Shown here piece by piece: positions 1 through 64,000 of a stretch of DNA of 64,000 bases; position 1 is the stretch's first letter, and every line of letters begins with the position of its first letter. The translations under genes were made by a program, and so were the position numbers. The notes under the pieces are model-generated. The model worked only from the letters and a program-made list of their open reading frames with translations, was not told the origin of the DNA and did not search any database. Origin of the DNA: Terasakiella brassicae (GTDB lineage: Bacteria > Pseudomonadota > Alphaproteobacteria > Rhodospirillales > Terasakiellaceae); NCBI RefSeq assembly GCF_014641495.1, contig NZ_BMHV01000002.1, forward strand, positions 1-64,000, given 5' to 3'.

Positions 1-101
1 AAAACTTATCCGTCTGAACCCTAAGATCCTCTGTCTAAGCCCTTGTTTTGCCGAAGCTTTTTGAGAGCCCCTCCGAGGCAGCGCCCCGTTGGTGAAGCCG
101 G

Positions 102-130
102 GTTATAAAGACCTCAATCAACCCTGTAAA
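102..130 (-). promoter_or_regulatory. Strong sigma70 promoter reading off the left edge
   Basis: Read on the minus strand there is a TTTACA -35 box (125-130) and a TATAAC -10 box (102-107), separated by exactly 17 bases and followed by a GC-rich discriminator. A GC-rich stretch (about 20-95) follows, running to the window edge with no ORF of note. A strong promoter with a GC-rich discriminator is typical of rRNA and tRNA operons, so a stable-RNA operon to the left is a reasonable guess, but the gene itself lies outside the window. Confidence 0.5.
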
Positions 131-242
131 CACCTTTTTTCAAAAAAATGAAAAAAAAGGTCAAATAAACTGACACATTACACTTAAGTCATTGTTTTTA
201 CAATATAATTTAAATGGTATTATTTGAATTAACCGGGACTCG

Positions 243-584
243 GTGAATGCCCCTTACATAAAACACATAAGCTATGATAAAGATAACGCCATGACACAAG
301 ATAATGATGAGACGGAATTGCCCGTCACCGACCCCATCGTCACCGGCATTCTTGATGCGTTGGCAGGCGGGTCCTCACTGACCGTAGAACAAACCGCACG
401 CGCCATTGCCGAACAACGGCGCAAACCCAAGGATGGCCCGCAGTTATGGCGCAAGTACATGCTGGCGGTTAAACAACAGGCCATGCATCTGGGTAAAACC
501 GGACAAATTGAAATTGTCCATAAAGGCGAAGTCATCGACCCGGATAATTTCAAAGGTCGGGTTCATCTGCGCCTGAAAAAGTAA
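243..584 (+). CDS. DUF3253 family small protein
   Basis: A soluble protein of about 113 residues. From residue 30 on it matches the layout of DUF3253 proteins: a short winged-helix-like segment (ILDALAGG...TVEQTARAIAE), a conserved tryptophan with downstream basic residues, and a C-terminal strand ending GRVHLRLKK. The family function is unknown; the fold suggests nucleic-acid or protein binding. The first start is a GTG at 243; an in-frame ATG at 291 would remove 16 poorly conserved residues and is equally possible, because neither has a good ribosome site. It stands alone, ended by a bidirectional terminator, convergent with nrdB. Confidence 0.75.
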   Translation: MNAPYIKHISYDKDNAMTQDNDETELPVTDPIVTGILDALAGGSSLTVEQTARAIAEQRRKPKDGPQLWRKYMLAVKQQAMHLGKTGQIEIVHKGEVIDPDNFKGRVHLRLKK

Positions 585-607
585 TACGGTCGCGTTACAG
601 ACCAACA

Positions 608-641
608 AAAAAGCCCCTTTCATTTCGATAAGGGGCTTTTT
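608..641. terminator. Bidirectional rho-independent terminator
   Basis: A 12-bp perfect stem (608-619 with 630-641) has an A-run on its left arm and a T-run on its right arm around a GCCCC core. It can stop the DUF3253 transcript on the plus strand and read-through from nrdB on the minus strand. Confidence 0.85.
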
Positions 642-665
642 CTATATTTGGCGAATCATTTCACT

Positions 666-708
666 TTAGAGCATGTCTCATTTAATCTAATCAGAAGACA
701 TGCTCTAA
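666..708. repeat. 13-bp perfect inverted repeat downstream of nrdB
   Basis: TTAGAGCATGTCT at 666-678 is matched exactly by its complement at 696-708 with a 17-base loop. It lies 60 bases past the nrdB stop. There is no T-run, so it is not a classical terminator; it may protect the nrdAB mRNA 3' end or be a repeat-family member. Confidence 0.6.
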
Positions 709-767
709 CTTATTGATTTTACGCAAATACGTCGTCGTAATCTGTTTCAGATTACTCGGGATTTGCT

Positions 768-1727
768 CTAATCGAAGGCATCATCCCAAGTGCCTTGAGT
801 CGCGGCCTTGGAATATTCAGTTGCGCGATTTTCAAAGAAGTTGGCATGTTCCACCGCATTGAGCATGGCATCCAGCCACGGGATCGGATTCTTATCGATA
901 TGATATTGCGGGGTCATGCCCAACTGTTCCAAACGACGGTCCCCGATATACCGGATATATTGCTTCACATCCTCGGCGGTCATACCTTCCACGGCGCCCA
1001 TTTCGAAGCATAAATCAATAAAGGCATCTTCATGGGTGATAATGGTCGCACAGGCCTCATAGAGGCGACGATACAATTCATCACGATCAATCTCGGGATT
1101 CTCTTCCAGAAACGTGCGATAGAGCTTGATGATCGAATTACAGTGCAGCGTTTCATCACGAACCGACCATGTAATGATTTGCCCCATGCCCTTCATCTTG
1201 TTCAAACGCGGGAAATTCAGGAGAATCGCAAAACTGGCAAACAATTGCAGACCTTCTGTAAACGCCCCAAAAACGGCCAGTGTTGTCGCAATGTCAATTT
1301 TAGTTTCAACACCGAATTGCTGCATGTAGTCGTATTTGTCTTTCATTTCCTTATATTGAAGGAAAGCCGCATACTCGGTTTCAGGGATTCCGATGGTATC
1401 AAGCAAATGCGAATAGGCGGCAATATGAATGGTCTCCATATTTGAAAAAGCCGCCAACATCATTTGAACCTCGGTCGGTTGGAACACGCGGGTGTAATGA
1501 CGCATGTAACAGTTATTGACCTCAATATCGCTTTGCGTGAAAAAGCGGAAAATCTGTGTCAGCAGGTGACGTTCGCTTTCCGTCAAGTTCTTGTGCCAGT
1601 CTTTGACATCATCCGCCAGAGGGACTTCTTCAGGCAACCAGTGGACCTGTTGCTGGGTCAACCAGGCTTCATAGCACCACGGATAACGGAACGGCTTATA
1701 AACGGGATTCGCATCCAGAAGGGACAT
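768..1727 (-). CDS. nrdB: Ribonucleoside-diphosphate reductase, beta (radical) subunit
   Basis: Class Ia small subunit, 319 aa. It houses the di-iron centre and tyrosyl radical that start reduction of ribonucleotides to deoxyribonucleotides in the alpha subunit. Visible ligands follow E. coli spacing: D67 (in FFTQSDIEV), then E98-x2-H101 and the radical tyrosine Y105 (METIHIAAY). The second E/H set lies in the helices around residues 190-235. The presence of the tyrosine argues for class Ia rather than the Mn/Fe class Ic. It lies 41 bases after nrdA on the same strand, so the two are almost certainly cotranscribed. The ATG has only a weak AG-rich ribosome site. Confidence 0.95.
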   Translation of the reverse strand: MSLLDANPVYKPFRYPWCYEAWLTQQQVHWLPEEVPLADDVKDWHKNLTESERHLLTQIFRFFTQSDIEVNNCYMRHYTRVFQPTEVQMMLAAFSNMETIHIAAYSHLLDTIGIPETEYAAFLQYKEMKDKYDYMQQFGVETKIDIATTLAVFGAFTEGLQLFASFAILLNFPRLNKMKGMGQIITWSVRDETLHCNSIIKLYRTFLEENPEIDRDELYRRLYEACATIITHEDAFIDLCFEMGAVEGMTAEDVKQYIRYIGDRRLEQLGMTPQYHIDKNPIPWLDAMLNAVEHANFFENRATEYSKAATQGTWDDAFD

Positions 1728-1768
1728 CTTTTCTTTCTTTCACTATACGTTCGTCTCAGCTCAGCGCC

Positions 1769-3634
1769 TTACTGACAAGCCAGACATTCTTCATATTTGT
1801 TTTCATCACTTAAAGGCAGGCGCGGGTTATCCGGCGTTTCCACTTTTTCCAGCAACACGCGCAAACTTTCCGGCACATGATCTTTGGTGGCGACAACCTC
1901 CGCCCGCTGAATGGATTTGGAGCGACAATAATAAAGGCTTTTCAATCCGCGCTTCCAAGCCTGATAGTGCAGTTGATGTAAATCGCGTTTGTGAACATTG
2001 GCAGGCAAGAACAGGTTTACAGACTGGGCCTGATCAATAAATTTCGCCCGGTCCGCCGCCAGATCAACCACCCAAATCTGATCCAGTTCAAAGGAGGTTT
2101 TAAAAATATCTTTTTCATCCTCACTCAGGAAATCAAGATGCTGAACAGAGCCTTCCTGCACTGTAATCGAGGTCCATGTCTCTTCATCATTTTTGCCATA
2201 GCTTTCCAAAACAGCCGCAAGATAAGGGTTACGGACGTTAAAGGAGCCGGACAAGGTTTTATGCATGTAACTGTTGGCGGCAATCGGTTCGATCCCCGGT
2301 GAGGTTCCGCCGCAGATAATCGAAATGGACGCCGTTGGCGCAATCGCTGTTTTGCAGGAGAAACGCGCCTTCATGCCATATTCTGCGGCATCGGGGCAGG
2401 AGCCCCGTTCGTCCGCCAAAACTTCAGAAGCCTCGTCCGCTTTTTTCTGAATATGAGCAAAGATATTACGGTTCCACGCTTTCGCCAGCGCCGATTCAAA
2501 AGGAACGCGATTTTTTTGTAAAAGAGAATGGAACCCCATTACCCCCAACCCAACACTGCGTTCGCGCATCGCTGAATATTTCGCACGCGCCATTTCATCC
2601 GGGGCATTCTGAATAAAATCTTCCAGAACGTTATCAAGGAATCGCATGATATCTTCGATAAAGCGAGGATTGTCTTTCCATGCTTCATAGGTTGCGAGGT
2701 TCAAAGAAGACAGGCAACAAACGGCTGTGCGTTCTTCCCCATGATGATCGATCCCTGTCGGCAAAGTAATTTCAGCGCACAGGTTTGAGGTTTTTACAGT
2801 CAATCCGGCCAGTTTGTGATGTTTCGGCAAGGCCGTATTCACATGGTCGGAATAAATAATATAGGGCTCGCCCGTTTCAATACGAGCCGTCAAAATACGA
2901 ATCCACATGGCGCGCGCCTTAACACTGCGCATCACCGTTCCATCATGTGGGGACAGCAATTTCCAATCTTCATCATTTTCAACCGCACGCATAAATTTAT
3001 CGGACAGGAGAACACCATGATGCAAATTGGGAGTTTTTCGGTTGGGATCCCCCCCGGTCGGGCGGCGAAGTTCGATAAATTCTTCCAGTTCCGGGTGCGT
3101 GTCGGGCAAATAAACCGCTGCGGACCCACGGCGCAAAGACCCCTGAGAAATCGCCAGGGTCATGGAATCCATCACACGAATGAACGGAACCACACCGGAG
3201 GTTTTTCCCACGCGTCCCACCGGTTCGCCGATAGAACGCAAGTTCCCCCAATAAGACCCGATGCCGCCACCTTTGGCAGCCAGCCAGACATTTTCTGTCC
3301 ATAGTCCGACAATACCGTCCAGCGAATCACTTGCTTCATTTAAAAAGCAGGAAATGGGCAAGCCACGGGTTGTTCCACCATTCGATAAAATCGGTGTCGA
3401 GGGCATAAACCACAGACGGCTCATATAATCATAGATACGTTGAGCATGCGCATCATTATCCCCGTATGCTGAGGCCACACGACCAAATAAATCCTGATAG
3501 CTTTCTTCTGGTAACAAATAACGGTCCGCCAAAACCGATTTACCAAATTCGGTCAGATATTGATCGCGGCTGTGATCCACATGAACTTGTGCTCCACCTT
3601 GAACCTGAACCACATCAAGCATACTTGATTCCAC
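1769..3634 (-). CDS. nrdA: Ribonucleoside-diphosphate reductase, alpha (catalytic) subunit
   Basis: Catalytic class I subunit, about 621 aa. Visible sites: the first active-site cysteine in PISCFLNE, the NLCAEI triad (Asn-x-Cys-x-Glu), the second redox cysteine in CCLSSLNL, the YY radical relay near the C-terminus (KSLYYCRS), and a C-terminal CLAC pair that takes electrons from thioredoxin or glutaredoxin. The N-terminal ATP-cone of E. coli NrdA is missing: the catalytic region begins almost at once, so overall-activity control by dATP through that domain is not expected. A GTG at 3634 has GGAGG ten bases upstream and is preferred over the longer in-frame start at 3685. Confidence 0.93.
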   Translation of the reverse strand: MESSMLDVVQVQGGAQVHVDHSRDQYLTEFGKSVLADRYLLPEESYQDLFGRVASAYGDNDAHAQRIYDYMSRLWFMPSTPILSNGGTTRGLPISCFLNEASDSLDGIVGLWTENVWLAAKGGGIGSYWGNLRSIGEPVGRVGKTSGVVPFIRVMDSMTLAISQGSLRRGSAAVYLPDTHPELEEFIELRRPTGGDPNRKTPNLHHGVLLSDKFMRAVENDEDWKLLSPHDGTVMRSVKARAMWIRILTARIETGEPYIIYSDHVNTALPKHHKLAGLTVKTSNLCAEITLPTGIDHHGEERTAVCCLSSLNLATYEAWKDNPRFIEDIMRFLDNVLEDFIQNAPDEMARAKYSAMRERSVGLGVMGFHSLLQKNRVPFESALAKAWNRNIFAHIQKKADEASEVLADERGSCPDAAEYGMKARFSCKTAIAPTASISIICGGTSPGIEPIAANSYMHKTLSGSFNVRNPYLAAVLESYGKNDEETWTSITVQEGSVQHLDFLSEDEKDIFKTSFELDQIWVVDLAADRAKFIDQAQSVNLFLPANVHKRDLHQLHYQAWKRGLKSLYYCRSKSIQRAEVVATKDHVPESLRVLLEKVETPDNPRLPLSDENKYEECLACQ

Positions 3635-3851
3635 TTTTTTTACGCCTCCGTTTTTGCGTACGATGTCATTTGTATATAGGAACAAAAATCTGTGCCGCGT
3701 GAAACACCACGCTCATCATCTTGTACCTTGATCTCGCGATTTAAAGACCGCCCGGGCTGATTCGCAGAGCGACCGCCGCGATTCCCTTGGGGAACGGGCG
3801 GTCGTTGGAGCGTTTTGCGTTTAAAAAACATTCCAAGATCAGCTTTCTCGT

Positions 3852-3900
3852 ATCCCAGATATTGTGGGTGAGATGACTGCCTGTCAACAAATTATAGTGA
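3852..3900 (-). promoter_or_regulatory. nrdAB promoter with two candidate NrdR boxes
   Basis: On the minus strand a perfect TTGACA (3882-3887) lies between two 16-bp AT-rich imperfect palindromes (3852-3867 and 3885-3900). Each matches 11 of 16 positions of the known NrdR box (acaCwATATaTwGtgt), including the C..A.....T.G core. Start-to-start spacing is 33 bp, close to the three helical turns typical of NrdR tandem boxes. The -10 region would overlap the promoter-proximal box. NrdR would repress nrdAB when dATP is high. The match was made by eye; the nrdR gene is not in this window. Confidence 0.5.
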
Positions 3901-3924
3901 TTCTAATGATTTTTTACAGTTCTG

Positions 3925-3948
3925 AAAAATTCCGCCTGCAAAACAGGC
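3925..3948 (-). terminator. Weak candidate terminator of the 4000-5700 gene
   Basis: On the minus strand a 5-bp GCCTG/CAGGC stem (3944-3948 with 3934-3938) is followed after a short gap by five T. It lies about 50 bases beyond the stop of the upstream gene and before the nrdAB promoter. The stem is short, hence the low score. Confidence 0.4.
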
Positions 3949-3999
3949 CGCACAACAACTGGACTTCTGAATTTAGGACAAGAATTATGGGTAAACGAA

Positions 4000-5700
4000 C
4001 TATCGGATAAACAACAACGCGCGCTCGATACCTTCATCAATCGTTGTTTGAATTTCTTCGCCGAGGAAAACGCCTTCCTCTTCCTGTTCTTTTTTCAGGT
4101 TCTTAATTTCACCTAAAATTGTCAGTACTTCTTCCACGATTTGTTTGGCTGCGCCTTTAAGCTTGTCACCTTGGCGCTTTAACAAGTTCTCGGACGCCTG
4201 AATACGTTTGCCCACTTTTGAGGCATGAACCGTTTCATGCACAAAAAAGTAATCTTTCAGCGCAGGTTTTAGTTTCTCGGGACTCAGGGTCGTATCGTTC
4301 AGGCAGGACAAAACATACTTTGCGTGCTCCATCGGTCGACGGCGCAACTCGTCCATTGTCAGAGGCAAGCGATCAACAACAAAGTTCTGCGACATGCAGG
4401 CCGCCTGTAGCATATTAATGTCAAATTTGTTTTTGCGTTGAAACAACACCACGATCACCAGATCAAAAAAGATGTTGTCATAAAATTTATAAAGGCGCGA
4501 CAAGTTGGTCACAACCGGGCCGACATCGGGTTTTTCCTGCTGATTAACGATCTGGCTGATACATTCATATTCTGTTTCAAATTGCTTTTCGCTCAATTGC
4601 AAAGCATAGGACAGCAAACCGAAACTAAAATGCTGGGACAGATTAAACACGCCCTGACTTTCCAGCCTTTGCCATTCTTTATGAACCCGGATCGGCGTTG
4701 TTTCTTTCTGTTGTGCCTTTGCCTTAACGGATTCTTTTTTATCCTTTTTACCAAAGGCAAAAACTTTTTTCAGGCTGGATCCCAGCCCCCCGGAAGACTC
4801 ATCGCGTTTTTTTGCACCGAAGACTTTAATTTCCTGTGGTAACCCCGCAATCCCGGCACGCGCAATTTCGCCCGCCCAATCATCAAACGCCAGACCGACA
4901 ATCCCGTCAATATCGCGATAGCGGTCTTCCCTATATAAACGCAGAACCTCTTCATCATTGTCTGAACTGTCCGTATGGCTATAGACTCTACGCGACAACA
5001 AATCGCGTTTCTCACGGATTAATTCGACAAAAGGTTGTCGTAAAATTTCAGGGAAACGAGGCGACAGTAAAAACAAAGGCGGCACACCATCTTCATGGAT
5101 CCCGCTGATCTCAACAGCCTTGCCTTTTTCAACAACCGTACTGTCCCCACGCAAAAAGGCCAAGCGTTTACACAAACGATTATAAGCGTAATCAATCAGG
5201 ATTTTTTCTTCGCGTTCGTAAGCAAATTTTTTTGATACAGGTTTATCAGGTGCGCTCAATAGCGCAGAAGGCGGTTCGTTTTTTTCAGGCTCGGAAACAG
5301 CTTGGGGGGCTTGCGCCGGCCCCTCCGTTTCAGTCTGTCTTTCGACTTCTATCGGTTTACGCCCAGCGGCTTGGATACGCTTAATTGTATTGGCCAGCGC
5401 ATTTTCCAATTCCCCCGCCCTTTTACGGGCAAAAGCCGAAAATTCCTGATCCTTAAATGCAAGGCACTTTTCAAGAAAACTCAGGGCCGTCTGAACCTTC
5501 ACCAGAATATCCGGTGTTAAATCCCCTGCCTCGTGATTGGCCAATTCCGATAAAATCTGGGTCACCGCATTATCAATGACAGCCATCAGCGTGACTTTAT
5601 CCGTATTCGGCCCCAAATTCATCAACTGGGCAAAAGCATTCACACCACCGACAGGTGCACTATCGGTTCCTGATGATCCTTCTTTTGGTGGCGTAGGCAT
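4000..5700 (-). CDS. Uncharacterised 566-aa cytoplasmic protein
   Basis: I do not recognise a family. There is no signal peptide and no clear membrane segment. The first ~115 residues are helical (AVIDNAVTQILSELANHEAGD...). A Pro/Glu-rich linker follows at about 120-160, then a helical middle part, a basic low-complexity loop (FGKKDKKESVKAKAQQ) at about 320, and a long helical end with charged coiled-coil character (EIKNLKKEQEEEG). The C-terminal half contains HETVHASKVGKRI, which resembles no metal site I can name. ATG 5700 is chosen because AGGG lies eight bases upstream; GTG 5709 and ATG 5706 are alternatives. It is a single-gene unit, divergent from the asmA-like gene. A scaffold or motility-related role is speculation only. 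Confidence 0.75.
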   Translation of the reverse strand: MPTPPKEGSSGTDSAPVGGVNAFAQLMNLGPNTDKVTLMAVIDNAVTQILSELANHEAGDLTPDILVKVQTALSFLEKCLAFKDQEFSAFARKRAGELENALANTIKRIQAAGRKPIEVERQTETEGPAQAPQAVSEPEKNEPPSALLSAPDKPVSKKFAYEREEKILIDYAYNRLCKRLAFLRGDSTVVEKGKAVEISGIHEDGVPPLFLLSPRFPEILRQPFVELIREKRDLLSRRVYSHTDSSDNDEEVLRLYREDRYRDIDGIVGLAFDDWAGEIARAGIAGLPQEIKVFGAKKRDESSGGLGSSLKKVFAFGKKDKKESVKAKAQQKETTPIRVHKEWQRLESQGVFNLSQHFSFGLLSYALQLSEKQFETEYECISQIVNQQEKPDVGPVVTNLSRLYKFYDNIFFDLVIVVLFQRKNKFDINMLQAACMSQNFVVDRLPLTMDELRRRPMEHAKYVLSCLNDTTLSPEKLKPALKDYFFVHETVHASKVGKRIQASENLLKRQGDKLKGAAKQIVEEVLTILGEIKNLKKEQEEEGVFLGEEIQTTIDEGIERALLFIR

Positions 5701-5904
5701 GCGCATCACCCTAGTAAAACGTCCATTTTAGCTATAGTTATTTACGATGTTATTTATCAAATTATGATCATCTATAAGTTATAGTTCAAGTCTTTCAAAG
5801 GTTATTTTTTCGAAACCTGAGTAAGTTCTCCTCAATTTACAGTTTCCAGCTCTGGTTGACGGAATTCAATTGTTTATGATTATTAACAAAAGTACTATCG
5901 TGCC

Positions 5905-5927
5905 TTATCCACAAACTGTTATGGATA
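5905..5927. promoter_or_regulatory. Perfect DnaA box plus weak inverted partner
   Basis: TTATCCACA at 5905-5913 equals the consensus DnaA box. A diverged box in the opposite direction (7 of 9 matches) starts a few bases later, ending near 5927. Both lie about 30-50 bases upstream of the asmA-like start. No AT-rich unwinding element or box cluster is present, so this is not an origin; it could be a DnaA-regulated promoter or chance. Confidence 0.3.
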
Positions 5928-5956
5928 CGAACTGATTTTCAATAGGGTTATTTGTC

Positions 5957-8900
5957 GTGAAGAAAGTTCTAATCGCGCTGTGCATCTTTGTCCTTGTTCT
6001 GGCTGCGGCGATTCTCGTTATTCCAAGTTTTATCGATTGGTCCGGTCATCGCGCTGAAATCGCCAAAAAAATAAAAGAAGCAACCGGTCGCGAACTGATC
6101 ATCGGTGGCGACATTGCCTTCACGGTTATTCCTTCCCCTGTCTTAAAAATCGGCGATATCCATCTTGCCAATGCGGCAAATGCCAGCAGCACGGATATGA
6201 TTGCGGTTGAACAGCTTGACGTACGTGTCTCCTTACTGCCTTTGTTGGCAGGCAACATACACGTACAATCTATCCGCCTCATTCGCCCTGTCATTCAGTT
6301 AGAAGTTTTGGAAAACGGCAAAGGTAACTGGCTATTTGCGACAGACAACACCGCCTCGGACGACATCGAAACAACAAAGCAAAGCAATGATCCGGCCTTT
6401 ATCGAAAACGACACCTCCAAGACATCTTCCCTACCTATTCAAATCGACAACCTGATCATTGAACAAGGCCAACTGGTTTATCTGGACAAAGCCAATGACA
6501 TCCGCGAAGACGTGCGCGACATCAATAGTCGGTTTGCCATTGCAGGCTTGAACGGCCCGTTCGAAGCCGGAGGAACAATGTTGGTGCGTGGTATTCCGCT
6601 TGGCATTGAAGGATCGATCGGACAAATCATACACGGGCGAACCGCATCGTTTGCCACGCAAGTCAGGTTTGCGCATGGCAACACCAGCACCCGCATCACC
6701 GGCACCCTCGTCAACCTTGCCGAAGGTCCTAAAATCAGTGCCAAGCTTGATTTAAAAGGCGATAGTCTCGCCGGTTTTATCAGTGCCTTCCAAAAAACAG
6801 ATGAAATGGCAGGCGGACTGGACCGTTCTTTTTCCGCCCGTGGCGAGATGACTTACGGCCCCAATGGCTTAAGTCTGGGCAAAGACGGCCTCGCCCTTAT
6901 GGTGGGGGAAGATCGGGGCACTCTGCATGTTGAGTATGAGAAAAAAGAGACCAAACAGCTGAATGTGAAAGCCAATTTCAGTAAAATTGACGGGGACGCG
7001 TGGTTAAATGCATCTCCATATCAAGTCATTGAGCCCACCCCTTTAGCCCCGGTTATCACCTTATCCACCAAACAATCCCAGCAGGGCAGTCGAATTTCGG
7101 CGGCAATCGGCAGCGTTCAAACACCTGCCCAGAAATCATCCGTAAAAGCCCCCGCTGCGCCGAACATTCCAACTGATCTAAATGCGACCCTTGCCATTAA
7201 TATTGATGCCCTCTTATTCAAAGAACAGGCAATCAGACAGGCACAGGCCAATATATCCCTGACACAGGGGGAAATCGCGCTTGAACGTCTGTCCGCCATT
7301 TTGCCGGGGGCAGGTGAATTAACCGTTCTGGGCGTTGCCGGAGAGCGCGCTGGGAAACTTGGCTTTGATGGAACACTGGATTTAAATGTCGCACATTTGC
7401 GCGGTGCGCTTGATTGGCTTCAAATCGACACCAGTCATGTCCCGCTGGAACGTCTGCAACAAGTCACTCTTAAATCAGATATCAGTTTAACCGGTGAAGA
7501 GCTCCATCTTCTGAATATGGAAACAAAACTGGATGGTTCCACTCTGAACGGTGGCCTTACCATCGCCTTGCAATCCAGACCTTCCTTCGGGGCCTCTTTT
7601 CATTTGGATCAATTAAATCTGGATGCCTATCTGCCTGCACAAGGGGCCACACACACACACACGAAAAATCAAGACAACGCGGAACAAACCGGGTCTGCCA
7701 AAGAACCCCCCGTTCAAAGTCCCGCCGCCCCCGTCCTGCAATCCTTGAGGTTACTGAATACTTTTGATGCCAATCTTGAACTCAGCGCAGCTCAAGTTGT
7801 CTATCGCAAACAAACCATCGAAGACATCCAGATAAACGCCACGGTTTTTGATGGCAAACTGGATATTCAAGATGCCCATATCAAACAGTTGGCAGGTGTT
7901 CGTCTGGCAGCCAAAGGCGGCATTGCGCCCTCAGAAGACGGTTATCATGCCAACAATCTGTTTCTTTCCCTTGATGCATCTGGTTTCACAAATGCAGCGA
8001 CGCTCATTGGCCTTCAAGATGCTCTTGACTGGTCCAAGGTCGGCACCGGGAATGCCAGTATCACCTTGAATGGCCCTGTTTTATCCCCCGATATGGATAT
8101 TAACGTAACCGCCCTTGGCACCACCTTGTTTGCCGCAGCCAAAGCAGACCTGCTTCCGTTGCCCAAAGCAGAAGCCAGCATCAACCTTGCCATTTCCGAT
8201 TTTGCGAAATTAACCCAAGGTCTTGGAGTGAGCTATCGCCCGCGCGGTCCCCTGACAAAACTGGATATCAGCGCGGACCTGAATGCGGACCTGACGCAAA
8301 CCAACCTGAAAAACATTGTTGCCCAAATTGGGAAAGAGCAAGTCAGCGGACATATTCTTTTTAAACAACAAGACAGGCCGCACCTTGATGTCAACTTGCA
8401 AACCGATCACCTAAACGTCACGCCGTTTTTACCCAATGATCCTCAAACCACGTCAAAGACGCCAACGTCCAATACATCGCAGCCGTCTTCACAGACCGCC
8501 CCCCCTTCAAACCGTTGGTCAAAGGATATGATTGATTTTGGCTTCATGCAAAACATGGACGCTGATCTTCAACTAAACGCGAAACGGCTTCTCTATAAAA
8601 AGGTCGTTCTGGATAATCTGGTCCTAACCGGGCAGTTAAAAGATGCGGAACTCAATATCAGTGATGCCAGCGCCAACCTGTTTGGTGGACAAGCCAAAAT
8701 CGTCTCAAAAATTGTCGCGGGCGAAACAAACGATGTTCAGGCCACGGTCGATGCCAGCGGCCTGAAACTAAAATCCCTGCTCAGCCAAACCGGTTCAACA
8801 ACGCTTGCAGATGGCACATTGGCCCTGAAGACAACGCTCGTCACCCAAGGCAAAAGCGAGAATGATTTTGTTTCCAATCTGAATGGGAATGGTGCCCTCA

Positions 8901-9535
8901 ACCTGAATCAGGTTTCCGTTTCTGGTAAAAATTCAGGCGGTTCCCTTTTCGACATCCTCAATCTCTTGGCGACCCTATCCGGTAAAGACCCTGCAAAAGG
9001 TTTGGCCGACATTGCCATTCAATCCGATATCACTAGGGGTGTTGCGAAACTCAGTCAAGCGAGCCTGACGTCCCCCATTGCGGGGGGAAGCGCACAAGGT
9101 CAACTGGATTTGCCCAAATGGTATATGGATGTCAGCGGGACCTTAAATATCAAGCAAAATGCCTTGATCGGCCTGTTGGCACAAAAAGCGAAAATGAAAC
9201 AAGATTATCCCTTCGCCCTGAAAGGACCACTGGATGCCCCCAATGTGAAATTGGACACCGGCAGTCTCAGCAGTGGCGGCGGGTTGATTATTCCCCTGCC
9301 CGATAAGTTAGAGAAAAAAGGCTACGGCAATCTTATTCGCGGTCTCATCGGTGCATCCGGCGGTCAAACACAATCTGAAGAAACAACAACACCGACAACA
9401 CTGCCTGCTCCACAAAGCGACAGTGAAACACTCGCCCCGCCACCACCGCCCAGTGCCGCAAACGACAACACGCTGCCCCTCAGTCCAGAACAACAATTGT
9501 TGCAAGGCATTGGGGACTTATTGCGCAAAAAATAA
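5957..9535 (+). CDS. AsmA family outer-membrane/lipid transport protein
   Basis: A very large AsmA-type protein of 1192 aa. Residues 1-25 form one N-terminal membrane anchor (KKVLIALCIFVLVLAAAILV), followed by the conserved AsmA start (PSFIDWSGHRAEIAKKIKEATGREL). Long beta-repeat regions with low-complexity Ser/Thr/Pro linkers follow, and a C-terminal AsmA_2 region (about 960-1110, LNQVSVSG...DVSGTLNI). The last 70 residues are Pro/Gln/Thr-rich. AsmA-like proteins are bridge-like lipid transfer or envelope biogenesis proteins spanning the periplasm; that role is inferred from the family. The GTG start has AGGG nine bases upstream. An (AC)7 run at 7649-7662 encodes THTHT in a linker. It is convergent with the next gene with a 4-base gap. 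Confidence 0.88.
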   Translation: MKKVLIALCIFVLVLAAAILVIPSFIDWSGHRAEIAKKIKEATGRELIIGGDIAFTVIPSPVLKIGDIHLANAANASSTDMIAVEQLDVRVSLLPLLAGNIHVQSIRLIRPVIQLEVLENGKGNWLFATDNTASDDIETTKQSNDPAFIENDTSKTSSLPIQIDNLIIEQGQLVYLDKANDIREDVRDINSRFAIAGLNGPFEAGGTMLVRGIPLGIEGSIGQIIHGRTASFATQVRFAHGNTSTRITGTLVNLAEGPKISAKLDLKGDSLAGFISAFQKTDEMAGGLDRSFSARGEMTYGPNGLSLGKDGLALMVGEDRGTLHVEYEKKETKQLNVKANFSKIDGDAWLNASPYQVIEPTPLAPVITLSTKQSQQGSRISAAIGSVQTPAQKSSVKAPAAPNIPTDLNATLAINIDALLFKEQAIRQAQANISLTQGEIALERLSAILPGAGELTVLGVAGERAGKLGFDGTLDLNVAHLRGALDWLQIDTSHVPLERLQQVTLKSDISLTGEELHLLNMETKLDGSTLNGGLTIALQSRPSFGASFHLDQLNLDAYLPAQGATHTHTKNQDNAEQTGSAKEPPVQSPAAPVLQSLRLLNTFDANLELSAAQVVYRKQTIEDIQINATVFDGKLDIQDAHIKQLAGVRLAAKGGIAPSEDGYHANNLFLSLDASGFTNAATLIGLQDALDWSKVGTGNASITLNGPVLSPDMDINVTALGTTLFAAAKADLLPLPKAEASINLAISDFAKLTQGLGVSYRPRGPLTKLDISADLNADLTQTNLKNIVAQIGKEQVSGHILFKQQDRPHLDVNLQTDHLNVTPFLPNDPQTTSKTPTSNTSQPSSQTAPPSNRWSKDMIDFGFMQNMDADLQLNAKRLLYKKVVLDNLVLTGQLKDAELNISDASANLFGGQAKIVSKIVAGETNDVQATVDASGLKLKSLLSQTGSTTLADGTLALKTTLVTQGKSENDFVSNLNGNGALNLNQVSVSGKNSGGSLFDILNLLATLSGKDPAKGLADIAIQSDITRGVAKLSQASLTSPIAGGSAQGQLDLPKWYMDVSGTLNIKQNALIGLLAQKAKMKQDYPFALKGPLDAPNVKLDTGSLSSGGGLIIPLPDKLEKKGYGNLIRGLIGASGGQTQSEETTTPTTLPAPQSDSETLAPPPPPSAANDNTLPLSPEQQLLQGIGDLLRKK

Positions 9536-9539
9536 GGGT

Positions 9540-9968
9540 TTATCGCAAATAAGCCTGCAGGTTTTCTCTAAGATCATCCGGTAAAGGGACGGATTTTTCA
9601 TTTTGCGTATCCGCCCAGACCATCACATTTTCGATGGTGCTGAAACACTTATCGTTACAGAAAAGCCCCTGTTCGATAACAACGGATGAATTGCCAATTT
9701 TGCGCACGAGCGTACCGATTTTCACTTTGCCGGGATAATAAGCCGCCGCGAGATAATGAATGGTGATTTTCGCGATCACCCAACCGATACCGTGGCCCCC
9801 AGTACTGCCCGGATAAACCGTTTCCAAAAAATCAACCCGCCCACTTTCCGAATAAGTTGCAAAGGCCGTATTATTCACATGACCAACGCGATCCAGATCG
9901 GCAAAGCGAATAACCTCATCCGTCCAATAGGAATAACTTTCCATCTTTCTTAGGACTAACTCATTCAC
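9540..9968 (-). CDS. Acyl-CoA thioesterase, hot-dog fold (4-hydroxybenzoyl-CoA thioesterase type)
   Basis: A compact hot-dog protein of about 142 aa. It opens with the family motif RFADLDRVGHVNN, whose D (of LDRVGHVNN) is the usual catalytic aspartate in YbgC/4HBT enzymes. It is predicted to hydrolyse an acyl-CoA thioester; the substrate is unknown. GTG 9968 is preferred since AAGGA lies nine bases upstream; ATG 9944 is the alternative. Longer in-frame extension into the promoter region of the divergent flavoprotein gene is not credible. Confidence 0.82.
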   Translation of the reverse strand: MNELVLRKMESYSYWTDEVIRFADLDRVGHVNNTAFATYSESGRVDFLETVYPGSTGGHGIGWVIAKITIHYLAAAYYPGKVKIGTLVRKIGNSSVVIEQGLFCNDKCFSTIENVMVWADTQNEKSVPLPDDLRENLQAYLR

Positions 9969-10241
9969 GTTATTGCATCCTTTTGCTATACTTAGAATAT
10001 TTCTAACAGGAGTCTTTGCCATCTGTACAGTGTCACAAAACAACAAAACTGTTTTGAAGTTCTTAATTTCCAGATGAAGGGTTGAAAAACTCCTCCTTAA
10101 TGGCGATTTGAGGCTGGTAAAGGAATCCATTTTCCTATAGTGTCCGGCCCAAATGAATATATATGTAATATCGATTACATAGCTGTATTTGCCTGTAACA
10201 TGATTGGCAGACCTGAATGGGGATGCATCTTGAAGTTGGAG

Positions 10242-11654
10242 ATGACCGTGAAGTCCATTAAACCTGTTCTCATTTCTGGACGTGAAGTACACCCGATTAT
10301 TGAAGGGGGCAAAGGTGTTGCCGTTTCAAATGGTCGCAGTGCAGGCGCGTTTGCCGCTGCCGGATGTGTGGGTACATTTTCCGGTGTCAATGCCGACTCT
10401 TATGACGCGCAAGGCAATCCCATTCCGCAGGTCTATCACAGCAAAACCCGTAAAGAACGTTTCGAAGAGCTGATCGCCTACGCCATTGAAGGCGGCATTG
10501 CACAGGCCCGTATCGCACACGAAGCTTCCAACGGCGAAGGCCGCCTGCATATGAACACCTTGTGGGAAGCCGGCGGCACTGAACGTATCATCCACGGCGT
10601 TCTCGAAGGGGCCAAAGGTTTAATCCACGGCGTCACTTGTGGCGCGGGCATGCCTTATAAAATGGCGGAACTTGCCGCACAGTATAATGTTTATTATTAC
10701 CCGATCGTCTCCAGCATGCGCGCCTTTCGCGCCCTGTGGAAACGCTCTTACAGCAAATACGCCAATCTCTTAGGCGGTGTCGTCTATGAAGATCCGTGGA
10801 AAGCTGGTGGTCACAACGGCCTGTCCAACGCCGAACGCCATGACGAACCGCAAGACCCGTTCCCGCGCGTTGCTGAAATCCGCAAATTTATGAACAGTGT
10901 CGGTTTGAACGATGTTCCTGTCATCATGGCAGGCGGCGTTTGGTATCTGCGTGACTGGGACGAATGGCTGGATAACCCGGAAATTGGCCCGGTGGCCTTC
11001 CAGTTTGGTTCTCGTCCCTTGTTGACGCAGGAAAGCCCCATTCCCGATCATTGGAAACAACGCCTGTTGAACCTGAAAGAAGGCGATATTTCGCTAAACA
11101 AATACAGCCCGACAGGTTTCTATTCATCACAATTGAATAATGACTTCCTGAAAGAACTCGGGGCGCGTGCCTCCCGTCAGGTGGTCTTCGCCCGTAAACC
11201 GACAGAAGACCTCAGCGCGGAAGTTAAAGTCGGCGCACGTGGTCGCCCGATCTATGTCGCGCCAGACCAACAAGCCAGCGTTGAAGGCTGGATTGCGGCA
11301 GGTTACACCGAAGGCATGCGTACACCGGACGACACCATGATTTTTGTCACGCCGGAACGTTCCCGCGAAATTCTCGCAGATCAAGCCGCCTGCATGGGTT
11401 GTCTGTCTGCCTGTAACTTCTCCAACTGGGCGGATAATGAAGGAAACACGACAGGCCGTCTGGCCGACCCGCGTTCCTTCTGCATCCAGAAAACATTGCA
11501 GGATATTGCACATGGCGGGTCTGTGGACAACAACCTCGCCTTTGCCGGGCACAATGCATTCAAATTTGCCAATGACCCGATTTTCCAATCCGGGCGCGAA
11601 GGCAAATTCCCCACGGTTGAACAGCTTATTCAGCAGATATTGACAGGAAACTGA
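10242..11654 (+). CDS. Nitronate monooxygenase-like flavin oxidoreductase with C-terminal Cys cluster
   Basis: A TIM-barrel flavoprotein of about 470 aa in the 2-nitropropane dioxygenase / FabK-like group: GRSAGAFAAAGCVGTFSG near the N-terminus, the GLIHGVTCGAGMP strand, a glycine-rich FMN phosphate site (EAGGHNG-type AGGHNG), and VPVIMAGGVW. It likely oxidises nitronates or reduces an unsaturated substrate using FMN. A tail beyond residue 380 carries CMGCLSAC (C384, C387, C391) and a later Cys (SFCIQK), resembling an iron-sulfur site. GGAG sits directly before ATG 10242; GTG 10248, six bases downstream of the GGAG, is an equally good start. It is divergent from the thioesterase. Confidence 0.82.
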   Translation: MTVKSIKPVLISGREVHPIIEGGKGVAVSNGRSAGAFAAAGCVGTFSGVNADSYDAQGNPIPQVYHSKTRKERFEELIAYAIEGGIAQARIAHEASNGEGRLHMNTLWEAGGTERIIHGVLEGAKGLIHGVTCGAGMPYKMAELAAQYNVYYYPIVSSMRAFRALWKRSYSKYANLLGGVVYEDPWKAGGHNGLSNAERHDEPQDPFPRVAEIRKFMNSVGLNDVPVIMAGGVWYLRDWDEWLDNPEIGPVAFQFGSRPLLTQESPIPDHWKQRLLNLKEGDISLNKYSPTGFYSSQLNNDFLKELGARASRQVVFARKPTEDLSAEVKVGARGRPIYVAPDQQASVEGWIAAGYTEGMRTPDDTMIFVTPERSREILADQAACMGCLSACNFSNWADNEGNTTGRLADPRSFCIQKTLQDIAHGGSVDNNLAFAGHNAFKFANDPIFQSGREGKFPTVEQLIQQILTGN

Positions 11655-11800
11655 TTTTTTTTAGGGTTAATTGACCTGTATCAATTTTTCTTCAAACGGT
11701 TTCTGACATATTCAGCGCAATGTTGAAACATTCTAATTTTAAAGTACGAATTTCTTCATAGAATATGTCATAACCGTTTAGTCGATAACAGGTGGTTAAC

Positions 11801-12220
11801 ATGGAAAAAATACGCCCTTTCAGTCACGCGTTAGACCGTCTACGTGATGCTGGTCTTCGCCCGACACGTCAGCGCCTCGCCCTTGCAAAATTATTGTTTG
11901 ATGACTGCGACCGTCATATCACAGCCGAACAACTGCACTCCGAAGCACTGGCAGGCAATATCCGCGTTTCCCTGGCGACCGTTTACAACACTCTTCATCA
12001 GTTTACTTCTGCCGGCCTGCTGCGCGAAATCGTCGTCGATGCGGGTCGCTCCTACTTTGACACCAACACAACCTGCCACCATCATTTCTTTGATGAAAAC
12101 ACAGGTATCCTGTCTGATGTGCCGGAAGGTCAACTGCAAGTCACCGGTGTTCCCACACCGCCCAACGGTTCCGAAGTGGAAAGCGTTGATGTAGTGGTGC
12201 GTATTCGCGCTGCATCATAA
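11801..12220 (+). CDS. irr: Irr-type Fur family iron response regulator
   Basis: A 139-aa Fur-superfamily repressor: winged helix at about 15-80 (LRPTRQRLALAKLLF, SLATVYNTLHQF) and a dimerisation region with the H-rich signature CHHHFFDENTG. Irr is the alphaproteobacterial regulator that responds to haem rather than Fe(II), repressing haem synthesis and activating uptake under iron limitation. Its identity is supported by the CHHHFFDE signature and by the lack of the Cys-x2-Cys zinc sites of true Fur. ATG 11801 is chosen: AGGTGG lies five bases upstream. It is followed by a strong terminator, so it is likely monocistronic. Confidence 0.85.
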   Translation: MEKIRPFSHALDRLRDAGLRPTRQRLALAKLLFDDCDRHITAEQLHSEALAGNIRVSLATVYNTLHQFTSAGLLREIVVDAGRSYFDTNTTCHHHFFDENTGILSDVPEGQLQVTGVPTPPNGSEVESVDVVVRIRAAS

Positions 12221-12248
12221 TTCGATAGAGCTGTCTCTTTCGAATTAC

Positions 12249-12286
12249 AAAGCCGGATTCTGGGGGGGATCCGGCTTTTCCTTTTT
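12249..12286 (+). terminator. Rho-independent terminator of irr
   Basis: A 10-bp perfect stem (12249-12258 with 12269-12278) around AGCCGGAT with a G-rich 10-base loop is followed by a T-rich tail. It lies about 30 bases beyond the irr stop. Confidence 0.88.
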
Positions 12287-12306
12287 TAAGATCAAAGGGC
12301 GACCCG

Positions 12307-13062
12307 TCACTCCATCGTCTTTACATCCATCCTTTCAAGATTCAACCGCGCTGTTTGCGCTGTCTCGCTTTGCGGATCGATCTCAATTGCCGACATCCAG
12401 TCTTGCCGGGCAAGGTCATTGTGGCCTTCAATACGGTAGAGCATGCCGCGCTCCAACAGCGCATCCGCATTGTCGGGCATCAGGGCCAGTGCATGATTGA
12501 TATCGCGCCATGCCTCTTCAAAATTTTCTGTCAGACGATAGATTGTGCCGCGAAAGACATAGGCATCCACAAGGTTTTCATCCAACGATACAGCCTTGTT
12601 CAAATCATCCAGCGCGTCCGTGTAATGTCGTGTACTAGCGCGCACATGGGCCCGGTCTACATACAGGTCGGGATTGGTTTCATCCAAATTAATCGCGGTA
12701 CTGAGTACAGCACGGGCACGGTCATTTTCATTGGCCAGAAACCAGCCTTGTGCGGCTTGTGCCAGAATTTGTGCCTTAAACTCCTTGGATCGACGTGACG
12801 TGTCAGCAAGCTGTTCCATGCGTTGTGCGCCTGTTTCATATCGCTTCATCGCAATGAGCGCACTGGCGATACAATGTTCTGCCGCTTCACCGCCGCCTAA
12901 ACCTTTCCACGATAAACCGCTATCAAAAGCCTTATGTGGCGCTTGACGAACAAGCTGCATACAGGCTTTATACTGTTTCGCATGATCAATCGGTTCGGCC
13001 TGCGCTGCGACTGCGCACAGGGACAAAATGACAGTGACGGATAGAAAAGCCTGACGTTTCAC
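12307..13062 (-). CDS. Secreted TPR-repeat protein
   Basis: A periplasmic protein of 251 aa. The N-terminus is a clear signal peptide (KRQAFLSVTVILSLCAVAAQA, cut before EP). Four or more tetratricopeptide repeats follow (about residues 95-240; for example DLYVDRAHVRASTRHYTDAL and VDAYVFRGTIYRLTENFEEA). TPR proteins are protein-interaction scaffolds; the partner is unknown. GTG 13062 has AGAGG six bases upstream and starts exactly at the signal peptide, so the longer in-frame reading upstream is rejected. The gene is divergent from the epimerase gene. Confidence 0.85.
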   Translation of the reverse strand: MKRQAFLSVTVILSLCAVAAQAEPIDHAKQYKACMQLVRQAPHKAFDSGLSWKGLGGGEAAEHCIASALIAMKRYETGAQRMEQLADTSRRSKEFKAQILAQAAQGWFLANENDRARAVLSTAINLDETNPDLYVDRAHVRASTRHYTDALDDLNKAVSLDENLVDAYVFRGTIYRLTENFEEAWRDINHALALMPDNADALLERGMLYRIEGHNDLARQDWMSAIEIDPQSETAQTARLNLERMDVKTME

Positions 13063-13116
13063 TTCAAACCTCTTAACATATTGAGAAACACTTTTTCTTT
13101 GTAACGGGTTCACAAC

Positions 13117-13977
13117 ATGAACACACTCTTTATCTTCGGCATGGGATTCAGTGCCGGACATTTCGCCCACCGAATGAAAGCCAAAGGCTGGAACATTATC
13201 GCCACATCGCGCGAACCGGTCGCCGTTGAGGGAATCGACCTCATCGCATTTGACGGGACAAAACCCATTACCGATTTTCACGAACGGCTCAAGGATGTGA
13301 CCCATGTCTTGCATTCCATTCCGCCACACAAGGAAACGGGCGATTGCGTCTTCAATCTACATGCCCGTGATCTGGAAAAATTGCCGAACTTAAAATGGAT
13401 GGGATATCTGTCCACCACCGGTGTCTATGGCACCGCTGGCGGGGCTATGGTAAATGAAGACAGCCCGCGCCACCCCACAAGTGCCCGCGCACGCGCACGC
13501 AAGCAGGCCGAAGACAATTGGCTTTCCACCCGCCTGCCCCTGCATATCTTCCGCCTTGCCGGTATTTATGGTCCCACCCGGTCCCTGTTCGATTCGATTG
13601 CCAAAGGACGCGCCAAAGCCATAGATAAACCGGGCCATGCCTTTTCGCGCATCCATGTCGAAGATATCGCTGGTGTTCTGGAAGCGTCTATCCTGAAGCC
13701 CCATCCGGGCAGCGCCTATAACCTGTGTGACGACGAACCATTGGAACCGCTTGCAGTTTTAAAAACGGCTTGTACCCTTATGGGGGTCGATATGCCCCCG
13801 GTTCAGTCCTTTGAAGAAGCCGCCAAAGAAATGAGCCCGATGGCCTTGACCTTCTGGAATGACAACAAGCGGGTCGATAACAGCAAAATAAAAACCGAAC
13901 TGGGATACGTCCTGCAATATCCCGACCACCGCAGCGGTCTGGAATCCGTCTGGGCGGAGATGCAAAAGAATGTATGA
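13117..13977 (+). CDS. NAD(P)-dependent epimerase/dehydratase-like SDR protein
   Basis: An atypical short-chain dehydrogenase of 286 aa. The Rossmann nucleotide motif is FGMGFSAGHFA (GxGxxxG type) at residues 7-17. YLSTTGVYG contains the active-site-like Y of extended SDRs, and the C-terminal half has the RIHVEDIAGVLEASI substrate-domain motif. It resembles YeeZ-type NAD(P)-binding proteins, whose substrate is unknown. Its 3' end overlaps the TRIC gene by 8 bases, indicating translational coupling. Confidence 0.85.
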   Translation: MNTLFIFGMGFSAGHFAHRMKAKGWNIIATSREPVAVEGIDLIAFDGTKPITDFHERLKDVTHVLHSIPPHKETGDCVFNLHARDLEKLPNLKWMGYLSTTGVYGTAGGAMVNEDSPRHPTSARARARKQAEDNWLSTRLPLHIFRLAGIYGPTRSLFDSIAKGRAKAIDKPGHAFSRIHVEDIAGVLEASILKPHPGSAYNLCDDEPLEPLAVLKTACTLMGVDMPPVQSFEEAAKEMSPMALTFWNDNKRVDNSKIKTELGYVLQYPDHRSGLESVWAEMQKNV

Positions 13978-14608
13978 GTTCTTTCACGATCCGATCTACT
14001 TCCTCACCATGATAGGCACTGTTGTTTTTGCCTTGTCCGGGGCAATGGCTGCGGCGCGTAAGGAGCTGGACATCTTTGGCTTTATTATCGTCGGCCTTGC
14101 CCCGGCGGTGGGGGGCGGGACCGTGCGCGATCTTTTGCTAAATGCCGAAAAGGTCTTTTGGATTGAAGATTTGAATTTCCTGTATGTCGTCATTGTCGTT
14201 GCCGTCATTGCCTTCTTTCAGGTTCATCGGCTGGAAGGCAAACGTTACACCCTGTTGATGTGGGCCGATGCCTTTGGGTTGGCGCTTTTCACCATTATGG
14301 GGACGCAAATTGCCATGACATATGATATTCACCCCGTCATGGTTGTTGTCATGGGGATGATCACCGGCACATTTGGCGGTATGGTACGCGACATCATCTG
14401 CAACGAAGTCCCCTTTTTGCTGCAAAAGGAAATCTACGCCCTCGCCGCGATTGTCGGCAGTTGTGCTTATCTATTTTTCCTGCATTTGGGATTGGACGAA
14501 CAAGGCGCAATGGTTATCAGCGTTGCGGCGACCTTTATTGTACGCGGCCTTGCCATTGTATTTGGCTGGAGCCTTCCGCCCTATAAAGCTGGTGGAAGTC
14601 CCACATGA
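13970..14608 (+). CDS. TRIC/UPF0126 family membrane channel (YadS-like)
   Basis: A polytopic membrane protein of 212 aa with about seven hydrophobic segments in two homologous halves. Each half carries a glycine-rich GGGTVRDLL / GGMVRDIIC motif, the signature of UPF0126/TRIC proteins. Animal and some prokaryotic TRIC proteins are trimeric monovalent cation channels; bacterial members may also move amino acids. It overlaps the upstream SDR gene by 8 bases. It is convergent with recR, 38 bases apart, with no obvious terminator. Confidence 0.88.
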   Translation: MYEFFHDPIYFLTMIGTVVFALSGAMAAARKELDIFGFIIVGLAPAVGGGTVRDLLLNAEKVFWIEDLNFLYVVIVVAVIAFFQVHRLEGKRYTLLMWADAFGLALFTIMGTQIAMTYDIHPVMVVVMGMITGTFGGMVRDIICNEVPFLLQKEIYALAAIVGSCAYLFFLHLGLDEQGAMVISVAATFIVRGLAIVFGWSLPPYKAGGSPT

Positions 14609-14646
14609 ATATCGAAAAATTAGCAGCACTGAGCGGTGTTTACGGC

Positions 14647-15243
14647 CTAGTCGATCTTACGCCGCGCAGTGAGTGCTGCACTCAGGGTGCCGTCATCCAG
14701 ATAATCCAGCTCCCCCCCCACCGGAACACCGTGGGCGAGGCCGGACACAAGAACCGCGCACTCTTCCAGACAATCGGCGATATAGTGCGCGGTCGTTTGA
14801 CCATCGACCGTTGCACTCGTCGCCAGAATAATTTCTTCCACACCACTATCGCGGGCGCGCTCAACCAATTGGTCGATTTTCAAATCATCCGGGCCGATAC
14901 CGTCCAACGCCGACAATGTGCCCCCCAACACATGATAACGCCCGCGAAAACTGTTGGATCGTTCCAACGCCCATAAATCCGCAACATCCTGCACCACACA
15001 AATCACCCGGTCATCCCGGCGCGGGTCTGTACAGATGGAACAAGGGTCACTGCCGTCCAGATTGCCACAGACTGAACAGCTTTTTACCGCTTGATCCACC
15101 CGTTGCAGGGCGAGGCTCAAGGGTTGCAGAACGGTCTCTTTCTTTTTCACAAGATGCAAGGCTGCGCGCCGGGCAGAACGTGGCCCCAGACCGGGCAACT
15201 TGGATAAAAGCTGGATCAGTTGTTCGATTTCAGGCGCAGCCAT
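14647..15243 (-). CDS. recR: Recombination mediator protein RecR
   Basis: A 198-aa RecR acting with RecF/RecO to load RecA at single-strand gaps. Visible parts: a helix-hairpin-helix ([18 protein letters not shown]), a four-cysteine zinc finger ([16 protein letters not shown], residues about 55-70), a Toprim domain ([13 protein letters not shown]...), and the C-terminal Walker-B-like segment ending with [22 protein letters not shown] lies before the ATG. It is the last gene of dnaX-ybaB-recR, a widely conserved gene order. Confidence 0.96.
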
Positions 15244-15254
15244 CTTGTTCCTGC

Positions 15255-15578
15255 TTAAAACGGCAGGGACATACCCGGCGGCAACTGCAAACCACCGGTG
15301 ATTTCGGACATGCGTTTGTTGACTTCTTCTTCCATCTTGGATTTCGCATCCGCCAAGGCGGCAACGATCAGGTCTTCCATCACTTCTTTATCTTCAGGAT
15401 CGACCAGATTTTTATCCACATCGATTTTTTTGACATCGGCCTTGCCGTTGATCACCACATTGACCATACCGCCACCAGAAGTCCCGTAGATTTCCAAGTC
15501 CAACAGACCGTCTTGAAATTCCTGCATCTTGGCTTGCATCTTCTGCGCCTGTTGCATCATTTTTGCCATGTTTTTCAT
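15255..15578 (-). CDS. YbaB/EbfC family nucleoid-associated protein
   Basis: A small DNA-binding protein of 107 aa with the family start [19 protein letters not shown] and the conserved core [19 protein letters not shown]. It forms tweezer-like dimers that bind DNA without strong sequence preference. The start lies 4 bases past the dnaX stop, with GGAG inside the dnaX 3' end, so translation is coupled. Conserved between dnaX and recR in most bacteria. Confidence 0.93.
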
Positions 15579-15581
15579 GGG

Positions 15582-17378
15582 TTATTCATCTCCACTCGTA
15601 TTATCCGGGTCACCGGGGTTTTCTTCGATCTGAATCGCCGCGTCCAGCGTATCCAGCTTAATTTCATGTACTTTGTCAATCACGCTTTGCGGGAAGCTGC
15701 TGAGGATATCGTGCACCAAGGGGTGTTTGGCAACCTCTTGCTTGCGTTTTGCAATCGCTTCATCCCGGACTTGGGCCAATGTCACATCGCCGGCTTCATG
15801 GCGCGATACCCCCACGGCCCACACCCGGTTGGTATGGGTATCGAGGAATTTTTTTAAATCCCCCGCCAAGGTTGACGGCGCATATTCACCGGGTCGAAAT
15901 TCGATTTTACCGGGGCGAAAAGACACCAGATGCAAATTATTCATCAGGTTTGCTTTCAAAACGATATCGCGCTTTTCTTCGGCAAGTTCGGTCACTTCAA
16001 CAAAGCTTTGCGGATCAGCCTTGGTTTCGTCCTGCACACGTGGCTGGACTTGGGCCACACCACCATTGACCACACGCATGCTGGTTGTCGGTGCCCCATT
16101 GCTGCCGCCACTGGATCCCCCCATATTGGGTGCGCCTACCGCCTGTGCCATCTGTCCGGCACTACCGCCACCACCAGATGGACCACTACCGCCCGGTCCA
16201 CTGGGTTGCGGATTATTTTTCATTAATCGAATGGCTTCTTCCGGTGTCGGTAAATCGGCAACATAACACAGGCGGATAATCACCATTTCGGCTGCCTGCT
16301 GAGGATGCGGCGCATTGCGCACTTCGCCCAACCCCTTCATCAAGATCTGGTAGGCCCGGGCCAAAACCGACATGGCAAGTTTGTCTGACATATCCTTGCC
16401 ACGCACACGTTCCATTTCAGAAACAACCGCATTTTGTGCTGCATCGGGAACCACTTTCACACGTGTTAACCAGTGGGTCAGTTCCAGCATATCCTGCAAG
16501 ACCACGTTCGGGTCCGCCCCGGCCGCATACAGGTTATCCATCACAGACAGTGCCGCTGGCGCATCGCCTTGCATGACAGCGTCAAACAGGTCGAACGTGC
16601 GCCCCCGATCCGCAAGACCCAACATATCACGGACCTGTTCTTCACCGACTTCGCCGTGACAATGGGCAATCGCCTGATCTAATAAACTCAGCCCGTCACG
16701 CACAGACCCATCTGCCGCGCGTGCAATCATCGCCAAGGCATTGTCATCCACAACGGCATTTTCTTTTTCGGCCACCATTTTAAAATGGGTTGCCAGCATA
16801 TCCTGATCGATACGGCGCAGATCAAAACGTTGACAACGCGATAAAACCGTAACCGGAACTTTGCGAATCTCGGTGGTAGCAAAAATGAATTTCACATGCG
16901 CCGGCGGTTCTTCCAATGTCTTCAACAACGCATTGAACGCACCTTTTGACAGCATGTGCACTTCGTCGATGATATAGATTTTATAACGTGCTGACGTTGG
17001 GCGATAGCGCACGGATTCAATGACTTCCCGGATGTCGTCCACACCAGTGCGTGAGGCGGCATCCATTTCGATGACATCAACATGACGGTCCTGTGCAATG
17101 GCTTTACATTGTTCGCACACACCGCATGGCGTAATGGTTTCCTTGCCCTGACCATCTTCCCCGACACAGTTTAAGGCCCGCGCCACCAGACGGGCGGTTG
17201 TGGTTTTCCCGACACCGCGCACCCCGGTCAGCATGAAGGCTTGTGCCAATCTGCCGGACTCGATCGCATTGGACAGCGTGCGCACCATCGCATCCTGTCC
17301 AATCAATTCTTCAAATGTAGAGGGACGGTACTTTCGCGCAAGGACGCGATAGGCACCTTTGTCTTCGGTTTCAGTCAT
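15582..17378 (-). CDS. dnaX: DNA polymerase III subunits gamma and tau
   Basis: A 598-aa clamp-loader ATPase. It has Walker A GVRGVGKTTTARL (near residue 50), a four-cysteine zinc module (CGVCEQCK and neighbours, about 85-97), Walker B DEVH, sensor SRC (TVLSRCQRFDLRR), a Gly/Ser-rich linker at about 395-430, and a C-terminal tau region that contacts the polymerase alpha subunit. I saw no obvious A-rich slippery heptamer that would make a separate gamma product, but did not search exhaustively. The ribosome site is weak. Confidence 0.96.
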   Translation of the reverse strand: MTETEDKGAYRVLARKYRPSTFEELIGQDAMVRTLSNAIESGRLAQAFMLTGVRGVGKTTTARLVARALNCVGEDGQGKETITPCGVCEQCKAIAQDRHVDVIEMDAASRTGVDDIREVIESVRYRPTSARYKIYIIDEVHMLSKGAFNALLKTLEEPPAHVKFIFATTEIRKVPVTVLSRCQRFDLRRIDQDMLATHFKMVAEKENAVVDDNALAMIARAADGSVRDGLSLLDQAIAHCHGEVGEEQVRDMLGLADRGRTFDLFDAVMQGDAPAALSVMDNLYAAGADPNVVLQDMLELTHWLTRVKVVPDAAQNAVVSEMERVRGKDMSDKLAMSVLARAYQILMKGLGEVRNAPHPQQAAEMVIIRLCYVADLPTPEEAIRLMKNNPQPSGPGGSGPSGGGGSAGQMAQAVGAPNMGGSSGGSNGAPTTSMRVVNGGVAQVQPRVQDETKADPQSFVEVTELAEEKRDIVLKANLMNNLHLVSFRPGKIEFRPGEYAPSTLAGDLKKFLDTHTNRVWAVGVSRHEAGDVTLAQVRDEAIAKRKQEVAKHPLVHDILSSFPQSVIDKVHEIKLDTLDAAIQIEENPGDPDNTSGDE

Positions 17379-17476
17379 AAAAAAGGCCAGCCGTTTCGAA
17401 TAAATTCTGTTTGCTTAAATTAACAGGGCTTGACCCGACATGCCAGCCGAATTCGGTGATATTCATATGAAAGCGA

Positions 17477-17863
17477 TTATTTCTTTTTCTTCTTTTTATC
17501 TTTCTTTTCTTTGGCCTTCATCTCTGCCTTGGTTTGTTTGGCCTGCGCCTGGAGCATTTCACCAAGAATTTCACTTTCAAACTCCCGTAATTTTTCCCAG
17601 ACCTTTTCTTCTGAAATTTCCAGACCCGCTTTCGCAAAATCGTTCAAGATACGGTCAATAACTGGTTTGGGGCCTGCGCTTGTTAAATCAGCACTGATTA
17701 ATTCCAGAAAATATTCTTTCTTATCCAAACCGAGTTTTTTTGCCGCCCAATTTGCAATTTTTTTATTGCGTTTGGCTTCCAGATAAAAATGTTCCAATTC
17801 ATCATTGGCGTGGCGGACTTCATCTGTCGCCCGTTTTGAATTCATGGTTGCTACTACTGACAT
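17477..17863 (-). CDS. F1-ATPase inhibitor subunit zeta (DUF1476)
   Basis: An alphaproteobacteria-specific inhibitor of the F1FO-ATP synthase, 128 aa. The core matches the DUF1476 pattern: FYLEAKRNKKIANWAAKKLGL followed by an LISADLTSAGP turn, a DRILNDFAKAGLEIS helix and VWEKLREFESEILGEM. In Paracoccus the N-terminal segment inserts into the alpha/beta interface to block hydrolysis. The last ~25 residues are a Lys-rich tail, longer than in typical ~105-aa members. ATG 17863 has GGGGA six bases upstream. It begins 13 bases downstream of the FadR-type gene and is probably cotranscribed with it. Confidence 0.8.
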   Translation of the reverse strand: MSVVATMNSKRATDEVRHANDELEHFYLEAKRNKKIANWAAKKLGLDKKEYFLELISADLTSAGPKPVIDRILNDFAKAGLEISEEKVWEKLREFESEILGEMLQAQAKQTKAEMKAKEKKDKKKKKK

Positions 17864-17876
17864 ATCGCGTCCCCGT

Positions 17877-18614
17877 TTATCCTTTTTCGTCCCGCACTTT
17901 CTGCGCTTTTGCATAACGTTCACGCAAATCATCCATCTGTTCTGCAATCGCGGCGGCGGCCCCTTCCCCATCACCGGCTGCGATTGATGTCAAAATGCGC
18001 TCATGCTGTGCAATTGTTTTTTCCTTATCCCAAAAACGAAAAATGATCAAGTTCACGATCGGTTGCACGGCTTCGATCACAGATGACATCATAAAACGCA
18101 GCATGGTATTGCCTGTTGCATCCACAATTGCACGATGAAAACGCACATCGGACGCACAAAAATCCTGATCCGACAGGGCAGCATTTTTTTGCAAAGACAA
18201 TTCAAACATCATGCTGTTGATATGGCTTTGTTCACAACGCTGCGCCGCCAGTCGCACGCAGACCAATTCCAGTTCGCGGCGAGCTTCGGCAATATCGGAC
18301 AGGTCGAATTCCCCCATCGTCGTCAACAAGGATGTCATATTGATCAGCGTATTTTGCGCCTCGTCACTATCGGGGCGATTGACAAAAGTTCCCCCACTTG
18401 GCCCCCGGCGTGAACGGATTAAATTTTGCGCAGCCAAACGTTTTAAGGCTTCGCGAATGGTCGGGCGCGACACACCAAAACGCTGCGCCAGTTCCGGTTC
18501 GGTTGGCAGGCGTTCATCCACCTTCAAATCCCCATCAACGATGGCTTGGCGCAGGGTTTGCGCAATCTGTTTGGCCAGACTTTCCGTGACCAAGGGTTCG
18601 AATTTCAGCCCCAT
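17877..18614 (-). CDS. FadR-subfamily GntR transcriptional regulator
   Basis: A 245-aa regulator with an N-terminal winged helix (ERLPTEPELAQRFGVSRPTIREALKRLAAQNLI, residues about 32-65) and a C-terminal FCD ligand-binding helical bundle. The FCD metal-site residues fall in the DVRFHRAIVDATGN stretch and a later HERI. Members sense carboxylic acids. It is divergent from the acuI-like reductase, with a clear palindrome in between, so it probably controls that gene and itself; the ligand could be an acryloyl/propionyl-pathway acid, an inference only. ATG 18614 is used because the domain starts there. Confidence 0.88.
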   Translation of the reverse strand: MGLKFEPLVTESLAKQIAQTLRQAIVDGDLKVDERLPTEPELAQRFGVSRPTIREALKRLAAQNLIRSRRGPSGGTFVNRPDSDEAQNTLINMTSLLTTMGEFDLSDIAEARRELELVCVRLAAQRCEQSHINSMMFELSLQKNAALSDQDFCASDVRFHRAIVDATGNTMLRFMMSSVIEAVQPIVNLIIFRFWDKEKTIAQHERILTSIAAGDGEGAAAAIAEQMDDLRERYAKAQKVRDEKG

Positions 18615-18699
18615 ATCTTTTTCATTTCTTTCATGTGTTTCAGACCTTGCACAATGCCCCCTTAGGTCCCAAATATCAACTGAATTATCCCATTTGTTA

Positions 18700-18714
18700 A
18701 TTTGTTTGACAAAT
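18700..18714. promoter_or_regulatory. Operator palindrome in the acuI/FadR-type divergent promoter
   Basis: ATTTGT-TTG-ACAAAT is a perfect 6-3-6 inverted repeat, the TTGTnnnACAA layout bound by FCD-type GntR regulators such as LldR and PdhR. It overlaps a perfect plus-strand TTGACA (18706-18711), the likely -35 of the acuI-type gene, so binding would block RNA polymerase. A second half-site (CATTTGTTAA) is at 18691-18700. Confidence 0.65.
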
Positions 18715-18764
18715 ATAAAAATAACTTTACCCTGCAACTTAGATTCTATTTTTTGAGGTATGCC

Positions 18765-19754
18765 ATGTTTAAATCTCTCCTGCTGTCCCAAAGCAACGAT
18801 AAAGTCAGCGCACAAATCACCGAGATGGACGAAAGCAAACTCCCGGAAGGGGACGTTCTGGTAAAAGTCGATTATTCAACATTGAATTATAAAGACGGCT
18901 TGGTTCTTAACGGCCTTGGTGGATTGGTGCGCAATTATCCCCATATCGGCGGTATTGACTTTGCAGGCACAGTTGAAAGCAGCGACCATAAAGATTTCAA
19001 ACCCGGCGATAAGGTTGTTCTCACCGGTTGGCGCGTTGGCGAAGCCCATTGGGGCGGCTATTCACAAAAAGCCCGCGTTAACGGCGATTGGCTTGTCCCC
19101 CTGCCCGAGGGTTTGACCCCGCGTCAGGCAATGGCCGTTGGCACCGCTGGCTTTACCGCAATGCTCGGGGTTATGGCCCTGGAAGATCATGGATTAACCC
19201 CGGATCAAGGCGAAGTTTTGGTCACAGGTGCTGCTGGCGGCGTTGGTTCCGTTGCCGCCGCCATTCTTGCCAAACTTGGGTATAGCGTTGCCGGATCAAC
19301 GGGCCGGGCCGACACCCATGATTATTTACGCGATATGGGTGTGACCACCATTATTGATCGTAGCGAATTGAACGAACCGTCCAAACGCCCGTTGGAAAAA
19401 GAACGCTGGGCCGGTTGCATCGACGCCGTTGGCGGCACGACATTGGCACGCGCACTCGCTCAAATGCAATATGGCGCCAGTGTCGCCGCCATTGGTTTGG
19501 CAGGTGGCAATAAACTGGATACCACCGTCATTCCGTTCTTGCTGCGTGGCGTCAATTTGCTGGGTATCGATTCGGTCATGTGCCCCACCGCAAAACGCCT
19601 GCGCGCATGGCAACGCATTGCCACCGACCTGCCGATGGAAAAACTGGAAAACATGACCAGCGAAGCCAAATTGCAAGACCTGCCGCAATTGGGAAAAGAC
19701 ATTCTCGCTGGAAACGTTCGCGGGCGGGTCGTTGTCGATATCGCTGGAAGCTAG
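18765..19754 (+). CDS. acuI: Acryloyl-CoA reductase-type MDR oxidoreductase (AcuI/YhdH)
   Basis: A zinc-free medium-chain reductase of 329 aa. The N-terminal GroES-like domain has the AcuI/YhdH landmarks DYSTLNYKDGL and PHIGGIDFAGTVE. The NADPH Rossmann fold carries VTGAAGGVGSVAAAILAKLGY and a STGR phosphate-binding loop, and the end has LLRGVNLLGIDSVMCP. In related bacteria AcuI reduces acryloyl-CoA to propionyl-CoA, which matters in DMSP and 3-hydroxypropionate use. ATG 18765 has GAGG six bases upstream. It is regulated by the palindrome on its -35 box and ended by a strong hairpin at 19793. Confidence 0.87.
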   Translation: MFKSLLLSQSNDKVSAQITEMDESKLPEGDVLVKVDYSTLNYKDGLVLNGLGGLVRNYPHIGGIDFAGTVESSDHKDFKPGDKVVLTGWRVGEAHWGGYSQKARVNGDWLVPLPEGLTPRQAMAVGTAGFTAMLGVMALEDHGLTPDQGEVLVTGAAGGVGSVAAAILAKLGYSVAGSTGRADTHDYLRDMGVTTIIDRSELNEPSKRPLEKERWAGCIDAVGGTTLARALAQMQYGASVAAIGLAGGNKLDTTVIPFLLRGVNLLGIDSVMCPTAKRLRAWQRIATDLPMEKLENMTSEAKLQDLPQLGKDILAGNVRGRVVVDIAGS

Positions 19755-19792
19755 CATCTTAACATCCCCCCCCTTTGGCAGAAGCCCACAGC

Positions 19793-19825
19793 ACGGACGA
19801 GACATGACCCGTCTCGTCCGTTTTG
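19793..19825 (+). terminator. Rho-independent terminator of the acuI-type gene
   Basis: A perfect 11-bp stem (19793-19803 with 19811-19821) around GGACGAGAC with a 7-base loop and a T-rich tail. It ends the reductase transcript 38 bases beyond its stop. Confidence 0.92.
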
Positions 19826-19917
19826 CCTTATTGTTTGTGATGCCCACTCTGTCATCCACTTGGGCAAATGTCACCAAATCGACACCGCATGATCCCGCAA
19901 GAGTATCGGAATGCCCG

Positions 19918-20337
19918 TTAATCCCCGATTATATGGGCAACGACACTGCGCCGATGGGCCATTTTACGGTGTTCAAATAAGTAAATCCCCTGCCATGTTC
20001 CCAAAACAGGGCATCCCCCTGTGACCGGAATATTTAAAGATACATCTGTCAGTGCTGATTTGATATGTGCCGGCATGTCATCCGGTCCTTCCACCGTGTG
20101 ACGCAACCAATCCATATGTTGGGGCACAAGACGGGCAAAAAATTCGTTCAGGTCCAATTGCACATCGGGATCGGCATTTTCCTGAATAGTCAAGCTGGCA
20201 CTAGTGTGACGGCAGAACAAAGTCAACACCCCTGTTTCCAGGCCACACTCATTTACCCAAGCAACCACATCACGGGTAAATTCATAAAGCCCCTGACCCC
20301 GTGTCTGAATGTCAAAACTCGTTTGATACTGGCGCAT
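19918..20337 (-). CDS. YjbQ/UPF0047 family protein
   Basis: A 139-aa protein of the secondary thiamine-phosphate synthase / UPF0047 family. Conserved pieces: TLFCRHTSASLTIQENADPDV (metal-like H and the family ASL..NENADP motif), HTVEGPDDMPAHIKSAL, and GTWQGIYLFEHR. Family members form trimers with a bound metal; the E. coli homologue has weak thiamine phosphate synthase activity and the real function is unsettled. ATG 20337 follows AGGAGG at eight bases and is preferred over a start 21 bases upstream. The 3' end is convergent with the acuI terminator. Confidence 0.9.
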   Translation of the reverse strand: MRQYQTSFDIQTRGQGLYEFTRDVVAWVNECGLETGVLTLFCRHTSASLTIQENADPDVQLDLNEFFARLVPQHMDWLRHTVEGPDDMPAHIKSALTDVSLNIPVTGGCPVLGTWQGIYLFEHRKMAHRRSVVAHIIGD

Positions 20338-20385
20338 GATCCTGTCCTCCTGAACCATACCAGCCTACCCATTTTCTTGCGCAGG

Positions 20386-21141
20386 TCAATCAAAGCGCAC
20401 AGCAGCCATACTCAGGTTTTTATGTTCAAAACCGCGATGAAGCAAAGTCGCACGTTGGCGTGCCGCCCCCAAGGCCACATAAACCGGTAGCCAATGTTCA
20501 TCATGCGGATGGACACGCCCATAATGTGGGGCAAGCTGTAGCGCATTCAACAAGGTCTCGTGGTCATTGTCTTGAATGGCGTTTACAAACCAGTTTTCAA
20601 ATTCCAACGCCCATACATCCGGTGTCTTTTGATACCATTTCAGTTCGCGTAAATTGTGGGTAACAGAACCCGATGCCATAATCAAAACGCCATCTTTTCG
20701 CAAAACAGACAGGCGTTTTCCAATATCATAATGATATTGCGCACCCTGCATCGGTTGCAGGCTTAACTGCACAACCGGGATATCTGCTTTTGGATAAATC
20801 AAGGATAAAGGCGACCATACCCCATGATCCAGCCCCCGGGTTTCATCCACTTCAGCCCCGACCAGTTGAGCGACCTGATAGGCAAGAATAGGATCACCGG
20901 CAACCGGATACCGTTTTTGATAAAGTTCATCGGGAAAGCCATAAAAATCGTGAATGGTTTCCGGTTGCGGACTTCCCGTCACAATCGGTTTGTCTGTTTC
21001 CCAATGGGCGCTGATGACGACAATCGCGCGCGGCTTGGGAAAAACCTCACCCAGACTCGATAAAAAGGCCCGACCGGCGCTTTCCGGTTCAATCATCACC
21101 GTTGGGGACCCATGAGAGACAAAAAGGCTCGGCATCAACAT
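20386..21141 (-). CDS. LigB-type extradiol dioxygenase (4,5-DOPA dioxygenase family, YgiD-like)
   Basis: A class III ring-opening dioxygenase, 251 aa. The metal site is visible as SHGSP (H10), SAHWE (H46 region), an HNLREL segment and DHGVWSPL. These enzymes bind Fe(II) or Zn(II) and open catechol rings; the E. coli homologue YgiD acts on DOPA. The natural substrate here is unknown. The start is supported by AGGAG six bases upstream. It sits between the U32 and YjbQ genes, all on the minus strand with gaps of about 50-95 bases. Confidence 0.88.
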   Translation of the reverse strand: MLMPSLFVSHGSPTVMIEPESAGRAFLSSLGEVFPKPRAIVVISAHWETDKPIVTGSPQPETIHDFYGFPDELYQKRYPVAGDPILAYQVAQLVGAEVDETRGLDHGVWSPLSLIYPKADIPVVQLSLQPMQGAQYHYDIGKRLSVLRKDGVLIMASGSVTHNLRELKWYQKTPDVWALEFENWFVNAIQDNDHETLLNALQLAPHYGRVHPHDEHWLPVYVALGAARQRATLLHRGFEHKNLSMAAVRFD

Positions 21142-21235
21142 GATATACTCCTGTTTTCTTTGTTACAGAAAGTATATGCCGATCCCGAGCCTTTGATTAG
21201 CCGATAAAAGAGAAACGGATTGTTGCCAAAAGCAA

Positions 21236-22894
21236 TTAAACGACTTTTTCTTCCAGCATTTCACCGATTTTCTTTTGTTTCATCTTTTCGCGCGCCTTGG
21301 CGTATTTGTCATCCTGCCAGAACATCAAACAGCCATTACAGCCCTTGCCACAACAACTTTCCAAACCTTGTTTGGGTTTACGGTGCCCGCTGGTGGCTTT
21401 CATGGAAATCCGTTTACCCAGCAATTCCGGGTCATCCATGATTGCACGATATTCTTCTTCGCTGATCAGGCCGCGTTCCAGTTCTTGTGCGCGGATTTCA
21501 GCCAAGCGACTGACGCGTTCTTCCTCACTCATCGGGGTTTCGCGCCGTGCCACAGTCAAGGCCGGAATACGTTTTTTCAGAACTTCGGTATCTTCTTGAT
21601 CAAAGACTGAAATCGGCACCCGAATGGCCTTGCCTTGGCCCGGATTCACCTTGTCGGTCACATCCCCTGTTTTTGCGTCAATAAATTCATAAAGACGCAA
21701 ACGAATGGGTTCAATTTCGTGCGGCGGTAAAAATTCAATGACATCACCAGGCAACAGGAAATTACGGATTTCGAAGATCATATCGTCCCCATCCCATTCG
21801 CGGATAATCCCGCCGAATTGCCAGCCCCCGACCGGTTTGGTGCGATCATAGTTATGGGCAACACCGGTTAAGCGCCCTTCGTGGAAACCCATCGTAAAGC
21901 CCCGGTTTTGCAGGGTATAAAGTTCGCGCAAATAAGGGTCCGGATCCCAGTTTTCAGGATCTTTATACCAGTCATCAATGGCCAAACGATAAGCCCGCGC
22001 GGTAATGGCGGCATAATATTCCGACTTATTGCGCCCTTCGACCTTGAGACTATCCACCCCCAGTTTCAAATATTCCGGCAAAACCGGCATGAGACAGAGG
22101 TCTTTGGAATTCAGAATATAAGACCCGAAGTTATCTTCCTCAATCGGGAACAGCTCACCGGGGCGATACTGTTCTTCCATCAAAAATTCAAACAAATCGG
22201 CATTCTGATCGGTGATTTCAATCGCCTTGTCGGTGCCATCTTTTAATTTCAGATGCAGTTTGTATTTCCAACGGCATGAATGCGCGCAGTTGCCTTGGTT
22301 CGCCCCGCGTTCCGACATAAAGTTGGACAACAGGCAGCGCCCGGAATACGTCATACACATGGAGCCTTGAACAAAAGCTTCCAGTTTAATGCCGGGTTGT
22401 TTTTCGCGAATTTCAGCCAGTTCTTCAAAACTGGTTTCACGCGCCAGAACAACGAGCGAGGCCCCTTGGTTTTTCCAGAAATCCACCGTCAGCCACGAAC
22501 AGACATTGGCCTGTGTAGACACATGGGCTTCCAGTTCCGGGGCATGTTGACGGACAAACTGAAACACGCCGGGGTCTGCAATGATCACGCCATCAGGTTT
22601 AACCGTGCGGATTGTTTCAATAAACTTGGGCAGTTTTTCAATATCGCTGTTATGGGTAAACAGGTTCAGCGTCAGATAAATGCGTTTACCGTGTTCGTGA
22701 ACAAACTTAACCCCTTCCACCAATTCTTCCAATGAAAAGGACGATTGGGTCCGCAGTGATAAATCGGGTGTCCCGGCATAGACCGCATCGGCGCCATAAA
22801 GGATCGCCGTTTTCAGCTTGGTCAAGGATCCGGCAGGCATCAACAGTTCAGAACGTTCCGGACGGGTGATGGTGGGCAGTGCGGGCATACTCAT
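21236..22894 (-). CDS. U32 family tRNA hydroxylation protein with Cys-rich C-terminal tail (TrhP-like)
   Basis: A 552-aa U32 protein. The barrel starts with ELLMPAGSLTKLKTAILYGADAVY and includes the family iron-sulfur cysteines (GSMCMTYSGRCLLSNFM...NCAHSC). TrhP/YegQ proteins make 5-hydroxyuridine at the tRNA wobble base from prephenate; that function is inferred from similarity. It is about 100 aa longer than E. coli YegQ. The extra C-terminus carries CCGKGCNGCLMFWQDDKY, similar to the small oxidoreductase-like Cys motif. It overlaps the upstream DUF1289 gene by 4 bases (ATGA), implying coupled translation and linked function. Confidence 0.85.
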   Translation of the reverse strand: MSMPALPTITRPERSELLMPAGSLTKLKTAILYGADAVYAGTPDLSLRTQSSFSLEELVEGVKFVHEHGKRIYLTLNLFTHNSDIEKLPKFIETIRTVKPDGVIIADPGVFQFVRQHAPELEAHVSTQANVCSWLTVDFWKNQGASLVVLARETSFEELAEIREKQPGIKLEAFVQGSMCMTYSGRCLLSNFMSERGANQGNCAHSCRWKYKLHLKLKDGTDKAIEITDQNADLFEFLMEEQYRPGELFPIEEDNFGSYILNSKDLCLMPVLPEYLKLGVDSLKVEGRNKSEYYAAITARAYRLAIDDWYKDPENWDPDPYLRELYTLQNRGFTMGFHEGRLTGVAHNYDRTKPVGGWQFGGIIREWDGDDMIFEIRNFLLPGDVIEFLPPHEIEPIRLRLYEFIDAKTGDVTDKVNPGQGKAIRVPISVFDQEDTEVLKKRIPALTVARRETPMSEEERVSRLAEIRAQELERGLISEEEYRAIMDDPELLGKRISMKATSGHRKPKQGLESCCGKGCNGCLMFWQDDKYAKAREKMKQKKIGEMLEEKVV

Positions 22895-23076
22895 GTTCGG
22901 GCAATCTTTCGTTCTTCAACGCGTTTCAGGATTTGACGGCGTTCCGTATCGTTGCTGGCCCGCCATCCGGCGATTTCCGCCCCGGTGCGAAAACATCCCA
23001 GACAAACCTTGTCACGCGGGTCCAATGTGCAAACGCCGTTACACGGGCTTGCGACCGTATATTGTGTCATCGTCAC
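22891..23076 (-). CDS. DUF1289 family small Cys-rich protein
   Basis: A 61-aa protein with the DUF1289 pattern PCNGVCTLDPRDKVCLGCFRT followed by E-I-x-x-W (AEIAGW). The four cysteines (C12, C16, C25, C28) probably bind zinc or an iron-sulfur cluster. Function unknown. It may begin at the ATG at 23076 or the next in-frame ATG two codons on. Its TGA overlaps the ATG of the U32 gene, suggesting they act together. Confidence 0.86.
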   Translation of the reverse strand: MTMTQYTVASPCNGVCTLDPRDKVCLGCFRTGAEIAGWRASNDTERRQILKRVEERKIART

Positions 23077-23161
23077 TTCCTAAACTAATATCTCAGTAAA
23101 TTTGTCGGTCATATAACATGAACGTCTGGGGGCGTAAACTTATAAAAGTTCCAAGAAGGCC

Positions 23162-23851
23162 TCAGCACACCCGTTGCAAGGCCGCCCCATGTTTTTTCAA
23201 CCAATGGCGTGATTTTTTCGCATCTACATCAAAGCGATCCACCGTCTCCCAAAAGGCGGCACTGTGATCCATGTGCCTGAGATGGGAAACTTCATGCGCC
23301 ACCACATATCGCAAGATTTCCGGCGGGGCCATAATCAAGCGCCAATTAAACGACAGATTCCCCGCAGATGAACAAGACCCCCAGCGCGACACGGTATCAC
23401 GCACGGAAATACGCTTCACCTGCTTCCCCAATTGTGTCGCCATTGCATGGGCCTGGGGCTGGATATCGGCCTTGGCCTGTTTTTTCAACCAATCCACAAG
23501 ACGGCGTTGGAAAAATCCCATCTCGCCGGTGATAAATATTTCATAACCTTCGCACCAAACCGTCCCACGCGCATTTGGACGATGGCGCAATGTGTGATCG
23601 ATCCCTCGCAAGGCAATCACCGATCCATCGCCCAGACTGCTGCTGGGTGTCAGTTTTGCCAATTGATTGGCAATCCAGACCTTGTTGCGCGCCGCCATTT
23701 TCAGACCTTCTTCCGGGCTTATCCCTTTGGGTAAGGTGACAACCACGCCGTCTTCTTTGGGGTTTAAGCGCAAGATCAATCGTCGCGCCTGTGCATTTTT
23801 GCGCATTTGAACCGGAATTTTCTGTCCGTCAAGTTCAATAAAACCGTTCAA
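23162..23851 (-). CDS. YgjP-like M48/SprT-type metallopeptidase (DUF45)
   Basis: A 229-aa predicted zinc metalloprotease. The active site is VAHEVSHLRHMDHSAAFW (HExxH, a third H and downstream W), preceded by the family RDTVSRWGSCSSAGNLSFNWRL motif. The function of bacterial YgjP is not established. It uses a TTG start at 23851, with GAGG seven bases upstream, that overlaps the truA stop by four bases (TTGA), so it is translated after truA. Confidence 0.9.
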   Translation of the reverse strand: MNGFIELDGQKIPVQMRKNAQARRLILRLNPKEDGVVVTLPKGISPEEGLKMAARNKVWIANQLAKLTPSSSLGDGSVIALRGIDHTLRHRPNARGTVWCEGYEIFITGEMGFFQRRLVDWLKKQAKADIQPQAHAMATQLGKQVKRISVRDTVSRWGSCSSAGNLSFNWRLIMAPPEILRYVVAHEVSHLRHMDHSAAFWETVDRFDVDAKKSRHWLKKHGAALQRVC

Positions 23852-24585
23852 TATTTCGCCTCAACAAAATAAAGCCCATGCGCCGGGGCGGTCTGCCCGC
23901 CTTTGGCCCGATCTTTCGCCTCCAACGCGTTTTGCAAATCCTGTTTGTTCCATTTCCCACGTCCGACCAGTTCCAGCGAACCCACAATATTGCGCACCTG
24001 ATGGTGCAAGAAAGAACGCGCGCGCACCCGAACATGGATTTCCTCACCCACTTGCCTGACGCTGATTTCATCCAAGGTGCGTAGCGGACTATTGGCCTGA
24101 CATTGCACCGCCCGGAAAGTGGAAAAGTCGTGTTTGCCGACTAAAATCTGTGCCGCCTCATGCATGGCATCGGCATCCAGTTTTCTTTGTGTCCACCAAA
24201 CCCGGCCTTCTTCCAACGCCGGACGTCCGGGACGGCATAAAATACGATAAAGATAACTGCGTTCCAGACAGCTGAAACGGGCGTGAAATTCTTCGTCGGC
24301 ATATTCACAGTCAACAATGGAAACCCGGTGCGGTTTGACATGATGATTGATCGCCAGCAGCACCTTATTGGGCGGGATATCTTTCTCCATCTCAAAATGG
24401 GCCACCATGCCCAGGGCATGCACCCCGGCATCGGTCCGACCCGCGACATGAAGGCGCACCTCGTGCCCGGCAAAAATCAAACAAGCGTCCTCAATGATTT
24501 GCTGGACGCTCATCCCGTTATCCTGACGCTGCCACCCCACAAGGCCGGTTCCGTCAAATTCTATGGTCAATTTATACTTAGGCAT
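23848..24585 (-). CDS. truA: tRNA pseudouridine(38-40) synthase TruA
   Basis: A 245-aa synthase making pseudouridine at positions 38-40 of the anticodon arm. It has the family start YKLTIEFDGTGLVGWQRQ, the catalytic aspartate in VAGRTDAGVHALG (residue about 52), the RSYLYRI strand and C-terminal FLHHQVRNIVGSLELVGRG. It is the first gene of truA-M48; the 5' region carries AAAGGG before the ATG. Confidence 0.96.
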   Translation of the reverse strand: MPKYKLTIEFDGTGLVGWQRQDNGMSVQQIIEDACLIFAGHEVRLHVAGRTDAGVHALGMVAHFEMEKDIPPNKVLLAINHHVKPHRVSIVDCEYADEEFHARFSCLERSYLYRILCRPGRPALEEGRVWWTQRKLDADAMHEAAQILVGKHDFSTFRAVQCQANSPLRTLDEISVRQVGEEIHVRVRARSFLHHQVRNIVGSLELVGRGKWNKQDLQNALEAKDRAKGGQTAPAHGLYFVEAKY

Positions 24586-24698
24586 GTGCCCTTTGTAATC
24601 TTTTGAGAAAATTATTGCGATATTTTTTCGTCTTATCGAAAAATATATGTTAGGAATATTTTATGCATTTGTAATGACTAAGATTTAAGGGGCATAAA

Positions 24699-25790
24699 GT
24701 GGCAAAAAAAGGCGTACGCTTCCCGGAAAAAGAACGGGATTATGAAGCAGAAGACCGCCAACGCGTGCAAGAGGATATGGACTCGCTTTTTGCCGTCCCG
24801 CTTGCCATTCTGCCTCTGGAAACCAAGGGCCTGAAACGCGCCCGTATGGTGAAAAACGTAAAACTGCAAAGCGCTATTGAAGTTTTCTCTGACCGTGAAA
24901 CCGGATCCGGCCAACTGGATGTGGAAGACCTGCCCGCCGAATTTGATTGGCCGGAAGATAAGACACACCCCGACCTGATTATCATGCGCAAACTCGCGGT
25001 TTTACAAAGCTATGATATCTATTCCCTGCGCATTACCCTGCGCGAACACGGCATCCCCGTCAATGAAGATGTCGCCTTAAAACTGTCCGATGAAAAACAG
25101 GCCGAACTGGCCGGATATATGCGCAGCTTCACCATGCCCTTGATCATGCAGATTTACGGGACGGACGATATGTCCATCAAATCTTTTTCTGATGTGGTTG
25201 GCCTGTTTAAAGACCCCGATGTCAGAAAGGCACGTGAAAAGCTGCAACAAATGGCTGAAAAGCTGGATATCGACATTATGGAAGTGCCGAAATTTTTGGA
25301 AGATTACGGCGATATCTTCCTGTCTTTGTCTTACTATCGCAACAGCATGGACAACATCATGCCCATCGTGAACGAGTTTCTCGATTCAATGGAAGGCATC
25401 CGGTCCAACTGGCAATTGCGCAACGACCCGGCCTTGATGAAAACATGCACGATGGTTGAAAATACCATCAACGAGACCTGCGCCTCTATTTCCGGTCGTT
25501 TCGAAACTTTTAACAAGGCATCAAAAAACATGTGGAAAAACCTGAATGCGGAACGTTTCCGTCAGGTTAAAGGCATGATCGAAAGTTATCACACCGTCAT
25601 CGGCGGTATCCTCTGCGGTCTGACCGTAAAAATGATCCACTGGAAACGCCTGTTCCCGGACCCCGATCTTGGCGGGCCGGTGCGTCGTTCTGAATTCATC
25701 ATGTCGGAAATGAAGCAAGGTATTGACCGTATGCGCGATCTGGAACGCGCCCAACCGATGGGCGCTGTTCTCAATATCGATGAAGACTAA
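24699..25790 (+). CDS. Conserved-looking uncharacterised protein
   Basis: A 363-aa soluble, mostly helical protein without signal peptide or membrane segment. I do not recognise the family. Features: a charged N-terminus (KKGVRFPEKERDYEAEDRQRVQED), IIMRKLAVLQSYDIYSLRITLREHGI, a helical middle (KAREKLQQMAEKLDIDIMEVPKFLEDYGDIFLSLSYYR), and a cysteine pair around TCTMVENTINETC. The GTG start is well supported by AAGGGG six bases upstream. It is divergent from truA and nearly abuts the convergent DUF418 gene (9-base gap). The clean ribosome site and codon use like its neighbours argue for a real core gene, perhaps lineage-restricted. Confidence 0.8.
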   Translation: MAKKGVRFPEKERDYEAEDRQRVQEDMDSLFAVPLAILPLETKGLKRARMVKNVKLQSAIEVFSDRETGSGQLDVEDLPAEFDWPEDKTHPDLIIMRKLAVLQSYDIYSLRITLREHGIPVNEDVALKLSDEKQAELAGYMRSFTMPLIMQIYGTDDMSIKSFSDVVGLFKDPDVRKAREKLQQMAEKLDIDIMEVPKFLEDYGDIFLSLSYYRNSMDNIMPIVNEFLDSMEGIRSNWQLRNDPALMKTCTMVENTINETCASISGRFETFNKASKNMWKNLNAERFRQVKGMIESYHTVIGGILCGLTVKMIHWKRLFPDPDLGGPVRRSEFIMSEMKQGIDRMRDLERAQPMGAVLNIDED

Positions 25791-25799
25791 CGCGGACAC

Positions 25800-26858
25800 C
25801 TAGAAGCCGGTTGCTTTTCTCATCAGCGTTTCGATGGGGCCGCGTTTAAATCGCCGAGCATAAAAGTACGCATAGATAATCGCCACGGCACAGAAAAGCA
25901 AAGCTGCCGTGAGCACGCTTAAAACAGATTGCCCACCCAGCATGCCGAACGCCTCAAGCGTGCCCATACCGACAACAATATGCCCGATATAAAGCGATAA
26001 AGTCTGGCGACCTGCTGGCAGCAATATCCTGAGGATACCTAGCTTGTCCAAGCTCCTCGCACTTTTCAAACATAGGCCAACAACCAATGACGCGACACTG
26101 ATCCCCGCCGCAATATACAGGGGGAACGGCGGTACCGGCCCGGTTGCAAACAATAACAACAATTCAGGATCAGCCCCACGGAACAGGTTTGTGCAAAAAA
26201 AGGATAAGGTTTCAACACCCAAATATCCGAAAAACCCGAATACAATCAAAGCATTCTGCGTGTTTCTTTCCTTAAGGGACAAGCGGCTTAGAACAATTCC
26301 CCAAAGAAGAAAACTCAGCCACGGGAAAACAGGATGCCAGCCATTGAAAAAAAGATTGCGCACAAACCCGGCCAATGTCCAAAAATCAACGTAGTTATAA
26401 TCCGCCCAATTCCAACCCGCATCATAATCAAAAACCAAAAGCATGATGAAGAAGACAATATTTATAAGAACCATCAAGGTCAGTAAATACGGGGAAGAAA
26501 GGCGCAAACAAAAGACACCAAAAAGGAAATAAAAAGCGTAATAATGGAGAATATCAGCGTCAAATATCAGTGTGTTCAACAAACCGAGCACCAATAAAAA
26601 CAAAGCTCGTTTTATGGTGTCGATGACAGATTGAGTGCCCTTGTCATTTTTGACGGCCAACCCCAAACCAATACCGGCCAACACCACAAAAGTGGCCGCC
26701 GCACGTCCTTCTAAAGCCTTCACAAAGGCGTTTAGGAACCCAGCATCCGCCGGACCGTCCATCACCACATTAAAATTGACGATGACCATCCCGACAAACG
26801 CCACTAAACGCGCGATATCCAGCCCGTCGAGGCGTGAGTTTTCTTGAATGCCACCCAT
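25800..26858 (-). CDS. DUF418 / YeiB-like polytopic membrane protein
   Basis: A 352-aa membrane protein with about ten hydrophobic segments. The start RLDGLDIARLVAFVGMVIVNF is the signature of the heparan-alpha-glucosaminide N-acetyltransferase-like and DUF418 families, and GRAAATFVVLAGIGLGLA matches their second segment. The C-terminal part (AGRQTLSLYIGHI) fits DUF418. It may transfer acyl groups across the membrane; no substrate is known. The ATG is preceded by AAGGAG seven bases upstream. Confidence 0.82.
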   Translation of the reverse strand: MGGIQENSRLDGLDIARLVAFVGMVIVNFNVVMDGPADAGFLNAFVKALEGRAAATFVVLAGIGLGLAVKNDKGTQSVIDTIKRALFLLVLGLLNTLIFDADILHYYAFYFLFGVFCLRLSSPYLLTLMVLINIVFFIMLLVFDYDAGWNWADYNYVDFWTLAGFVRNLFFNGWHPVFPWLSFLLWGIVLSRLSLKERNTQNALIVFGFFGYLGVETLSFFCTNLFRGADPELLLLFATGPVPPFPLYIAAGISVASLVVGLCLKSARSLDKLGILRILLPAGRQTLSLYIGHIVVGMGTLEAFGMLGGQSVLSVLTAALLFCAVAIIYAYFYARRFKRGPIETLMRKATGF

Positions 26859-26919
26859 TTAAAATCTCCTTGAAACAGCATCCAAGTTTCGAATGACCTC
26901 TAAACCTAAGCAGGTGTCA

Positions 26920-27888
26920 TCAAAGCTTTTCCCCGACAGGAATATCAAACCCGCGCAAGAAACTTTGCGCATCGGTTGCACCTTTACCGCTGCGTTGCAC
27001 CTTCATCAAACGTAAAGACCCTTCTGCACAGGCAATCACCAGCCCGTCCGTATCCAGACGTGTCCCGGCCTCGCCCGATAGATCACATAACTCGGCTTCA
27101 ATTACCTTGATACGATCCTGCCCCACGCCAAACCATGTCCCCGGCCACGGGGTAAAGGCACGTATTTTGCGCTCAATCACCGTATTAGGCTGGGTCCAGT
27201 CAATGCGGCTTTCCTCTTTTTCCAATTTTTTGGCATAGGTCACGCCGTCTTGCGGCTGTGCTTGAGGTTTCGCATATCCCCCTTGCACCGCCCGCAAGGC
27301 TTCCAGTGTCAGTTTTGCGCTTTCCATCGCCAAACTATCATGCAGGGATTCCCCCGTTGTTGACGTTGTAATTGCAACCGGTTGGATCAGCAACATATCC
27401 CCTGTATCCAGACCTTCATCCATCTGCATAATTGTGACACCGGAAACATCGTCGCCCGCCTCGATCGCACGTTGGATCGGTGCCGCGCCGCGCCAGCGTG
27501 GCAAGATCGATGCATGGGCATTTAAACATCCATGAACGGGGGCGTCCAAAATCGCCTTGGGCAAAATCAATCCATAGGCCGCGACAACCGCACAATCAGC
27601 TTTCAAATCGGCAAAGGCCTGTTGTTCTTCTGCTGACTTCAAACTAACCGGCGTGCGCACTTCAATCCCTTGAGAGTCCGCATAGGCATGAACGGGGGTC
27701 AGTTGGACTTTTTGCCCGCGACCGCTTTTGCGCGGCGGCTGGCTGTAGACGCAAACCACATTGTGTCCGGCATCAATCAGGCCCGCTAAAATTGAGACAC
27801 TGAAATCCGGTGTCCCCATAAAGACCAGACGCATGGGTTTTTCTACTTTGAGAAATTCACTTTCAGTCATCGCCTTTATTTCCGACAC
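26920..27888 (-). CDS. fmt: Methionyl-tRNA formyltransferase
   Basis: A 322-aa enzyme that formylates initiator Met-tRNA using 10-formyl-THF. Visible: MRLVFMGTPDFSV start of the Rossmann domain, the catalytic LNAHASILPRWRGAAPIQRAI block (Asn, His and downstream Asp in LDTGDM), and the C-terminal OB domain (IRAFTPWPGTWF). A GTG at 27888 with GAGGG eight bases upstream gives an 18-residue N-terminal extension; ATG 27870 or the conserved MRLVF are alternatives. It follows def on the same strand (54-base gap), the usual def-fmt pair. Confidence 0.96.
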   Translation of the reverse strand: MSEIKAMTESEFLKVEKPMRLVFMGTPDFSVSILAGLIDAGHNVVCVYSQPPRKSGRGQKVQLTPVHAYADSQGIEVRTPVSLKSAEEQQAFADLKADCAVVAAYGLILPKAILDAPVHGCLNAHASILPRWRGAAPIQRAIEAGDDVSGVTIMQMDEGLDTGDMLLIQPVAITTSTTGESLHDSLAMESAKLTLEALRAVQGGYAKPQAQPQDGVTYAKKLEKEESRIDWTQPNTVIERKIRAFTPWPGTWFGVGQDRIKVIEAELCDLSGEAGTRLDTDGLVIACAEGSLRLMKVQRSGKGATDAQSFLRGFDIPVGEKL

Positions 27889-27941
27889 GCTGTCGGCCCT
27901 CTTTTGCGTCTATATCTTTCGGGAACCTTTTAACGGATAGA

Positions 27942-28451
27942 TCAATCCGCTTTTTTCATTTTAGTCAACTTGCGCATAATCATAGACCGCTTAATGCGTG
28001 AAATATGATCAATAAACAAGGTGCCTTCCAAATGATCGATTTCATGCTGAACGCATGTCGCCAGCAACCCGTCAGCATCAATTTCATGGGCTGTGCCGTT
28101 TTCATCAAGATATTTGACTTTGACGCGTTCAGGACGTTCGACTTCACTAAAGCTTTTTGGAACAGACAGACAGCCTTCTTCGTAGATACCCGTCTCATCG
28201 GATGCCCACAGAATTTCAGGATTAATCATTTTCACCGGGGCAGGTTCTTCGTCATCGCCCGCCACATCAATCACGATGACGCGCTTAAGCACACCGACCT
28301 GTGGTGCGGCCAAACCGATCCCCGGTGCGTCATACATGGTGTCCAGCATGTCATCCAACAGGGTGCGGATTTCATCGGTGACTTCTTCGACCGGGTCCGC
28401 CTTTTTCTTCAGGACCGGATCCGGTGCGGTCAAAATATCCAAAATAGCCAC
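27942..28451 (-). CDS. def: Peptide deformylase
   Basis: A 169-aa metalloenzyme that removes the formyl group from nascent proteins. All three motifs are present: GIGLAAPQVG, EGCLSVP (metal Cys) and QHEIDHLEG (two metal His and catalytic Glu). It uses a GTG start (VAILDILTAPDP...), and lies directly upstream of fmt, completing the formylation cycle in one operon. Confidence 0.97.
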   Translation of the reverse strand: MAILDILTAPDPVLKKKADPVEEVTDEIRTLLDDMLDTMYDAPGIGLAAPQVGVLKRVIVIDVAGDDEEPAPVKMINPEILWASDETGIYEEGCLSVPKSFSEVERPERVKVKYLDENGTAHEIDADGLLATCVQHEIDHLEGTLFIDHISRIKRSMIMRKLTKMKKAD

Positions 28452-28520
28452 GGCGTAACTCTTACTTCTTTTAATTCCATAGATGATCAGGACATAAGAG
28501 GATATGATGCCTAGGTCAAG

Positions 28521-29162
28521 TTAAAGCGGGCCAAACTCGCCTGTTTTGCGGTCAAAAGCCGTCAAAGTGCCGCTTTCAATGTCGAAATGCAGACCATAAA
28601 TTTTCAAAGTCTTGTTTTCCACCCGTTCCTTGATGAAACCAAATTCCATCAGGTTGTTCATGGAATTTACAATAGACGCTTTTTCAATTTCTTCAGGGAT
28701 ACGGTGACCCGCCTTGATCGATTCTGCACAACATCCCGGATTTTCAAAGGTGTTATGCACCATGCCGATCCAGTGATGGACAAAGTCTGTTCCCAAGGCT
28801 TCCTTATTATTTTCTGTATCGATGGCGGCTTGAATCGCCCCGCAATGGGCGTGCCCCATGATCATAATATTTTCGACCTTCAGGACCTTCACACCATATT
28901 CCAGCGCCGAGCTCACCCCGTGATGATGAGTATCTTTTTCATAAGGTGGAACCAGATTGCCGACATTACGCACCGCGAAAATTTCACCCGGTCCAATCTG
29001 CATGATAATCGACGGGTCAACCCGTGAATCAGAGCACGAAATCAACAATGTTTTTGGATGCTGTCCGTTTTCGACCAAATCATTAAAGGTATCGATATGT
29101 TCCAGATAATAACCATCGAGGAACTTTTTATATCCCTCTTTCAGCTTCTTCACAGCTTCCAT
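28521..29162 (-). CDS. Beta-class carbonic anhydrase
   Basis: A 213-aa zinc enzyme interconverting CO2 and bicarbonate. Zinc ligands and the catalytic Asp-Arg pair are visible in LISCSDSRVDP and MGHAHCGAI. The protein belongs to the common bacterial beta type that supplies bicarbonate to carboxylases. ATG 29162 has AGGG eight bases upstream and is preferred over a start 48 bases earlier. It is a single gene between def and a small lipoprotein gene. Confidence 0.95.
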   Translation of the reverse strand: MEAVKKLKEGYKKFLDGYYLEHIDTFNDLVENGQHPKTLLISCSDSRVDPSIIMQIGPGEIFAVRNVGNLVPPYEKDTHHHGVSSALEYGVKVLKVENIMIMGHAHCGAIQAAIDTENNKEALGTDFVHHWIGMVHNTFENPGCCAESIKAGHRIPEEIEKASIVNSMNNLMEFGFIKERVENKTLKIYGLHFDIESGTLTAFDRKTGEFGPL

Positions 29163-29304
29163 TGCTTTAACCCTGATATATCCGATTAATGTCTGTAAAA
29201 ATGTAGTCAATTACAAAAGCAGGTCAAGTGCAAATAATGGTATTTCGGTATTACAATGCAAATTAATTTAAAGAGCACAGGAAATTAATCGTACTTCGCC
29301 TAAA

Positions 29305-29616
29305 TCATTTGCAAAGATAAGCCATACCATGCGCTGACGTACTACCATGCCCACCGACAAACTGCCCCCATACGATATGCGTTGCCCCCATTTCCCCAGC
29401 TTTATTTAAAGCCTGATTTCGTGCATTTGTTGTTCCTTGCTCAACAAAAAGACCGTACAAAGATGACACCCCATGCACATCTCCAAGCAAAGTGCATTCC
29501 TCGACATCTTTCTGCGCCGCCACAACAACACCGTAATCAATTGGCTTTATATTCGTCGAAGTTTCACAAGCATTTAAAGACATTAATACAGACACTGCGA
29601 ACACAACTTTTTTCAT
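29305..29616 (-). CDS. Small lipoprotein, DUF4156-like
   Basis: A 103-aa predicted lipoprotein: signal peptide KKVVFAVSVLMSLNAC with a lipobox ending at C16-17. The mature part has the DUF4156-like pattern with a conserved Cys in ECTLLGDVHG, ARNQALNKAGEMGATHIVWG and a second Cys near the C-terminus (YLCK). This resembles the outer-membrane stress sensor RcsF fold group; the function is unknown. ATG 29616 follows AAAGGG at eight bases. Confidence 0.75.
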   Translation of the reverse strand: MKKVVFAVSVLMSLNACETSTNIKPIDYGVVVAAQKDVEECTLLGDVHGVSSLYGLFVEQGTTNARNQALNKAGEMGATHIVWGQFVGGHGSTSAHGMAYLCK

Positions 29617-29706
29617 TCTTTTGGCCCTTTTATAAAATCTATTATCCGGTTCTATCGTAAACATAAATTAACTTTAAAAAATCGTAAAACCTAAAGATTT
29701 ATTCTA

Positions 29707-30561
29707 TTAAATAAATTCACTTTCCGCATAACCTTGGGCAAATAACAGGCTGCGCAGGTTGCTATACTGGATATTATGGCGCGCTTTTTCCACCACGGAA
29801 GGTTTTGCATGATAGGCCACGCCCAGTCCCGCTTCCAATAACATCGGCAAATCGTTGGCCCCATCGCCGACAGCCACAGCGTCATCCACAGAAAGCCCCT
29901 GTTCCTGACAAAGTGATTGCAGATACGCAAGCTTACTGTCTTTGGTCACGATCGGATCCATGACGTTTCCTGTCAAAACTCCATCGATAATTTCCATATT
30001 ATTTCCGGCATTGAAATCAAAGCCGACATCGCCTGCCACCCGTGATGTAAAAAAGGTGAAACCACCGGATACAAGGGCGCAATAAGCCCCGTTTGCTTTC
30101 ATGGTTGCGACCAGTTCTTTTGCCCCCGGATTCAGACGAACCAAGCCCATTGCTTCTTCTAAAAAGCTTTCAGATAAGCCTTTCAACATCGAAACGCGTT
30201 CGCGCAAAGCTTCGCGAAAGGGAATTTCGCCGTTCATCGCGCGTGTGGTAATTTCGGCAACCTGTTCTTTCAGTCCGGCGAATTCCGCCAAATCGTCCAG
30301 CGTTTCCCCCGCCACGATGGTGGAATCCATATCCGCGATTAGCAGCTTTTTCTTACGTCCCTGCGCTTTTTGAAAAATCACATCAACTTGCGTGAATTTA
30401 GACCGAAGATCATTGAGATGGACGACTTCTGAAATCTCAACATCGTAGGCTTCCCCTTCTGACAAACAGACCGGCTTTGCATTCGGCAGATGTTTGAGAA
30501 TCTGCTCCGGCGTAATTTGTTGCTTTTCAGGGTTTGCAATAAAAGTCAGAACATAGGACAT
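29707..30561 (-). CDS. serB: Phosphoserine phosphatase
   Basis: A HAD-superfamily enzyme (284 aa) for the last step of serine synthesis. HAD motif I is LLIADMDSTIV, motif II is ALVSGGFTFF, and motif III/IV is AVGDGANDLPML. The N-terminal ~75 residues form an ACT-like region. It is divergent from miaA with only a short shared promoter region. Confidence 0.95.
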   Translation of the reverse strand: MSYVLTFIANPEKQQITPEQILKHLPNAKPVCLSEGEAYDVEISEVVHLNDLRSKFTQVDVIFQKAQGRKKKLLIADMDSTIVAGETLDDLAEFAGLKEQVAEITTRAMNGEIPFREALRERVSMLKGLSESFLEEAMGLVRLNPGAKELVATMKANGAYCALVSGGFTFFTSRVAGDVGFDFNAGNNMEIIDGVLTGNVMDPIVTKDSKLAYLQSLCQEQGLSVDDAVAVGDGANDLPMLLEAGLGVAYHAKPSVVEKARHNIQYSNLRSLLFAQGYAESEFI

Positions 30562-30624
30562 TAGGGTACGAGCCGTAGAGTTTTGCGGTGCGCCATTTTA
30601 TGCCAGAGGAAACCAAGAAAGTCT

Positions 30625-31581
30625 ATGCCAACCGTTACGAAAAATCAGGTTGTTGTCATCGCCGGTCCCACCGCCAGCGGAAAGTCGGCCCTTGCGTTGG
30701 ATGTCGCCACTGAATTTAATGGTGTCATCATCAACGCCGATTCCATGCAAATATATAAAGGAATCCCGATCGTCACTGCCTGTCCAAGTCCAGAAGACGA
30801 AGCACGTATCCCCCATCGCCTGTATCAAATTATGGACCCGGCAGAAACCTGTTCCGCCGGATATTGGGAAAAGCTCTGTGTTACGGAAATTGAAAAGGCA
30901 TGGGCAGAAAATAAACTGCCCATCGTCACAGGCGGAACCGGACTATATATTAAGACTTTGGTGGAAGGTATTTCCCAACTGCCCGCCATCCCCGATGAAA
31001 TCCGAAACGACATCCGTCAACGCGGCGACCAGTTGGGGGTCGAGGCCCTTTATGCTGAATTGCAAGCCAAAGACCCGGAAATGGCCGCGCGCCTGAAGCC
31101 GCGCGATATGCAGCGAATCTGCCGCGCATTGGAAGTTTTGGAAAGCACCGGCAAATCACTGGCCCAATTACAACGTGACATAAAACCCACACCCACACTG
31201 AACGCCCGCTTCGAAAGCCATGTGGTTATGCCGCCGCGCGATATTCTTTATGCCCGTTGTGACCAGCGCTTTGACTTGATGATGGAACAGGGCGCGGTTG
31301 AAGAAATCACCGCCTTTGCCAAGCTTGAACTGGATCCGAAAGTCCCGGCAATGAAAGCACTTGGTGTCCCCGAACTGTTGTCTTACGTGCGCCATGAATG
31401 CACCCTGGGTGAGGCGCGAAGCCAGGCCCAAATGCAGACAAGACGGTTTGCAAAACGTCAATGCACCTGGTTTCGGAATCAGATTTCTGCGGTAGAAATT
31501 CACAATACGCAATATTCGGAAAGTTTGCGCGACGAAATTTATAATAAAATTCGTCATTTTTTGTTGACCCCAGACAGTTGA
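30625..31581 (+). CDS. miaA: tRNA dimethylallyltransferase
   Basis: A 318-aa enzyme adding the isopentenyl group to A37 of UNN-decoding tRNAs. P-loop VIAGPTASGKSALALDVA, DSMQIYKG, TGGTGLYIKTLVEG and the C-terminal QTRRFAKRQCTWFRNQ are all present. ATG 30625 is used because it sits just before the P-loop; a start 42 bases upstream is possible. It lies directly upstream of the ilv cluster, separated by about 100 bases that include an inverted repeat. Confidence 0.96.
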   Translation: MPTVTKNQVVVIAGPTASGKSALALDVATEFNGVIINADSMQIYKGIPIVTACPSPEDEARIPHRLYQIMDPAETCSAGYWEKLCVTEIEKAWAENKLPIVTGGTGLYIKTLVEGISQLPAIPDEIRNDIRQRGDQLGVEALYAELQAKDPEMAARLKPRDMQRICRALEVLESTGKSLAQLQRDIKPTPTLNARFESHVVMPPRDILYARCDQRFDLMMEQGAVEEITAFAKLELDPKVPAMKALGVPELLSYVRHECTLGEARSQAQMQTRRFAKRQCTWFRNQISAVEIHNTQYSESLRDEIYNKIRHFLLTPDS

Positions 31582-31591
31582 CCCATTAGTT

Positions 31592-31612
31592 TGCGCAGCT
31601 CGAACCTGCGCA
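31592..31612. repeat. Inverted repeat between miaA and ilvB
   Basis: TGCGCAG (31592-31598) and CTGCGCA (31606-31612) form a 7-bp perfect stem with a 7-base loop. It lies just after miaA and about 70 bases before ilvB. A T-run appears only 10 bases later, so it may be a weak miaA terminator or part of the ilvB leader. Confidence 0.35.
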
Positions 31613-31682
31613 GCACTTGCGCGGGAGTTTTTGTGTCTTAAAAACGGGCACAAGAAAATTCGTTGAGACGGAGGATTATTGC

Positions 31683-33464
31683 ATGTCCACGAAACAAATG
31701 ACCGGTTCTGAAATCATCATCCAAGCTTTGAAAGATCAAGGTGTGGATGTGATGTTTGGGCTACCGGGTGGCGTGCTTCTTCCGCTGTATGACGCACTGT
31801 TCAAACAAAACGGTCTCCGCCACATTCTGGTGAAGCACGAACAGGCTGCTGTCCACGCTGCGGAAGGGTATGCACGCTCTACCGGGAAAGTGGGAACAGT
31901 CCTAGTGACTTCTGGTCCCGGTGCGACCAACACCGTGACGGGCCTTGTTGATGCCATGATGGACAGCGTACCGCTGGTCTGCCTGACCGGGCAGGTCCCG
32001 TCCAGCCTGATCGGCAACGATGCCTTTCAGGAAGCTGATATCACCGGGATCACACGCGGCGTCACCAAACACAACTATCTTGTTAAAGATGTAAATGAAT
32101 TGGGCCGTATTCTGCACGAAGCCTATTATGTTGCGCGTTCCGGTCGTCCCGGCCCTGTTTTGGTGGATATTCCCAAGGATGTTCTGCTGGCCCTTGGCAA
32201 TTATACGACACCGGGTAAAAACACGGCGGTTGAACACCGTTCTTACAAACCGCAAGTCAAGGGCGATACGGCGGCGATCAAACAAGCCATTGATTTGATC
32301 AAAAACGCAAAACGCCCCCTGTTTTACGGCGGCGGCGGGATCGTCAATTCCGGCGATGCAGCCTGCACATTGTTCAGCCAACTGGTGAAAATGACCGGCA
32401 TTCCCTGTTCCCTGACCTTGATGGGTCTGGGCGCTTTTCCGGGGTCCGATGACCAGTTCCTCGGGATGATGGGGATGCATGGCACGTACGAAGCCAACCT
32501 TGCCATGCATGACTGCGATGTGATGATCAATATCGGGGCGCGTTTTGACGACCGTGTTACCGGCGCGTTGGATAAATTCTCGCCGGGATCCAAGAAAATT
32601 CATGTGGATATCGACCCCAGTTCGATCAACAAAAACATTATCGTGGACGTGCCGATCATCGGCGATGTTGCCCATGTTTTGGAAGAATTGATCAAATACT
32701 GGAAAGCCGATCAAGCACAGGTCAACGCCAAAGCGTTGGATAAATGGTGGAAACAAATCAATGAATGGCGCAAAGTTGACAGCCTGAAATACACCAAATC
32801 CAATAAAGTCATTAAGCCGCAATATGCCTTGGAACGTATCCGTGATCTGGCAAAAGACACAGGTAAAGACACCTACTATACGACCGAAGTTGGCCAACAC
32901 CAGATGTGGGCGGCACAACATTTGTGCTTTGAAAAACCCAAACGCTGGATGACTTCTGGCGGTCTGGGCACAATGGGATATGGTTTCCCGTCTGCGATGG
33001 GTGTTCAAACCGCACATCCCGATGCCTTGGTTATCGCCATTGCCGGGGACGGCTCTTTCCAGATGAACCTGCAGGAAATCGCCACCTTAATGGCCTATCG
33101 CCTGCCGGTGAAATGTTTCATCCTCAATAACAAATTTCTCGGGATGGTTCGCCAATGGCAGGAAATGTTCCACGGTGAACGCTATTCTGAAAGCCATATC
33201 GACGTTCAACCCGATTTTGTCAAACTGGCCGAAGCCTATGGTGCAACCGGCCTGCGCGCGACCACACCGGGTGAACTGGATGACGTGATCAAGCAAGCCT
33301 TTGCTTCGGATCTGCCGACCATCATCGACATTCTGGTGGATGCAGAAGAAAACGTTTTCCCGATGATCCCGTCCGGTGCGGCCCATAATGAAATCATTCT
33401 CGGCCCTGAGGATTCTCAATCCAGCGAAAACGGCGGCAGCGTCGAATCCGGTGTTCTGGTTTAA
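31683..33464 (+). CDS. ilvB: Acetolactate synthase, large catalytic subunit
   Basis: A 593-aa ThDP enzyme that starts valine/leucine and isoleucine synthesis. It has VKHEQAAVHAAEGYARSTG with the catalytic Glu, the FAD-binding middle domain (GARFDDRVTG), and the ThDP motif IAGDGSFQMNLQEIATLMAYRLPVK...NN. ATG 31683 is preceded by GGAGG at eight bases. It heads ilvB-ilvN-ilvC; the small-subunit gene follows 18 bases later. The organism's branched-chain synthesis genes are clustered here with leuA 2 kb further on. Confidence 0.96.
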   Translation: MSTKQMTGSEIIIQALKDQGVDVMFGLPGGVLLPLYDALFKQNGLRHILVKHEQAAVHAAEGYARSTGKVGTVLVTSGPGATNTVTGLVDAMMDSVPLVCLTGQVPSSLIGNDAFQEADITGITRGVTKHNYLVKDVNELGRILHEAYYVARSGRPGPVLVDIPKDVLLALGNYTTPGKNTAVEHRSYKPQVKGDTAAIKQAIDLIKNAKRPLFYGGGGIVNSGDAACTLFSQLVKMTGIPCSLTLMGLGAFPGSDDQFLGMMGMHGTYEANLAMHDCDVMINIGARFDDRVTGALDKFSPGSKKIHVDIDPSSINKNIIVDVPIIGDVAHVLEELIKYWKADQAQVNAKALDKWWKQINEWRKVDSLKYTKSNKVIKPQYALERIRDLAKDTGKDTYYTTEVGQHQMWAAQHLCFEKPKRWMTSGGLGTMGYGFPSAMGVQTAHPDALVIAIAGDGSFQMNLQEIATLMAYRLPVKCFILNNKFLGMVRQWQEMFHGERYSESHIDVQPDFVKLAEAYGATGLRATTPGELDDVIKQAFASDLPTIIDILVDAEENVFPMIPSGAAHNEIILGPEDSQSSENGGSVESGVLV

Positions 33465-33482
33465 AGCTTAGGAGTAATAAAA

Positions 33483-34001
33483 ATGACCAATAATGACAAA
33501 GATGACCTCCTACGCCACACGGTTTCCGTTCTTGTGGACAACGAATCCGGTGTTCTGGCCCGCGTTGTGGGCCTGTTTTCCGGTCGGGGGTACAACATTG
33601 ACAGCCTGACCGTGGCCGAAGTCGACCATGTGGATAATTTGTCAAAGATTACAATCGTTACCAGCGGTACGCGCCAAGTGATCGAACAGATCAAAGCGCA
33701 GCTGGATCGCCTTGTTCCTGTGCGCAAGGTCGTCGATCTCACCATCGACGGCCCCAGTGTGGAACGTGAAATGGCGTTGGTAAAGGTTGCAGGCGAGGGG
33801 GAACATCGTGTAGAAGCTTTGCGTATTGCCGATATTTTCCGCGCGCGCGTTATCGACAGCTCGAATTCTTCCTTCGTGTTCGAAGTGTTCGGTAAAGCCG
33901 GCAAAGTCGATGCGTTTATTAAACTGATGGAGCCATTGGGGCTGGTTGACGTTTCACGTACCGGTGTCGTGGCAATTTCTCGCGGAGCCCAAGGGCTCTA
34001 A
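33483..34001 (+). CDS. ilvN: Acetolactate synthase, small regulatory subunit
   Basis: A 172-aa valine-sensing subunit: an ACT domain (HTVSVLVDNESGVLARVVGLFSGRGYNIDSLTVAEVDH), the NLSKITIVTSG strand, and a C-terminal domain (residues about 85-165) that activates the large subunit. AGGAG lies eight bases before the ATG. It follows ilvB by 18 bases. Confidence 0.96.
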   Translation: MTNNDKDDLLRHTVSVLVDNESGVLARVVGLFSGRGYNIDSLTVAEVDHVDNLSKITIVTSGTRQVIEQIKAQLDRLVPVRKVVDLTIDGPSVEREMALVKVAGEGEHRVEALRIADIFRARVIDSSNSSFVFEVFGKAGKVDAFIKLMEPLGLVDVSRTGVVAISRGAQGL

Positions 34002-34032
34002 GGGAAGCGTCTAAATTTTTATTGTCTTATAG

Positions 34033-35070
<1,038 letters not shown>

Positions 35071-35131
35071 GCCTTCGGGTTTAGAACGCGTAGCTCCACT
35101 TTGGTGAGAGCATTGCACGCACTGCAAGAAG

Positions 35132-35165
35132 AAAGAGGTCCGATATCTGTCGGACCTCTTTTTTT
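35132..35165 (+). terminator. Rho-independent terminator of the ilv operon
   Basis: A perfect 12-bp stem (35132-35143 with 35150-35161) around AGAGGTCCGA with a 6-base loop and an uninterrupted T-run of 7. It lies 62 bases after ilvC. Confidence 0.93.
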
Positions 35166-35288
35166 GTTCGCCTTTTTCATCTCGTTTAATTCGATAATAT
35201 CGAAGTTATCCTTTGATTTTATTCGTTTGATAGAACCGTAGCTTTTCTCGTAGATAATCGCGATTGAAACCTTTTTCCGGTAGGCCCC

Positions 35289-36275
35289 ATGTCGCGACAT
35301 TCTGCCTTTATGCGTTTGGATTTTGCCCTTGGTATGTTGGAAGAAGGCGATCTGGATGCCGCCATCGAAGCCGCCTTGGCCGCCATTGATGCCCTGCCCA
35401 ACGAAGCGCAATTCCATTTTGTGCTGGGGGAACTTTATGAAAAAACAAAAGCACCTGAAAAAGCCATTGCCGCCTATCAACAAGCCTTGATTTTGCAGGA
35501 TCAGGATCATCTAGGTGCAGGGGTACGCCTGTCTTTACTGGGCGCTGGTGAACAAATGCAGCGCCTGCCTGCCGATTATGTCGAAGCCCTGTTTGACGAT
35601 TACGCCCCCCGCTTTGAGAAAAACCTGCTCAAGCACTTGTCCTATCAGGCACCGGAGCAGGTTTTCAATCTGTTATTTACCCATCTTGCCAAAATGCCCC
35701 GCAAACCGCATGTCCTTGATCTGGGCTGTGGCACCGGCTTGGCCGGACAACATATCCACCCCATTGCGGGTCGTCTGGAAGGCATTGATCTTTCGAAAAA
35801 AATGTTGAAGCAGGCCGAAAAGAAAAAAATATATAACCGCTTGCAACAAGGCGATATCCTTGCAGAAGTTTCTGAAAACGCACCGCGTTTCGATCTGGTT
35901 ATCGCCTGTGATGTGTTTAACTATCTTGGGGATCTCAGTGCTGTTTTTCAGCGGACTGTACAACGCCTGCGCCCCGGTGGTTTTCTGGCCTTCAGTGTGG
36001 AAAGTTCCGGTTTTGACCCGGCCTGTGAAAGTTTTAACCTGAATCACACGCAGCGTTTTATCCACAATCGGCAAACTGTGCGCAATTGGTTATCGGCCAG
36101 CGGGTTTCATATCATCGAAGAACGCTTCGTTCCCATTCGCACGGAAAATGGCGAACCTGTAGAAGGCCATCTCGTCCTCGCCCGGCTGAAAACACAACTC
36201 TCAACAAAATTGTCCCCGTTTCCGGTGGAAGAAACAGAAACGGCCCGACAGCACATTGCCATCGAGCCGATGTAA
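35289..36275 (+). CDS. TPR-methyltransferase fusion protein
   Basis: A 328-aa protein. Residues about 8-75 form two TPR-like helical pairs (LDFALGMLEEGDLDAAIEAAL; AQFHFVLGELYEKTKAPEKA). Then comes a class I SAM-dependent methyltransferase with motif I VLDLGCGTGLAGQ (about residue 140), GIDLSKKML as motif II, and DVFNYLGDL. The last 30 residues are a Thr/Glu-rich tail. Similar TPR-methyltransferases act on proteins or small molecules; the substrate is unknown. It is monocistronic, downstream of the ilv terminator and convergent with the yjfB-like gene. Confidence 0.86.
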   Translation: MSRHSAFMRLDFALGMLEEGDLDAAIEAALAAIDALPNEAQFHFVLGELYEKTKAPEKAIAAYQQALILQDQDHLGAGVRLSLLGAGEQMQRLPADYVEALFDDYAPRFEKNLLKHLSYQAPEQVFNLLFTHLAKMPRKPHVLDLGCGTGLAGQHIHPIAGRLEGIDLSKKMLKQAEKKKIYNRLQQGDILAEVSENAPRFDLVIACDVFNYLGDLSAVFQRTVQRLRPGGFLAFSVESSGFDPACESFNLNHTQRFIHNRQTVRNWLSASGFHIIEERFVPIRTENGEPVEGHLVLARLKTQLSTKLSPFPVEETETARQHIAIEPM

Positions 36276-36295
36276 CCCATTGAAATTGTATAGCC

Positions 36296-36493
36296 TTAGG
36301 CGAGGATATTAATCCCGCCCCGTGCAGCAGCGGCGGCAGAGGCTTTCGCCTGCTCGCTCACTTGTTCCACAAGTGTTGCAGCGGCAGCGGTCTGGCTTTC
36401 AATCGCCTGTCGCGTCATCGCGATACTGGCTTCCTGATTATTCGAAGCTTTTTGCATCGCCATGGCAGTCGCGGCAAGTCCGGTAATGTCCAT
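36296..36493 (-). CDS. YjfB-like putative motility protein
   Basis: A 65-aa helical protein with the YjfB family pattern: MDITGLAATAMAMQKASNNQEASIAM, then ESQTAAAATLVEQV and an alanine-rich tail. YjfB proteins are of unknown function but are linked to motility loci in Gram-positives and flagellated alphaproteobacteria. AGGA lies nine bases upstream of the ATG. It is a single small gene, convergent with the methyltransferase. The long hairpin upstream (36598-36658) may belong to its leader or to a separate RNA. Confidence 0.72.
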   Translation of the reverse strand: MDITGLAATAMAMQKASNNQEASIAMTRQAIESQTAAAATLVEQVSEQAKASAAAAARGGINILA

Positions 36494-36597
36494 GTTTCAA
36501 CGTCCTTCTATCGTTTAAAACGCACTTCTGTCGTCTACCACAACAGTAAAACACCGATTGGTCGGAGAGTCAATTTTTTGCGGGGATTGAACAACTC

Positions 36598-36658
36598 ACA
36601 TAGAAAAACCCTGCACTTGGAGGGGGGGGTATAATAAGCGCAGGGTTTTCTATGTGCA
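36598..36658. repeat. Long hairpin (about 17 bp, one bulge) upstream of the yjfB-like gene
   Basis: CACATAGAAAA(A)CCCTGC at the left is matched by the complementary right arm ending CTATGTG. They are separated by about 26 bases containing an eight-G run and GTATAATAAG. It is far too long for chance, but neither strand has a T-run immediately after, so it is not an ordinary terminator. The surrounding bases (36494-36870) hold no ORF I would trust. Confidence 0.5.
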
Positions 36659-36753
36659 TTCAGGGAAGGTGGGGGCAATCCATTCGACTGGAATCGTAAG
36701 GAGAGTTATCCCTGAAAATCTCTAGGACCATTTAATACTGGCGATAACAGCCC

Positions 36754-36808
36754 TAAAGTATGACTTCGAGTGTGAATGTATCATACTTTATATCTATTTC
36801 ATCCTTTT
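36754..36808 (+). terminator. Candidate terminator-like hairpin in an otherwise empty intergenic gap
   Basis: A perfect 10-bp inverted repeat (TAAAGTATGA at 36754-36763, TCATACTTTA at 36781-36790) is followed within about 10 bases by an eight-T run. The stem is AT-rich, so it is a weak terminator. It could end an unannotated RNA beginning near the 36598 hairpin. Confidence 0.35.
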
Positions 36809-36830
36809 TTTTGCGAATAATTAAAAAAAA

Positions 36831-36848
36831 TTCTTCGACAAGAATTCA
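36831..36848. promoter_or_regulatory. Inverted repeat upstream of the leuA promoter
   Basis: AATTCTT-CGAC-AAGAATT is a perfect 7-4-7 palindrome, followed by a third AAGAATT-like copy near 36856. It lies just upstream of the TTGACA of the leuA leader promoter, so it could be an activator or repressor site. No known consensus is claimed. Confidence 0.3.
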
Positions 36849-36874
36849 ACATACAAGAATTTCTCAAAAAGACG

Positions 36875-36907
36875 TTGACAGACGACCCCGCAATCCCGTT
36901 TTATATA
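36875..36907 (+). promoter_or_regulatory. Candidate leuA promoter
   Basis: A perfect TTGACA (36875-36880) is followed at 18-21 bases by a TTTTATATA stretch. The -10 could be TTTTAT (18-base spacer) or TATATA (21-base spacer). It lies 34 bases before the candidate leader peptide and about 290 bases before leuA. Confidence 0.5.
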
Positions 36908-36941
36908 GACAGAGAAAAAATGAACCAAAGGTTTCAATTCC

Positions 36942-37064
36942 ATGACCGCTTTTGAAACAAGCATGATGATCTTAAGTGCAGGCGCTTTGAGCGCGGCCCT
37001 GATCGTGCGTTTCTATGGTCAAAAACAACTCTCTCTCCTCCTTGCACGACTTACCCGCCCCTGA
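36942..37064 (+). CDS. Candidate leuA leader peptide, 40 codons, leucine-rich
   Basis: ATG at 36942 with AAAGG ten bases upstream opens a 40-codon frame that ends at 37064. It contains eight leucines, including a Leu-rich block of codons near its end (Q-L-S-L-L-L-A-R-L). Two nearby ATGs (36963, 36966) could be the true start. Promoter, short Leu-rich frame, alternative hairpins and then leuA is the layout of a transcription attenuator; leucine attenuators before leuA are predicted in several alphaproteobacteria. The hydrophobic middle would also fit a small membrane protein, so this stays a hypothesis. Confidence 0.55.
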   Translation: MTAFETSMMILSAGALSAALIVRFYGQKQLSLLLARLTRP

Positions 37065-37102
37065 GCGAGCCCTGCTTCTTGTCCATGATTTGAAAAAAGT
37101 GA

Positions 37103-37152
37103 CCTGAAGCAACGTTCAGGGGATAAGGCTTGTTGCTTTTCCAAGCTGTTTT
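37103..37152 (+). promoter_or_regulatory. Alternative hairpins of a candidate leuA attenuator
   Basis: Three overlapping pairings exist after the leader stop: CCTGAA/TTCAGG (37103-37108 with 37115-37120); AAGCAAC/GTTGCTT (37107-37113 with 37132-37138); and GCTTG/CAAGC (37128-37132 with 37142-37146), the last followed by TGTTTT. The second excludes both others, so they fit a pause / antiterminator / terminator set. The terminator stem is only five pairs, which weakens the case. Confidence 0.4.
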
Positions 37153-37193
37153 CACTAATTTTCGTAGCAAATGCCAATTCTAGGATGAGATAG

Positions 37194-38753
37194 ATGACAA
37201 CCGATTCTAACCGTGTAATTATTTTTGACACCACCTTGCGTGACGGGGAACAATCCCCCGGTGCCTCCATGAACCTGGAAGAAAAACTGCGCATCGCCAG
37301 CATACTGGAAGAAATGGGTGTAGATGTCATCGAAGCCGGTTTTCCAATCGCTTCGGAAGGGGATTTTGAATCTGTAAGCGAAATTGCCAAACAGGCCAAA
37401 AATGCCAGCATTTGTGGTTTGGCCCGTGCCGCGCGCGGGGATATTGAACGCTGTTTCAATGCCGTTAAGCACGCACCGAAACATCGTATTCATACATTTA
37501 TTTCCACATCGCCACTGCATATGAAATATAAATTGCAGATGGAACCCGATGCCGTTCTGGCAAAAGTCAAAGAATCCGTCACCTTTGCACGCTCCTTGGT
37601 TGAAGATGTCGAATGGTCAGCCGAAGACGGCACCCGAACCGAAGCCGATTTCCTGTGTCGTTGTGTCGAAGCCGCCATTGATGCCGGTGCACGCACCATC
37701 AACATCCCCGATACCGTTGGTTATACGGTCCCGGAAGAATATTATGCCCTGATCGATATGTTGATGAACCGCGTTCCCAACATCGACAAAGCAATTATTT
37801 CCACCCATTGTCATAATGATCTGGGTTTGGCGGTTGCCAACTCCCTGTCCGCTGTACGTGCTGGTGCGCGTCAGGTGGAATGTACCATCAACGGTCTGGG
37901 CGAACGCGCCGGCAATGCCGCCTTGGAAGAAATCGTCATGGCCTTGCGCACCCGCAAAGACTTCCTGCCCTATGATACCGGCATTAAATCCGAATTGATC
38001 ACACGGGCCTCACGCATGGTGTCAGCCATCACAGGCTTTTCCGTCCAGCCTAACAAGGCCATCGTCGGCAAGAACGCCTTTGCCCACGAATCCGGCATTC
38101 ATCAGGACGGAATGTTAAAACACGCTGGCACTTACGAGATTATGACACCGGAAAGTGTCGGACTGGATAATGCCAACAAAATCGTCTTGGGCAAACATTC
38201 CGGTCGCCATGCGTTTAAAGATAAGCTGTCCGCCTTGGGGTATGAGCTGGGCGACAATGCCTTGAACGATGCCTTCAAACGGTTTAAGGATCTGGCCGAT
38301 CAGAAAAAAGATGTTTATGACGAAGACATTATCGCCTTGGTCGATGATGAAGTCATGCGCGTCAACGAACGGGTCAAACTGAAACATTTCCAAGTCACTT
38401 GCGGCACCCACGTCAAAGAACAAATCGCAGCCCTGGCGATCGAAGTTGATGGGGAAGAGCGCAAAACCATTGCCGCCGGCGATGGCCCGGTCGATGCGGC
38501 CTTCAAGGCCATTAAAGAAATTGTGCCCCTGCCGAATGCCCATCTGGAACTGTATCAGGTCCATGCCGTGACCAAAGGAACGGATGCACAGGCCGAAGTC
38601 ACAGTCCGTCTGGAAGAAGACGGTAAAACCGTCAACGGACGCGGCGCGGATGTGGACACTATGGTCGCTTCCGTCACCGCTTATTTAAACGCGGTGAACA
38701 AATTGCTGGTCAAGCGCACCAAAGGTAAACCCGAAGACATCGGTACCATCTAA
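37194..38753 (+). CDS. leuA: 2-isopropylmalate synthase
   Basis: A 519-aa enzyme condensing acetyl-CoA with 2-oxoisovalerate, first committed step to leucine. The catalytic barrel starts with [15 protein letters not shown] and contains [15 protein letters not shown] (metal His pair). The [14 protein letters not shown] motif, the flexible subdomain with [12 protein letters not shown], and a C-terminal allosteric domain that senses leucine (residues about 390-500) are present. Expression is probably also controlled by the leader described above. It ends at a good terminator (38833). Confidence 0.96.
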
Positions 38754-38832
38754 GCCGCGCGTTAGACATAAACATCCCCCCATTCTTTTTTGGGGGGCGA
38801 AAAAGTTAAAAACCGCCTAAATCACGGACACT

Positions 38833-38869
38833 AAAGGGAGAAAGCCAAGCCTTGTTTTCTCCCTTTTTT
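38833..38869 (+). terminator. Rho-independent terminator of leuA
   Basis: An 11-bp perfect stem (AAAGGGAGAAA at 38833-38843, complement at 38856-38866) with a T-run of six. A second hairpin of six C and six G around a T-rich loop lies earlier at 38776-38797. Confidence 0.87.
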
Positions 38870-39080
38870 GCGGCCCTCATCTTTTATTAACTTCTTTGCT
38901 TCATCATGCATGGGTTAAGAAGTGTGCGAAGTCTCGAACTGTTACAAAAAAAATGTTTGCGGCTCGTGATAAGGACTAGTATTGCGGCACGCGACTTCTT
39001 ATAAAGGTTAATCGGTTTTTCGAAGTATTTTTGAAAAGCCATTTGGGTTATCAGGGCTTGGCCTGCAAAACGAGAGTTGA

Positions 39081-40127
<1,047 letters not shown>

Positions 40128-40183
40128 TAAATAAAGCGTTTTAGCTTAAAACGCTTTTGCCTTGAGAATGAGGGAAACATCTT

Positions 40184-41161
40184 TTGGTAAAGCACGGACC
40201 AGGCGCACAAAACCGGGTCGATGTGATCCGAAATCTGCTGCAGAGATTTGCATATCTCGGGCTGATTTTGGCGGCTTTTGCCCTGATGATGCTCGGCAAG
40301 GCCGAAACGGTCATTGTCGAAGAAGCCCGCGCCCGCATTAACGATGCTTTTGCCCCCATTCTCGAAGCGGTTGCGGAACCGGCAGAAACCGTGCGCGGTT
40401 ATCTGGCTGAAGCGCGGCAATTTTTAGCCGTGCATGAAGAAAACCAACGCCTGAGCGAAGAAAACAAACGTTTGTTAAAATGGCAAACCGTTGCCCGTCA
40501 GGTTGAGAGTGAAAACGCCGTTCTGCGCGAACTACTGAAATTTGAAGTGGGGCCGCAAGCCACTTACAAAACCGCTCGCGTCATTTCCGATGATGGCGGG
40601 ATTTTCTCGGAAAGCATGCTGGTTTATGCCGGTGTTCGCGAAGGGGTGAAAAACGGACAAGCCGTTGTCACGGGTGAAGGCCTTGTCGGTCGCATTGCCG
40701 GTGTTGCCTATCGTTCCGCCCGTATCCTGCTTTTATCCGATTTGAACTCCCGCATTCCGGTCATGATCGAAAGCTCACGCGCGCGCGGGATTATGATTGG
40801 TCGCAACGAAGAAAAACCCATTTTAAGTAAACTGCCGCCCGGCACCATTGTATCCCCGGGTGATCGCATCGTGACATCCGGTCATGGCGGTGCTTTCCCG
40901 CAAGGTATTCCTGTTGGTCAAGTTTCCTCTGTCAGCGATAAAGCGATCGAGGTTACGTTGTACGTCGACAGTTCCCGTCTTGAGATCGTGCGCATTATTG
41001 ATTACGGATTGGATGGCATTTTGGACCGTGACCGTTTAAGAACCGATCTTCCCAAAAATGACCTTCCTGCGAAACCGGTTGCACAACCCGTTCATACACC
41101 GATTGAAATGCGCACGGTTGTGCCAAAACCGGGGACAGAAAGGAGACCGTCAGAGCCATGA
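40184..41161 (+). CDS. mreC: Rod-shape determining protein MreC
   Basis: A 325-aa bitopic inner-membrane protein. One N-terminal membrane helix (FAYLGLILAAFALMMLG, about residues 24-40), a periplasmic coiled coil (RQFLAVHEENQRLSEENKRLLKWQ, about 85-110), then the beta-barrel domain. A Pro-rich C-terminal tail extends ~35 residues. It begins at a TTG (40184) with GAGGG nine bases upstream. It activates PBP2-RodA as part of the elongasome. Confidence 0.93.
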   Translation: MVKHGPGAQNRVDVIRNLLQRFAYLGLILAAFALMMLGKAETVIVEEARARINDAFAPILEAVAEPAETVRGYLAEARQFLAVHEENQRLSEENKRLLKWQTVARQVESENAVLRELLKFEVGPQATYKTARVISDDGGIFSESMLVYAGVREGVKNGQAVVTGEGLVGRIAGVAYRSARILLLSDLNSRIPVMIESSRARGIMIGRNEEKPILSKLPPGTIVSPGDRIVTSGHGGAFPQGIPVGQVSSVSDKAIEVTLYVDSSRLEIVRIIDYGLDGILDRDRLRTDLPKNDLPAKPVAQPVHTPIEMRTVVPKPGTERRPSEP

Positions 41162-41667
41162 AACCGGGTTTTTGGCAGCGTCTGGATTTATGGGCGCGCA
41201 ATATCTCTCCGGTGGGGTTGTCGGTCGTTCTTATTTTGCTTAGCGTCATTCCCACCCATATTCCGGGATACGGGTCCATCGTACCCCAATTGGCATTGAT
41301 GGGCATTTTTCACTGGACCGTTTTTCGCCCCGACCTGTTGCCGATCATTGCCGTTTTCGCCATTGGCATTCTGCAAGATGCGTTAAGCGGTGCACCGATG
41401 GGATTAAACACGATTGTTTACCTCACTGTATTCGGTGTCGTTTTAGGGCAACGCCGTTTCTTTTTGGGGAAAACCTTCTGGGTGGAATGGCTGGGGTTTA
41501 GCATCATCGCGGCCGGGGCCGCGCTGCAAGCCTGGTTGTTACTATCCGCCTATCACATGCATGTTCTTGTCCCCGGCCCGGTCTTTTTTCAATACCTTAT
41601 GACCATTGGATTTTACCCTCTTCTGGCGTGGCTTATGGGCCGCTGGCAACGCAGTATTTTACGATAA
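41158..41667 (+). CDS. mreD: Rod-shape determining protein MreD
   Basis: A 169-aa membrane protein with about five hydrophobic segments; the family helix ILQDALSGAPMGLNTIVY is clear. It overlaps mreC by 4 bases (ATGA), indicating coupled translation. It links MreC to PBP2-RodA in the elongasome. Confidence 0.9.
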   Translation: MKPGFWQRLDLWARNISPVGLSVVLILLSVIPTHIPGYGSIVPQLALMGIFHWTVFRPDLLPIIAVFAIGILQDALSGAPMGLNTIVYLTVFGVVLGQRRFFLGKTFWVEWLGFSIIAAGAALQAWLLLSAYHMHVLVPGPVFFQYLMTIGFYPLLAWLMGRWQRSILR

Positions 41668-41688
41668 TAAAAAAAGGAACCCGTTTAA

Positions 41689-43575
41689 ATGCATCGCAGT
41701 TCGGACAGATCAAAACTCTTCAGCAGGCGTGCGGCCGTCCTTGGCGGTGGCAAGCTGGTTTTGATGTCTGCACTGGTCGGGCGCATGTATTATCTGCAAG
41801 TCGTCGAAGCCCCGCGTTTCAAAACAATGGCGGAAGAAAACCGCATTTCCATCCGTCTGTTACCGCCGCCACGCGGCAATATTGTGGATCGTTTTGGCGA
41901 AGAACTGGCTGTCAATGAACAAAACTACCGGGTCATCATCACCGCCGAAGATACCAATGGCAACCCCAAGGGGACGCTGGATACATTGGGTCAAATCATC
42001 GAAATCGGTGAAAAAGAAAAAAACAAAATCCTGAAAGAAATCAAACGCAAACGCAGCTTTGTCCCCGTCACTGTGCGCGAAAACCTGACATGGGAAGAAG
42101 TCGCACAGATCGAAGTCAACACACCGGACCTTCCCGGCAGTGAAATTGATGTCGGTCAGACCCGCCATTATCCAAAAGGCAATTACAGTGCGCATGTTCT
42201 GGGCTATGTGGCTTCTGTTACCGAACGTGATGCCAAAGACGACCCTTTATTGGAATTACCCGGTTTTCGAATCGGGAAGTCCGGCATCGAAAAACTGCAT
42301 GATCTAAAGCTACGCGGCACGGGTGGTACCTCTCAGGTTGAAGTCAACGCACTGGGTCGTGTGATTCAGGAAGTCCAGCGCCAAGACGGAGAACCCGGCG
42401 CAGAAATCACCCTGACACTGGATGCCGGATTACAGGAAATGGTCGCCGAACGTCTCGGCGAAGAAGCCGCAGCGGCTGTTGTTCTGGATATCCATACCGG
42501 CGAAGTTCTTTCGATGGCGTCCAGCCCGACATATGACCCAAATGCCTTTAATCGCGGGTTATCCCATAAGGAATGGCAAAACCTGATCACCAATCCACGC
42601 GGCCCTCTGACCAACAAAGCCATTGCCGGGCAATATGCCCCCGGTTCCACCTTTAAAATGGTTGTCGCCTTGGCCGCCCTTGAAAAAGGGGTTATCACTC
42701 CTTCACAGGAAATCTATTGCCCCGGTCACATGGAACTGGGCAACGCACGTTTTCACTGCTGGAAAAGAGGCGGGCACGGTCATGTCAATATGGAAGAAGC
42801 CCATATGCATTCCTGCGATGTCTATTTCTATGAAATTGCCAAACGCACCGGGATTAACCGCATACACGATATGGCACGTCGCCTCGGCATTGGCGAATTA
42901 AACGGCATTGACCTGCCCGGCGAACGCACCGGTTTGATGCCATCGCGGGACTGGAAGCTGGCCACCATCGGGGCACCGTGGCAAGGCGGGGAAACCCTGA
43001 TTACCGGTATCGGTCAAGGGTACGTCTTGGCCACCCCGTTACAACTGGCTGTGATGACGGCACGCATTGTCAGCGGGACCAAAATCATTCCGCATCTGAC
43101 ACGTAAAATCACCACCAGTGATGCGGTCGAGGTCCCGGTCCGCACCACATTCGAGCCACTAGGCATTTCACAAGCCCATTTAAAAATCGTGCAGCGCGGT
43201 ATGAATGCCGTTACCAATATCCCCGGTGGAACAGCCTTTCGTTCGCGCATCAAGGAAGCTGAATTCGCAATGGCCGGTAAAACCGGGACCGCACAGGTTC
43301 GCCGCATTTCCAAATCCGAGCGGGACACACGGGTGTTGAAAAATGATGAACTGCCGTGGGAACTGCGTGATCACGCCCTGTTTGTCGCCTTTGCCCCTTA
43401 TAACAACCCGCGCTACGCGGTTTCTGTTGTGGTTGAGCATGGCGGATCGGGGTCAAAAACGGCGGCACCGATTGCCCGCGACATTCTGCTGGAAGCCCAA
43501 AGACGAGAATCTGCACGCGGTGAATTATTGGTCCCCACCAAAACCACCCCTAAAAAAAATGAAAAGGAGGCGTAA
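41689..43575 (+). CDS. mrdA: Penicillin-binding protein 2 (elongasome transpeptidase)
   Basis: A 628-aa class B PBP that cross-links wall peptides during elongation. N-terminal membrane anchor (about 20-40), pedestal domain, and transpeptidase motifs: PGSTFKM (SxxK, catalytic Ser), SCD (HSCDVYFYE; the usual SxD of PBP2), and KTGTAQV (KTG). AAGGA precedes the start. It is followed by rodA 9 bases later. Confidence 0.96.
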   Translation: MHRSSDRSKLFSRRAAVLGGGKLVLMSALVGRMYYLQVVEAPRFKTMAEENRISIRLLPPPRGNIVDRFGEELAVNEQNYRVIITAEDTNGNPKGTLDTLGQIIEIGEKEKNKILKEIKRKRSFVPVTVRENLTWEEVAQIEVNTPDLPGSEIDVGQTRHYPKGNYSAHVLGYVASVTERDAKDDPLLELPGFRIGKSGIEKLHDLKLRGTGGTSQVEVNALGRVIQEVQRQDGEPGAEITLTLDAGLQEMVAERLGEEAAAAVVLDIHTGEVLSMASSPTYDPNAFNRGLSHKEWQNLITNPRGPLTNKAIAGQYAPGSTFKMVVALAALEKGVITPSQEIYCPGHMELGNARFHCWKRGGHGHVNMEEAHMHSCDVYFYEIAKRTGINRIHDMARRLGIGELNGIDLPGERTGLMPSRDWKLATIGAPWQGGETLITGIGQGYVLATPLQLAVMTARIVSGTKIIPHLTRKITTSDAVEVPVRTTFEPLGISQAHLKIVQRGMNAVTNIPGGTAFRSRIKEAEFAMAGKTGTAQVRRISKSERDTRVLKNDELPWELRDHALFVAFAPYNNPRYAVSVVVEHGGSGSKTAAPIARDILLEAQRRESARGELLVPTKTTPKKNEKEA

Positions 43576-43584
43576 GGACACACC

Positions 43585-44763
43585 ATGATGACACGCTATC
43601 GCCTCGGGCAAGATAAACTCACGCTAGGTCGCAAAATTCTCGAATTAAATTGGGGGTTTGTTCTTTTACTGATTTTAACGGCCTGCGTGGGATTTGCCAT
43701 GCTTTATTCGGCGGCCTCACCCGACCCGGATGTCCCCGGTTCGATCGGCAGTTGGGATCCTTGGGCAAAACGTCAACTCATCCGTTTTATCGGCGGCATG
43801 GGCATCATGTTTATTGTCGCGCTAACCGATATCCGCATCTGGTTGCGATACTCCTATATCCTTTATTTCATTGCGCTTGGTTTATTGATCGGCGTTGAAG
43901 TCAAAGGGTCAATAGGGATGGGTGCACAACGCTGGATCAGTCTGGGCTTTTTCCAGCTTCAACCATCGGAGTTGATGAAAATCACACTTGTACTGGCACT
44001 GGCACGTTATTTCCATGGCCGCAGCCTTGAAGAAATTCAAAGCATTCCCTATCTGTTTGTACCTTTATTTATGGTCGCGGCCCCTTCTGTCTTAATTTTG
44101 CGCCAACCCGATCTCGGGACAACCTTGATGCTGATTCTCGGCAGTGGTGTAATTTTCTTCCTTGCCGGTGTGCGTCTATGGAAGTTTATCCTTGTCGGCA
44201 CATCTGCCTTGGCCGCCATTCCCGTGGCGTGGCAGTTCCTGCATACTTATCAGAAAAAACGTGTTCTCACCTTTTTAAACCCGGAAAATGACCCTCTGGG
44301 GGCTGGCTACCACATTATGCAATCCAAAATCGCATTCGGGTCCGGCGGCATTGCTGGCAAGGGATTTGGATTGGGATCACAAAGTCACCTTAACTTCTTA
44401 CCGGAAAAACAAACCGACTTTATTTTCACCATGCTGGCAGAAGAACATGGTCTCATCGGTGGGCTGGCGGTTATGGGGCTATACCTGTTGTTATTGATCT
44501 ATGGCTATGCGATTGCCATGCGTTCGCGTAATAATTTTGGCCGTCTGGTTGCGTTGGGTGTCACGACAACCTTTTTCCTGTATGTCTTCATTAATATGGG
44601 AATGGTGATGGGCCTTTTGCCGGTCGTTGGCGTTCCGTTGCCGTTGATTTCATATGGCGGAACGGTCATGATTTCCATCCTCTTCAGCTTCGGCCTGTTG
44701 CTCAGTGTTTCAATCCACAAGGATGTCACCATCTCGCGCAAGGGTGAACACGAAGACCTTTAA
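43585..44763 (+). CDS. rodA: Peptidoglycan glycosyltransferase RodA
   Basis: A 392-aa SEDS polymerase with about ten membrane helices. Conserved stretches: MGAQRWISLGFFQLQPSELMK, RQPDLGTTLML, the catalytic Asp near EKQTDFIFTMLAEE and the end helix GVPLPLISYGGTVMIS. It polymerises lipid II together with PBP2. It is the last gene of the mre operon, convergent with greB 4 bases away and without a visible terminator. Confidence 0.96.
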   Translation: MMTRYRLGQDKLTLGRKILELNWGFVLLLILTACVGFAMLYSAASPDPDVPGSIGSWDPWAKRQLIRFIGGMGIMFIVALTDIRIWLRYSYILYFIALGLLIGVEVKGSIGMGAQRWISLGFFQLQPSELMKITLVLALARYFHGRSLEEIQSIPYLFVPLFMVAAPSVLILRQPDLGTTLMLILGSGVIFFLAGVRLWKFILVGTSALAAIPVAWQFLHTYQKKRVLTFLNPENDPLGAGYHIMQSKIAFGSGGIAGKGFGLGSQSHLNFLPEKQTDFIFTMLAEEHGLIGGLAVMGLYLLLLIYGYAIAMRSRNNFGRLVALGVTTTFFLYVFINMGMVMGLLPVVGVPLPLISYGGTVMISILFSFGLLLSVSIHKDVTISRKGEHEDL

Positions 44764-44767
44764 CCAA

Positions 44768-45241
44768 TCAATACCGGATTTCGAGAATTTCCAGTTCATC
44801 GTCGCCTTTTGGGGTTTTGACTGTTACCAAATCCCCGACACGCGCTTTCATCAACGCACGCGCAACAGGTGAGATCCAACTGATCAGGCCATTGGTCGAA
44901 TCGACTTCATCTTCCCCGACGATGCGGATGCTGACTTTTTCTTCGCGGTCATTTTCATAAACAACAAATGCCCCGAAAAAAATCTGATCCCGATTGGTTT
45001 GTTCTTCCGGGTTGACCACAACCGCAGCCTCTATACGCTTTGTTAAAAAACGCACCCGTCGGTCAATTTCACGCAAACGGCGCTTACCGTACTGGTAATC
45101 GGCATTTTCCGATCGATCACCATTGCCGGCCGCCCATGTGACAACCTTGACCACCTCGGAACGTTCCACCGACCAAAGCTGATGTTTCTCGTCTTTTAAC
45201 GTTTGCAAGCCTTGCGGCGTTATATAATTCGGTCTTTCCAT
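44768..45241 (-). CDS. greB: Transcription elongation factor GreB
   Basis: A 157-aa factor that rescues backtracked RNA polymerase. It has an N-terminal coiled coil with the acidic tip (AAGNGDRSENADYQYGKRRLREIDRRVRFL), which stimulates RNA cleavage, and the FKBP-like C-terminal domain (GEDEVDSTNGLISWISPVARAL). The basic stretch and RRLREIDRR pattern are GreB-like. ATG 45241 is used. It is divergent from the ygiB-ygiC pair. Confidence 0.93.
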   Translation of the reverse strand: MERPNYITPQGLQTLKDEKHQLWSVERSEVVKVVTWAAGNGDRSENADYQYGKRRLREIDRRVRFLTKRIEAAVVVNPEEQTNRDQIFFGAFVVYENDREEKVSIRIVGEDEVDSTNGLISWISPVARALMKARVGDLVTVKTPKGDDELEILEIRY

Positions 45242-45308
45242 GGAACTTTCACTTGTGTGTTTCTCTTTTCCTACTAGATTAAGACCCAAAGGTCAAAACA
45301 GGTGTGAT

Positions 45309-45860
45309 ATGAAACGTTCCAAATCTTTAAAACTTGCCCTGATGGGCGCGACAATCCTTACCATGAGTGCTTGCGACAGCGGCAATGAAGTTGCGGCTAT
45401 TTTCGAAGATGTCGATGAATGTGCACGTTATGAAGGACAGGATCTGGATCAATGCCGCCAAGGGTTTGAACAGGCTGCGGCTGAACATATCCGCACAGCA
45501 CCCAAATATACCTCCGTCGAAGATTGCCAAGCTGATTTTGGTAATGAAAATTGCGAACAAGCCCCCATGCAAACCACATCAGGCGGGTCGGTTTTCATGC
45601 CGATGATGATGGGTTATATGATGGGGTCTATGCTCAGTGGCGGAACGCGTTCCAACGTCGCAACCCAACCGCTCTATCGTTCAAAAGACGACCCGAAAAG
45701 CTTCCGCACGGGGGACAATCAAAAAGTTGCCACCCAAACCGGTGTGCAAAAAGTCCCGTCAAATGTTACGAAAAGCCCAAGCACGAAAACCTCGACCCTG
45801 CGTCGCGGTGGTTTTGGCTCCACCGCCGCCCGTATGAGCACCCGCAGTTTCGGCGGATAA
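45309..45860 (+). CDS. DUF1190 family lipoprotein (YgiB-like)
   Basis: A 183-aa lipoprotein: lysine-rich signal, lipobox LTMSAC (Cys 20). The mature part has cysteine pairs in DVDECARYEGQDLDQC and VEDCQADFGNENC, a Met-rich segment (FMPMMMGYMMGSML) and a basic Gly/Ser/Arg C-terminus, as in DUF1190/YgiB. Function unknown; it is almost always next to a glutathionylspermidine synthase-like gene, as here (6-base gap). Confidence 0.85.
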   Translation: MKRSKSLKLALMGATILTMSACDSGNEVAAIFEDVDECARYEGQDLDQCRQGFEQAAAEHIRTAPKYTSVEDCQADFGNENCEQAPMQTTSGGSVFMPMMMGYMMGSMLSGGTRSNVATQPLYRSKDDPKSFRTGDNQKVATQTGVQKVPSNVTKSPSTKTSTLRRGGFGSTAARMSTRSFGG

Positions 45861-45866
45861 GAAATC

Positions 45867-47027
45867 ATGCATCGTATCCGCATTGAAGAACGTCCAAACT
45901 GGCAACAATTGGCGAAGGAAGTCGGCTTTCATTTTCATACAATCGACGGCGAACGCTATTGGGATGAAAGTGCCTGTTATCGATTTACACTGGATCAAAT
46001 TGAAAACCATATCGAAGACCCGACTGCGGAACTCGAACACATGTGTTTTCAGGTTGTGGACCGGGTCGTTCAGGATGAAGCCTTGTTGCAGAAACTCGCC
46101 ATCCCGCATTCTTACTGGGATTATGTGCGCCAAAGCTGGCAAAACCGTGAAAAAAATTTATATGGCCGTATGGATTTTTCCTATGACGGACAATCCCCTG
46201 CCAAGCTTTTGGAATATAATGCCGACACACCAACTTCCCTTTATGAAAGTGCCGCTTTTCAATGGGTCTGGATGGAACAGGCCATGGAACAAGGGTTGAT
46301 CCCGCCCGATTGCGATCAATTTAACTCCATTCACGAAGCCCTTATCGGTGCTTTTGCCAATATGAACCTTCAAAGCCCCCTGCATGTTGCCTCCAGCCAA
46401 GGAAGTCTGGAAGACGAAGGCACCGTTCTTTATCTGGAAGAATGCGCAACCCAAGCCGGTCTTCAGACCCATTTCATTCATATGGAAGAAATCGGAATTG
46501 ATGAAAAAGGCCGACTAACCGATTTACAGGACAATGTCATTCATACCCTGTTCAAGCTTTATCCGTGGGAATGGATGATGCAGGAAGAATTCGGCAAAGC
46601 CATGCCAACATCCGGGACCACCTTTATCGAACCGGCGTGGAAAAGCATTCTCTCCAATAAAGGATTGTTGCCTCTGTTGTGGGAGATGTTTGAAGGTCAT
46701 CCCAATCTTCTCCCAGCGTATTTTGCAAATGATCCCAAGGCCCATATGGTCGGGGATACCTTTGTCCGCAAACCCCTTCTGTCTCGCGAAGGCGCCAATG
46801 TCAGCATTCACCGTGCAGGTGAATCTTTGGAAAACGTTGAGGGACCTTACGGGGCAGAAGGCATGATCGTACAAGCCTTACATCCGCTCCCCGTTTTTGA
46901 AGGAAATCACACTGTCATTGGCAGTTGGCTGGTGGCCAGCCAACCCTGTGGCATCGGGATTCGCGAAGATAACAGCGCCATTACCAAAGATAGCTCGCGA
47001 TTTGTACCACATGTGATTCGAGACTGA
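45867..47027 (+). CDS. Glutathionylspermidine synthase-like ATP-grasp protein (YgiC)
   Basis: A 386-aa ATP-grasp ligase related to the C-terminal synthase half of glutathionylspermidine synthase. Typical pieces: ERYWDESACYRFT, LYGRMDFSYDG, KLLEYNADTPTSLYE, PWEWM, and VRKPLLSREGANV before SWLVASQPCGIGIRED. It likely forms an amide bond; the substrates of YgiC are unknown. It is the second gene of the ygiB-ygiC pair, conserved across proteobacteria. Confidence 0.9.
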   Translation: MHRIRIEERPNWQQLAKEVGFHFHTIDGERYWDESACYRFTLDQIENHIEDPTAELEHMCFQVVDRVVQDEALLQKLAIPHSYWDYVRQSWQNREKNLYGRMDFSYDGQSPAKLLEYNADTPTSLYESAAFQWVWMEQAMEQGLIPPDCDQFNSIHEALIGAFANMNLQSPLHVASSQGSLEDEGTVLYLEECATQAGLQTHFIHMEEIGIDEKGRLTDLQDNVIHTLFKLYPWEWMMQEEFGKAMPTSGTTFIEPAWKSILSNKGLLPLLWEMFEGHPNLLPAYFANDPKAHMVGDTFVRKPLLSREGANVSIHRAGESLENVEGPYGAEGMIVQALHPLPVFEGNHTVIGSWLVASQPCGIGIREDNSAITKDSSRFVPHVIRD

Positions 47028-47160
47028 CCCCCGGTTAAAGAATTGAAAAAAATTACACTGCTGTGCGCGTCATCACATAAATTCTTTCGTTTTAATTCTA
47101 CTATAGGGAATAAATTAGAATTTTGATATAATAGGCGAGGCAGCATTAAGGGATATGGTC

Positions 47161-48225
47161 ATGGCGGAGATTACATTAAATGATGTGAAGTTGCTTGACG
47201 GTGACAGTTCGCCGGCGCGACGGGCTGTGCTCGCACAGAAACTGGCAAATGATCTGAAAAATAAAACCTTATCCGAAACCGAATATGATCTTGCCATTGC
47301 GATCTGCCAAAAACTGGCCGACGATGTCGATACCACCGTTCGCAGCTCTTTATCTCAAGCCCTCAAAACCAATAATGACATTCCCAAGGATTTGGCTCTG
47401 TCTCTGGCCAAAGACGTGCTTGAAGTCAGCCTTCCCATGCTGGAATTCAGCAACTTACTGGAAGACAACGATCTTATAGACATTATCCATACAGGCGATA
47501 CTGATCGTCAAATGGCGATTTCTCATCGCCCAACCCTCAGCCCGACCTTGACCCACAGTTTATGTGAAGCGGGTAACGAGGCGGTTGTGGAAAGCACCTT
47601 AAAAAATGAAGGGGCTGCCTTTGAAGACAATACCTATGAGCTTGTCCTGCAACGTTTTGAAAAAAACGAAGCCATTCATGCTGGCCTGGCGATGCGCCAT
47701 CAGCTGCCGCCCCATATCATTGACCTGTTGGTCGATGTCATCAGCGACCAGTTAAAAGCCTACCTCCTAAGCCACCAGAAACTGTCCCCTGTTCTGATCG
47801 AACGTGTGGTGCTGGAATCCCGTGAAGATGCCAAACGCCGCTTGTTACATGATCCGCGCTCAAAACGCGACGCAGAGAAACTCGTTCTCGCCATGAATAA
47901 GCAGGGAAAACTGACCCCGGAACTGATCTTCCGTGCCCTGGAAATCGGGGACCGTCCTTTCTTTGAATATGCGATGGCACACCGTGTCGGAATTGATATT
48001 CAAGCCGCCCGGACTTTGATTAAAGACCCCGGTGCAAAAGGCTTTGCCGCCCTTTATAAAAAGGCCGATCTGCCGCGCAAAGACTTTAGTGCAATTAACT
48101 ATCTCGTCGATGTGGAATATCGCAGTCATAGCCACCGCCCGATTACAGCACGTGAAAAACGTGAGACACCGGAAAGCTGGTTGACAGAAACAGAGACAAA
48201 AAAGAAGAAGTGGCGTTTATTTTAG
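47161..48225 (+). CDS. DUF2336 domain protein
   Basis: A 354-aa helical-repeat protein. Its N-terminal two thirds have the repetitive, Leu-rich pattern of DUF2336 (HEAT-like, about residues 40-280), a family expanded in alphaproteobacteria and often near chemotaxis or flagellar genes. A basic C-terminus (ETETKKKKWRLF) may contact membrane or nucleic acid. ATG 47161 has AAGGGA seven bases upstream. It is convergent with the cheZ-like gene with a 4-base gap; a chemotaxis or motility link is inferred. Confidence 0.8.
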   Translation: MAEITLNDVKLLDGDSSPARRAVLAQKLANDLKNKTLSETEYDLAIAICQKLADDVDTTVRSSLSQALKTNNDIPKDLALSLAKDVLEVSLPMLEFSNLLEDNDLIDIIHTGDTDRQMAISHRPTLSPTLTHSLCEAGNEAVVESTLKNEGAAFEDNTYELVLQRFEKNEAIHAGLAMRHQLPPHIIDLLVDVISDQLKAYLLSHQKLSPVLIERVVLESREDAKRRLLHDPRSKRDAEKLVLAMNKQGKLTPELIFRALEIGDRPFFEYAMAHRVGIDIQAARTLIKDPGAKGFAALYKKADLPRKDFSAINYLVDVEYRSHSHRPITAREKRETPESWLTETETKKKKWRLF

Positions 48226-48229
48226 GAAG

Positions 48230-49021
48230 CTAGCCAAACAGCTTATCAATATCGTCTTGTGAAACATCTTGTCCTGCGGGTGGATTTTCCACCTTGGGCT
48301 TTGTTGCTTTCGGTGCGGCAGGTTGATCGAACATACTGTCAATATCGTCCTGCGAAACCGCGCCATCAGAGGCAGGCAGCGGTGTTTTTGCCGCAGGCGT
48401 TGCCGGTTGGTCAAACATGCTGTCTATATCATTTTGCGATACCGCCTGCCCTACCTTTGGCGAGTTATCCCCACCGAACAAAGCATCAATATCATCTTGC
48501 GACACTTCGTGCCCACTGACTTGCGGGCCATGCATCGCAATATCACCATCGCGCATCCCAATAACATCTTCGATGGTTTCATCATTATCGACCGGCATTT
48601 CACCAAGGCCTTCGCGCCCGACAATATCAACCAGACTATCCAGCGTGCCTTCCAGACGATTCATAATGCGCACAATTTTCGAAATGCGCTGCCCCGTCAA
48701 ATCATGGAAAGAGCAAGATTCAAAGATTTTATTGGTGCTGTCCTGAATCGCATTCAAAGAAACCTGCGCCGGTTCATATTTAATATTGGCACTCAGTTCA
48801 TCCACGTTGGATAAAATATCTTCTGCGGACTCCATAATCGTGTTCGTTGCGTCTTCTGTTGTCTCACAGATCGTGTTGAGCTGTTCTGCCACCGTATTGA
48901 AATGATCAACCGGAGATTTCGGATGTCGAATAGATGCCAACTCAGCCTTGATCTTTGTAATATAACGTACCAGATGATGAATCTGCTCCGCCAATACGGT
49001 TAGTTGCTCACCGCTTTGCAT
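48230..49021 (-). CDS. cheZ: CheZ-like chemotaxis phosphatase with four C-terminal CheY-binding-type motifs
   Basis: A 263-aa CheZ-type protein. The helical hairpin (residues about 10-140) contains the catalytic signature CSFHDLTGQRI; D107 and Q111 match D143 and Q147 of E. coli CheZ, which dephosphorylate CheY. The normal CheZ C-terminus has one CheY-binding peptide. Here four near-identical motifs occur: VSQDDIDALF (173-182), VSQNDIDSMF (194-203), VSQDDIDSMF (222-231) and VSQDDIDKLF (253-262), in Pro/Ala/Lys linkers. The motif also resembles the N-terminal CheY-P docking peptide of FliM. It is a single-gene transcript on the minus strand. Confidence 0.85.
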   Translation of the reverse strand: MQSGEQLTVLAEQIHHLVRYITKIKAELASIRHPKSPVDHFNTVAEQLNTICETTEDATNTIMESAEDILSNVDELSANIKYEPAQVSLNAIQDSTNKIFESCSFHDLTGQRISKIVRIMNRLEGTLDSLVDIVGREGLGEMPVDNDETIEDVIGMRDGDIAMHGPQVSGHEVSQDDIDALFGGDNSPKVGQAVSQNDIDSMFDQPATPAAKTPLPASDGAVSQDDIDSMFDQPAAPKATKPKVENPPAGQDVSQDDIDKLFG

Positions 49022-49311
49022 TCAAATCTCCTTTAGTCGCTCTCTCTCAAGACAGCCACGAACATTGCATAGACAACGGCACCTATCATACGCGCAACAG
49101 GATAGCGCGTACAAGTGCCGCAAATTCTTTTTTTCTGCAAAAGATCGCCTAATGGTGTTTGTGCTTAATGCAAATACCATTAAAGATATGCCATATCGTG
49201 TAAGGACTCACAGAATGTCATAAAAGAATATTATATTCAGAGTTGAAATTGTATGTTTTTGAACAGTTGGCTTAGCCAACAAAAAATAAAACCGCTCTCT
49301 CCCTTTCATAA

Positions 49312-49420
49312 CCCTCTCAAATACACAACCGTCATCCTCGCGAAAGCGGGGATCCAGTTATGGGTTGCCCCTATTTCTGGATTCTCAATCAGGGTGGGAA
49401 TGACATATTTGGTTTGAGGG
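49312..49420. repeat. Large imperfect palindromic repeat upstream of comM
   Basis: The ends CCCTC(T)CAAAT and ATTTGGTTTGAGGG are inverted, and inside lie GTCATCC...GGATCCAG (left) and CTGGATTC...GGAATGAC (right) arms around a 19-base centre. This is an intergenic palindromic unit of the GTCATCC-GGATCC type also seen inside the two elements near comM and asd. It runs directly into the comM ribosome site: its terminal GAGGG lies seven bases before the comM ATG. Another small perfect hairpin (GTTGGC-TTA-GCCAAC) is at 49266-49280; the rest of 49022-49311 shows nothing. Confidence 0.7.
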
Positions 49421-49427
49421 ACATACA

Positions 49428-50963
49428 ATGACCGCACGTATCACCACCGTCACGTTCCAAGGCATCGACGTTATCGAAGTCGAGGTTCAGGTTTCCATTA
49501 CCACCGGCCTTCCCGCCCTCAACATCGTTGGATTGGCGGATAAAGCGGTGTCAGAAGCCCGTGAGCGGGTGCGCGCGGCCCTGAGTGCTTTGGGATTGTC
49601 GCTGCCGCCCAAACGCATCACGGTTAATCTGTCACCTGCCGATCTTGCCAAGGAAGGGTCGCATTTTGATCTCCCCATCGCGCTGGGTTTACTGGCGGCA
49701 ATGGATGTCCTGAATGAAGAAGACCTCAGCCCCTTTATTGTCTTGGGGGAACTGGCATTGGATGGGCGGCTTTCCCCTGTCACCGGTGTTTTACCTGCGG
49801 CCATCCATGCTCAAGTAAAGGATCGCAATATTCTGTGTCCCAACCCCCAAGGCGGTGAAGCGGTTTGGGCGGGGGATCTGGATGTGGTTGCGCCCAACAA
49901 TCTCTTGGAATTGGTCAATCATTTTAAAGGTCGGCAAGTGCTGAGCCGTCCCAAACCTGTTCGCGTTCAAAAACAAGACGGTCCGGCCCATCTGGATTTG
50001 CGCGATATTCGTGGACAGGAAAGTGCCAAGCGTGCCTTGGAAGTTGCCGCAGCCGGAAATCACAACTTGCTGTTTTGCGGTCCCCCCGGTGCCGGAAAAT
50101 CCATGCTGGCCCGCCGCCTGCCCGGTATTTTACCCCCCTTGGATGCGCAAGAAGCCTTGGAAGTTTCCATGATCCATTCCATCGCCGGAACCTTGCCCGA
50201 AGGGGGATTGATGATCCAACGCCCCTTTCGCGACCCACATCATTCGGCTTCCATGCCGGCATTGATCGGCGGTGGCCACCGGGTGCGTCCCGGGGAAGTC
50301 TCCCTCGCCCATCTTGGCATTTTGTTTTTGGATGAATTACCGGAATATAACCGCACCGCCCTTGAGGCCTTGCGACAGCCGCTGGAAAGCGGGCGCGCTG
50401 AAATTGCCCGCGCCAATGCCCATATATCCTATCCTGCGCGCGTCCAATTAATCGCAGCCATGAACCCATGTCGATGCGGTCATCTGGATGATGCGGCGCT
50501 GGCTTGTTCCCGTGCACCAAAATGTGCGGAAAGTTACCGGGATAAAATATCCGGCCCCTTGCTGGATCGCATCGATATTCATCTGGATGTCCCGGCGGTC
50601 AATCCAACCGATTTGCATTTACCACCCCCCCAAGAAGGAACGCTGGACGTGCGCCAGCGCGTGTTACAGGCCCGCACGATACAGAAAGACCGTTATAAGA
50701 ATCACGGCATTCGCACCAATGCGGAAGCCGATGGTGAATTCTTGCTGAAAATCGCCACACCGGACAAAGCCGGACAAAATCTGTTATTGGAAGCCACAAA
50801 AAAACTGCGTCTTTCTGCACGCGGGTATCATCGGGTTTTACGGGTCGCGCGTACCTTGGCCGACTTATCCGGCAGTGATCAGGTTCAGGTTGAACATATC
50901 GGGGAAAGTCTGTCTTATCGGCCCAACATGACCCGCAAAAAGAACACGGCTCAGTTGCCATAA
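49428..50963 (+). CDS. comM: ComM/YifB-type AAA+ helicase (Mg-chelatase-like)
   Basis: A 511-aa MCM-like AAA+ ATPase. N-terminal Lon-protease-like region (residues about 1-165), Walker A GPPGAGKSMLARRL (about residue 222), HSASMPALIGGG insert, Walker B FLDELPE, a zinc-like CRCG...C pattern and an arginine-finger helix region. ComM promotes branch migration in natural transformation; YifB is its broad family name. The start follows GAGGG (contributed by the palindromic repeat) by seven bases. Confidence 0.9.
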   Translation: MTARITTVTFQGIDVIEVEVQVSITTGLPALNIVGLADKAVSEARERVRAALSALGLSLPPKRITVNLSPADLAKEGSHFDLPIALGLLAAMDVLNEEDLSPFIVLGELALDGRLSPVTGVLPAAIHAQVKDRNILCPNPQGGEAVWAGDLDVVAPNNLLELVNHFKGRQVLSRPKPVRVQKQDGPAHLDLRDIRGQESAKRALEVAAAGNHNLLFCGPPGAGKSMLARRLPGILPPLDAQEALEVSMIHSIAGTLPEGGLMIQRPFRDPHHSASMPALIGGGHRVRPGEVSLAHLGILFLDELPEYNRTALEALRQPLESGRAEIARANAHISYPARVQLIAAMNPCRCGHLDDAALACSRAPKCAESYRDKISGPLLDRIDIHLDVPAVNPTDLHLPPPQEGTLDVRQRVLQARTIQKDRYKNHGIRTNAEADGEFLLKIATPDKAGQNLLLEATKKLRLSARGYHRVLRVARTLADLSGSDQVQVEHIGESLSYRPNMTRKKNTAQLP

Positions 50964-50969
50964 AAAAAA

Positions 50970-51173
50970 GCCCGCATGAAAACGGCCTCAGGCTGCTGAC
51001 AAAGTGTTTTAGTAAATAATTGTCCAAAAGCCATCACCCCGCACTTGATACAGGATCCATTTAAAATGAATAGGTTAAACGTTACTCATTGAGCAAAGAT
51101 GGATCCCCGATCAGGGTCGGGGATGACAGTTTAGGGGCTTTGTCGATAATCCGAGGCCGCATGAAAGCGGCCT
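50970..51173. mobile_element. MITE-like non-autonomous element, copy A, with flanking direct repeats
   Basis: The element spans about 50989-51155 (167 bp), in the comM/rhlE convergent gap. Its ends carry inverted TGACAAAG (50997-51004) and CTTTGTC (51138-51144) within longer semi-conserved tips. Inside are two GTCATCC/GGATCC palindromic arms. It matches, in reverse orientation, a copy near asd with about 15 differences over roughly 160 bases by eye. It is bracketed by CCGCATGAAA(A/G)CGGCCT, one mismatch in 17 (50972-50988 and 51157-51173). This pair is itself a terminator hairpin; the left copy keeps the A-run and the right copy the T-run of what looks like a split bidirectional terminator. 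No transposase ORF. Confidence 0.72.
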
Positions 51174-51193
51174 TTTCAAATATATTTTAATGC

Positions 51194-52600
51194 TTAAGCG
51201 GCGCGACGACCTGCAATATTCGGTGTCTTGCGTTGGACTTTTTTCGGTCCGCGCTTTTTAAATCCACCTTCGGTTTTTTTCTTGAAACCACCATCGGATT
51301 TCTTTTTAAAGCCACCTTCCGTCTTTTTCTTAAAGCCGTCTTCCGCTTTTTTCGGGCCTTTGGCAAAGGTGCGTTTTTTACCTGTACCACCACCACCGAA
51401 GCGACGGCGTTTTTGATCGCCGTTTGCCTTAAACGGAATTGGGTCCTGATGATAAGGATGTTCGGATTCAACATCAACGCGTTGCTGAATGGTGCGTTCA
51501 ATGGCTTGCAACAGATCGCCTTCACCATCGGTACAGAAAGACAGGGCAACACCGCTTTGACCGGCACGACCTGTACGACCGATACGGTGGACATAAGCAT
51601 CGCCTTCCAACGGCATATCATAGTTAATGACGTGCGAAATATCGGCAACATCAATACCGCGTGCCGCGACATCGGTCGCCACCAACAATTCGATATCACC
51701 ATTACGGAAGGCGCGCAGAACACGTTGACGTGCAGCCTGTTGACGATCCCCATGAATGGTATCGGTTTTATGACCGCGTTCTTTCAGGTTATCACACAAA
51801 CGGTCTGCCATCGCTTTTGTACGTGTAAAGATCAGCACTTTTTTCAAAGTCGGATCATCCAGCAGATGATCCAGCAATTTCGGCTTGTCTTTCTGTTTCA
51901 TGTGCATGACACGGTGATCAATTGTGTTGGCGACAGAATTTTCACGTGCGGCTTCGACCATTTTCGGTGAAACCAGAACACCGCTTGCCAAGCCGCGAAC
52001 CTGTTTAGACATGGTCGCCGAAAACATAACGGTTTGTTTTTCTGCCGGCATGGAGGCCGCGACTTTTCGGACATCGTGGATAAAGCCCATATCAAGCATA
52101 CGGTCAGCTTCGTCCAAAATGAAGGTATGAACATCATCACATTTAATGGAACCGCGTTCCATATGGTCCATCAACCGGCCCGGTGTCGCCACAACAATGT
52201 GGACACCACGTTGCAATTGTTGCAATTGCTGGCGATAGGGGGAACCGCCATAAATAACCGTATGGAAAACTTTTTGGCCTTTGGTAAAGGAGCGAATTGC
52301 CACCCCTATCTGTTGGGCCAGTTCCCGTGTCGGCGCCAAAATAATACAGCGCGGTTTTCCAGCGGCTGTTTTTTCGTTTTCTGCCAACAGGCGATGAACC
52401 AAAGGCAGCACAAAGGCCGCTGTTTTACCGCCGCCTGTTTGAGCAACACCCATCAGATCGTGGCCGTTCATCAAATGCGGAATAGCTTTATCTTGAATAT
52501 GTGTCGGCGTATCGAAGCCTTGTTTGGCAATAGCGTCGAGCAAAGGTTGGGCAAGGCCCAACATATCAAATGTGGTCACAGTTTTACGTTCCTGTATCAT
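51194..52600 (-). CDS. DEAD-box RNA helicase, RhlE-type
   Basis: A 468-aa helicase. Motifs: Q-motif region GFDTPTHIQDKAIP, AQTGGGKTAAF (I), PTRELA (Ia), TPGRLMDH (Ib), DEAD (II), SAT (III), GIDVADISHVINYD (V) and HRIGRTGRAG (VI). It unwinds short RNA duplexes, as in ribosome assembly or RNA decay. The C-terminal ~80 residues are a basic low-complexity tail with four copies of [ED]GGFKKK[TS], probably an RNA-binding extension. ATG 52600 is chosen from the RhlE start FDMLGLAQPLLDAI; upstream in-frame sequence to 52690 is unlikely to be coding. Confidence 0.92.
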   Translation of the reverse strand: MIQERKTVTTFDMLGLAQPLLDAIAKQGFDTPTHIQDKAIPHLMNGHDLMGVAQTGGGKTAAFVLPLVHRLLAENEKTAAGKPRCIILAPTRELAQQIGVAIRSFTKGQKVFHTVIYGGSPYRQQLQQLQRGVHIVVATPGRLMDHMERGSIKCDDVHTFILDEADRMLDMGFIHDVRKVAASMPAEKQTVMFSATMSKQVRGLASGVLVSPKMVEAARENSVANTIDHRVMHMKQKDKPKLLDHLLDDPTLKKVLIFTRTKAMADRLCDNLKERGHKTDTIHGDRQQAARQRVLRAFRNGDIELLVATDVAARGIDVADISHVINYDMPLEGDAYVHRIGRTGRAGQSGVALSFCTDGEGDLLQAIERTIQQRVDVESEHPYHQDPIPFKANGDQKRRRFGGGGTGKKRTFAKGPKKAEDGFKKKTEGGFKKKSDGGFKKKTEGGFKKRGPKKVQRKTPNIAGRRAA

Positions 52601-52746
52601 CTGCGGTTTCGTCACCCTAAAATGCGTCCTGGTGACATCTAAAATTCCGCACATGATGCCCAGATCGGGGCAAGGGAACGCGACCGGCACCGCTTAAAAG
52701 CGATACTCCTGCTGCACACAGGACTGACAGATTTCTGCCACGGGCA

Positions 52747-52801
52747 CGTGCATTAACTTTGCACGCACGGAAACAACGTGAGGCGGCTTATCCGCCTTTT
52801 T
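52747..52801. terminator. Two hairpins in the rhlE/phasin gap
   Basis: CGTGCA/TGCACG (52747-52752 with 52760-52765) and AGGCGG/CCGCCT (52781-52786 with 52792-52797) followed by TTTT on the plus strand. No plus-strand gene precedes them, so on the minus strand they may fold in the rhlE 5' leader. An unannotated plus-strand RNA is the alternative. Confidence 0.35.
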
Positions 52802-52840
52802 CCCCGAAATGTCAAGAAAAGCTTGCAGCTTTCACCAGAC

Positions 52841-52881
52841 AAAAAAAGAGGCTGCCTCTCGATAATCCACAAGACAGCCCC
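52841..52881 (-). terminator. Rho-independent terminator of the phasin gene
   Basis: On the minus strand GGGGCTG pairs with CAGCCTC (one G-U pair) around a loop of about 19 bases and is followed by seven T. It lies about 30 bases past the phasin stop. Confidence 0.75.
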
Positions 52882-52910
52882 AATTCTAACCTTACAGGGG
52901 GGAAGGTTAA

Positions 52911-53414
52911 TTATTTTTTCAGCTTGAGAACTTGCTCTTTAACTTCGTCAAGAGACTCAGTGAAACGAGAGTGGATTGTTTCAAAAGCTTCTGTGTTGGA
53001 TTTACCAGCCATTTCGGCCAGTTCACGCATGTTGGACAATGCTTTTTCAATCGCTTCTTTCACCAGGTCTGTTTGCTGGGCCACTTTATCTTGCGGCTCA
53101 CCGGCAACAGACAGGTCTTTGAACGTTGCCTGCATTTCTTCCATCGCTTGACCGAGGATTTCAGCCTGACGTTTGAAAACAGCCTGCATGCCTTCCAAAG
53201 CAACTTTGTTGGCTTGTGCAAGTGCTTCTACGTTTTTGCGCTGGCTTTCCATAATGACGTTACCGTCAACACCGGGGATTTTGTATTCAGAGAACGCTTT
53301 TGAAAAGTCGCCCATGAATTTTTGCGGGTCGAATTCGCTCATCAGTTTTGTCGGGTCGAAATCGCCGAACATTTTAGAAGCGTCAAAAGCGAACGGATTA
53401 GCTTGTTTGGTCAT
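52911..53414 (-). CDS. Phasin family protein
   Basis: A 167-aa amphipathic helical protein of the phasin type: an N-terminal FDP repeat (FDASKMFGDFDPTKLMSEFDPQKFMGDF), the coiled core IMESQRKNVEALAQANKVALEGMQAVFKRQAEI, and a long C-terminal helix (TEAFETIHSRFTESLDEVKEQVLKL). Phasins coat polyhydroxyalkanoate granules, so the organism likely stores PHB. GGAG precedes the ATG by eight bases. The promoter region carries two related palindromic sites, suggesting control by the PHB-sensing repressor PhaR. Confidence 0.88.
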   Translation of the reverse strand: MTKQANPFAFDASKMFGDFDPTKLMSEFDPQKFMGDFSKAFSEYKIPGVDGNVIMESQRKNVEALAQANKVALEGMQAVFKRQAEILGQAMEEMQATFKDLSVAGEPQDKVAQQTDLVKEAIEKALSNMRELAEMAGKSNTEAFETIHSRFTESLDEVKEQVLKLKK

Positions 53415-53443
53415 TGGGTTTGCTCCAATAAAGAATGATAAGG

Positions 53444-53457
53444 TTGCTGCACTGCAA
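53444..53457. promoter_or_regulatory. Candidate PhaR-type operator 1 in the phasin promoter
   Basis: TTGCTGCACTGCAA contains TGCACTGCA, the complement of the TGCAGTGCA core of the upstream 21-bp palindrome. It lies 30-43 bases before the phasin ATG, near the predicted transcription start. Confidence 0.45.
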
Positions 53458-53493
53458 TATTTCTAAGCTCAATATGGTATAATGCTACCTAAG

Positions 53494-53524
53494 AGTCAAC
53501 CTCTTTTTGTGCAGTGCACAAAAA
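53494..53524 (-). promoter_or_regulatory. Phasin promoter with 21-bp operator palindrome
   Basis: On the minus strand TTGACT (53494-53499) is followed at 17 bases by CATATT. Just upstream lies a perfect 21-bp palindrome (53504-53524): TTTTTGTGCA, a central G, and the inverted arm. It shares TGCAGTGCA with the site at 53444. PhaR operators in alphaproteobacteria are described as TGC/GCA-rich inverted repeats, so PhaR control is a reasonable inference. Confidence 0.6.
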
Positions 53525-53630
53525 ATATTTTAACCCTCTCATGGTAACGCTTTTGCTTACCTTATAAGGCTTTGATTTATTACGCTTTACAGAAAAATGA
53601 TCTTTCTATGACATTGGAAAAAAAGCTGGA

Positions 53631-54437
53631 TCACCCTGCCAGTTCCTTGGAACGTTGCGTTGCAGCATCAACGGCACGTGCCATCGGTTGTCCGATTCCA
53701 TCTTCCCCCATCAAAACTTCAAGGGCCGCCTGTGTCGTTCCCCCCGGTGAGGTCACATTCTTGCGCAGCTCTGCCGCATCAATCCCGCTTTGACGCATCA
53801 GCTCACCGGCCCCGGCAACCGTTGCCCGCGCCAACTGGGTGGCAAGATCTTGGGACAATCCTGCCTGAATGCCAGCTTGGGTTAAACATTCTGTCATATA
53901 GAACACATAGGCCGGACCGGACCCGGACACGGCGGTCACCGGGTCCATAAGGGCTTCGTCATCAACCCACGCCACTTCGCCAATGGCTTCCAGAAGCTTG
54001 CTGCATTCGGTTTTGGCCCCATCGCTTACATGAGGATTGGCGCATGCCACACTGATCCCGCGCCGCACCGCCGCCGGCGTGTTGGGCATGACACGCACAA
54101 TCGCGGCATCCTGTCCCAGAATATTTTCAAAATAAGATAGGGTTTTTCCGGCAGCAATAGACAGGAACGTTGTGTTTGTCGCAAATCGTTTACAAGCTTG
54201 GGCCGCAGCATCCATCCCTTGCGGTTTTACCGCCAACAACACAATATCGGCCGAAAAATCTTCTTCAATTTTGGCAATGTCATCATAAACAACCACACCA
54301 TGACGTTGGCGCAAGGCTTGGGCGTTTTCCTCAGAATGTTCCACGATGCGAATATCTTCAGCCGCAATCCCCTGATCGAGCCAGCCTGCCAGCATCGCAC
54401 CGCCCATCTTACCGCAACCGACCAAAACGATACCCAT
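53631..54437 (-). CDS. proC: Pyrroline-5-carboxylate reductase
   Basis: A 268-aa enzyme for the last step of proline synthesis. N-terminal NAD(P) motif GCGKMGGAMLAGWL (about residues 8-20) and C-terminal signature MDPVTAVSGSGPAYVFYMTE with ARATVAGAGEL and NVTSPGGTTQAAL. AGGAG lies nine bases upstream. It is the last gene of a minus-strand run from ftsE to proC with overlaps or very short gaps. Confidence 0.95.
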   Translation of the reverse strand: MGIVLVGCGKMGGAMLAGWLDQGIAAEDIRIVEHSEENAQALRQRHGVVVYDDIAKIEEDFSADIVLLAVKPQGMDAAAQACKRFATNTTFLSIAAGKTLSYFENILGQDAAIVRVMPNTPAAVRRGISVACANPHVSDGAKTECSKLLEAIGEVAWVDDEALMDPVTAVSGSGPAYVFYMTECLTQAGIQAGLSQDLATQLARATVAGAGELMRQSGIDAAELRKNVTSPGGTTQAALEVLMGEDGIGQPMARAVDAATQRSKELAG

Positions 54438-54438
54438 T

Positions 54439-55167
54439 TTATTGTTCTCCTGCTTTCAGTCCCTCGGCTTCCAGTTCCGAAGTTTTTGTTTCGATGCGTT
54501 CCTGCAAGGTTGCCATAAATTCACGGCGTTTCAGGCCCGGTTCAATCGGCGGCATAATTTCCATGATAATTTTACCCGGTTTTTTCAGGAAACTACGCCG
54601 CCCCCAATACAGGCCGGAGTTCAACCCGACCGGAATAACCGGCATGCCTGTTTGGGTGTAAATCGCGGCGATACCGGGATGATATGTCCCCGGCTCCCCC
54701 GGGGCTGAGCGTGTCCCTTCCGGGAAAATCACAACATTACGGTCTTCTGCCAAGGCCTTTTTAACATCAGCAACCATGTTTTTCAGGGCACTTGCCCCGG
54801 CAGAACGGTTCACGGCAATATGTCCGCTGCGTTTTACATACCAGCCATAAAAGGGGATTTTCAGTAATTCTTCTTTTAAAATATATGCCGTTCGAAGACG
54901 CAACAGAACAAAAATTGCTGTATCCCAGGCAGATTGGTGCTTACAGGCAATAATCCCGCCCGCTTTGGGTAGGTTTTCAAGTCCCCGAATTTCATAATCA
55001 ATCCCGGTGATATGACGCATCCCCCACATAACATAACGCGTCCAAAACTGGGAACCCTTGCGCATTTCCTGTGAAGAAAAAGGTAACAACACAAGCAAAA
55101 TTAATGCGATGACCCCTGTGCCGCCAAAAAGATAAATGTTAAATAATACAGATCGAATAAATGTCAT
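54439..55167 (-). CDS. plsC: 1-acyl-sn-glycerol-3-phosphate acyltransferase
   Basis: A 242-aa membrane-associated enzyme converting lysophosphatidic to phosphatidic acid. Motifs: KHQSAWDTA (HX4D, catalytic His/Asp), GHIAVNR, FPEGTRSAPG and the MPVIPVGLN block, with an N-terminal membrane helix (YLFGGTGVIALILLVLL). It overlaps the YdcF gene by 4 bases (ATGA), so coupled, and precedes proC by one base. Confidence 0.93.
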   Translation of the reverse strand: MTFIRSVLFNIYLFGGTGVIALILLVLLPFSSQEMRKGSQFWTRYVMWGMRHITGIDYEIRGLENLPKAGGIIACKHQSAWDTAIFVLLRLRTAYILKEELLKIPFYGWYVKRSGHIAVNRSAGASALKNMVADVKKALAEDRNVVIFPEGTRSAPGEPGTYHPGIAAIYTQTGMPVIPVGLNSGLYWGRRSFLKKPGKIIMEIMPPIEPGLKRREFMATLQERIETKTSELEAEGLKAGEQ

Positions 55168-55802
55168 TTCAATATCTCAAGATCAGTTTGTCGCGCCAGT
55201 TCCTGACGCAGCCAGACCAGTAAAAATTTGTTATATTCACCAACCATCAGAGCTGCCGTTCCCGGCCAACGCCACCATTGATCGACTTTCACATGTTCAG
55301 GAAAGACCGGATGCGCAATCAGCCGGACCTGAGGCATGGAAAAAGAAAACTCCAACAGGCTGCGCGGCATATGATAGTTCGCCGTCACCAATCGTAAAGA
55401 CTTAAATCCGGTTTTTTTAATCCAGTGCTCTGTTTCCTTGGCATTGCCCCGCGTGCTGTCGGCTTCGTGTCCAATATCAATGCAACATTCAAGCTCTTGC
55501 GGGGCACTTTTGGACAAGGCAAGTAATTCTTCAAGCTCCACCCCACGATAAACGCCGGAGATCAGTAGCTTTTGGGCTTTCTTTTGTGTCAAAAGGGTCA
55601 TGCCCGTATTCAAACGCTCCGTCCCGCCGGTCAGCACAACAATACCATCCGTTGTGGTATAATCATCTTCCACCAGTCGCGGCACTTGATCCATAAAAAC
55701 AATAAACCCGCCGGACCAGACCAAACAGGTCAAAATACAAAAAATTGCCAATGGACCGAAAAGTCGGCGTTTTTTTTGAGGTAACATCCGCACCATAATC
55801 AA
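55164..55802 (-). CDS. YdcF/DUF218 family membrane protein
   Basis: A 212-aa protein with one N-terminal membrane helix (FGPLAIFCILTCLVWSGGFIVF) and a periplasmic DUF218 domain: VVLTGGTERL, ISGVYRGVE and RLVTANYHMPRS. Relatives SanA, ElyC and YdcF affect envelope integrity or bind S-adenosylmethionine; the activity here is unknown. It begins at a TTG overlapping the ftsX stop (TTGA); ATG 55796 is the alternative. Confidence 0.83.
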   Translation of the reverse strand: MIMVRMLPQKKRRLFGPLAIFCILTCLVWSGGFIVFMDQVPRLVEDDYTTTDGIVVLTGGTERLNTGMTLLTQKKAQKLLISGVYRGVELEELLALSKSAPQELECCIDIGHEADSTRGNAKETEHWIKKTGFKSLRLVTANYHMPRSLLEFSFSMPQVRLIAHPVFPEHVKVDQWWRWPGTAALMVGEYNKFLLVWLRQELARQTDLEILK

Positions 55803-56692
55803 ACCATTTTACGAAGTGTACGCAAGACAGCAACACGTGCGGTCAGGTATCCCATTGCCGCTGCAACAATCGGCAAGCCCATAACAGTCGCCCATTGCCA
55901 AAGGCCGATATCAATATCAGGCAATAAAGCACTGTCAATTTGACGATATAAATAGGCAAACCCCGCGAACGTTGGACCGGCAGCCGCCAGTCCCAACAGC
56001 CCGCCGCGCAAGCCCAAATTCAGCGCATGTTCGGCAAATTGGCGCGCGATATAGGTATCCTGTGCCCCGATAAGATGGAGCACTTCAATCACATCCTGAT
56101 GGATGGCAAGTCCGGTTTTGGTCACAAAGAAGACCGTGCCAATAGAGGCCAACACAATAAGCGATAAAACAATATAAGCCCCCCATTCCAAGGTTTGGCT
56201 CATGCGGATCAGGCGATCCAGCCAAATACGGTGATCATCCATCGTCGCACCGGGGGCCACTTTATTCATGGCATCGACCAGCTGTTGCCCATCCACATCC
56301 ATCCCACTGCGCAGCGAGACGTCAATCAAATGCGGCAGCGGCATATTATCCAAGGCCCGACTATTGCCCAGCCACGGTTCCAGCAACGACACAACATGCG
56401 TACGCGCAATCGGTTCGGCGAGAACCACAGCCGGATGGGCCCGCAAAATTTTCAAGACCCCTTCGATCTGGGCTTGATCCTGCTTCACGCTGTCACCCGG
56501 TGGCACCTGAACCGTCAAGGTATCGGAGACACCGCGTTCCCAACGTGCACTGACCGACTGCATAATCGCTGTCGCCACCACAGACAAGGCCGCCAGATAA
56601 ACCATAAAGGCAATCAGCCACGGCAGAAAACGCGTGCCCGGATCTTTATCCAATGGCACGTCTTTATGGTGATTGAAGGACAGAAAACTCAT
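55799..56692 (-). CDS. ftsX: Cell division protein FtsX
   Basis: A 297-aa ABC-type permease: N-terminal helix at about 25-45, a periplasmic loop (about 60-165), three C-terminal helices. It pairs with FtsE to activate septal cell-wall amidases. GGAGGG, nine bases upstream, lies inside ftsE, and the ftsE stop overlaps this start (ATGA). Confidence 0.88.
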   Translation of the reverse strand: MSFLSFNHHKDVPLDKDPGTRFLPWLIAFMVYLAALSVVATAIMQSVSARWERGVSDTLTVQVPPGDSVKQDQAQIEGVLKILRAHPAVVLAEPIARTHVVSLLEPWLGNSRALDNMPLPHLIDVSLRSGMDVDGQQLVDAMNKVAPGATMDDHRIWLDRLIRMSQTLEWGAYIVLSLIVLASIGTVFFVTKTGLAIHQDVIEVLHLIGAQDTYIARQFAEHALNLGLRGGLLGLAAAGPTFAGFAYLYRQIDSALLPDIDIGLWQWATVMGLPIVAAAMGYLTARVAVLRTLRKMV

Positions 56693-57411
56693 CTTATCTT
56701 ACCCTCCATCCGCACATTGGGACGGTGTGCCGGGCGCAGCGGTCCCATTTGTTCAACACGACCATCTTCAATGCAGATACGCGGGTGGCCGAACTGACGG
56801 ACCAGTCCTTCGTTGTGTGTCGCCATAACAATCGTCGTGCCCAGTTTATTCAATTCTTCCAAAAGATGAAGCAAACGCACAGCCAGTTTATCATCCACAT
56901 TCCCTGTCGGTTCATCGGCCAGCAACAAGCGGGGGCGGGTAATGACGGCACGCGCCAAGGCGACACGTTGCTGTTGCCCCCCGGATAATGTACTGGGGCG
57001 CGCACTCATATGATCTTTCAATCCAACCCAGGTTAAAAGTTCCGTCACATGCTTGCGAATATCTTTTTCATGCACATTGGCAACGCGCATCGGTAAGGCG
57101 ACATTATCAAATGTCGACATATGATCCAGCAGGCGAAATTCCTGAAAAACAACCCCGACTTGGCGGCGCAGGGCCGGTAATGTGTCCCGTCCAGTGGTCG
57201 CAATATCACTGCCGAACAGGGAAATAAGACCACGGGTTGGGCGATGGGCCAAATACATCAATTTCAACAAGGATGATTTCCCCGCCCCGCTCGGTCCTGT
57301 CAGAAAATGAAAGGCACCTTCTTCCAGTGTCAGGGAAACATCGCGCAAAACCTCCGGCCCTACACCGTAGCGTAAACCTACATTTTCCAGCTTTACAATT
57401 ACCAAAATCAA
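56689..57411 (-). CDS. ftsE: Cell division ATP-binding protein FtsE
   Basis: A 240-aa ABC ATPase: Walker A GPSGAGKSS, Q-loop FQEFRLL, signature LSGGQQQRVALARA, Walker B LLLADEPTGNVD and H-loop ATHN. It drives FtsX in division. It starts at one of two TTG codons (57411 or 57405); GAGG is three bases from the first and nine from the second, so 57405 is slightly better. It heads ftsE-ftsX-ydcF-plsC-proC and is divergent from the zinc-ribbon gene, with an AT-rich promoter region between. Confidence 0.92.
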   Translation of the reverse strand: MILVIVKLENVGLRYGVGPEVLRDVSLTLEEGAFHFLTGPSGAGKSSLLKLMYLAHRPTRGLISLFGSDIATTGRDTLPALRRQVGVVFQEFRLLDHMSTFDNVALPMRVANVHEKDIRKHVTELLTWVGLKDHMSARPSTLSGGQQQRVALARAVITRPRLLLADEPTGNVDDKLAVRLLHLLEELNKLGTTIVMATHNEGLVRQFGHPRICIEDGRVEQMGPLRPAHRPNVRMEGKIR

Positions 57412-57592
57412 CCGCCTCTTACTTTAAATGCGATACCCTTTGTACGCATTCTTATCGCGTTCGTTAAGACCTTATTCACACATAATATATTAAAGTCAAA
57501 ACTAACGCGATTTTTTAAGCAACGGGCAGTCTTGCCTAGACGCAAAGAAACGCCTATAAAGAATAAGGACTTAGGTAAAAGCTGGTGGCTCC

Positions 57593-58558
57593 ATGATTAT
57601 TAGTTGTCCAAATTGCTCGGCACATTATTCCGTTCCTATCGCTGCACTCGGCGAAGAGGGGCGCACACTGCGTTGTGCGAAATGCGCACATACATGGGAG
57701 CAACCGCCCTATGAAGATAGCATCCTAGAGTTGGATGAACACGAGGTAACGACGGCCCCGCCGCCGCCGCCGCCAGCACCGGAACCTATGCCGGAACCGG
57801 AACCCGAACCCATGTTCGAACCGGAGCCGATGTTTGAACCTGAGCCAGAACCAAAACCGGAGCCAATATCCGCAAGCGATCGATTTGACGCAGACGATAT
57901 GCCCAGTGACGAGGAATTAAACGATATCTTCGGTGATGATGATATCGAACCGGTTCAATCTATGACCGAGTCAATGTATAGCAAGGACGATATCCTTGAC
58001 GATCTGGATGATCTGGATGACCCGGAACCAATCCCGGAAGTCTTTACAGCCCCCGTGCGCCATAAAGAGAAGAAGAAAAAGAAAGGTGGATTTTTTAAAC
58101 TCCTCTTCTGGCTGGTTGTCATTATTGCCTTACTTGGCAGTACGGTCCATTTTGGCCGGGGTATGATTATGCAATTCGTTCCCCAAGCCGCCCCGGTTTA
58201 CAAAATTTATGATGACTATTTCGGGATGGTTCAGGGCATGCTTGGCATGAAACCTGAATTGCGTGATTTGATGGAAATCCGCGATGTCCATTCATCACGA
58301 CGCACAGAAGGCAACGACAATATTTTGATCGTTGCCGGCGATGTCGGCAATATTTCTGAAACAACTCAAACCGTCCCACAAATCCGGGTATCCCTGTTTG
58401 ATGCAACGGATGCGGAAGTTCAGTTCCTGATTGTCGACACCAAAGACAAAGAAGTTGCCGCAGGCGGGACAACACCGTTTGAAGCCCAAATCAAAAACCC
58501 GGCAGCCAGCGCACGCCGTCTGGAAGTCACATTTGTTGACCCGGAAACAGAGCAATAA
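57593..58558 (+). CDS. MJ0042-type zinc-ribbon membrane protein (DUF3426-like)
   Basis: A 321-aa protein. Residues 1-40 form a zinc ribbon (ISCPNCSAHYSV...LRCAKCAHTWEQ; C5, C8, C28, C31). A Pro/Glu-rich spacer with PEPMFEPEPMFEPEPEP repeats (about 60-95) and an acidic Asp/Glu-rich stretch follow, then a Lys-rich patch, one membrane helix (FFKLLFWLVVIIALLGSTVHF, about 165-185) and a periplasmic DUF3426-like domain. Function unknown; the position divergent from ftsEX is recurrent in Rhodospirillales, suggesting an envelope or division role. Confidence 0.85.
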   Translation: MIISCPNCSAHYSVPIAALGEEGRTLRCAKCAHTWEQPPYEDSILELDEHEVTTAPPPPPPAPEPMPEPEPEPMFEPEPMFEPEPEPKPEPISASDRFDADDMPSDEELNDIFGDDDIEPVQSMTESMYSKDDILDDLDDLDDPEPIPEVFTAPVRHKEKKKKKGGFFKLLFWLVVIIALLGSTVHFGRGMIMQFVPQAAPVYKIYDDYFGMVQGMLGMKPELRDLMEIRDVHSSRRTEGNDNILIVAGDVGNISETTQTVPQIRVSLFDATDAEVQFLIVDTKDKEVAAGGTTPFEAQIKNPAASARRLEVTFVDPETEQ

Positions 58559-58579
58559 AGAAGATTTAAATCTAACCTG

Positions 58580-58615
58580 AAAAAGCCCTGCCCCAATCAA
58601 ACGGCAGGGCTTTTT
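58580..58615 (+). terminator. Rho-independent terminator of the zinc-ribbon gene
   Basis: A perfect 13-bp stem (58580-58592 with 58603-58615) around AGCCCTGCC with a 10-base loop and T-run of five. Confidence 0.92.
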
Positions 58616-58693
58616 ATATCAAATCTTGACACATCACGGCCCACCCTTTCTGGCGCGCAAAGATTACAGAAATTCATTTTGCCCCTTAAATAC

Positions 58694-58735
58694 AAAAGCA
58701 CCCCGACAACATGTCGCTGCCGGAGTGCTTTTTTT
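58694..58735. terminator. Second hairpin with T-run downstream
   Basis: AAAAGCACCCCG pairs with CGGAGTGCTTTT (one mismatch), with an inner CGACA/TGTCG hairpin, and a T-run of seven on the plus strand and a shorter one on the minus. It may act for asd read-through on the minus strand. Confidence 0.65.
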
Positions 58736-58742
58736 AAGAATA

Positions 58743-58986
58743 CGCTTTTAAGATAAAAGCTCAGATTATTGACAAAGCCCCTAAACTGTCATCCCCGACC
58801 CTGATCGGGGATCCATCTTTGTCCAATGAGTAACATCTAATCCATTGATTTTAAATGGATCCCGCATCAAGTGCAGGATGACGGCTTTTGGTCAATTATT
58901 TACTGAAAACACTTTGTCAGCAGTCTGAACCCCCACCAAAAATGATGGGGGTTGTCAGCCGTCTGCGCTTTTAAGATATAAGCTTA
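58743..58986. mobile_element. MITE-like non-autonomous element, copy B, with flanking direct repeats
   Basis: The core at 58760-58927 is the same element as at 50989-51155 in the opposite orientation, about 90% identical by eye; the 46 bases nearest one end are identical. TGACAAAG (58770-58777) and CTTTGTCA (58912-58919) are perfect inverted tips. Right of it lies a CCCCCA/TGGGGG hairpin and a second copy of the tip TTGTCAG[AC/CC]GTCTG-type sequence (13 of 14). CGCTTTTAAGATA[A/T]AAGCT[C/T]A occurs at 58743-58763 and 58966-58986 (19 of 21). The right copy overlaps the asd stop codon. No ORF inside. Confidence 0.7.
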
Positions 58987-60009
58987 TTTTTTCAAGTGGT
59001 CACGGACCAGAACTTCTGCGATTTGAACGGTGTTCAACGCCGCACCTTTGCGCAGGTTATCGGACACACACCAGAAAGACAGACCGTTTTCAACAGTATC
59101 GTCTTTGCGGATACGAGAGACATAAGTCGCATCTTCACCCGCACATTCAACCTGAGTAACGTAACCTTCGTCTTCGTGATGATCGACAACAACCAAACCA
59201 TCTTGGGCCTGCATCACTTCACGTGCACGGGCAACATCAATCGGCTTTTTGGTTTCGATGTTGATATATTCAGCATGACCAATGAACGCAGGAACACGGC
59301 AACAGTTGGCGTGAACCTTGATATTCGGGTCGAGAATTTTTGCAGTCTCCACCTTCATTTTCCATTCTTCCTTAGTCGCGCCGTCATCCATAAAGACATC
59401 AATATGCGGGATGCAGTTAAACGCGATTTGTTTGGTGAATTTCTTTTTGGTTTCAGACGCCGGCTTATTCATAAAGATGCCTTTTGTCTGTTCAAACAGT
59501 TCATCCATCGCATCTTTACCACCGCCGGAAACGGACTGGTAAGTGGAAACGATCACGCGCTCGATACCGAATTCGTCATGCAACGGCTTCAACGCAACCA
59601 TCATCTGAATGGTCGAGCAGTTCGGGTTCGCGATGATGCCTTTTTTCTTGTAATCCGCAATTGCTTCCGGGTTTACTTCCGGAACGACCAACGGAATGTC
59701 CGGATCCATACGGAAATGGGATGTATTATCCACCACAACCGCACCGGCTTCAGCAGCGCGCGGGGAATATTTCGCAGAAATTGCACCGCCCGGTGAAGAC
59801 AGAACAATGTCGGTCCCGGTGAAATCAAACGTATCCAGATCCTGAACTTTCAGGATTTGATCTTCCCCATAGGAAATTTCACGTCCGACCGAACGACGAG
59901 ATGCCAATGCGACAACTTCGTCCGCCGGAAAATTACGTTCCGCCATAATCTGGAGCATTTCACGGCCTACATTACCGGTGGCGCCCATAACTGCAACTTT
60001 ATAACCCAT
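58984..60009 (-). CDS. asd: Aspartate-semialdehyde dehydrogenase
   Basis: A 341-aa NADPH enzyme reducing aspartyl phosphate, leading to lysine/DAP, threonine and methionine. N-terminal VAVMGATGNVGREM, active-site Cys in NPNCSTIQM, SVSGGGKDAMDEL, and catalytic His in IGHAEYINI region. AAGGAAA precedes the ATG. It has a long 5' region with a strong terminator (60081-60126) that separates it from the upstream small ORF. Confidence 0.96.
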   Translation of the reverse strand: MGYKVAVMGATGNVGREMLQIMAERNFPADEVVALASRRSVGREISYGEDQILKVQDLDTFDFTGTDIVLSSPGGAISAKYSPRAAEAGAVVVDNTSHFRMDPDIPLVVPEVNPEAIADYKKKGIIANPNCSTIQMMVALKPLHDEFGIERVIVSTYQSVSGGGKDAMDELFEQTKGIFMNKPASETKKKFTKQIAFNCIPHIDVFMDDGATKEEWKMKVETAKILDPNIKVHANCCRVPAFIGHAEYINIETKKPIDVARAREVMQAQDGLVVVDHHEDEGYVTQVECAGEDATYVSRIRKDDTVENGLSFWCVSDNLRKGAALNTVQIAEVLVRDHLKK

Positions 60010-60080
60010 CTTGCTTTCCTTTGTATTGTGGCCCAGCGGTGTCTTCCGCCTGTTCCATTTCCCGATTGATGTTGCACATA

Positions 60081-60126
60081 CGAAAAAAGGCCCGAAGCGG
60101 TCATTCCCCGCGAGGGCCTTTTTTCG
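60081..60126. terminator. Bidirectional terminator upstream of asd
   Basis: A 13-bp perfect stem (60081-60093 with 60114-60126) around AAAAAAGGCCC with T-runs on both strands. On the minus strand it would end any transcript from the small ORF at 60157-60282, 30 bases past its stop. Confidence 0.9.
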
Positions 60127-60156
60127 AATATACGATCCGTTTTCAGTCCCCGCAGG

Positions 60157-60282
60157 CTACGCTTTAGTCGTCGTAGTCGTCTTGGTTTTCGTGAAGCCGG
60201 TGAAGAGCGTGCATGCAACATCACCCGCAAAACCTTTTGCGGTGGTCTTTTTCACAGACATGATGTTTTGTGCGTTCAACAT
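60157..60282 (-). CDS. Candidate small protein, 41 aa
   Basis: An ATG-to-TAG frame of 41 codons on the minus strand. The product is basic and Thr-rich: LNAQNIMSVKKTTAKGF, then AGDVACTLFTGF, then a KTKTTTTTKA end. No known domain. There is no strong ribosome site (a weak AAGAG about nine bases upstream); a TACGAT -10-like box is just upstream. It is bracketed by its own terminator (60081-60126) and the terminator of the transporter operon (60298-60349), so this segment behaves as an independent unit. A non-coding RNA is the alternative. Confidence 0.35.
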   Translation of the reverse strand: MLNAQNIMSVKKTTAKGFAGDVACTLFTGFTKTKTTTTTKA

Positions 60283-60297
60283 TTAAGGACACTCTTC

Positions 60298-60349
60298 AAA
60301 AAAATCGTAGCCCCTTCATACTGAAATTTGCACCATTTGTCTAGGGGCT
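60298..60349 (-). terminator. Candidate terminator of the arsR-CDF operon
   Basis: On the minus strand AGCCCCT (60343-60349) pairs with AGGGGCT (60309-60315) around a 27-base loop, then a short gap and seven T. It lies about 25 bases past the transporter stop. Confidence 0.5.
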
Positions 60350-60375
60350 GTTTTCGCAAATGCACAAAAGTTCTT

Positions 60376-61008
60376 CTAAACGTTTTGATCGGACAGTCGC
60401 ATTTCCGCAAGGGAGCGCGCAATGATTTGAGCAGCCCCCCATAGGCCCAAACCGGCAATTCCCAAACCAACAACAATATCCGGCCAGCCCGTCTGCGAAA
60501 CCCAAACACCGGCACCGGCCAGCATGACCGCAATATTGCCAATGGCATCGTTGCGCGAACAAATCCAGATAGACTGGCGATTGGCATCCCCGCTGCGATG
60601 TCGAAACAAAAGCAAGGCCACAACAACATTGGTGATTAGCGCCATAAAGCCAATAACACCCATGACCTCTGCGCGTGGAACCGTACCATTTATGATATGG
60701 GAAACCGATACAAACAAAACATAAGCCCCGACCGCACCCATGCAAATGCCTTTAAACAAAGCGGCCTTGGATCTGGCTTGCAAGCTCATACCCAGCACAA
60801 TCAAGGTAATGGCATAATTCGCCCCGTCAGAGAAAAAGTCCACCGCATCCGCTGTCAACGCCAGAGAATTCCCCATTGCCCCGGCGATGATTTCGATAAA
60901 GAACATCCCCAAATTCACCACCAGCGAAAACCACAGAATTCGTCGATATGTTTTATCAACAACGGGCGCATCCTGAGAAGAACAACAACTGGAACATCCG
61001 GCACTCAT
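60376..61008 (-). CDS. Cation diffusion facilitator family metal transporter
   Basis: A short CDF protein of 210 aa. It starts with a Cys-rich N-terminus (SAGCSSCCSSQD) and about six membrane helices. The metal site is in helix II (ALTADAVDFFSDGANY, D-x3-D type) and helix V (CSRNDAIGNIAVM; N..D rather than H..D). The C-terminal cytoplasmic domain of larger CDFs is absent. Likely zinc, cobalt or cadmium efflux. Its ATG overlaps the arsR stop by 4 bases (ATGA), so the sensor and transporter are cotranslated. Confidence 0.86.
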   Translation of the reverse strand: MSAGCSSCCSSQDAPVVDKTYRRILWFSLVVNLGMFFIEIIAGAMGNSLALTADAVDFFSDGANYAITLIVLGMSLQARSKAALFKGICMGAVGAYVLFVSVSHIINGTVPRAEVMGVIGFMALITNVVVALLLFRHRSGDANRQSIWICSRNDAIGNIAVMLAGAGVWVSQTGWPDIVVGLGIAGLGLWGAAQIIARSLAEMRLSDQNV

Positions 61009-61304
61009 AGTTCATCTTCCTCATGGACGTGGTCAATCATATCTTTCAAGGTGCAGCTGATATGGGCATCATGGGCCTTGTAAAACACTTGCCGACCCGC
61101 CCGACGCGGGCGTACCAAACGCGCCCCGCGTAACAGGCGCAAATGGTGAGACACCAGAGATTGCGACGCCTGTGTCATCAAAACAATATCACCAACGGAC
61201 TTTTCTTCTTCCATACAGGAAATCAAAATGGCCAAACGGGTTGGATCCCCCAGCAGTTTGAAAACTTCGGACAGTTCTATAAGCTGGTCTTGCTCAATCT
61301 TCAT
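61005..61304 (-). CDS. ArsR/SmtB-family metal-sensing repressor, alpha5 type
   Basis: A 99-aa winged-helix repressor: FKLLGDPTRLAILISCM, then QASQSLVSHHLRLLRGARLVRPRRAGRQVFY. The C-terminal helix has D-A-H, then H eleven residues after that His, then E three further, which is the spacing of the SmtB alpha5 Zn site (D-x-H-x10-H-x2-E). This suggests a Zn(II)/Co(II) sensor that leaves DNA on metal binding. ATG 61304 has GGAG eight bases upstream; a longer start is excluded because it would lie in the operator. Confidence 0.9.
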   Translation of the reverse strand: MKIEQDQLIELSEVFKLLGDPTRLAILISCMEEEKSVGDIVLMTQASQSLVSHHLRLLRGARLVRPRRAGRQVFYKAHDAHISCTLKDMIDHVHEEDEL

Positions 61305-61321
61305 ATCAATAACTCCAATTA

Positions 61322-61337
61322 ATGAATATGTATTCAT
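61322..61337. promoter_or_regulatory. Operator of the arsR-CDF operon
   Basis: ATGAATA-TG-TATTCAT is a perfect 7-2-7 palindrome, of the TGAA(N)TTCA type bound by ArsR/SmtB repressors. It lies 18 bases before the arsR ATG; a repressor here would block the operon. Confidence 0.7.
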
Positions 61338-61395
61338 GTATTTGAATTATGTCAAGACTGACCTGCAAACTGGATTGGAAAACAGGTTCGTTTCC

Positions 61396-62565
61396 TTAAG
61401 AAGATTCAATTCTGTCTGTCGGCGGAGCAAGGTCTTCTGCCGGGCTTTCATCGCCGATCTGAATTTCCTCGATCTTCTCGCCCCGTCTGGTGATTTTGCC
61501 GGTCGTGATTTGGATATCGCGGATATCTTTTGCCGTCTGGCCGAAATGGCGATCCAGATTCTCGACCCGTTTGTCCAGACGTTCCACATCTTCCAACAAG
61601 GTCATCACTTCTTTTTGGATGCGCCCGGCTTCTTCGCGCATGCGTGCATCTTTCAAGACCGCCCGCACCGTATTCAAGGTCGCCATTAAGGTTGTCGGGG
61701 ACACAATCCAGACTTTTGCTTTATAGGATTTTTCAACCACATCCACGAAATTAGAATGCAATTCCCCATAAATGCTTTCACTGGGTAAAAACATCAACGC
61801 GCTTTCCGCCGTTTCCCCGGGGATGATATATTTTTCGGAAATATCTTTAATATGTTTCAGCAAATCCGCCTTAAACGTGCGTGTCGCCAAAAGTTTATCC
61901 TGATCGTTTTCCGCATTTTGTAAGGCCTGATAACTTTCCAACGGAAATTTCGAATCGATACAGATGGACCCCGGTGGATTGGGTAGATGCAGAACACAAT
62001 CGGCCCGTTTGGTATTGGACAAGGTCACCTGAAAAGCATAAGCCGAAGGCGGCAAGGCATTGGTCACCAGCATTTCCAACTGCACTTCCCCAAACGCCCC
62101 ACGGGTTTGTTTATTGGACAATATATCCTGCAACCCGACCATTTGTTGGGACAAGTCCATAATATTTTTCTGAGCAGTGTCAATAACCGCCAAGCGTTCC
62201 GTTAAATTTGACATATGCTTGGCTGTTGATTTTGTCTGTTCCAACAAGCCTTCCCCCATCCGGTGTGTCAAATTCGCCAAACGCTCATCCAAAGTCTTGG
62301 TTATAGCCCGTTCCTGTGCCTGCAAACGTTCGTTCACCGCCTGCTGGGCACGGTCTTGCGTTTCATGCAACTGAGCAAGACGGCCTGTCAATTCGCTGTT
62401 GGCCCGGCTGAGTTCCATCATATGTCGGCTCAGCACATCGGCTTGTGACTCGTCCTCTTCCTTTGCCGGTTTGCGTAAAATCGCCCAAAGCGCAAGAATA
62501 AGGCAAAAGGCTGAGAACCCGGCAAGTCCCGCGATCAACAGATCGTTATTTTGCAAAAAATCCAA
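61396..62565 (-). CDS. rmuC: DNA recombination protein RmuC
   Basis: A 389-aa RmuC. One N-terminal membrane helix (LLIAGLAGFSAFCLILALWAIL), a long coiled coil (about 50-140), and the nuclease-like core with GAFGEVQLEMLV, CIDSKFPLESYQAL and FLPSESIYGELHS. RmuC limits large inversions and acts on DNA from the membrane. A C-terminal acidic tail follows. It is divergent from the DUF4139 gene. Confidence 0.94.
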   Translation of the reverse strand: MDFLQNNDLLIAGLAGFSAFCLILALWAILRKPAKEEDESQADVLSRHMMELSRANSELTGRLAQLHETQDRAQQAVNERLQAQERAITKTLDERLANLTHRMGEGLLEQTKSTAKHMSNLTERLAVIDTAQKNIMDLSQQMVGLQDILSNKQTRGAFGEVQLEMLVTNALPPSAYAFQVTLSNTKRADCVLHLPNPPGSICIDSKFPLESYQALQNAENDQDKLLATRTFKADLLKHIKDISEKYIIPGETAESALMFLPSESIYGELHSNFVDVVEKSYKAKVWIVSPTTLMATLNTVRAVLKDARMREEAGRIQKEVMTLLEDVERLDKRVENLDRHFGQTAKDIRDIQITTGKITRRGEKIEEIQIGDESPAEDLAPPTDRIESS

Positions 62566-62693
62566 GTGAATATTCCCTATCGTCTATCAGTGTCAGACAT
62601 CCATAGCATGTTTTTTTCGATGCGCAAGCTTGCCCCTTTTCCACAGAAGAGGCAACATGCAGAAAAAGAGATTTCATACTGGAGTTGTCAGAC

Positions 62694-64000
62694 ATGTCCT
62701 TTTCACGCCCCTTTTTGTTAAGTGCCGCTGTTCTTGCCCTTGGTGCCGGTGCCCTGCATGCCGAAACCGTTCTTGATCAACGACAGCGCAATGATCTTTC
62801 CTTGACCCTTTATCAAAACGGTCTGGGGTTTGTGCGCGATGTCCGCAAAGCAAACTTGACAGGCGCTGAACAGACCTTTGTGTTTGAAGATATCAGCACC
62901 CAGCTTACACCGGACAGCCTGCTCATTTCCGGGAAGGGCTTTCGTGTGTTGGAGCGCCGTTTTGATTTTGATTTGCTGACTCCCGGCGCCCTTTTGGAAA
63001 AATCTGTCGGTCAAACCGTTCATTTTCGCCGATTTAACAGCGTCAGCGGGAAAGATGATCTTATTGAAGCAAAGATTCTTTCCGCACAAGGCCAAACCAT
63101 TATCGAACGCGATGGTCGTATTGAAGTTGGGCAACCCGGACAATTGGTTATTGAAAGCCTGCCCGAAGGATTACGCGCCAAACCCGCTCTAACCGCCAAA
63201 GTTGATGCGGCAGAAAAAGGCGAAACCACAATGGCTTTGGCCTATCTGTCATCCGGTTTGAAATGGCATACCTCCTATAGTGCGGAATTGGCAGGCGATG
63301 GCAAAAGCCTCGTCCTGCAAAGTTGGGCCAACCTGACCAATACAAGTGGGGTCAGTTACCGTGCCGCCAATCTCAGCTTGGCTGCCGGGCAAGTCAACCG
63401 CCAAACCGTCACACGTAATTTTGAACGTATGGTCCGTGCCGAAGCCGCCCCGATGATGGATATGGCGGGTGCCGCCGCAAAAACCGCTGAAGCCCCACAA
63501 GCCTTGGGCGCCATTCATTTATATAACCTGTCAGATAAAGTTGACCTCAACGACAACGAGACCAAACAAGTCGCGTTAATGCAACCACTTAGCTTTAAAA
63601 GTACACGCGAGCTTGTCCAGCGTTTTGGCCCCACCTATGGCGAAATGAATTTTGACAGTCCGCCAGTACATCCACAAGTCGAGCTTACCTTCAACAACAC
63701 ATCTAATAATCCGCTCCCTGACGGCATTTTGCGCCTCTATAGACGGGACACGCAAGGCCAGCTTCAGTTTGTCGGTGAAGACAACCTAACCCGCACCCCG
63801 AAAGACGGCGAAGCCACCTTGCACCCCGGCGAAAGTTTCGATGTGACGGTTGAACGCAATCAAACTGCTTTTGAACGCAAAGGCAAAGACAGTTTCGAAG
63901 CCGCTTATAAAATCGTCATCAAAAATGCCAAAGACAGTGCAGAAACGGTACGGATTGAAGAAGTCTTCCCCGGTCAATGGTCCTTAAGTGACACAAGCAC
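62694..64000 (+). CDS. DUF4139 domain secreted protein (5' part, cut by window end)
   Basis: An open frame of more than 435 codons with no stop before the edge. The start is a signal peptide (FSRPFLLSAAVLALGAGALHA, cleaved before ETVLD) after GGAG nine bases upstream. It continues with LTLYQNGLGFVRDVRKANL, AYLSSGLKWHTSYSAEL, SWANLTNTSGVSY, SLAAGQVNRQ and a DELVQ-like beta-rich region, which are DUF4139 hallmarks. The role is unknown. The C-terminus is outside the window, so domain content beyond residue 435 cannot be judged. Confidence 0.85.
   Translation, partial: MSFSRPFLLSAAVLALGAGALHAETVLDQRQRNDLSLTLYQNGLGFVRDVRKANLTGAEQTFVFEDISTQLTPDSLLISGKGFRVLERRFDFDLLTPGALLEKSVGQTVHFRRFNSVSGKDDLIEAKILSAQGQTIIERDGRIEVGQPGQLVIESLPEGLRAKPALTAKVDAAEKGETTMALAYLSSGLKWHTSYSAELAGDGKSLVLQSWANLTNTSGVSYRAANLSLAAGQVNRQTVTRNFERMVRAEAAPMMDMAGAAAKTAEAPQALGAIHLYNLSDKVDLNDNETKQVALMQPLSFKSTRELVQRFGPTYGEMNFDSPPVHPQVELTFNNTSNNPLPDGILRLYRRDTQGQLQFVGEDNLTRTPKDGEATLHPGESFDVTVERNQTAFERKGKDSFEAAYKIVIKNAKDSAETVRIEEVFPGQWSLSDTS

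Follow-up and report, generated by a model that had tools for sequence, protein, structure and literature searches.

In the genome of Terasakiella brassicae a short element lies between the stop codons of two convergent genes, a comM/yifB-type gene and a DEAD-box helicase gene, and is bracketed by two hairpins of nearly the same sequence. The locus thereby raises the question what kind of element this is and how it came to stand between two copies of one hairpin, i.e. whether the hairpins were brought along by the element, were contributed separately by the two genes, or originate from a single terminator that was copied upon insertion. The comparison of copies, relatives and empty and filled sites presented here makes it very probable, in our view, that the element is a non-autonomous MITE of the ISBspe1-like clade of the IS1182 family, and that a transposase acting in trans takes a terminator hairpin as its target and duplicates it whole. 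The window, as the term is used here, is the complete stretch of 64,000 nucleotides that was analysed; the features discussed are collected in Table 1.

The element and its flanks

The element, referred to as copy A, measures 165 bp rather than the 167 bp proposed in the first-pass annotation, and its predicted fold is one long imperfect hairpin (z -3.66). The tips given in that annotation, TGACAAAG and CTTTGTC, are real sequences but not the ends, as the true tips lie outside of them. Comparison of the copies puts the ends of the element at CAG...CTG and assigns the outer A.T pair to the duplicated hairpin; with this pair included the flanking direct repeat is 20 nt long, instead of the 17 bp reported before, and 90% identical (18/20). 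Each flank had been described as a hairpin, which holds without reserve for the right one, whereas the left one has decayed at two mismatched positions. The A-run at the left flank and the T-run at the right flank are present as described. A simple terminator scan flagged neither of the two hairpins around copy A. An Rfam search of the element yielded nothing above threshold, the sole match being Trp_leader below its gathering score, and the element thus has no family match that would identify it as a known structured RNA or a group II intron.

The neighbouring genes had been named comM and rhlE. The first name agrees with a TIGR00368 match above the cut-off, and the 3' end of this gene lies at the terminator; the second is less secure, since the best models for the helicase, CshA (425 bits) and RhlE (403 bits), both score below their own cut-off. 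In the helicase gene, imperfect 24-bp tandem repeats (51254-51349) code for a tail rich in lysine and glycine.

Table 1. Features of the window around the two MITE copies
Feature	Position	Strand	Remarks
comM/yifB-type Mg-chelatase-like ATPase gene	49428..50963	+	TIGR00368, 549 bits, cut-off 362
A-run outside left hairpin	50962..50968	.	T-run for the leftward gene; read from the sequence
Left target copy: terminator hairpin AGCCCGCATGAAAACGGCCT	50969..50988	.	partly decayed
MITE copy A	50989..51153	+	165 bp, ISBspe1-type IS1182-family ends, no transposase
MITE left terminal repeat CAGGCTGCTGACAAAG	50989..51004	+	family consensus CAGACTGCTGACAAAG
MITE interior palindrome 1	51032..51059	.	GTCATCCCGCACTTGATGCGGGATCC in consensus
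MITE interior palindrome 2 GGATCCCCGATCAGGGTCGGGGATGACA	51100..51128	.
MITE right terminal repeat CTTTGTCGATAATCCG	51138..51153	-
Right target copy: terminator hairpin AGGCCGCATGAAAGCGGCCT	51154..51173	.	perfect 7-bp stem
Short T-run	51173..51176	+	at and beyond the foot of the right hairpin
DEAD-box RNA helicase gene (rhlE of the first-pass annotation)	51194..52690	-	convergent, 3' end at terminator
MITE copy B	58762..58927	-	two flanking hairpins differ in sequence

Copies of the element in the same genome

The element is repetitive, as had been suspected: a DNA search of its own genome returned 33 matches, of which 30 loci were read, and the copies, whole or partial, number about 30. Of these, 16 can be read at both ends (14 recovered from the 30 loci by a simple end search, plus L005 and L022), the remaining copies being cut or too decayed for their flanks to be judged. 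The hairpin is duplicated in 13 of the 16, namely in 12 of the 14 end-search copies, which are flanked by two copies of one hairpin, and in L005, the right tip of which is shortened; in L003, L008 and L022 no hairpin duplication was seen. The duplicating copies typically have an A-run outside the left hairpin and a T-run outside the right one. Co-variation of the inner hairpin arms could be discerned by eye in L002 and L091; the other copies are without it.

The score of the left flank against the right ranges from 13 to 21 in the 12 duplicating copies and is 5 and 8 in the other two, and 182 control pairings of flanks across different copies of the same genome average 5.8 and do not exceed 10. 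The sequence of the hairpin differs from site to site. Since the hairpin is thus specific to the site and the flank scores lie above those of the controls, the hairpin is the target and not a part of the element. That the element would carry its own terminators may be suggested by the presence of hairpins on both sides of most well-preserved copies, yet is exceedingly improbable in view of the fact that the hairpins vary while the element itself is conserved, its columns being on average 92% identical when 12 copies are aligned, and that empty sites in E. coli (see below) hold one hairpin of the same sequence.

The first-pass annotation had itself named the alternative that two unrelated terminators of convergent genes happen to flank the element. 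The genes indeed converge at copy A, and the hairpins beside copy B differ, one being AACCCCCACCAAAAATGATGGGGGTT and the other the weak GCTTTTAAGATAAAAGC; copy B is perhaps the product of a recombination between copies. Coincidence is nevertheless hardly credible as the general explanation, given the 18 shared positions at copy A, the near-identical flanks at most other sites, including 18 perfect pairs among 32 usable ones (see below), and the gap between the duplicating copies and the mismatched pairings of the own genome.

Relatives with the same ends in other genomes

A search of the genome contigs for the exact 19-mer TCAGACTGCTGACAAAGTG gave 55 stretches, 41 of which are titled Clostridium, often near contig ends; the others include Ectorhizobium, Methylocystis, Rouxiella, Escherichia, Salmonella, Enterobacter and MAGs, and some matches, situated in coding sequence, look like chance (L083, L086, L093, L095). 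A stem with its 3' end at most 1 nt from the tip accompanies 38 of the 54 distinct flanks of these stretches (shuffled control 1%). The corresponding counts are 11 of 12 for flanks from four further genomes, 8 of 17 for the genome of the window and 6 of 15 for Escherichia G385, with shuffled controls at 1-3% over all four flank sets. On a Clostridia contig the tip precedes a transposase of the IS1182 family (473 bits, cut-off 270). Within the class, a 17-mer pattern search of 289 genomes found the pattern in five, the own genome included, with zero control matches; in three (G193, G354 and G327) an IS1182-type transposase frame starts directly beside the 17-mer, and in G291 the 17-mer occurs without a hairpin. 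Ends of the type CAGACTGCTGACAAAG / CTTTGTCA..A..CTG are common to the MITE and to the IS1182 copies of G193, G354, G327, G002, G164 and the plasmids discussed below.

Two side observations were made on these contigs. In Ectorhizobium (L070), MAG87 (L044) and Methylocystis (L059) the same tips enclose different interior palindromes, which resemble common host repeats, and tips of the IS1182 type may quite generally serve to carry repeats of this kind. The Clostridia contig L045 holds two different IS1182-family transposases side by side (153-1637 and 1700-3289).

Hairpin duplication by autonomous IS1182 elements

The search for an autonomous relative with the same ends, as proposed in the first-pass annotation, was successful in several genera, where such ISBspe1-type copies were found. 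Complete autonomous copies lie between perfect whole-hairpin repeats of 18-25 bp in Rhizobium, Sphingobium, Aminobacter, Vibrio, Salinivibrio, Klebsiella and Alkalihalophilus. The closed genome G164 contains five copies of a 1,489-bp IS1182 element, three of them between perfect hairpin repeats (18, 23 and 20 bp including the outer A.T pair); L177 stands between two different hairpins, and no clear reading was obtained for L178. Twelve plasmid copies, chosen among the matches listed, were read, and 10 of these have perfect 18-25-bp whole-hairpin repeats; the two others, which have other ends, show no duplication. Three more copies from enterobacteria were read: one lies between perfect 20-bp hairpin repeats, and those of Salmonella and Providencia have a left hairpin only. 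In a tree of 22 transposases, in which some outgroup branches are long, the 12 duplicating ones make up one side of a branch with support 88/98, and none of 500 shuffles was as low.

The length of the duplication could be compared with that of the hairpin at 35 sites chosen for a visible hairpin repeat (a sample that leaves out L003, L008, L022, L177 and L178 as well as the non-duplicating copies), of which 32 pass the thresholds of 14 nt and 80% identity. The repeat is perfect at 18 of these 32 usable sites and ranges from 18 to 28 bp. Its length equals that of the palindrome at 23 sites and is within 1 nt of it at 27; the correlation is high (r = 0.86) and was matched in none of 10,000 permutations. 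When flanks are mismatched over the sites of this sample, only 4 of 1,190 pairings score as high as the lowest true pair, which has 10, and the best of the 4 has 18. That duplication length follows hairpin length constitutes a clean natural rule, in which the transposase seems to recognise the structure of the DNA and not its sequence.

The putative partner transposase and the congeneric genomes

No IS1182-family transposase above the cut-off was detected in the own genome, and for that reason the mobilisation of the MITE is something we infer: it would have been moved in trans by a partner that has since decayed there. A congeneric genome (G002) carries an autonomous IS1182 element in multiple copies and fragments, seven tips of which (all in G002, five of one end and two of the other, read in 12 stretches from G002, G001 and G004) adjoin seven different hairpins. 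The own genome retains a decayed 92-bp 5' end of this IS (C50:7206-7297, 82/92 identical) that includes the first transposase codons. The MITE is probably stranded in its own genome, unless the partner is missing from the draft.

An empty site with one intact terminator, which the annotation had proposed to look for in a related strain, was found in none of the five congeneric genomes: in G002 and G004 comM and rhlE are not neighbours, in G003 the contig ends, and G001 and G005 have short spacers without the hairpin of copy A. An empty site lacking the hairpin had been put forward as evidence against the insertion, and taken literally G001 and G005 present that case; their spacers say little, however, because these genomes are about 73% identical to the window at this site and the short spacer has turned over.

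An IS982-like element was considered as partner of the MITE and rejected, since its own ends (AACGTCAATTCGGG...) and its own sites differ. Its sequence directly adjoins a MITE tip on contigs C19 and C38, which is what could make it appear as the mobiliser; that role is extremely unlikely, as a complete copy on C25 has these different ends and no hairpin repeats at its edges, and as the element interrupts the MITE. Two MITE copies are interrupted (G000:C19:1-352, L099, and C38:1-339, L104), both at the same point, after TTTTCAGTAAATAA. In two further MITE copies, situated at two contig ends (L026, 1-188, and L027, 1501-1630), the end of a reading frame (..RKLIVIINAKIRDEVFAQES) is located at the first interior palindrome. 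This frame is presumably IS110-like, and the IS110-like element, likewise considered as partner, looks like an interrupter in both.

Empty and filled sites in Escherichia

Clean pairs of empty and filled sites were found in Escherichia. At pitA, the E. coli strains 00-3076 and S2 hold one hairpin, AGCGGGTCAGTTTACTGGCCCGCT, and in MG1655 two copies of this hairpin enclose a BIME-bearing element, the left copy having lost 4 nt of its loop. Among the 5,375 genomes that gave any match, 1,935 cover at least 80% of the pitA query; among the 12 matches listed, from which the sequences of 00-3076 and S2 were read, four are of full length, seven are about 173 bp shorter and one comes from a plasmid-sized record, where the short match is unrelated. 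The site is therefore polymorphic, i.e. filled or empty, within E. coli. At yfbU, Escherichia sp. MOD1-EC7003 is filled and has a perfect 22-bp duplication, E. coli TUM22153 has a single hairpin, and 11 of the 12 matches listed are about 175 bp shorter than the query. At fur, MOD1-EC7003 is again filled, and a single hairpin is present in each of MG1655, 510016 and EC31.

Together with the independent sites and the autonomous relatives with the same ends, these pairs bear out the proposal of the first-pass annotation that the element inserted into a terminator and duplicated the whole stem. Its observation of an element with a flanking repeat is confirmed, and its reading is supported as largely right.

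Comparison with known systems

Two papers on IS1272 and TnSha1, staphylococcal elements of the IS1182 family, describe targeting of hairpins, many of them terminators, without a preference for primary sequence (PMC4923244, PMC5678879); they also quote Siguier et al. (2015) for the targeting of palindromes by some IS1182 members. Furi et al. (PMC4923244) report deletion of the hairpin by TnSha1, and Wan et al. (PMC5678879) favour a replacement pathway for IS1272, with duplication drawn as a possible alternative, pathway b. The clade of the window element has in common with these elements the transposase family and the hairpin targets. It differs in the outcome: IS1272 deletes or replaces the stem-loop without duplication, whereas the family studied here duplicates it as a whole, so that of the two IS1272-type traits targeting of hairpins is present and loss of the stem-loop without duplication is not.

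The kinship with IS1272, a member of the same family that targets hairpins (PMC4923244, PMC5678879), does give some ground for a scenario in which the hairpin is replaced and a second one is regained later via recombination or conversion. We regard this as very unlikely, because perfect duplications occur at autonomous copies in several genera, because the A-run is on one side and the T-run on the other, and because in the E. coli pitA pair one extra hairpin is gained together with the element. Rather than replacement, duplication appears to be the usual outcome in the ISBspe1-like clade, and the clade would thus employ pathway b in nature. Replacement and duplication can now be compared within one family.

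The ISBspe1-type IS shares with the window element ends of the same kind, the same target and the same hairpin duplication, the difference being that the IS carries a transposase and the window element does not. The element is accordingly a MITE, as the first-pass annotation had it: it is short, multi-copy and foldback, lacks a transposase, has its ends in common with autonomous IS1182-family relatives and shows their target and duplication. The MITEs Correia, RUP and QMITE are likewise short, non-coding, multi-copy and foldback, with terminal inverted repeats; such MITEs make short duplications such as TA. The window element may be described as a MITE that is new within a known IS family and that has an unexpected connection with BIME-1. 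The literature searched, which covers few subscription papers and was consulted in passages, describes neither whole-hairpin duplication as a rule nor the occurrence of BIMEs within such elements; ISfinder or TnPedia may list such duplications.

A model for the insertion

In the mechanism that we propose, the transposase, supplied in trans, would select the hairpin of an intrinsic terminator, which it may encounter as an extruded cruciform, i.e. a four-way junction. Attack at the 5' feet of the hairpin would join the two element ends at its opposite feet, and gap repair would then leave the whole hairpin copied on both sides of the element. A DDE transposase normally makes a fixed stagger. The geometry of such a cruciform would be the same whether the stem is long or short, and a stagger that varies between 18-28 bp in step with the length of the hairpin could be understood in this way. 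After the insertion each neighbouring gene should still meet a hairpin and then, beyond the element, its own T-run, and the insertion should therefore be nearly neutral. This suggests a way for an element to multiply in gene-dense genomes with little harm.

A possible connection with BIME-1

BIME-1, the paired REP of the Enterobacteriaceae, resembles the window element in that in Escherichia several are enclosed in elements with the same tips, three of them with hairpin duplication. The interior palindromes of the window element, by inspection, are not E. coli REP sequences; it does not consist of two inverted REPs of the E. coli type and is thus not itself a BIME-1. In five 50-kb stretches of MG1655 the pattern used recovered six paired REPs, three with a left tip (at most 2 mismatches) and one with a right tip. 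Four BIME-bearing copies in the Escherichia genome G385 (L221, L222, L223 and L227) have no second hairpin, some having a left hairpin only. A connection between IS1182-type ends and BIME-1 is a strong lead from a small sample that is no census. It seems slightly favoured by these data that a large share of the BIME-1 of Escherichia and its relatives are, or descend from, terminator-duplicating MITEs of the IS1182 clade. If so, BIME-1 would owe its spread to a DDE transposase able to read the cruciforms of terminators, in addition to the REP-associated tyrosine transposases. The findings also hint at where some of the enterobacterial BIMEs may have come from. A separate arrangement was seen in G385 (C35:25233-26051; L214 and L216-L220), where six tandem units of 160 bp each begin with an IS1182-type tip and contain REP sequences.
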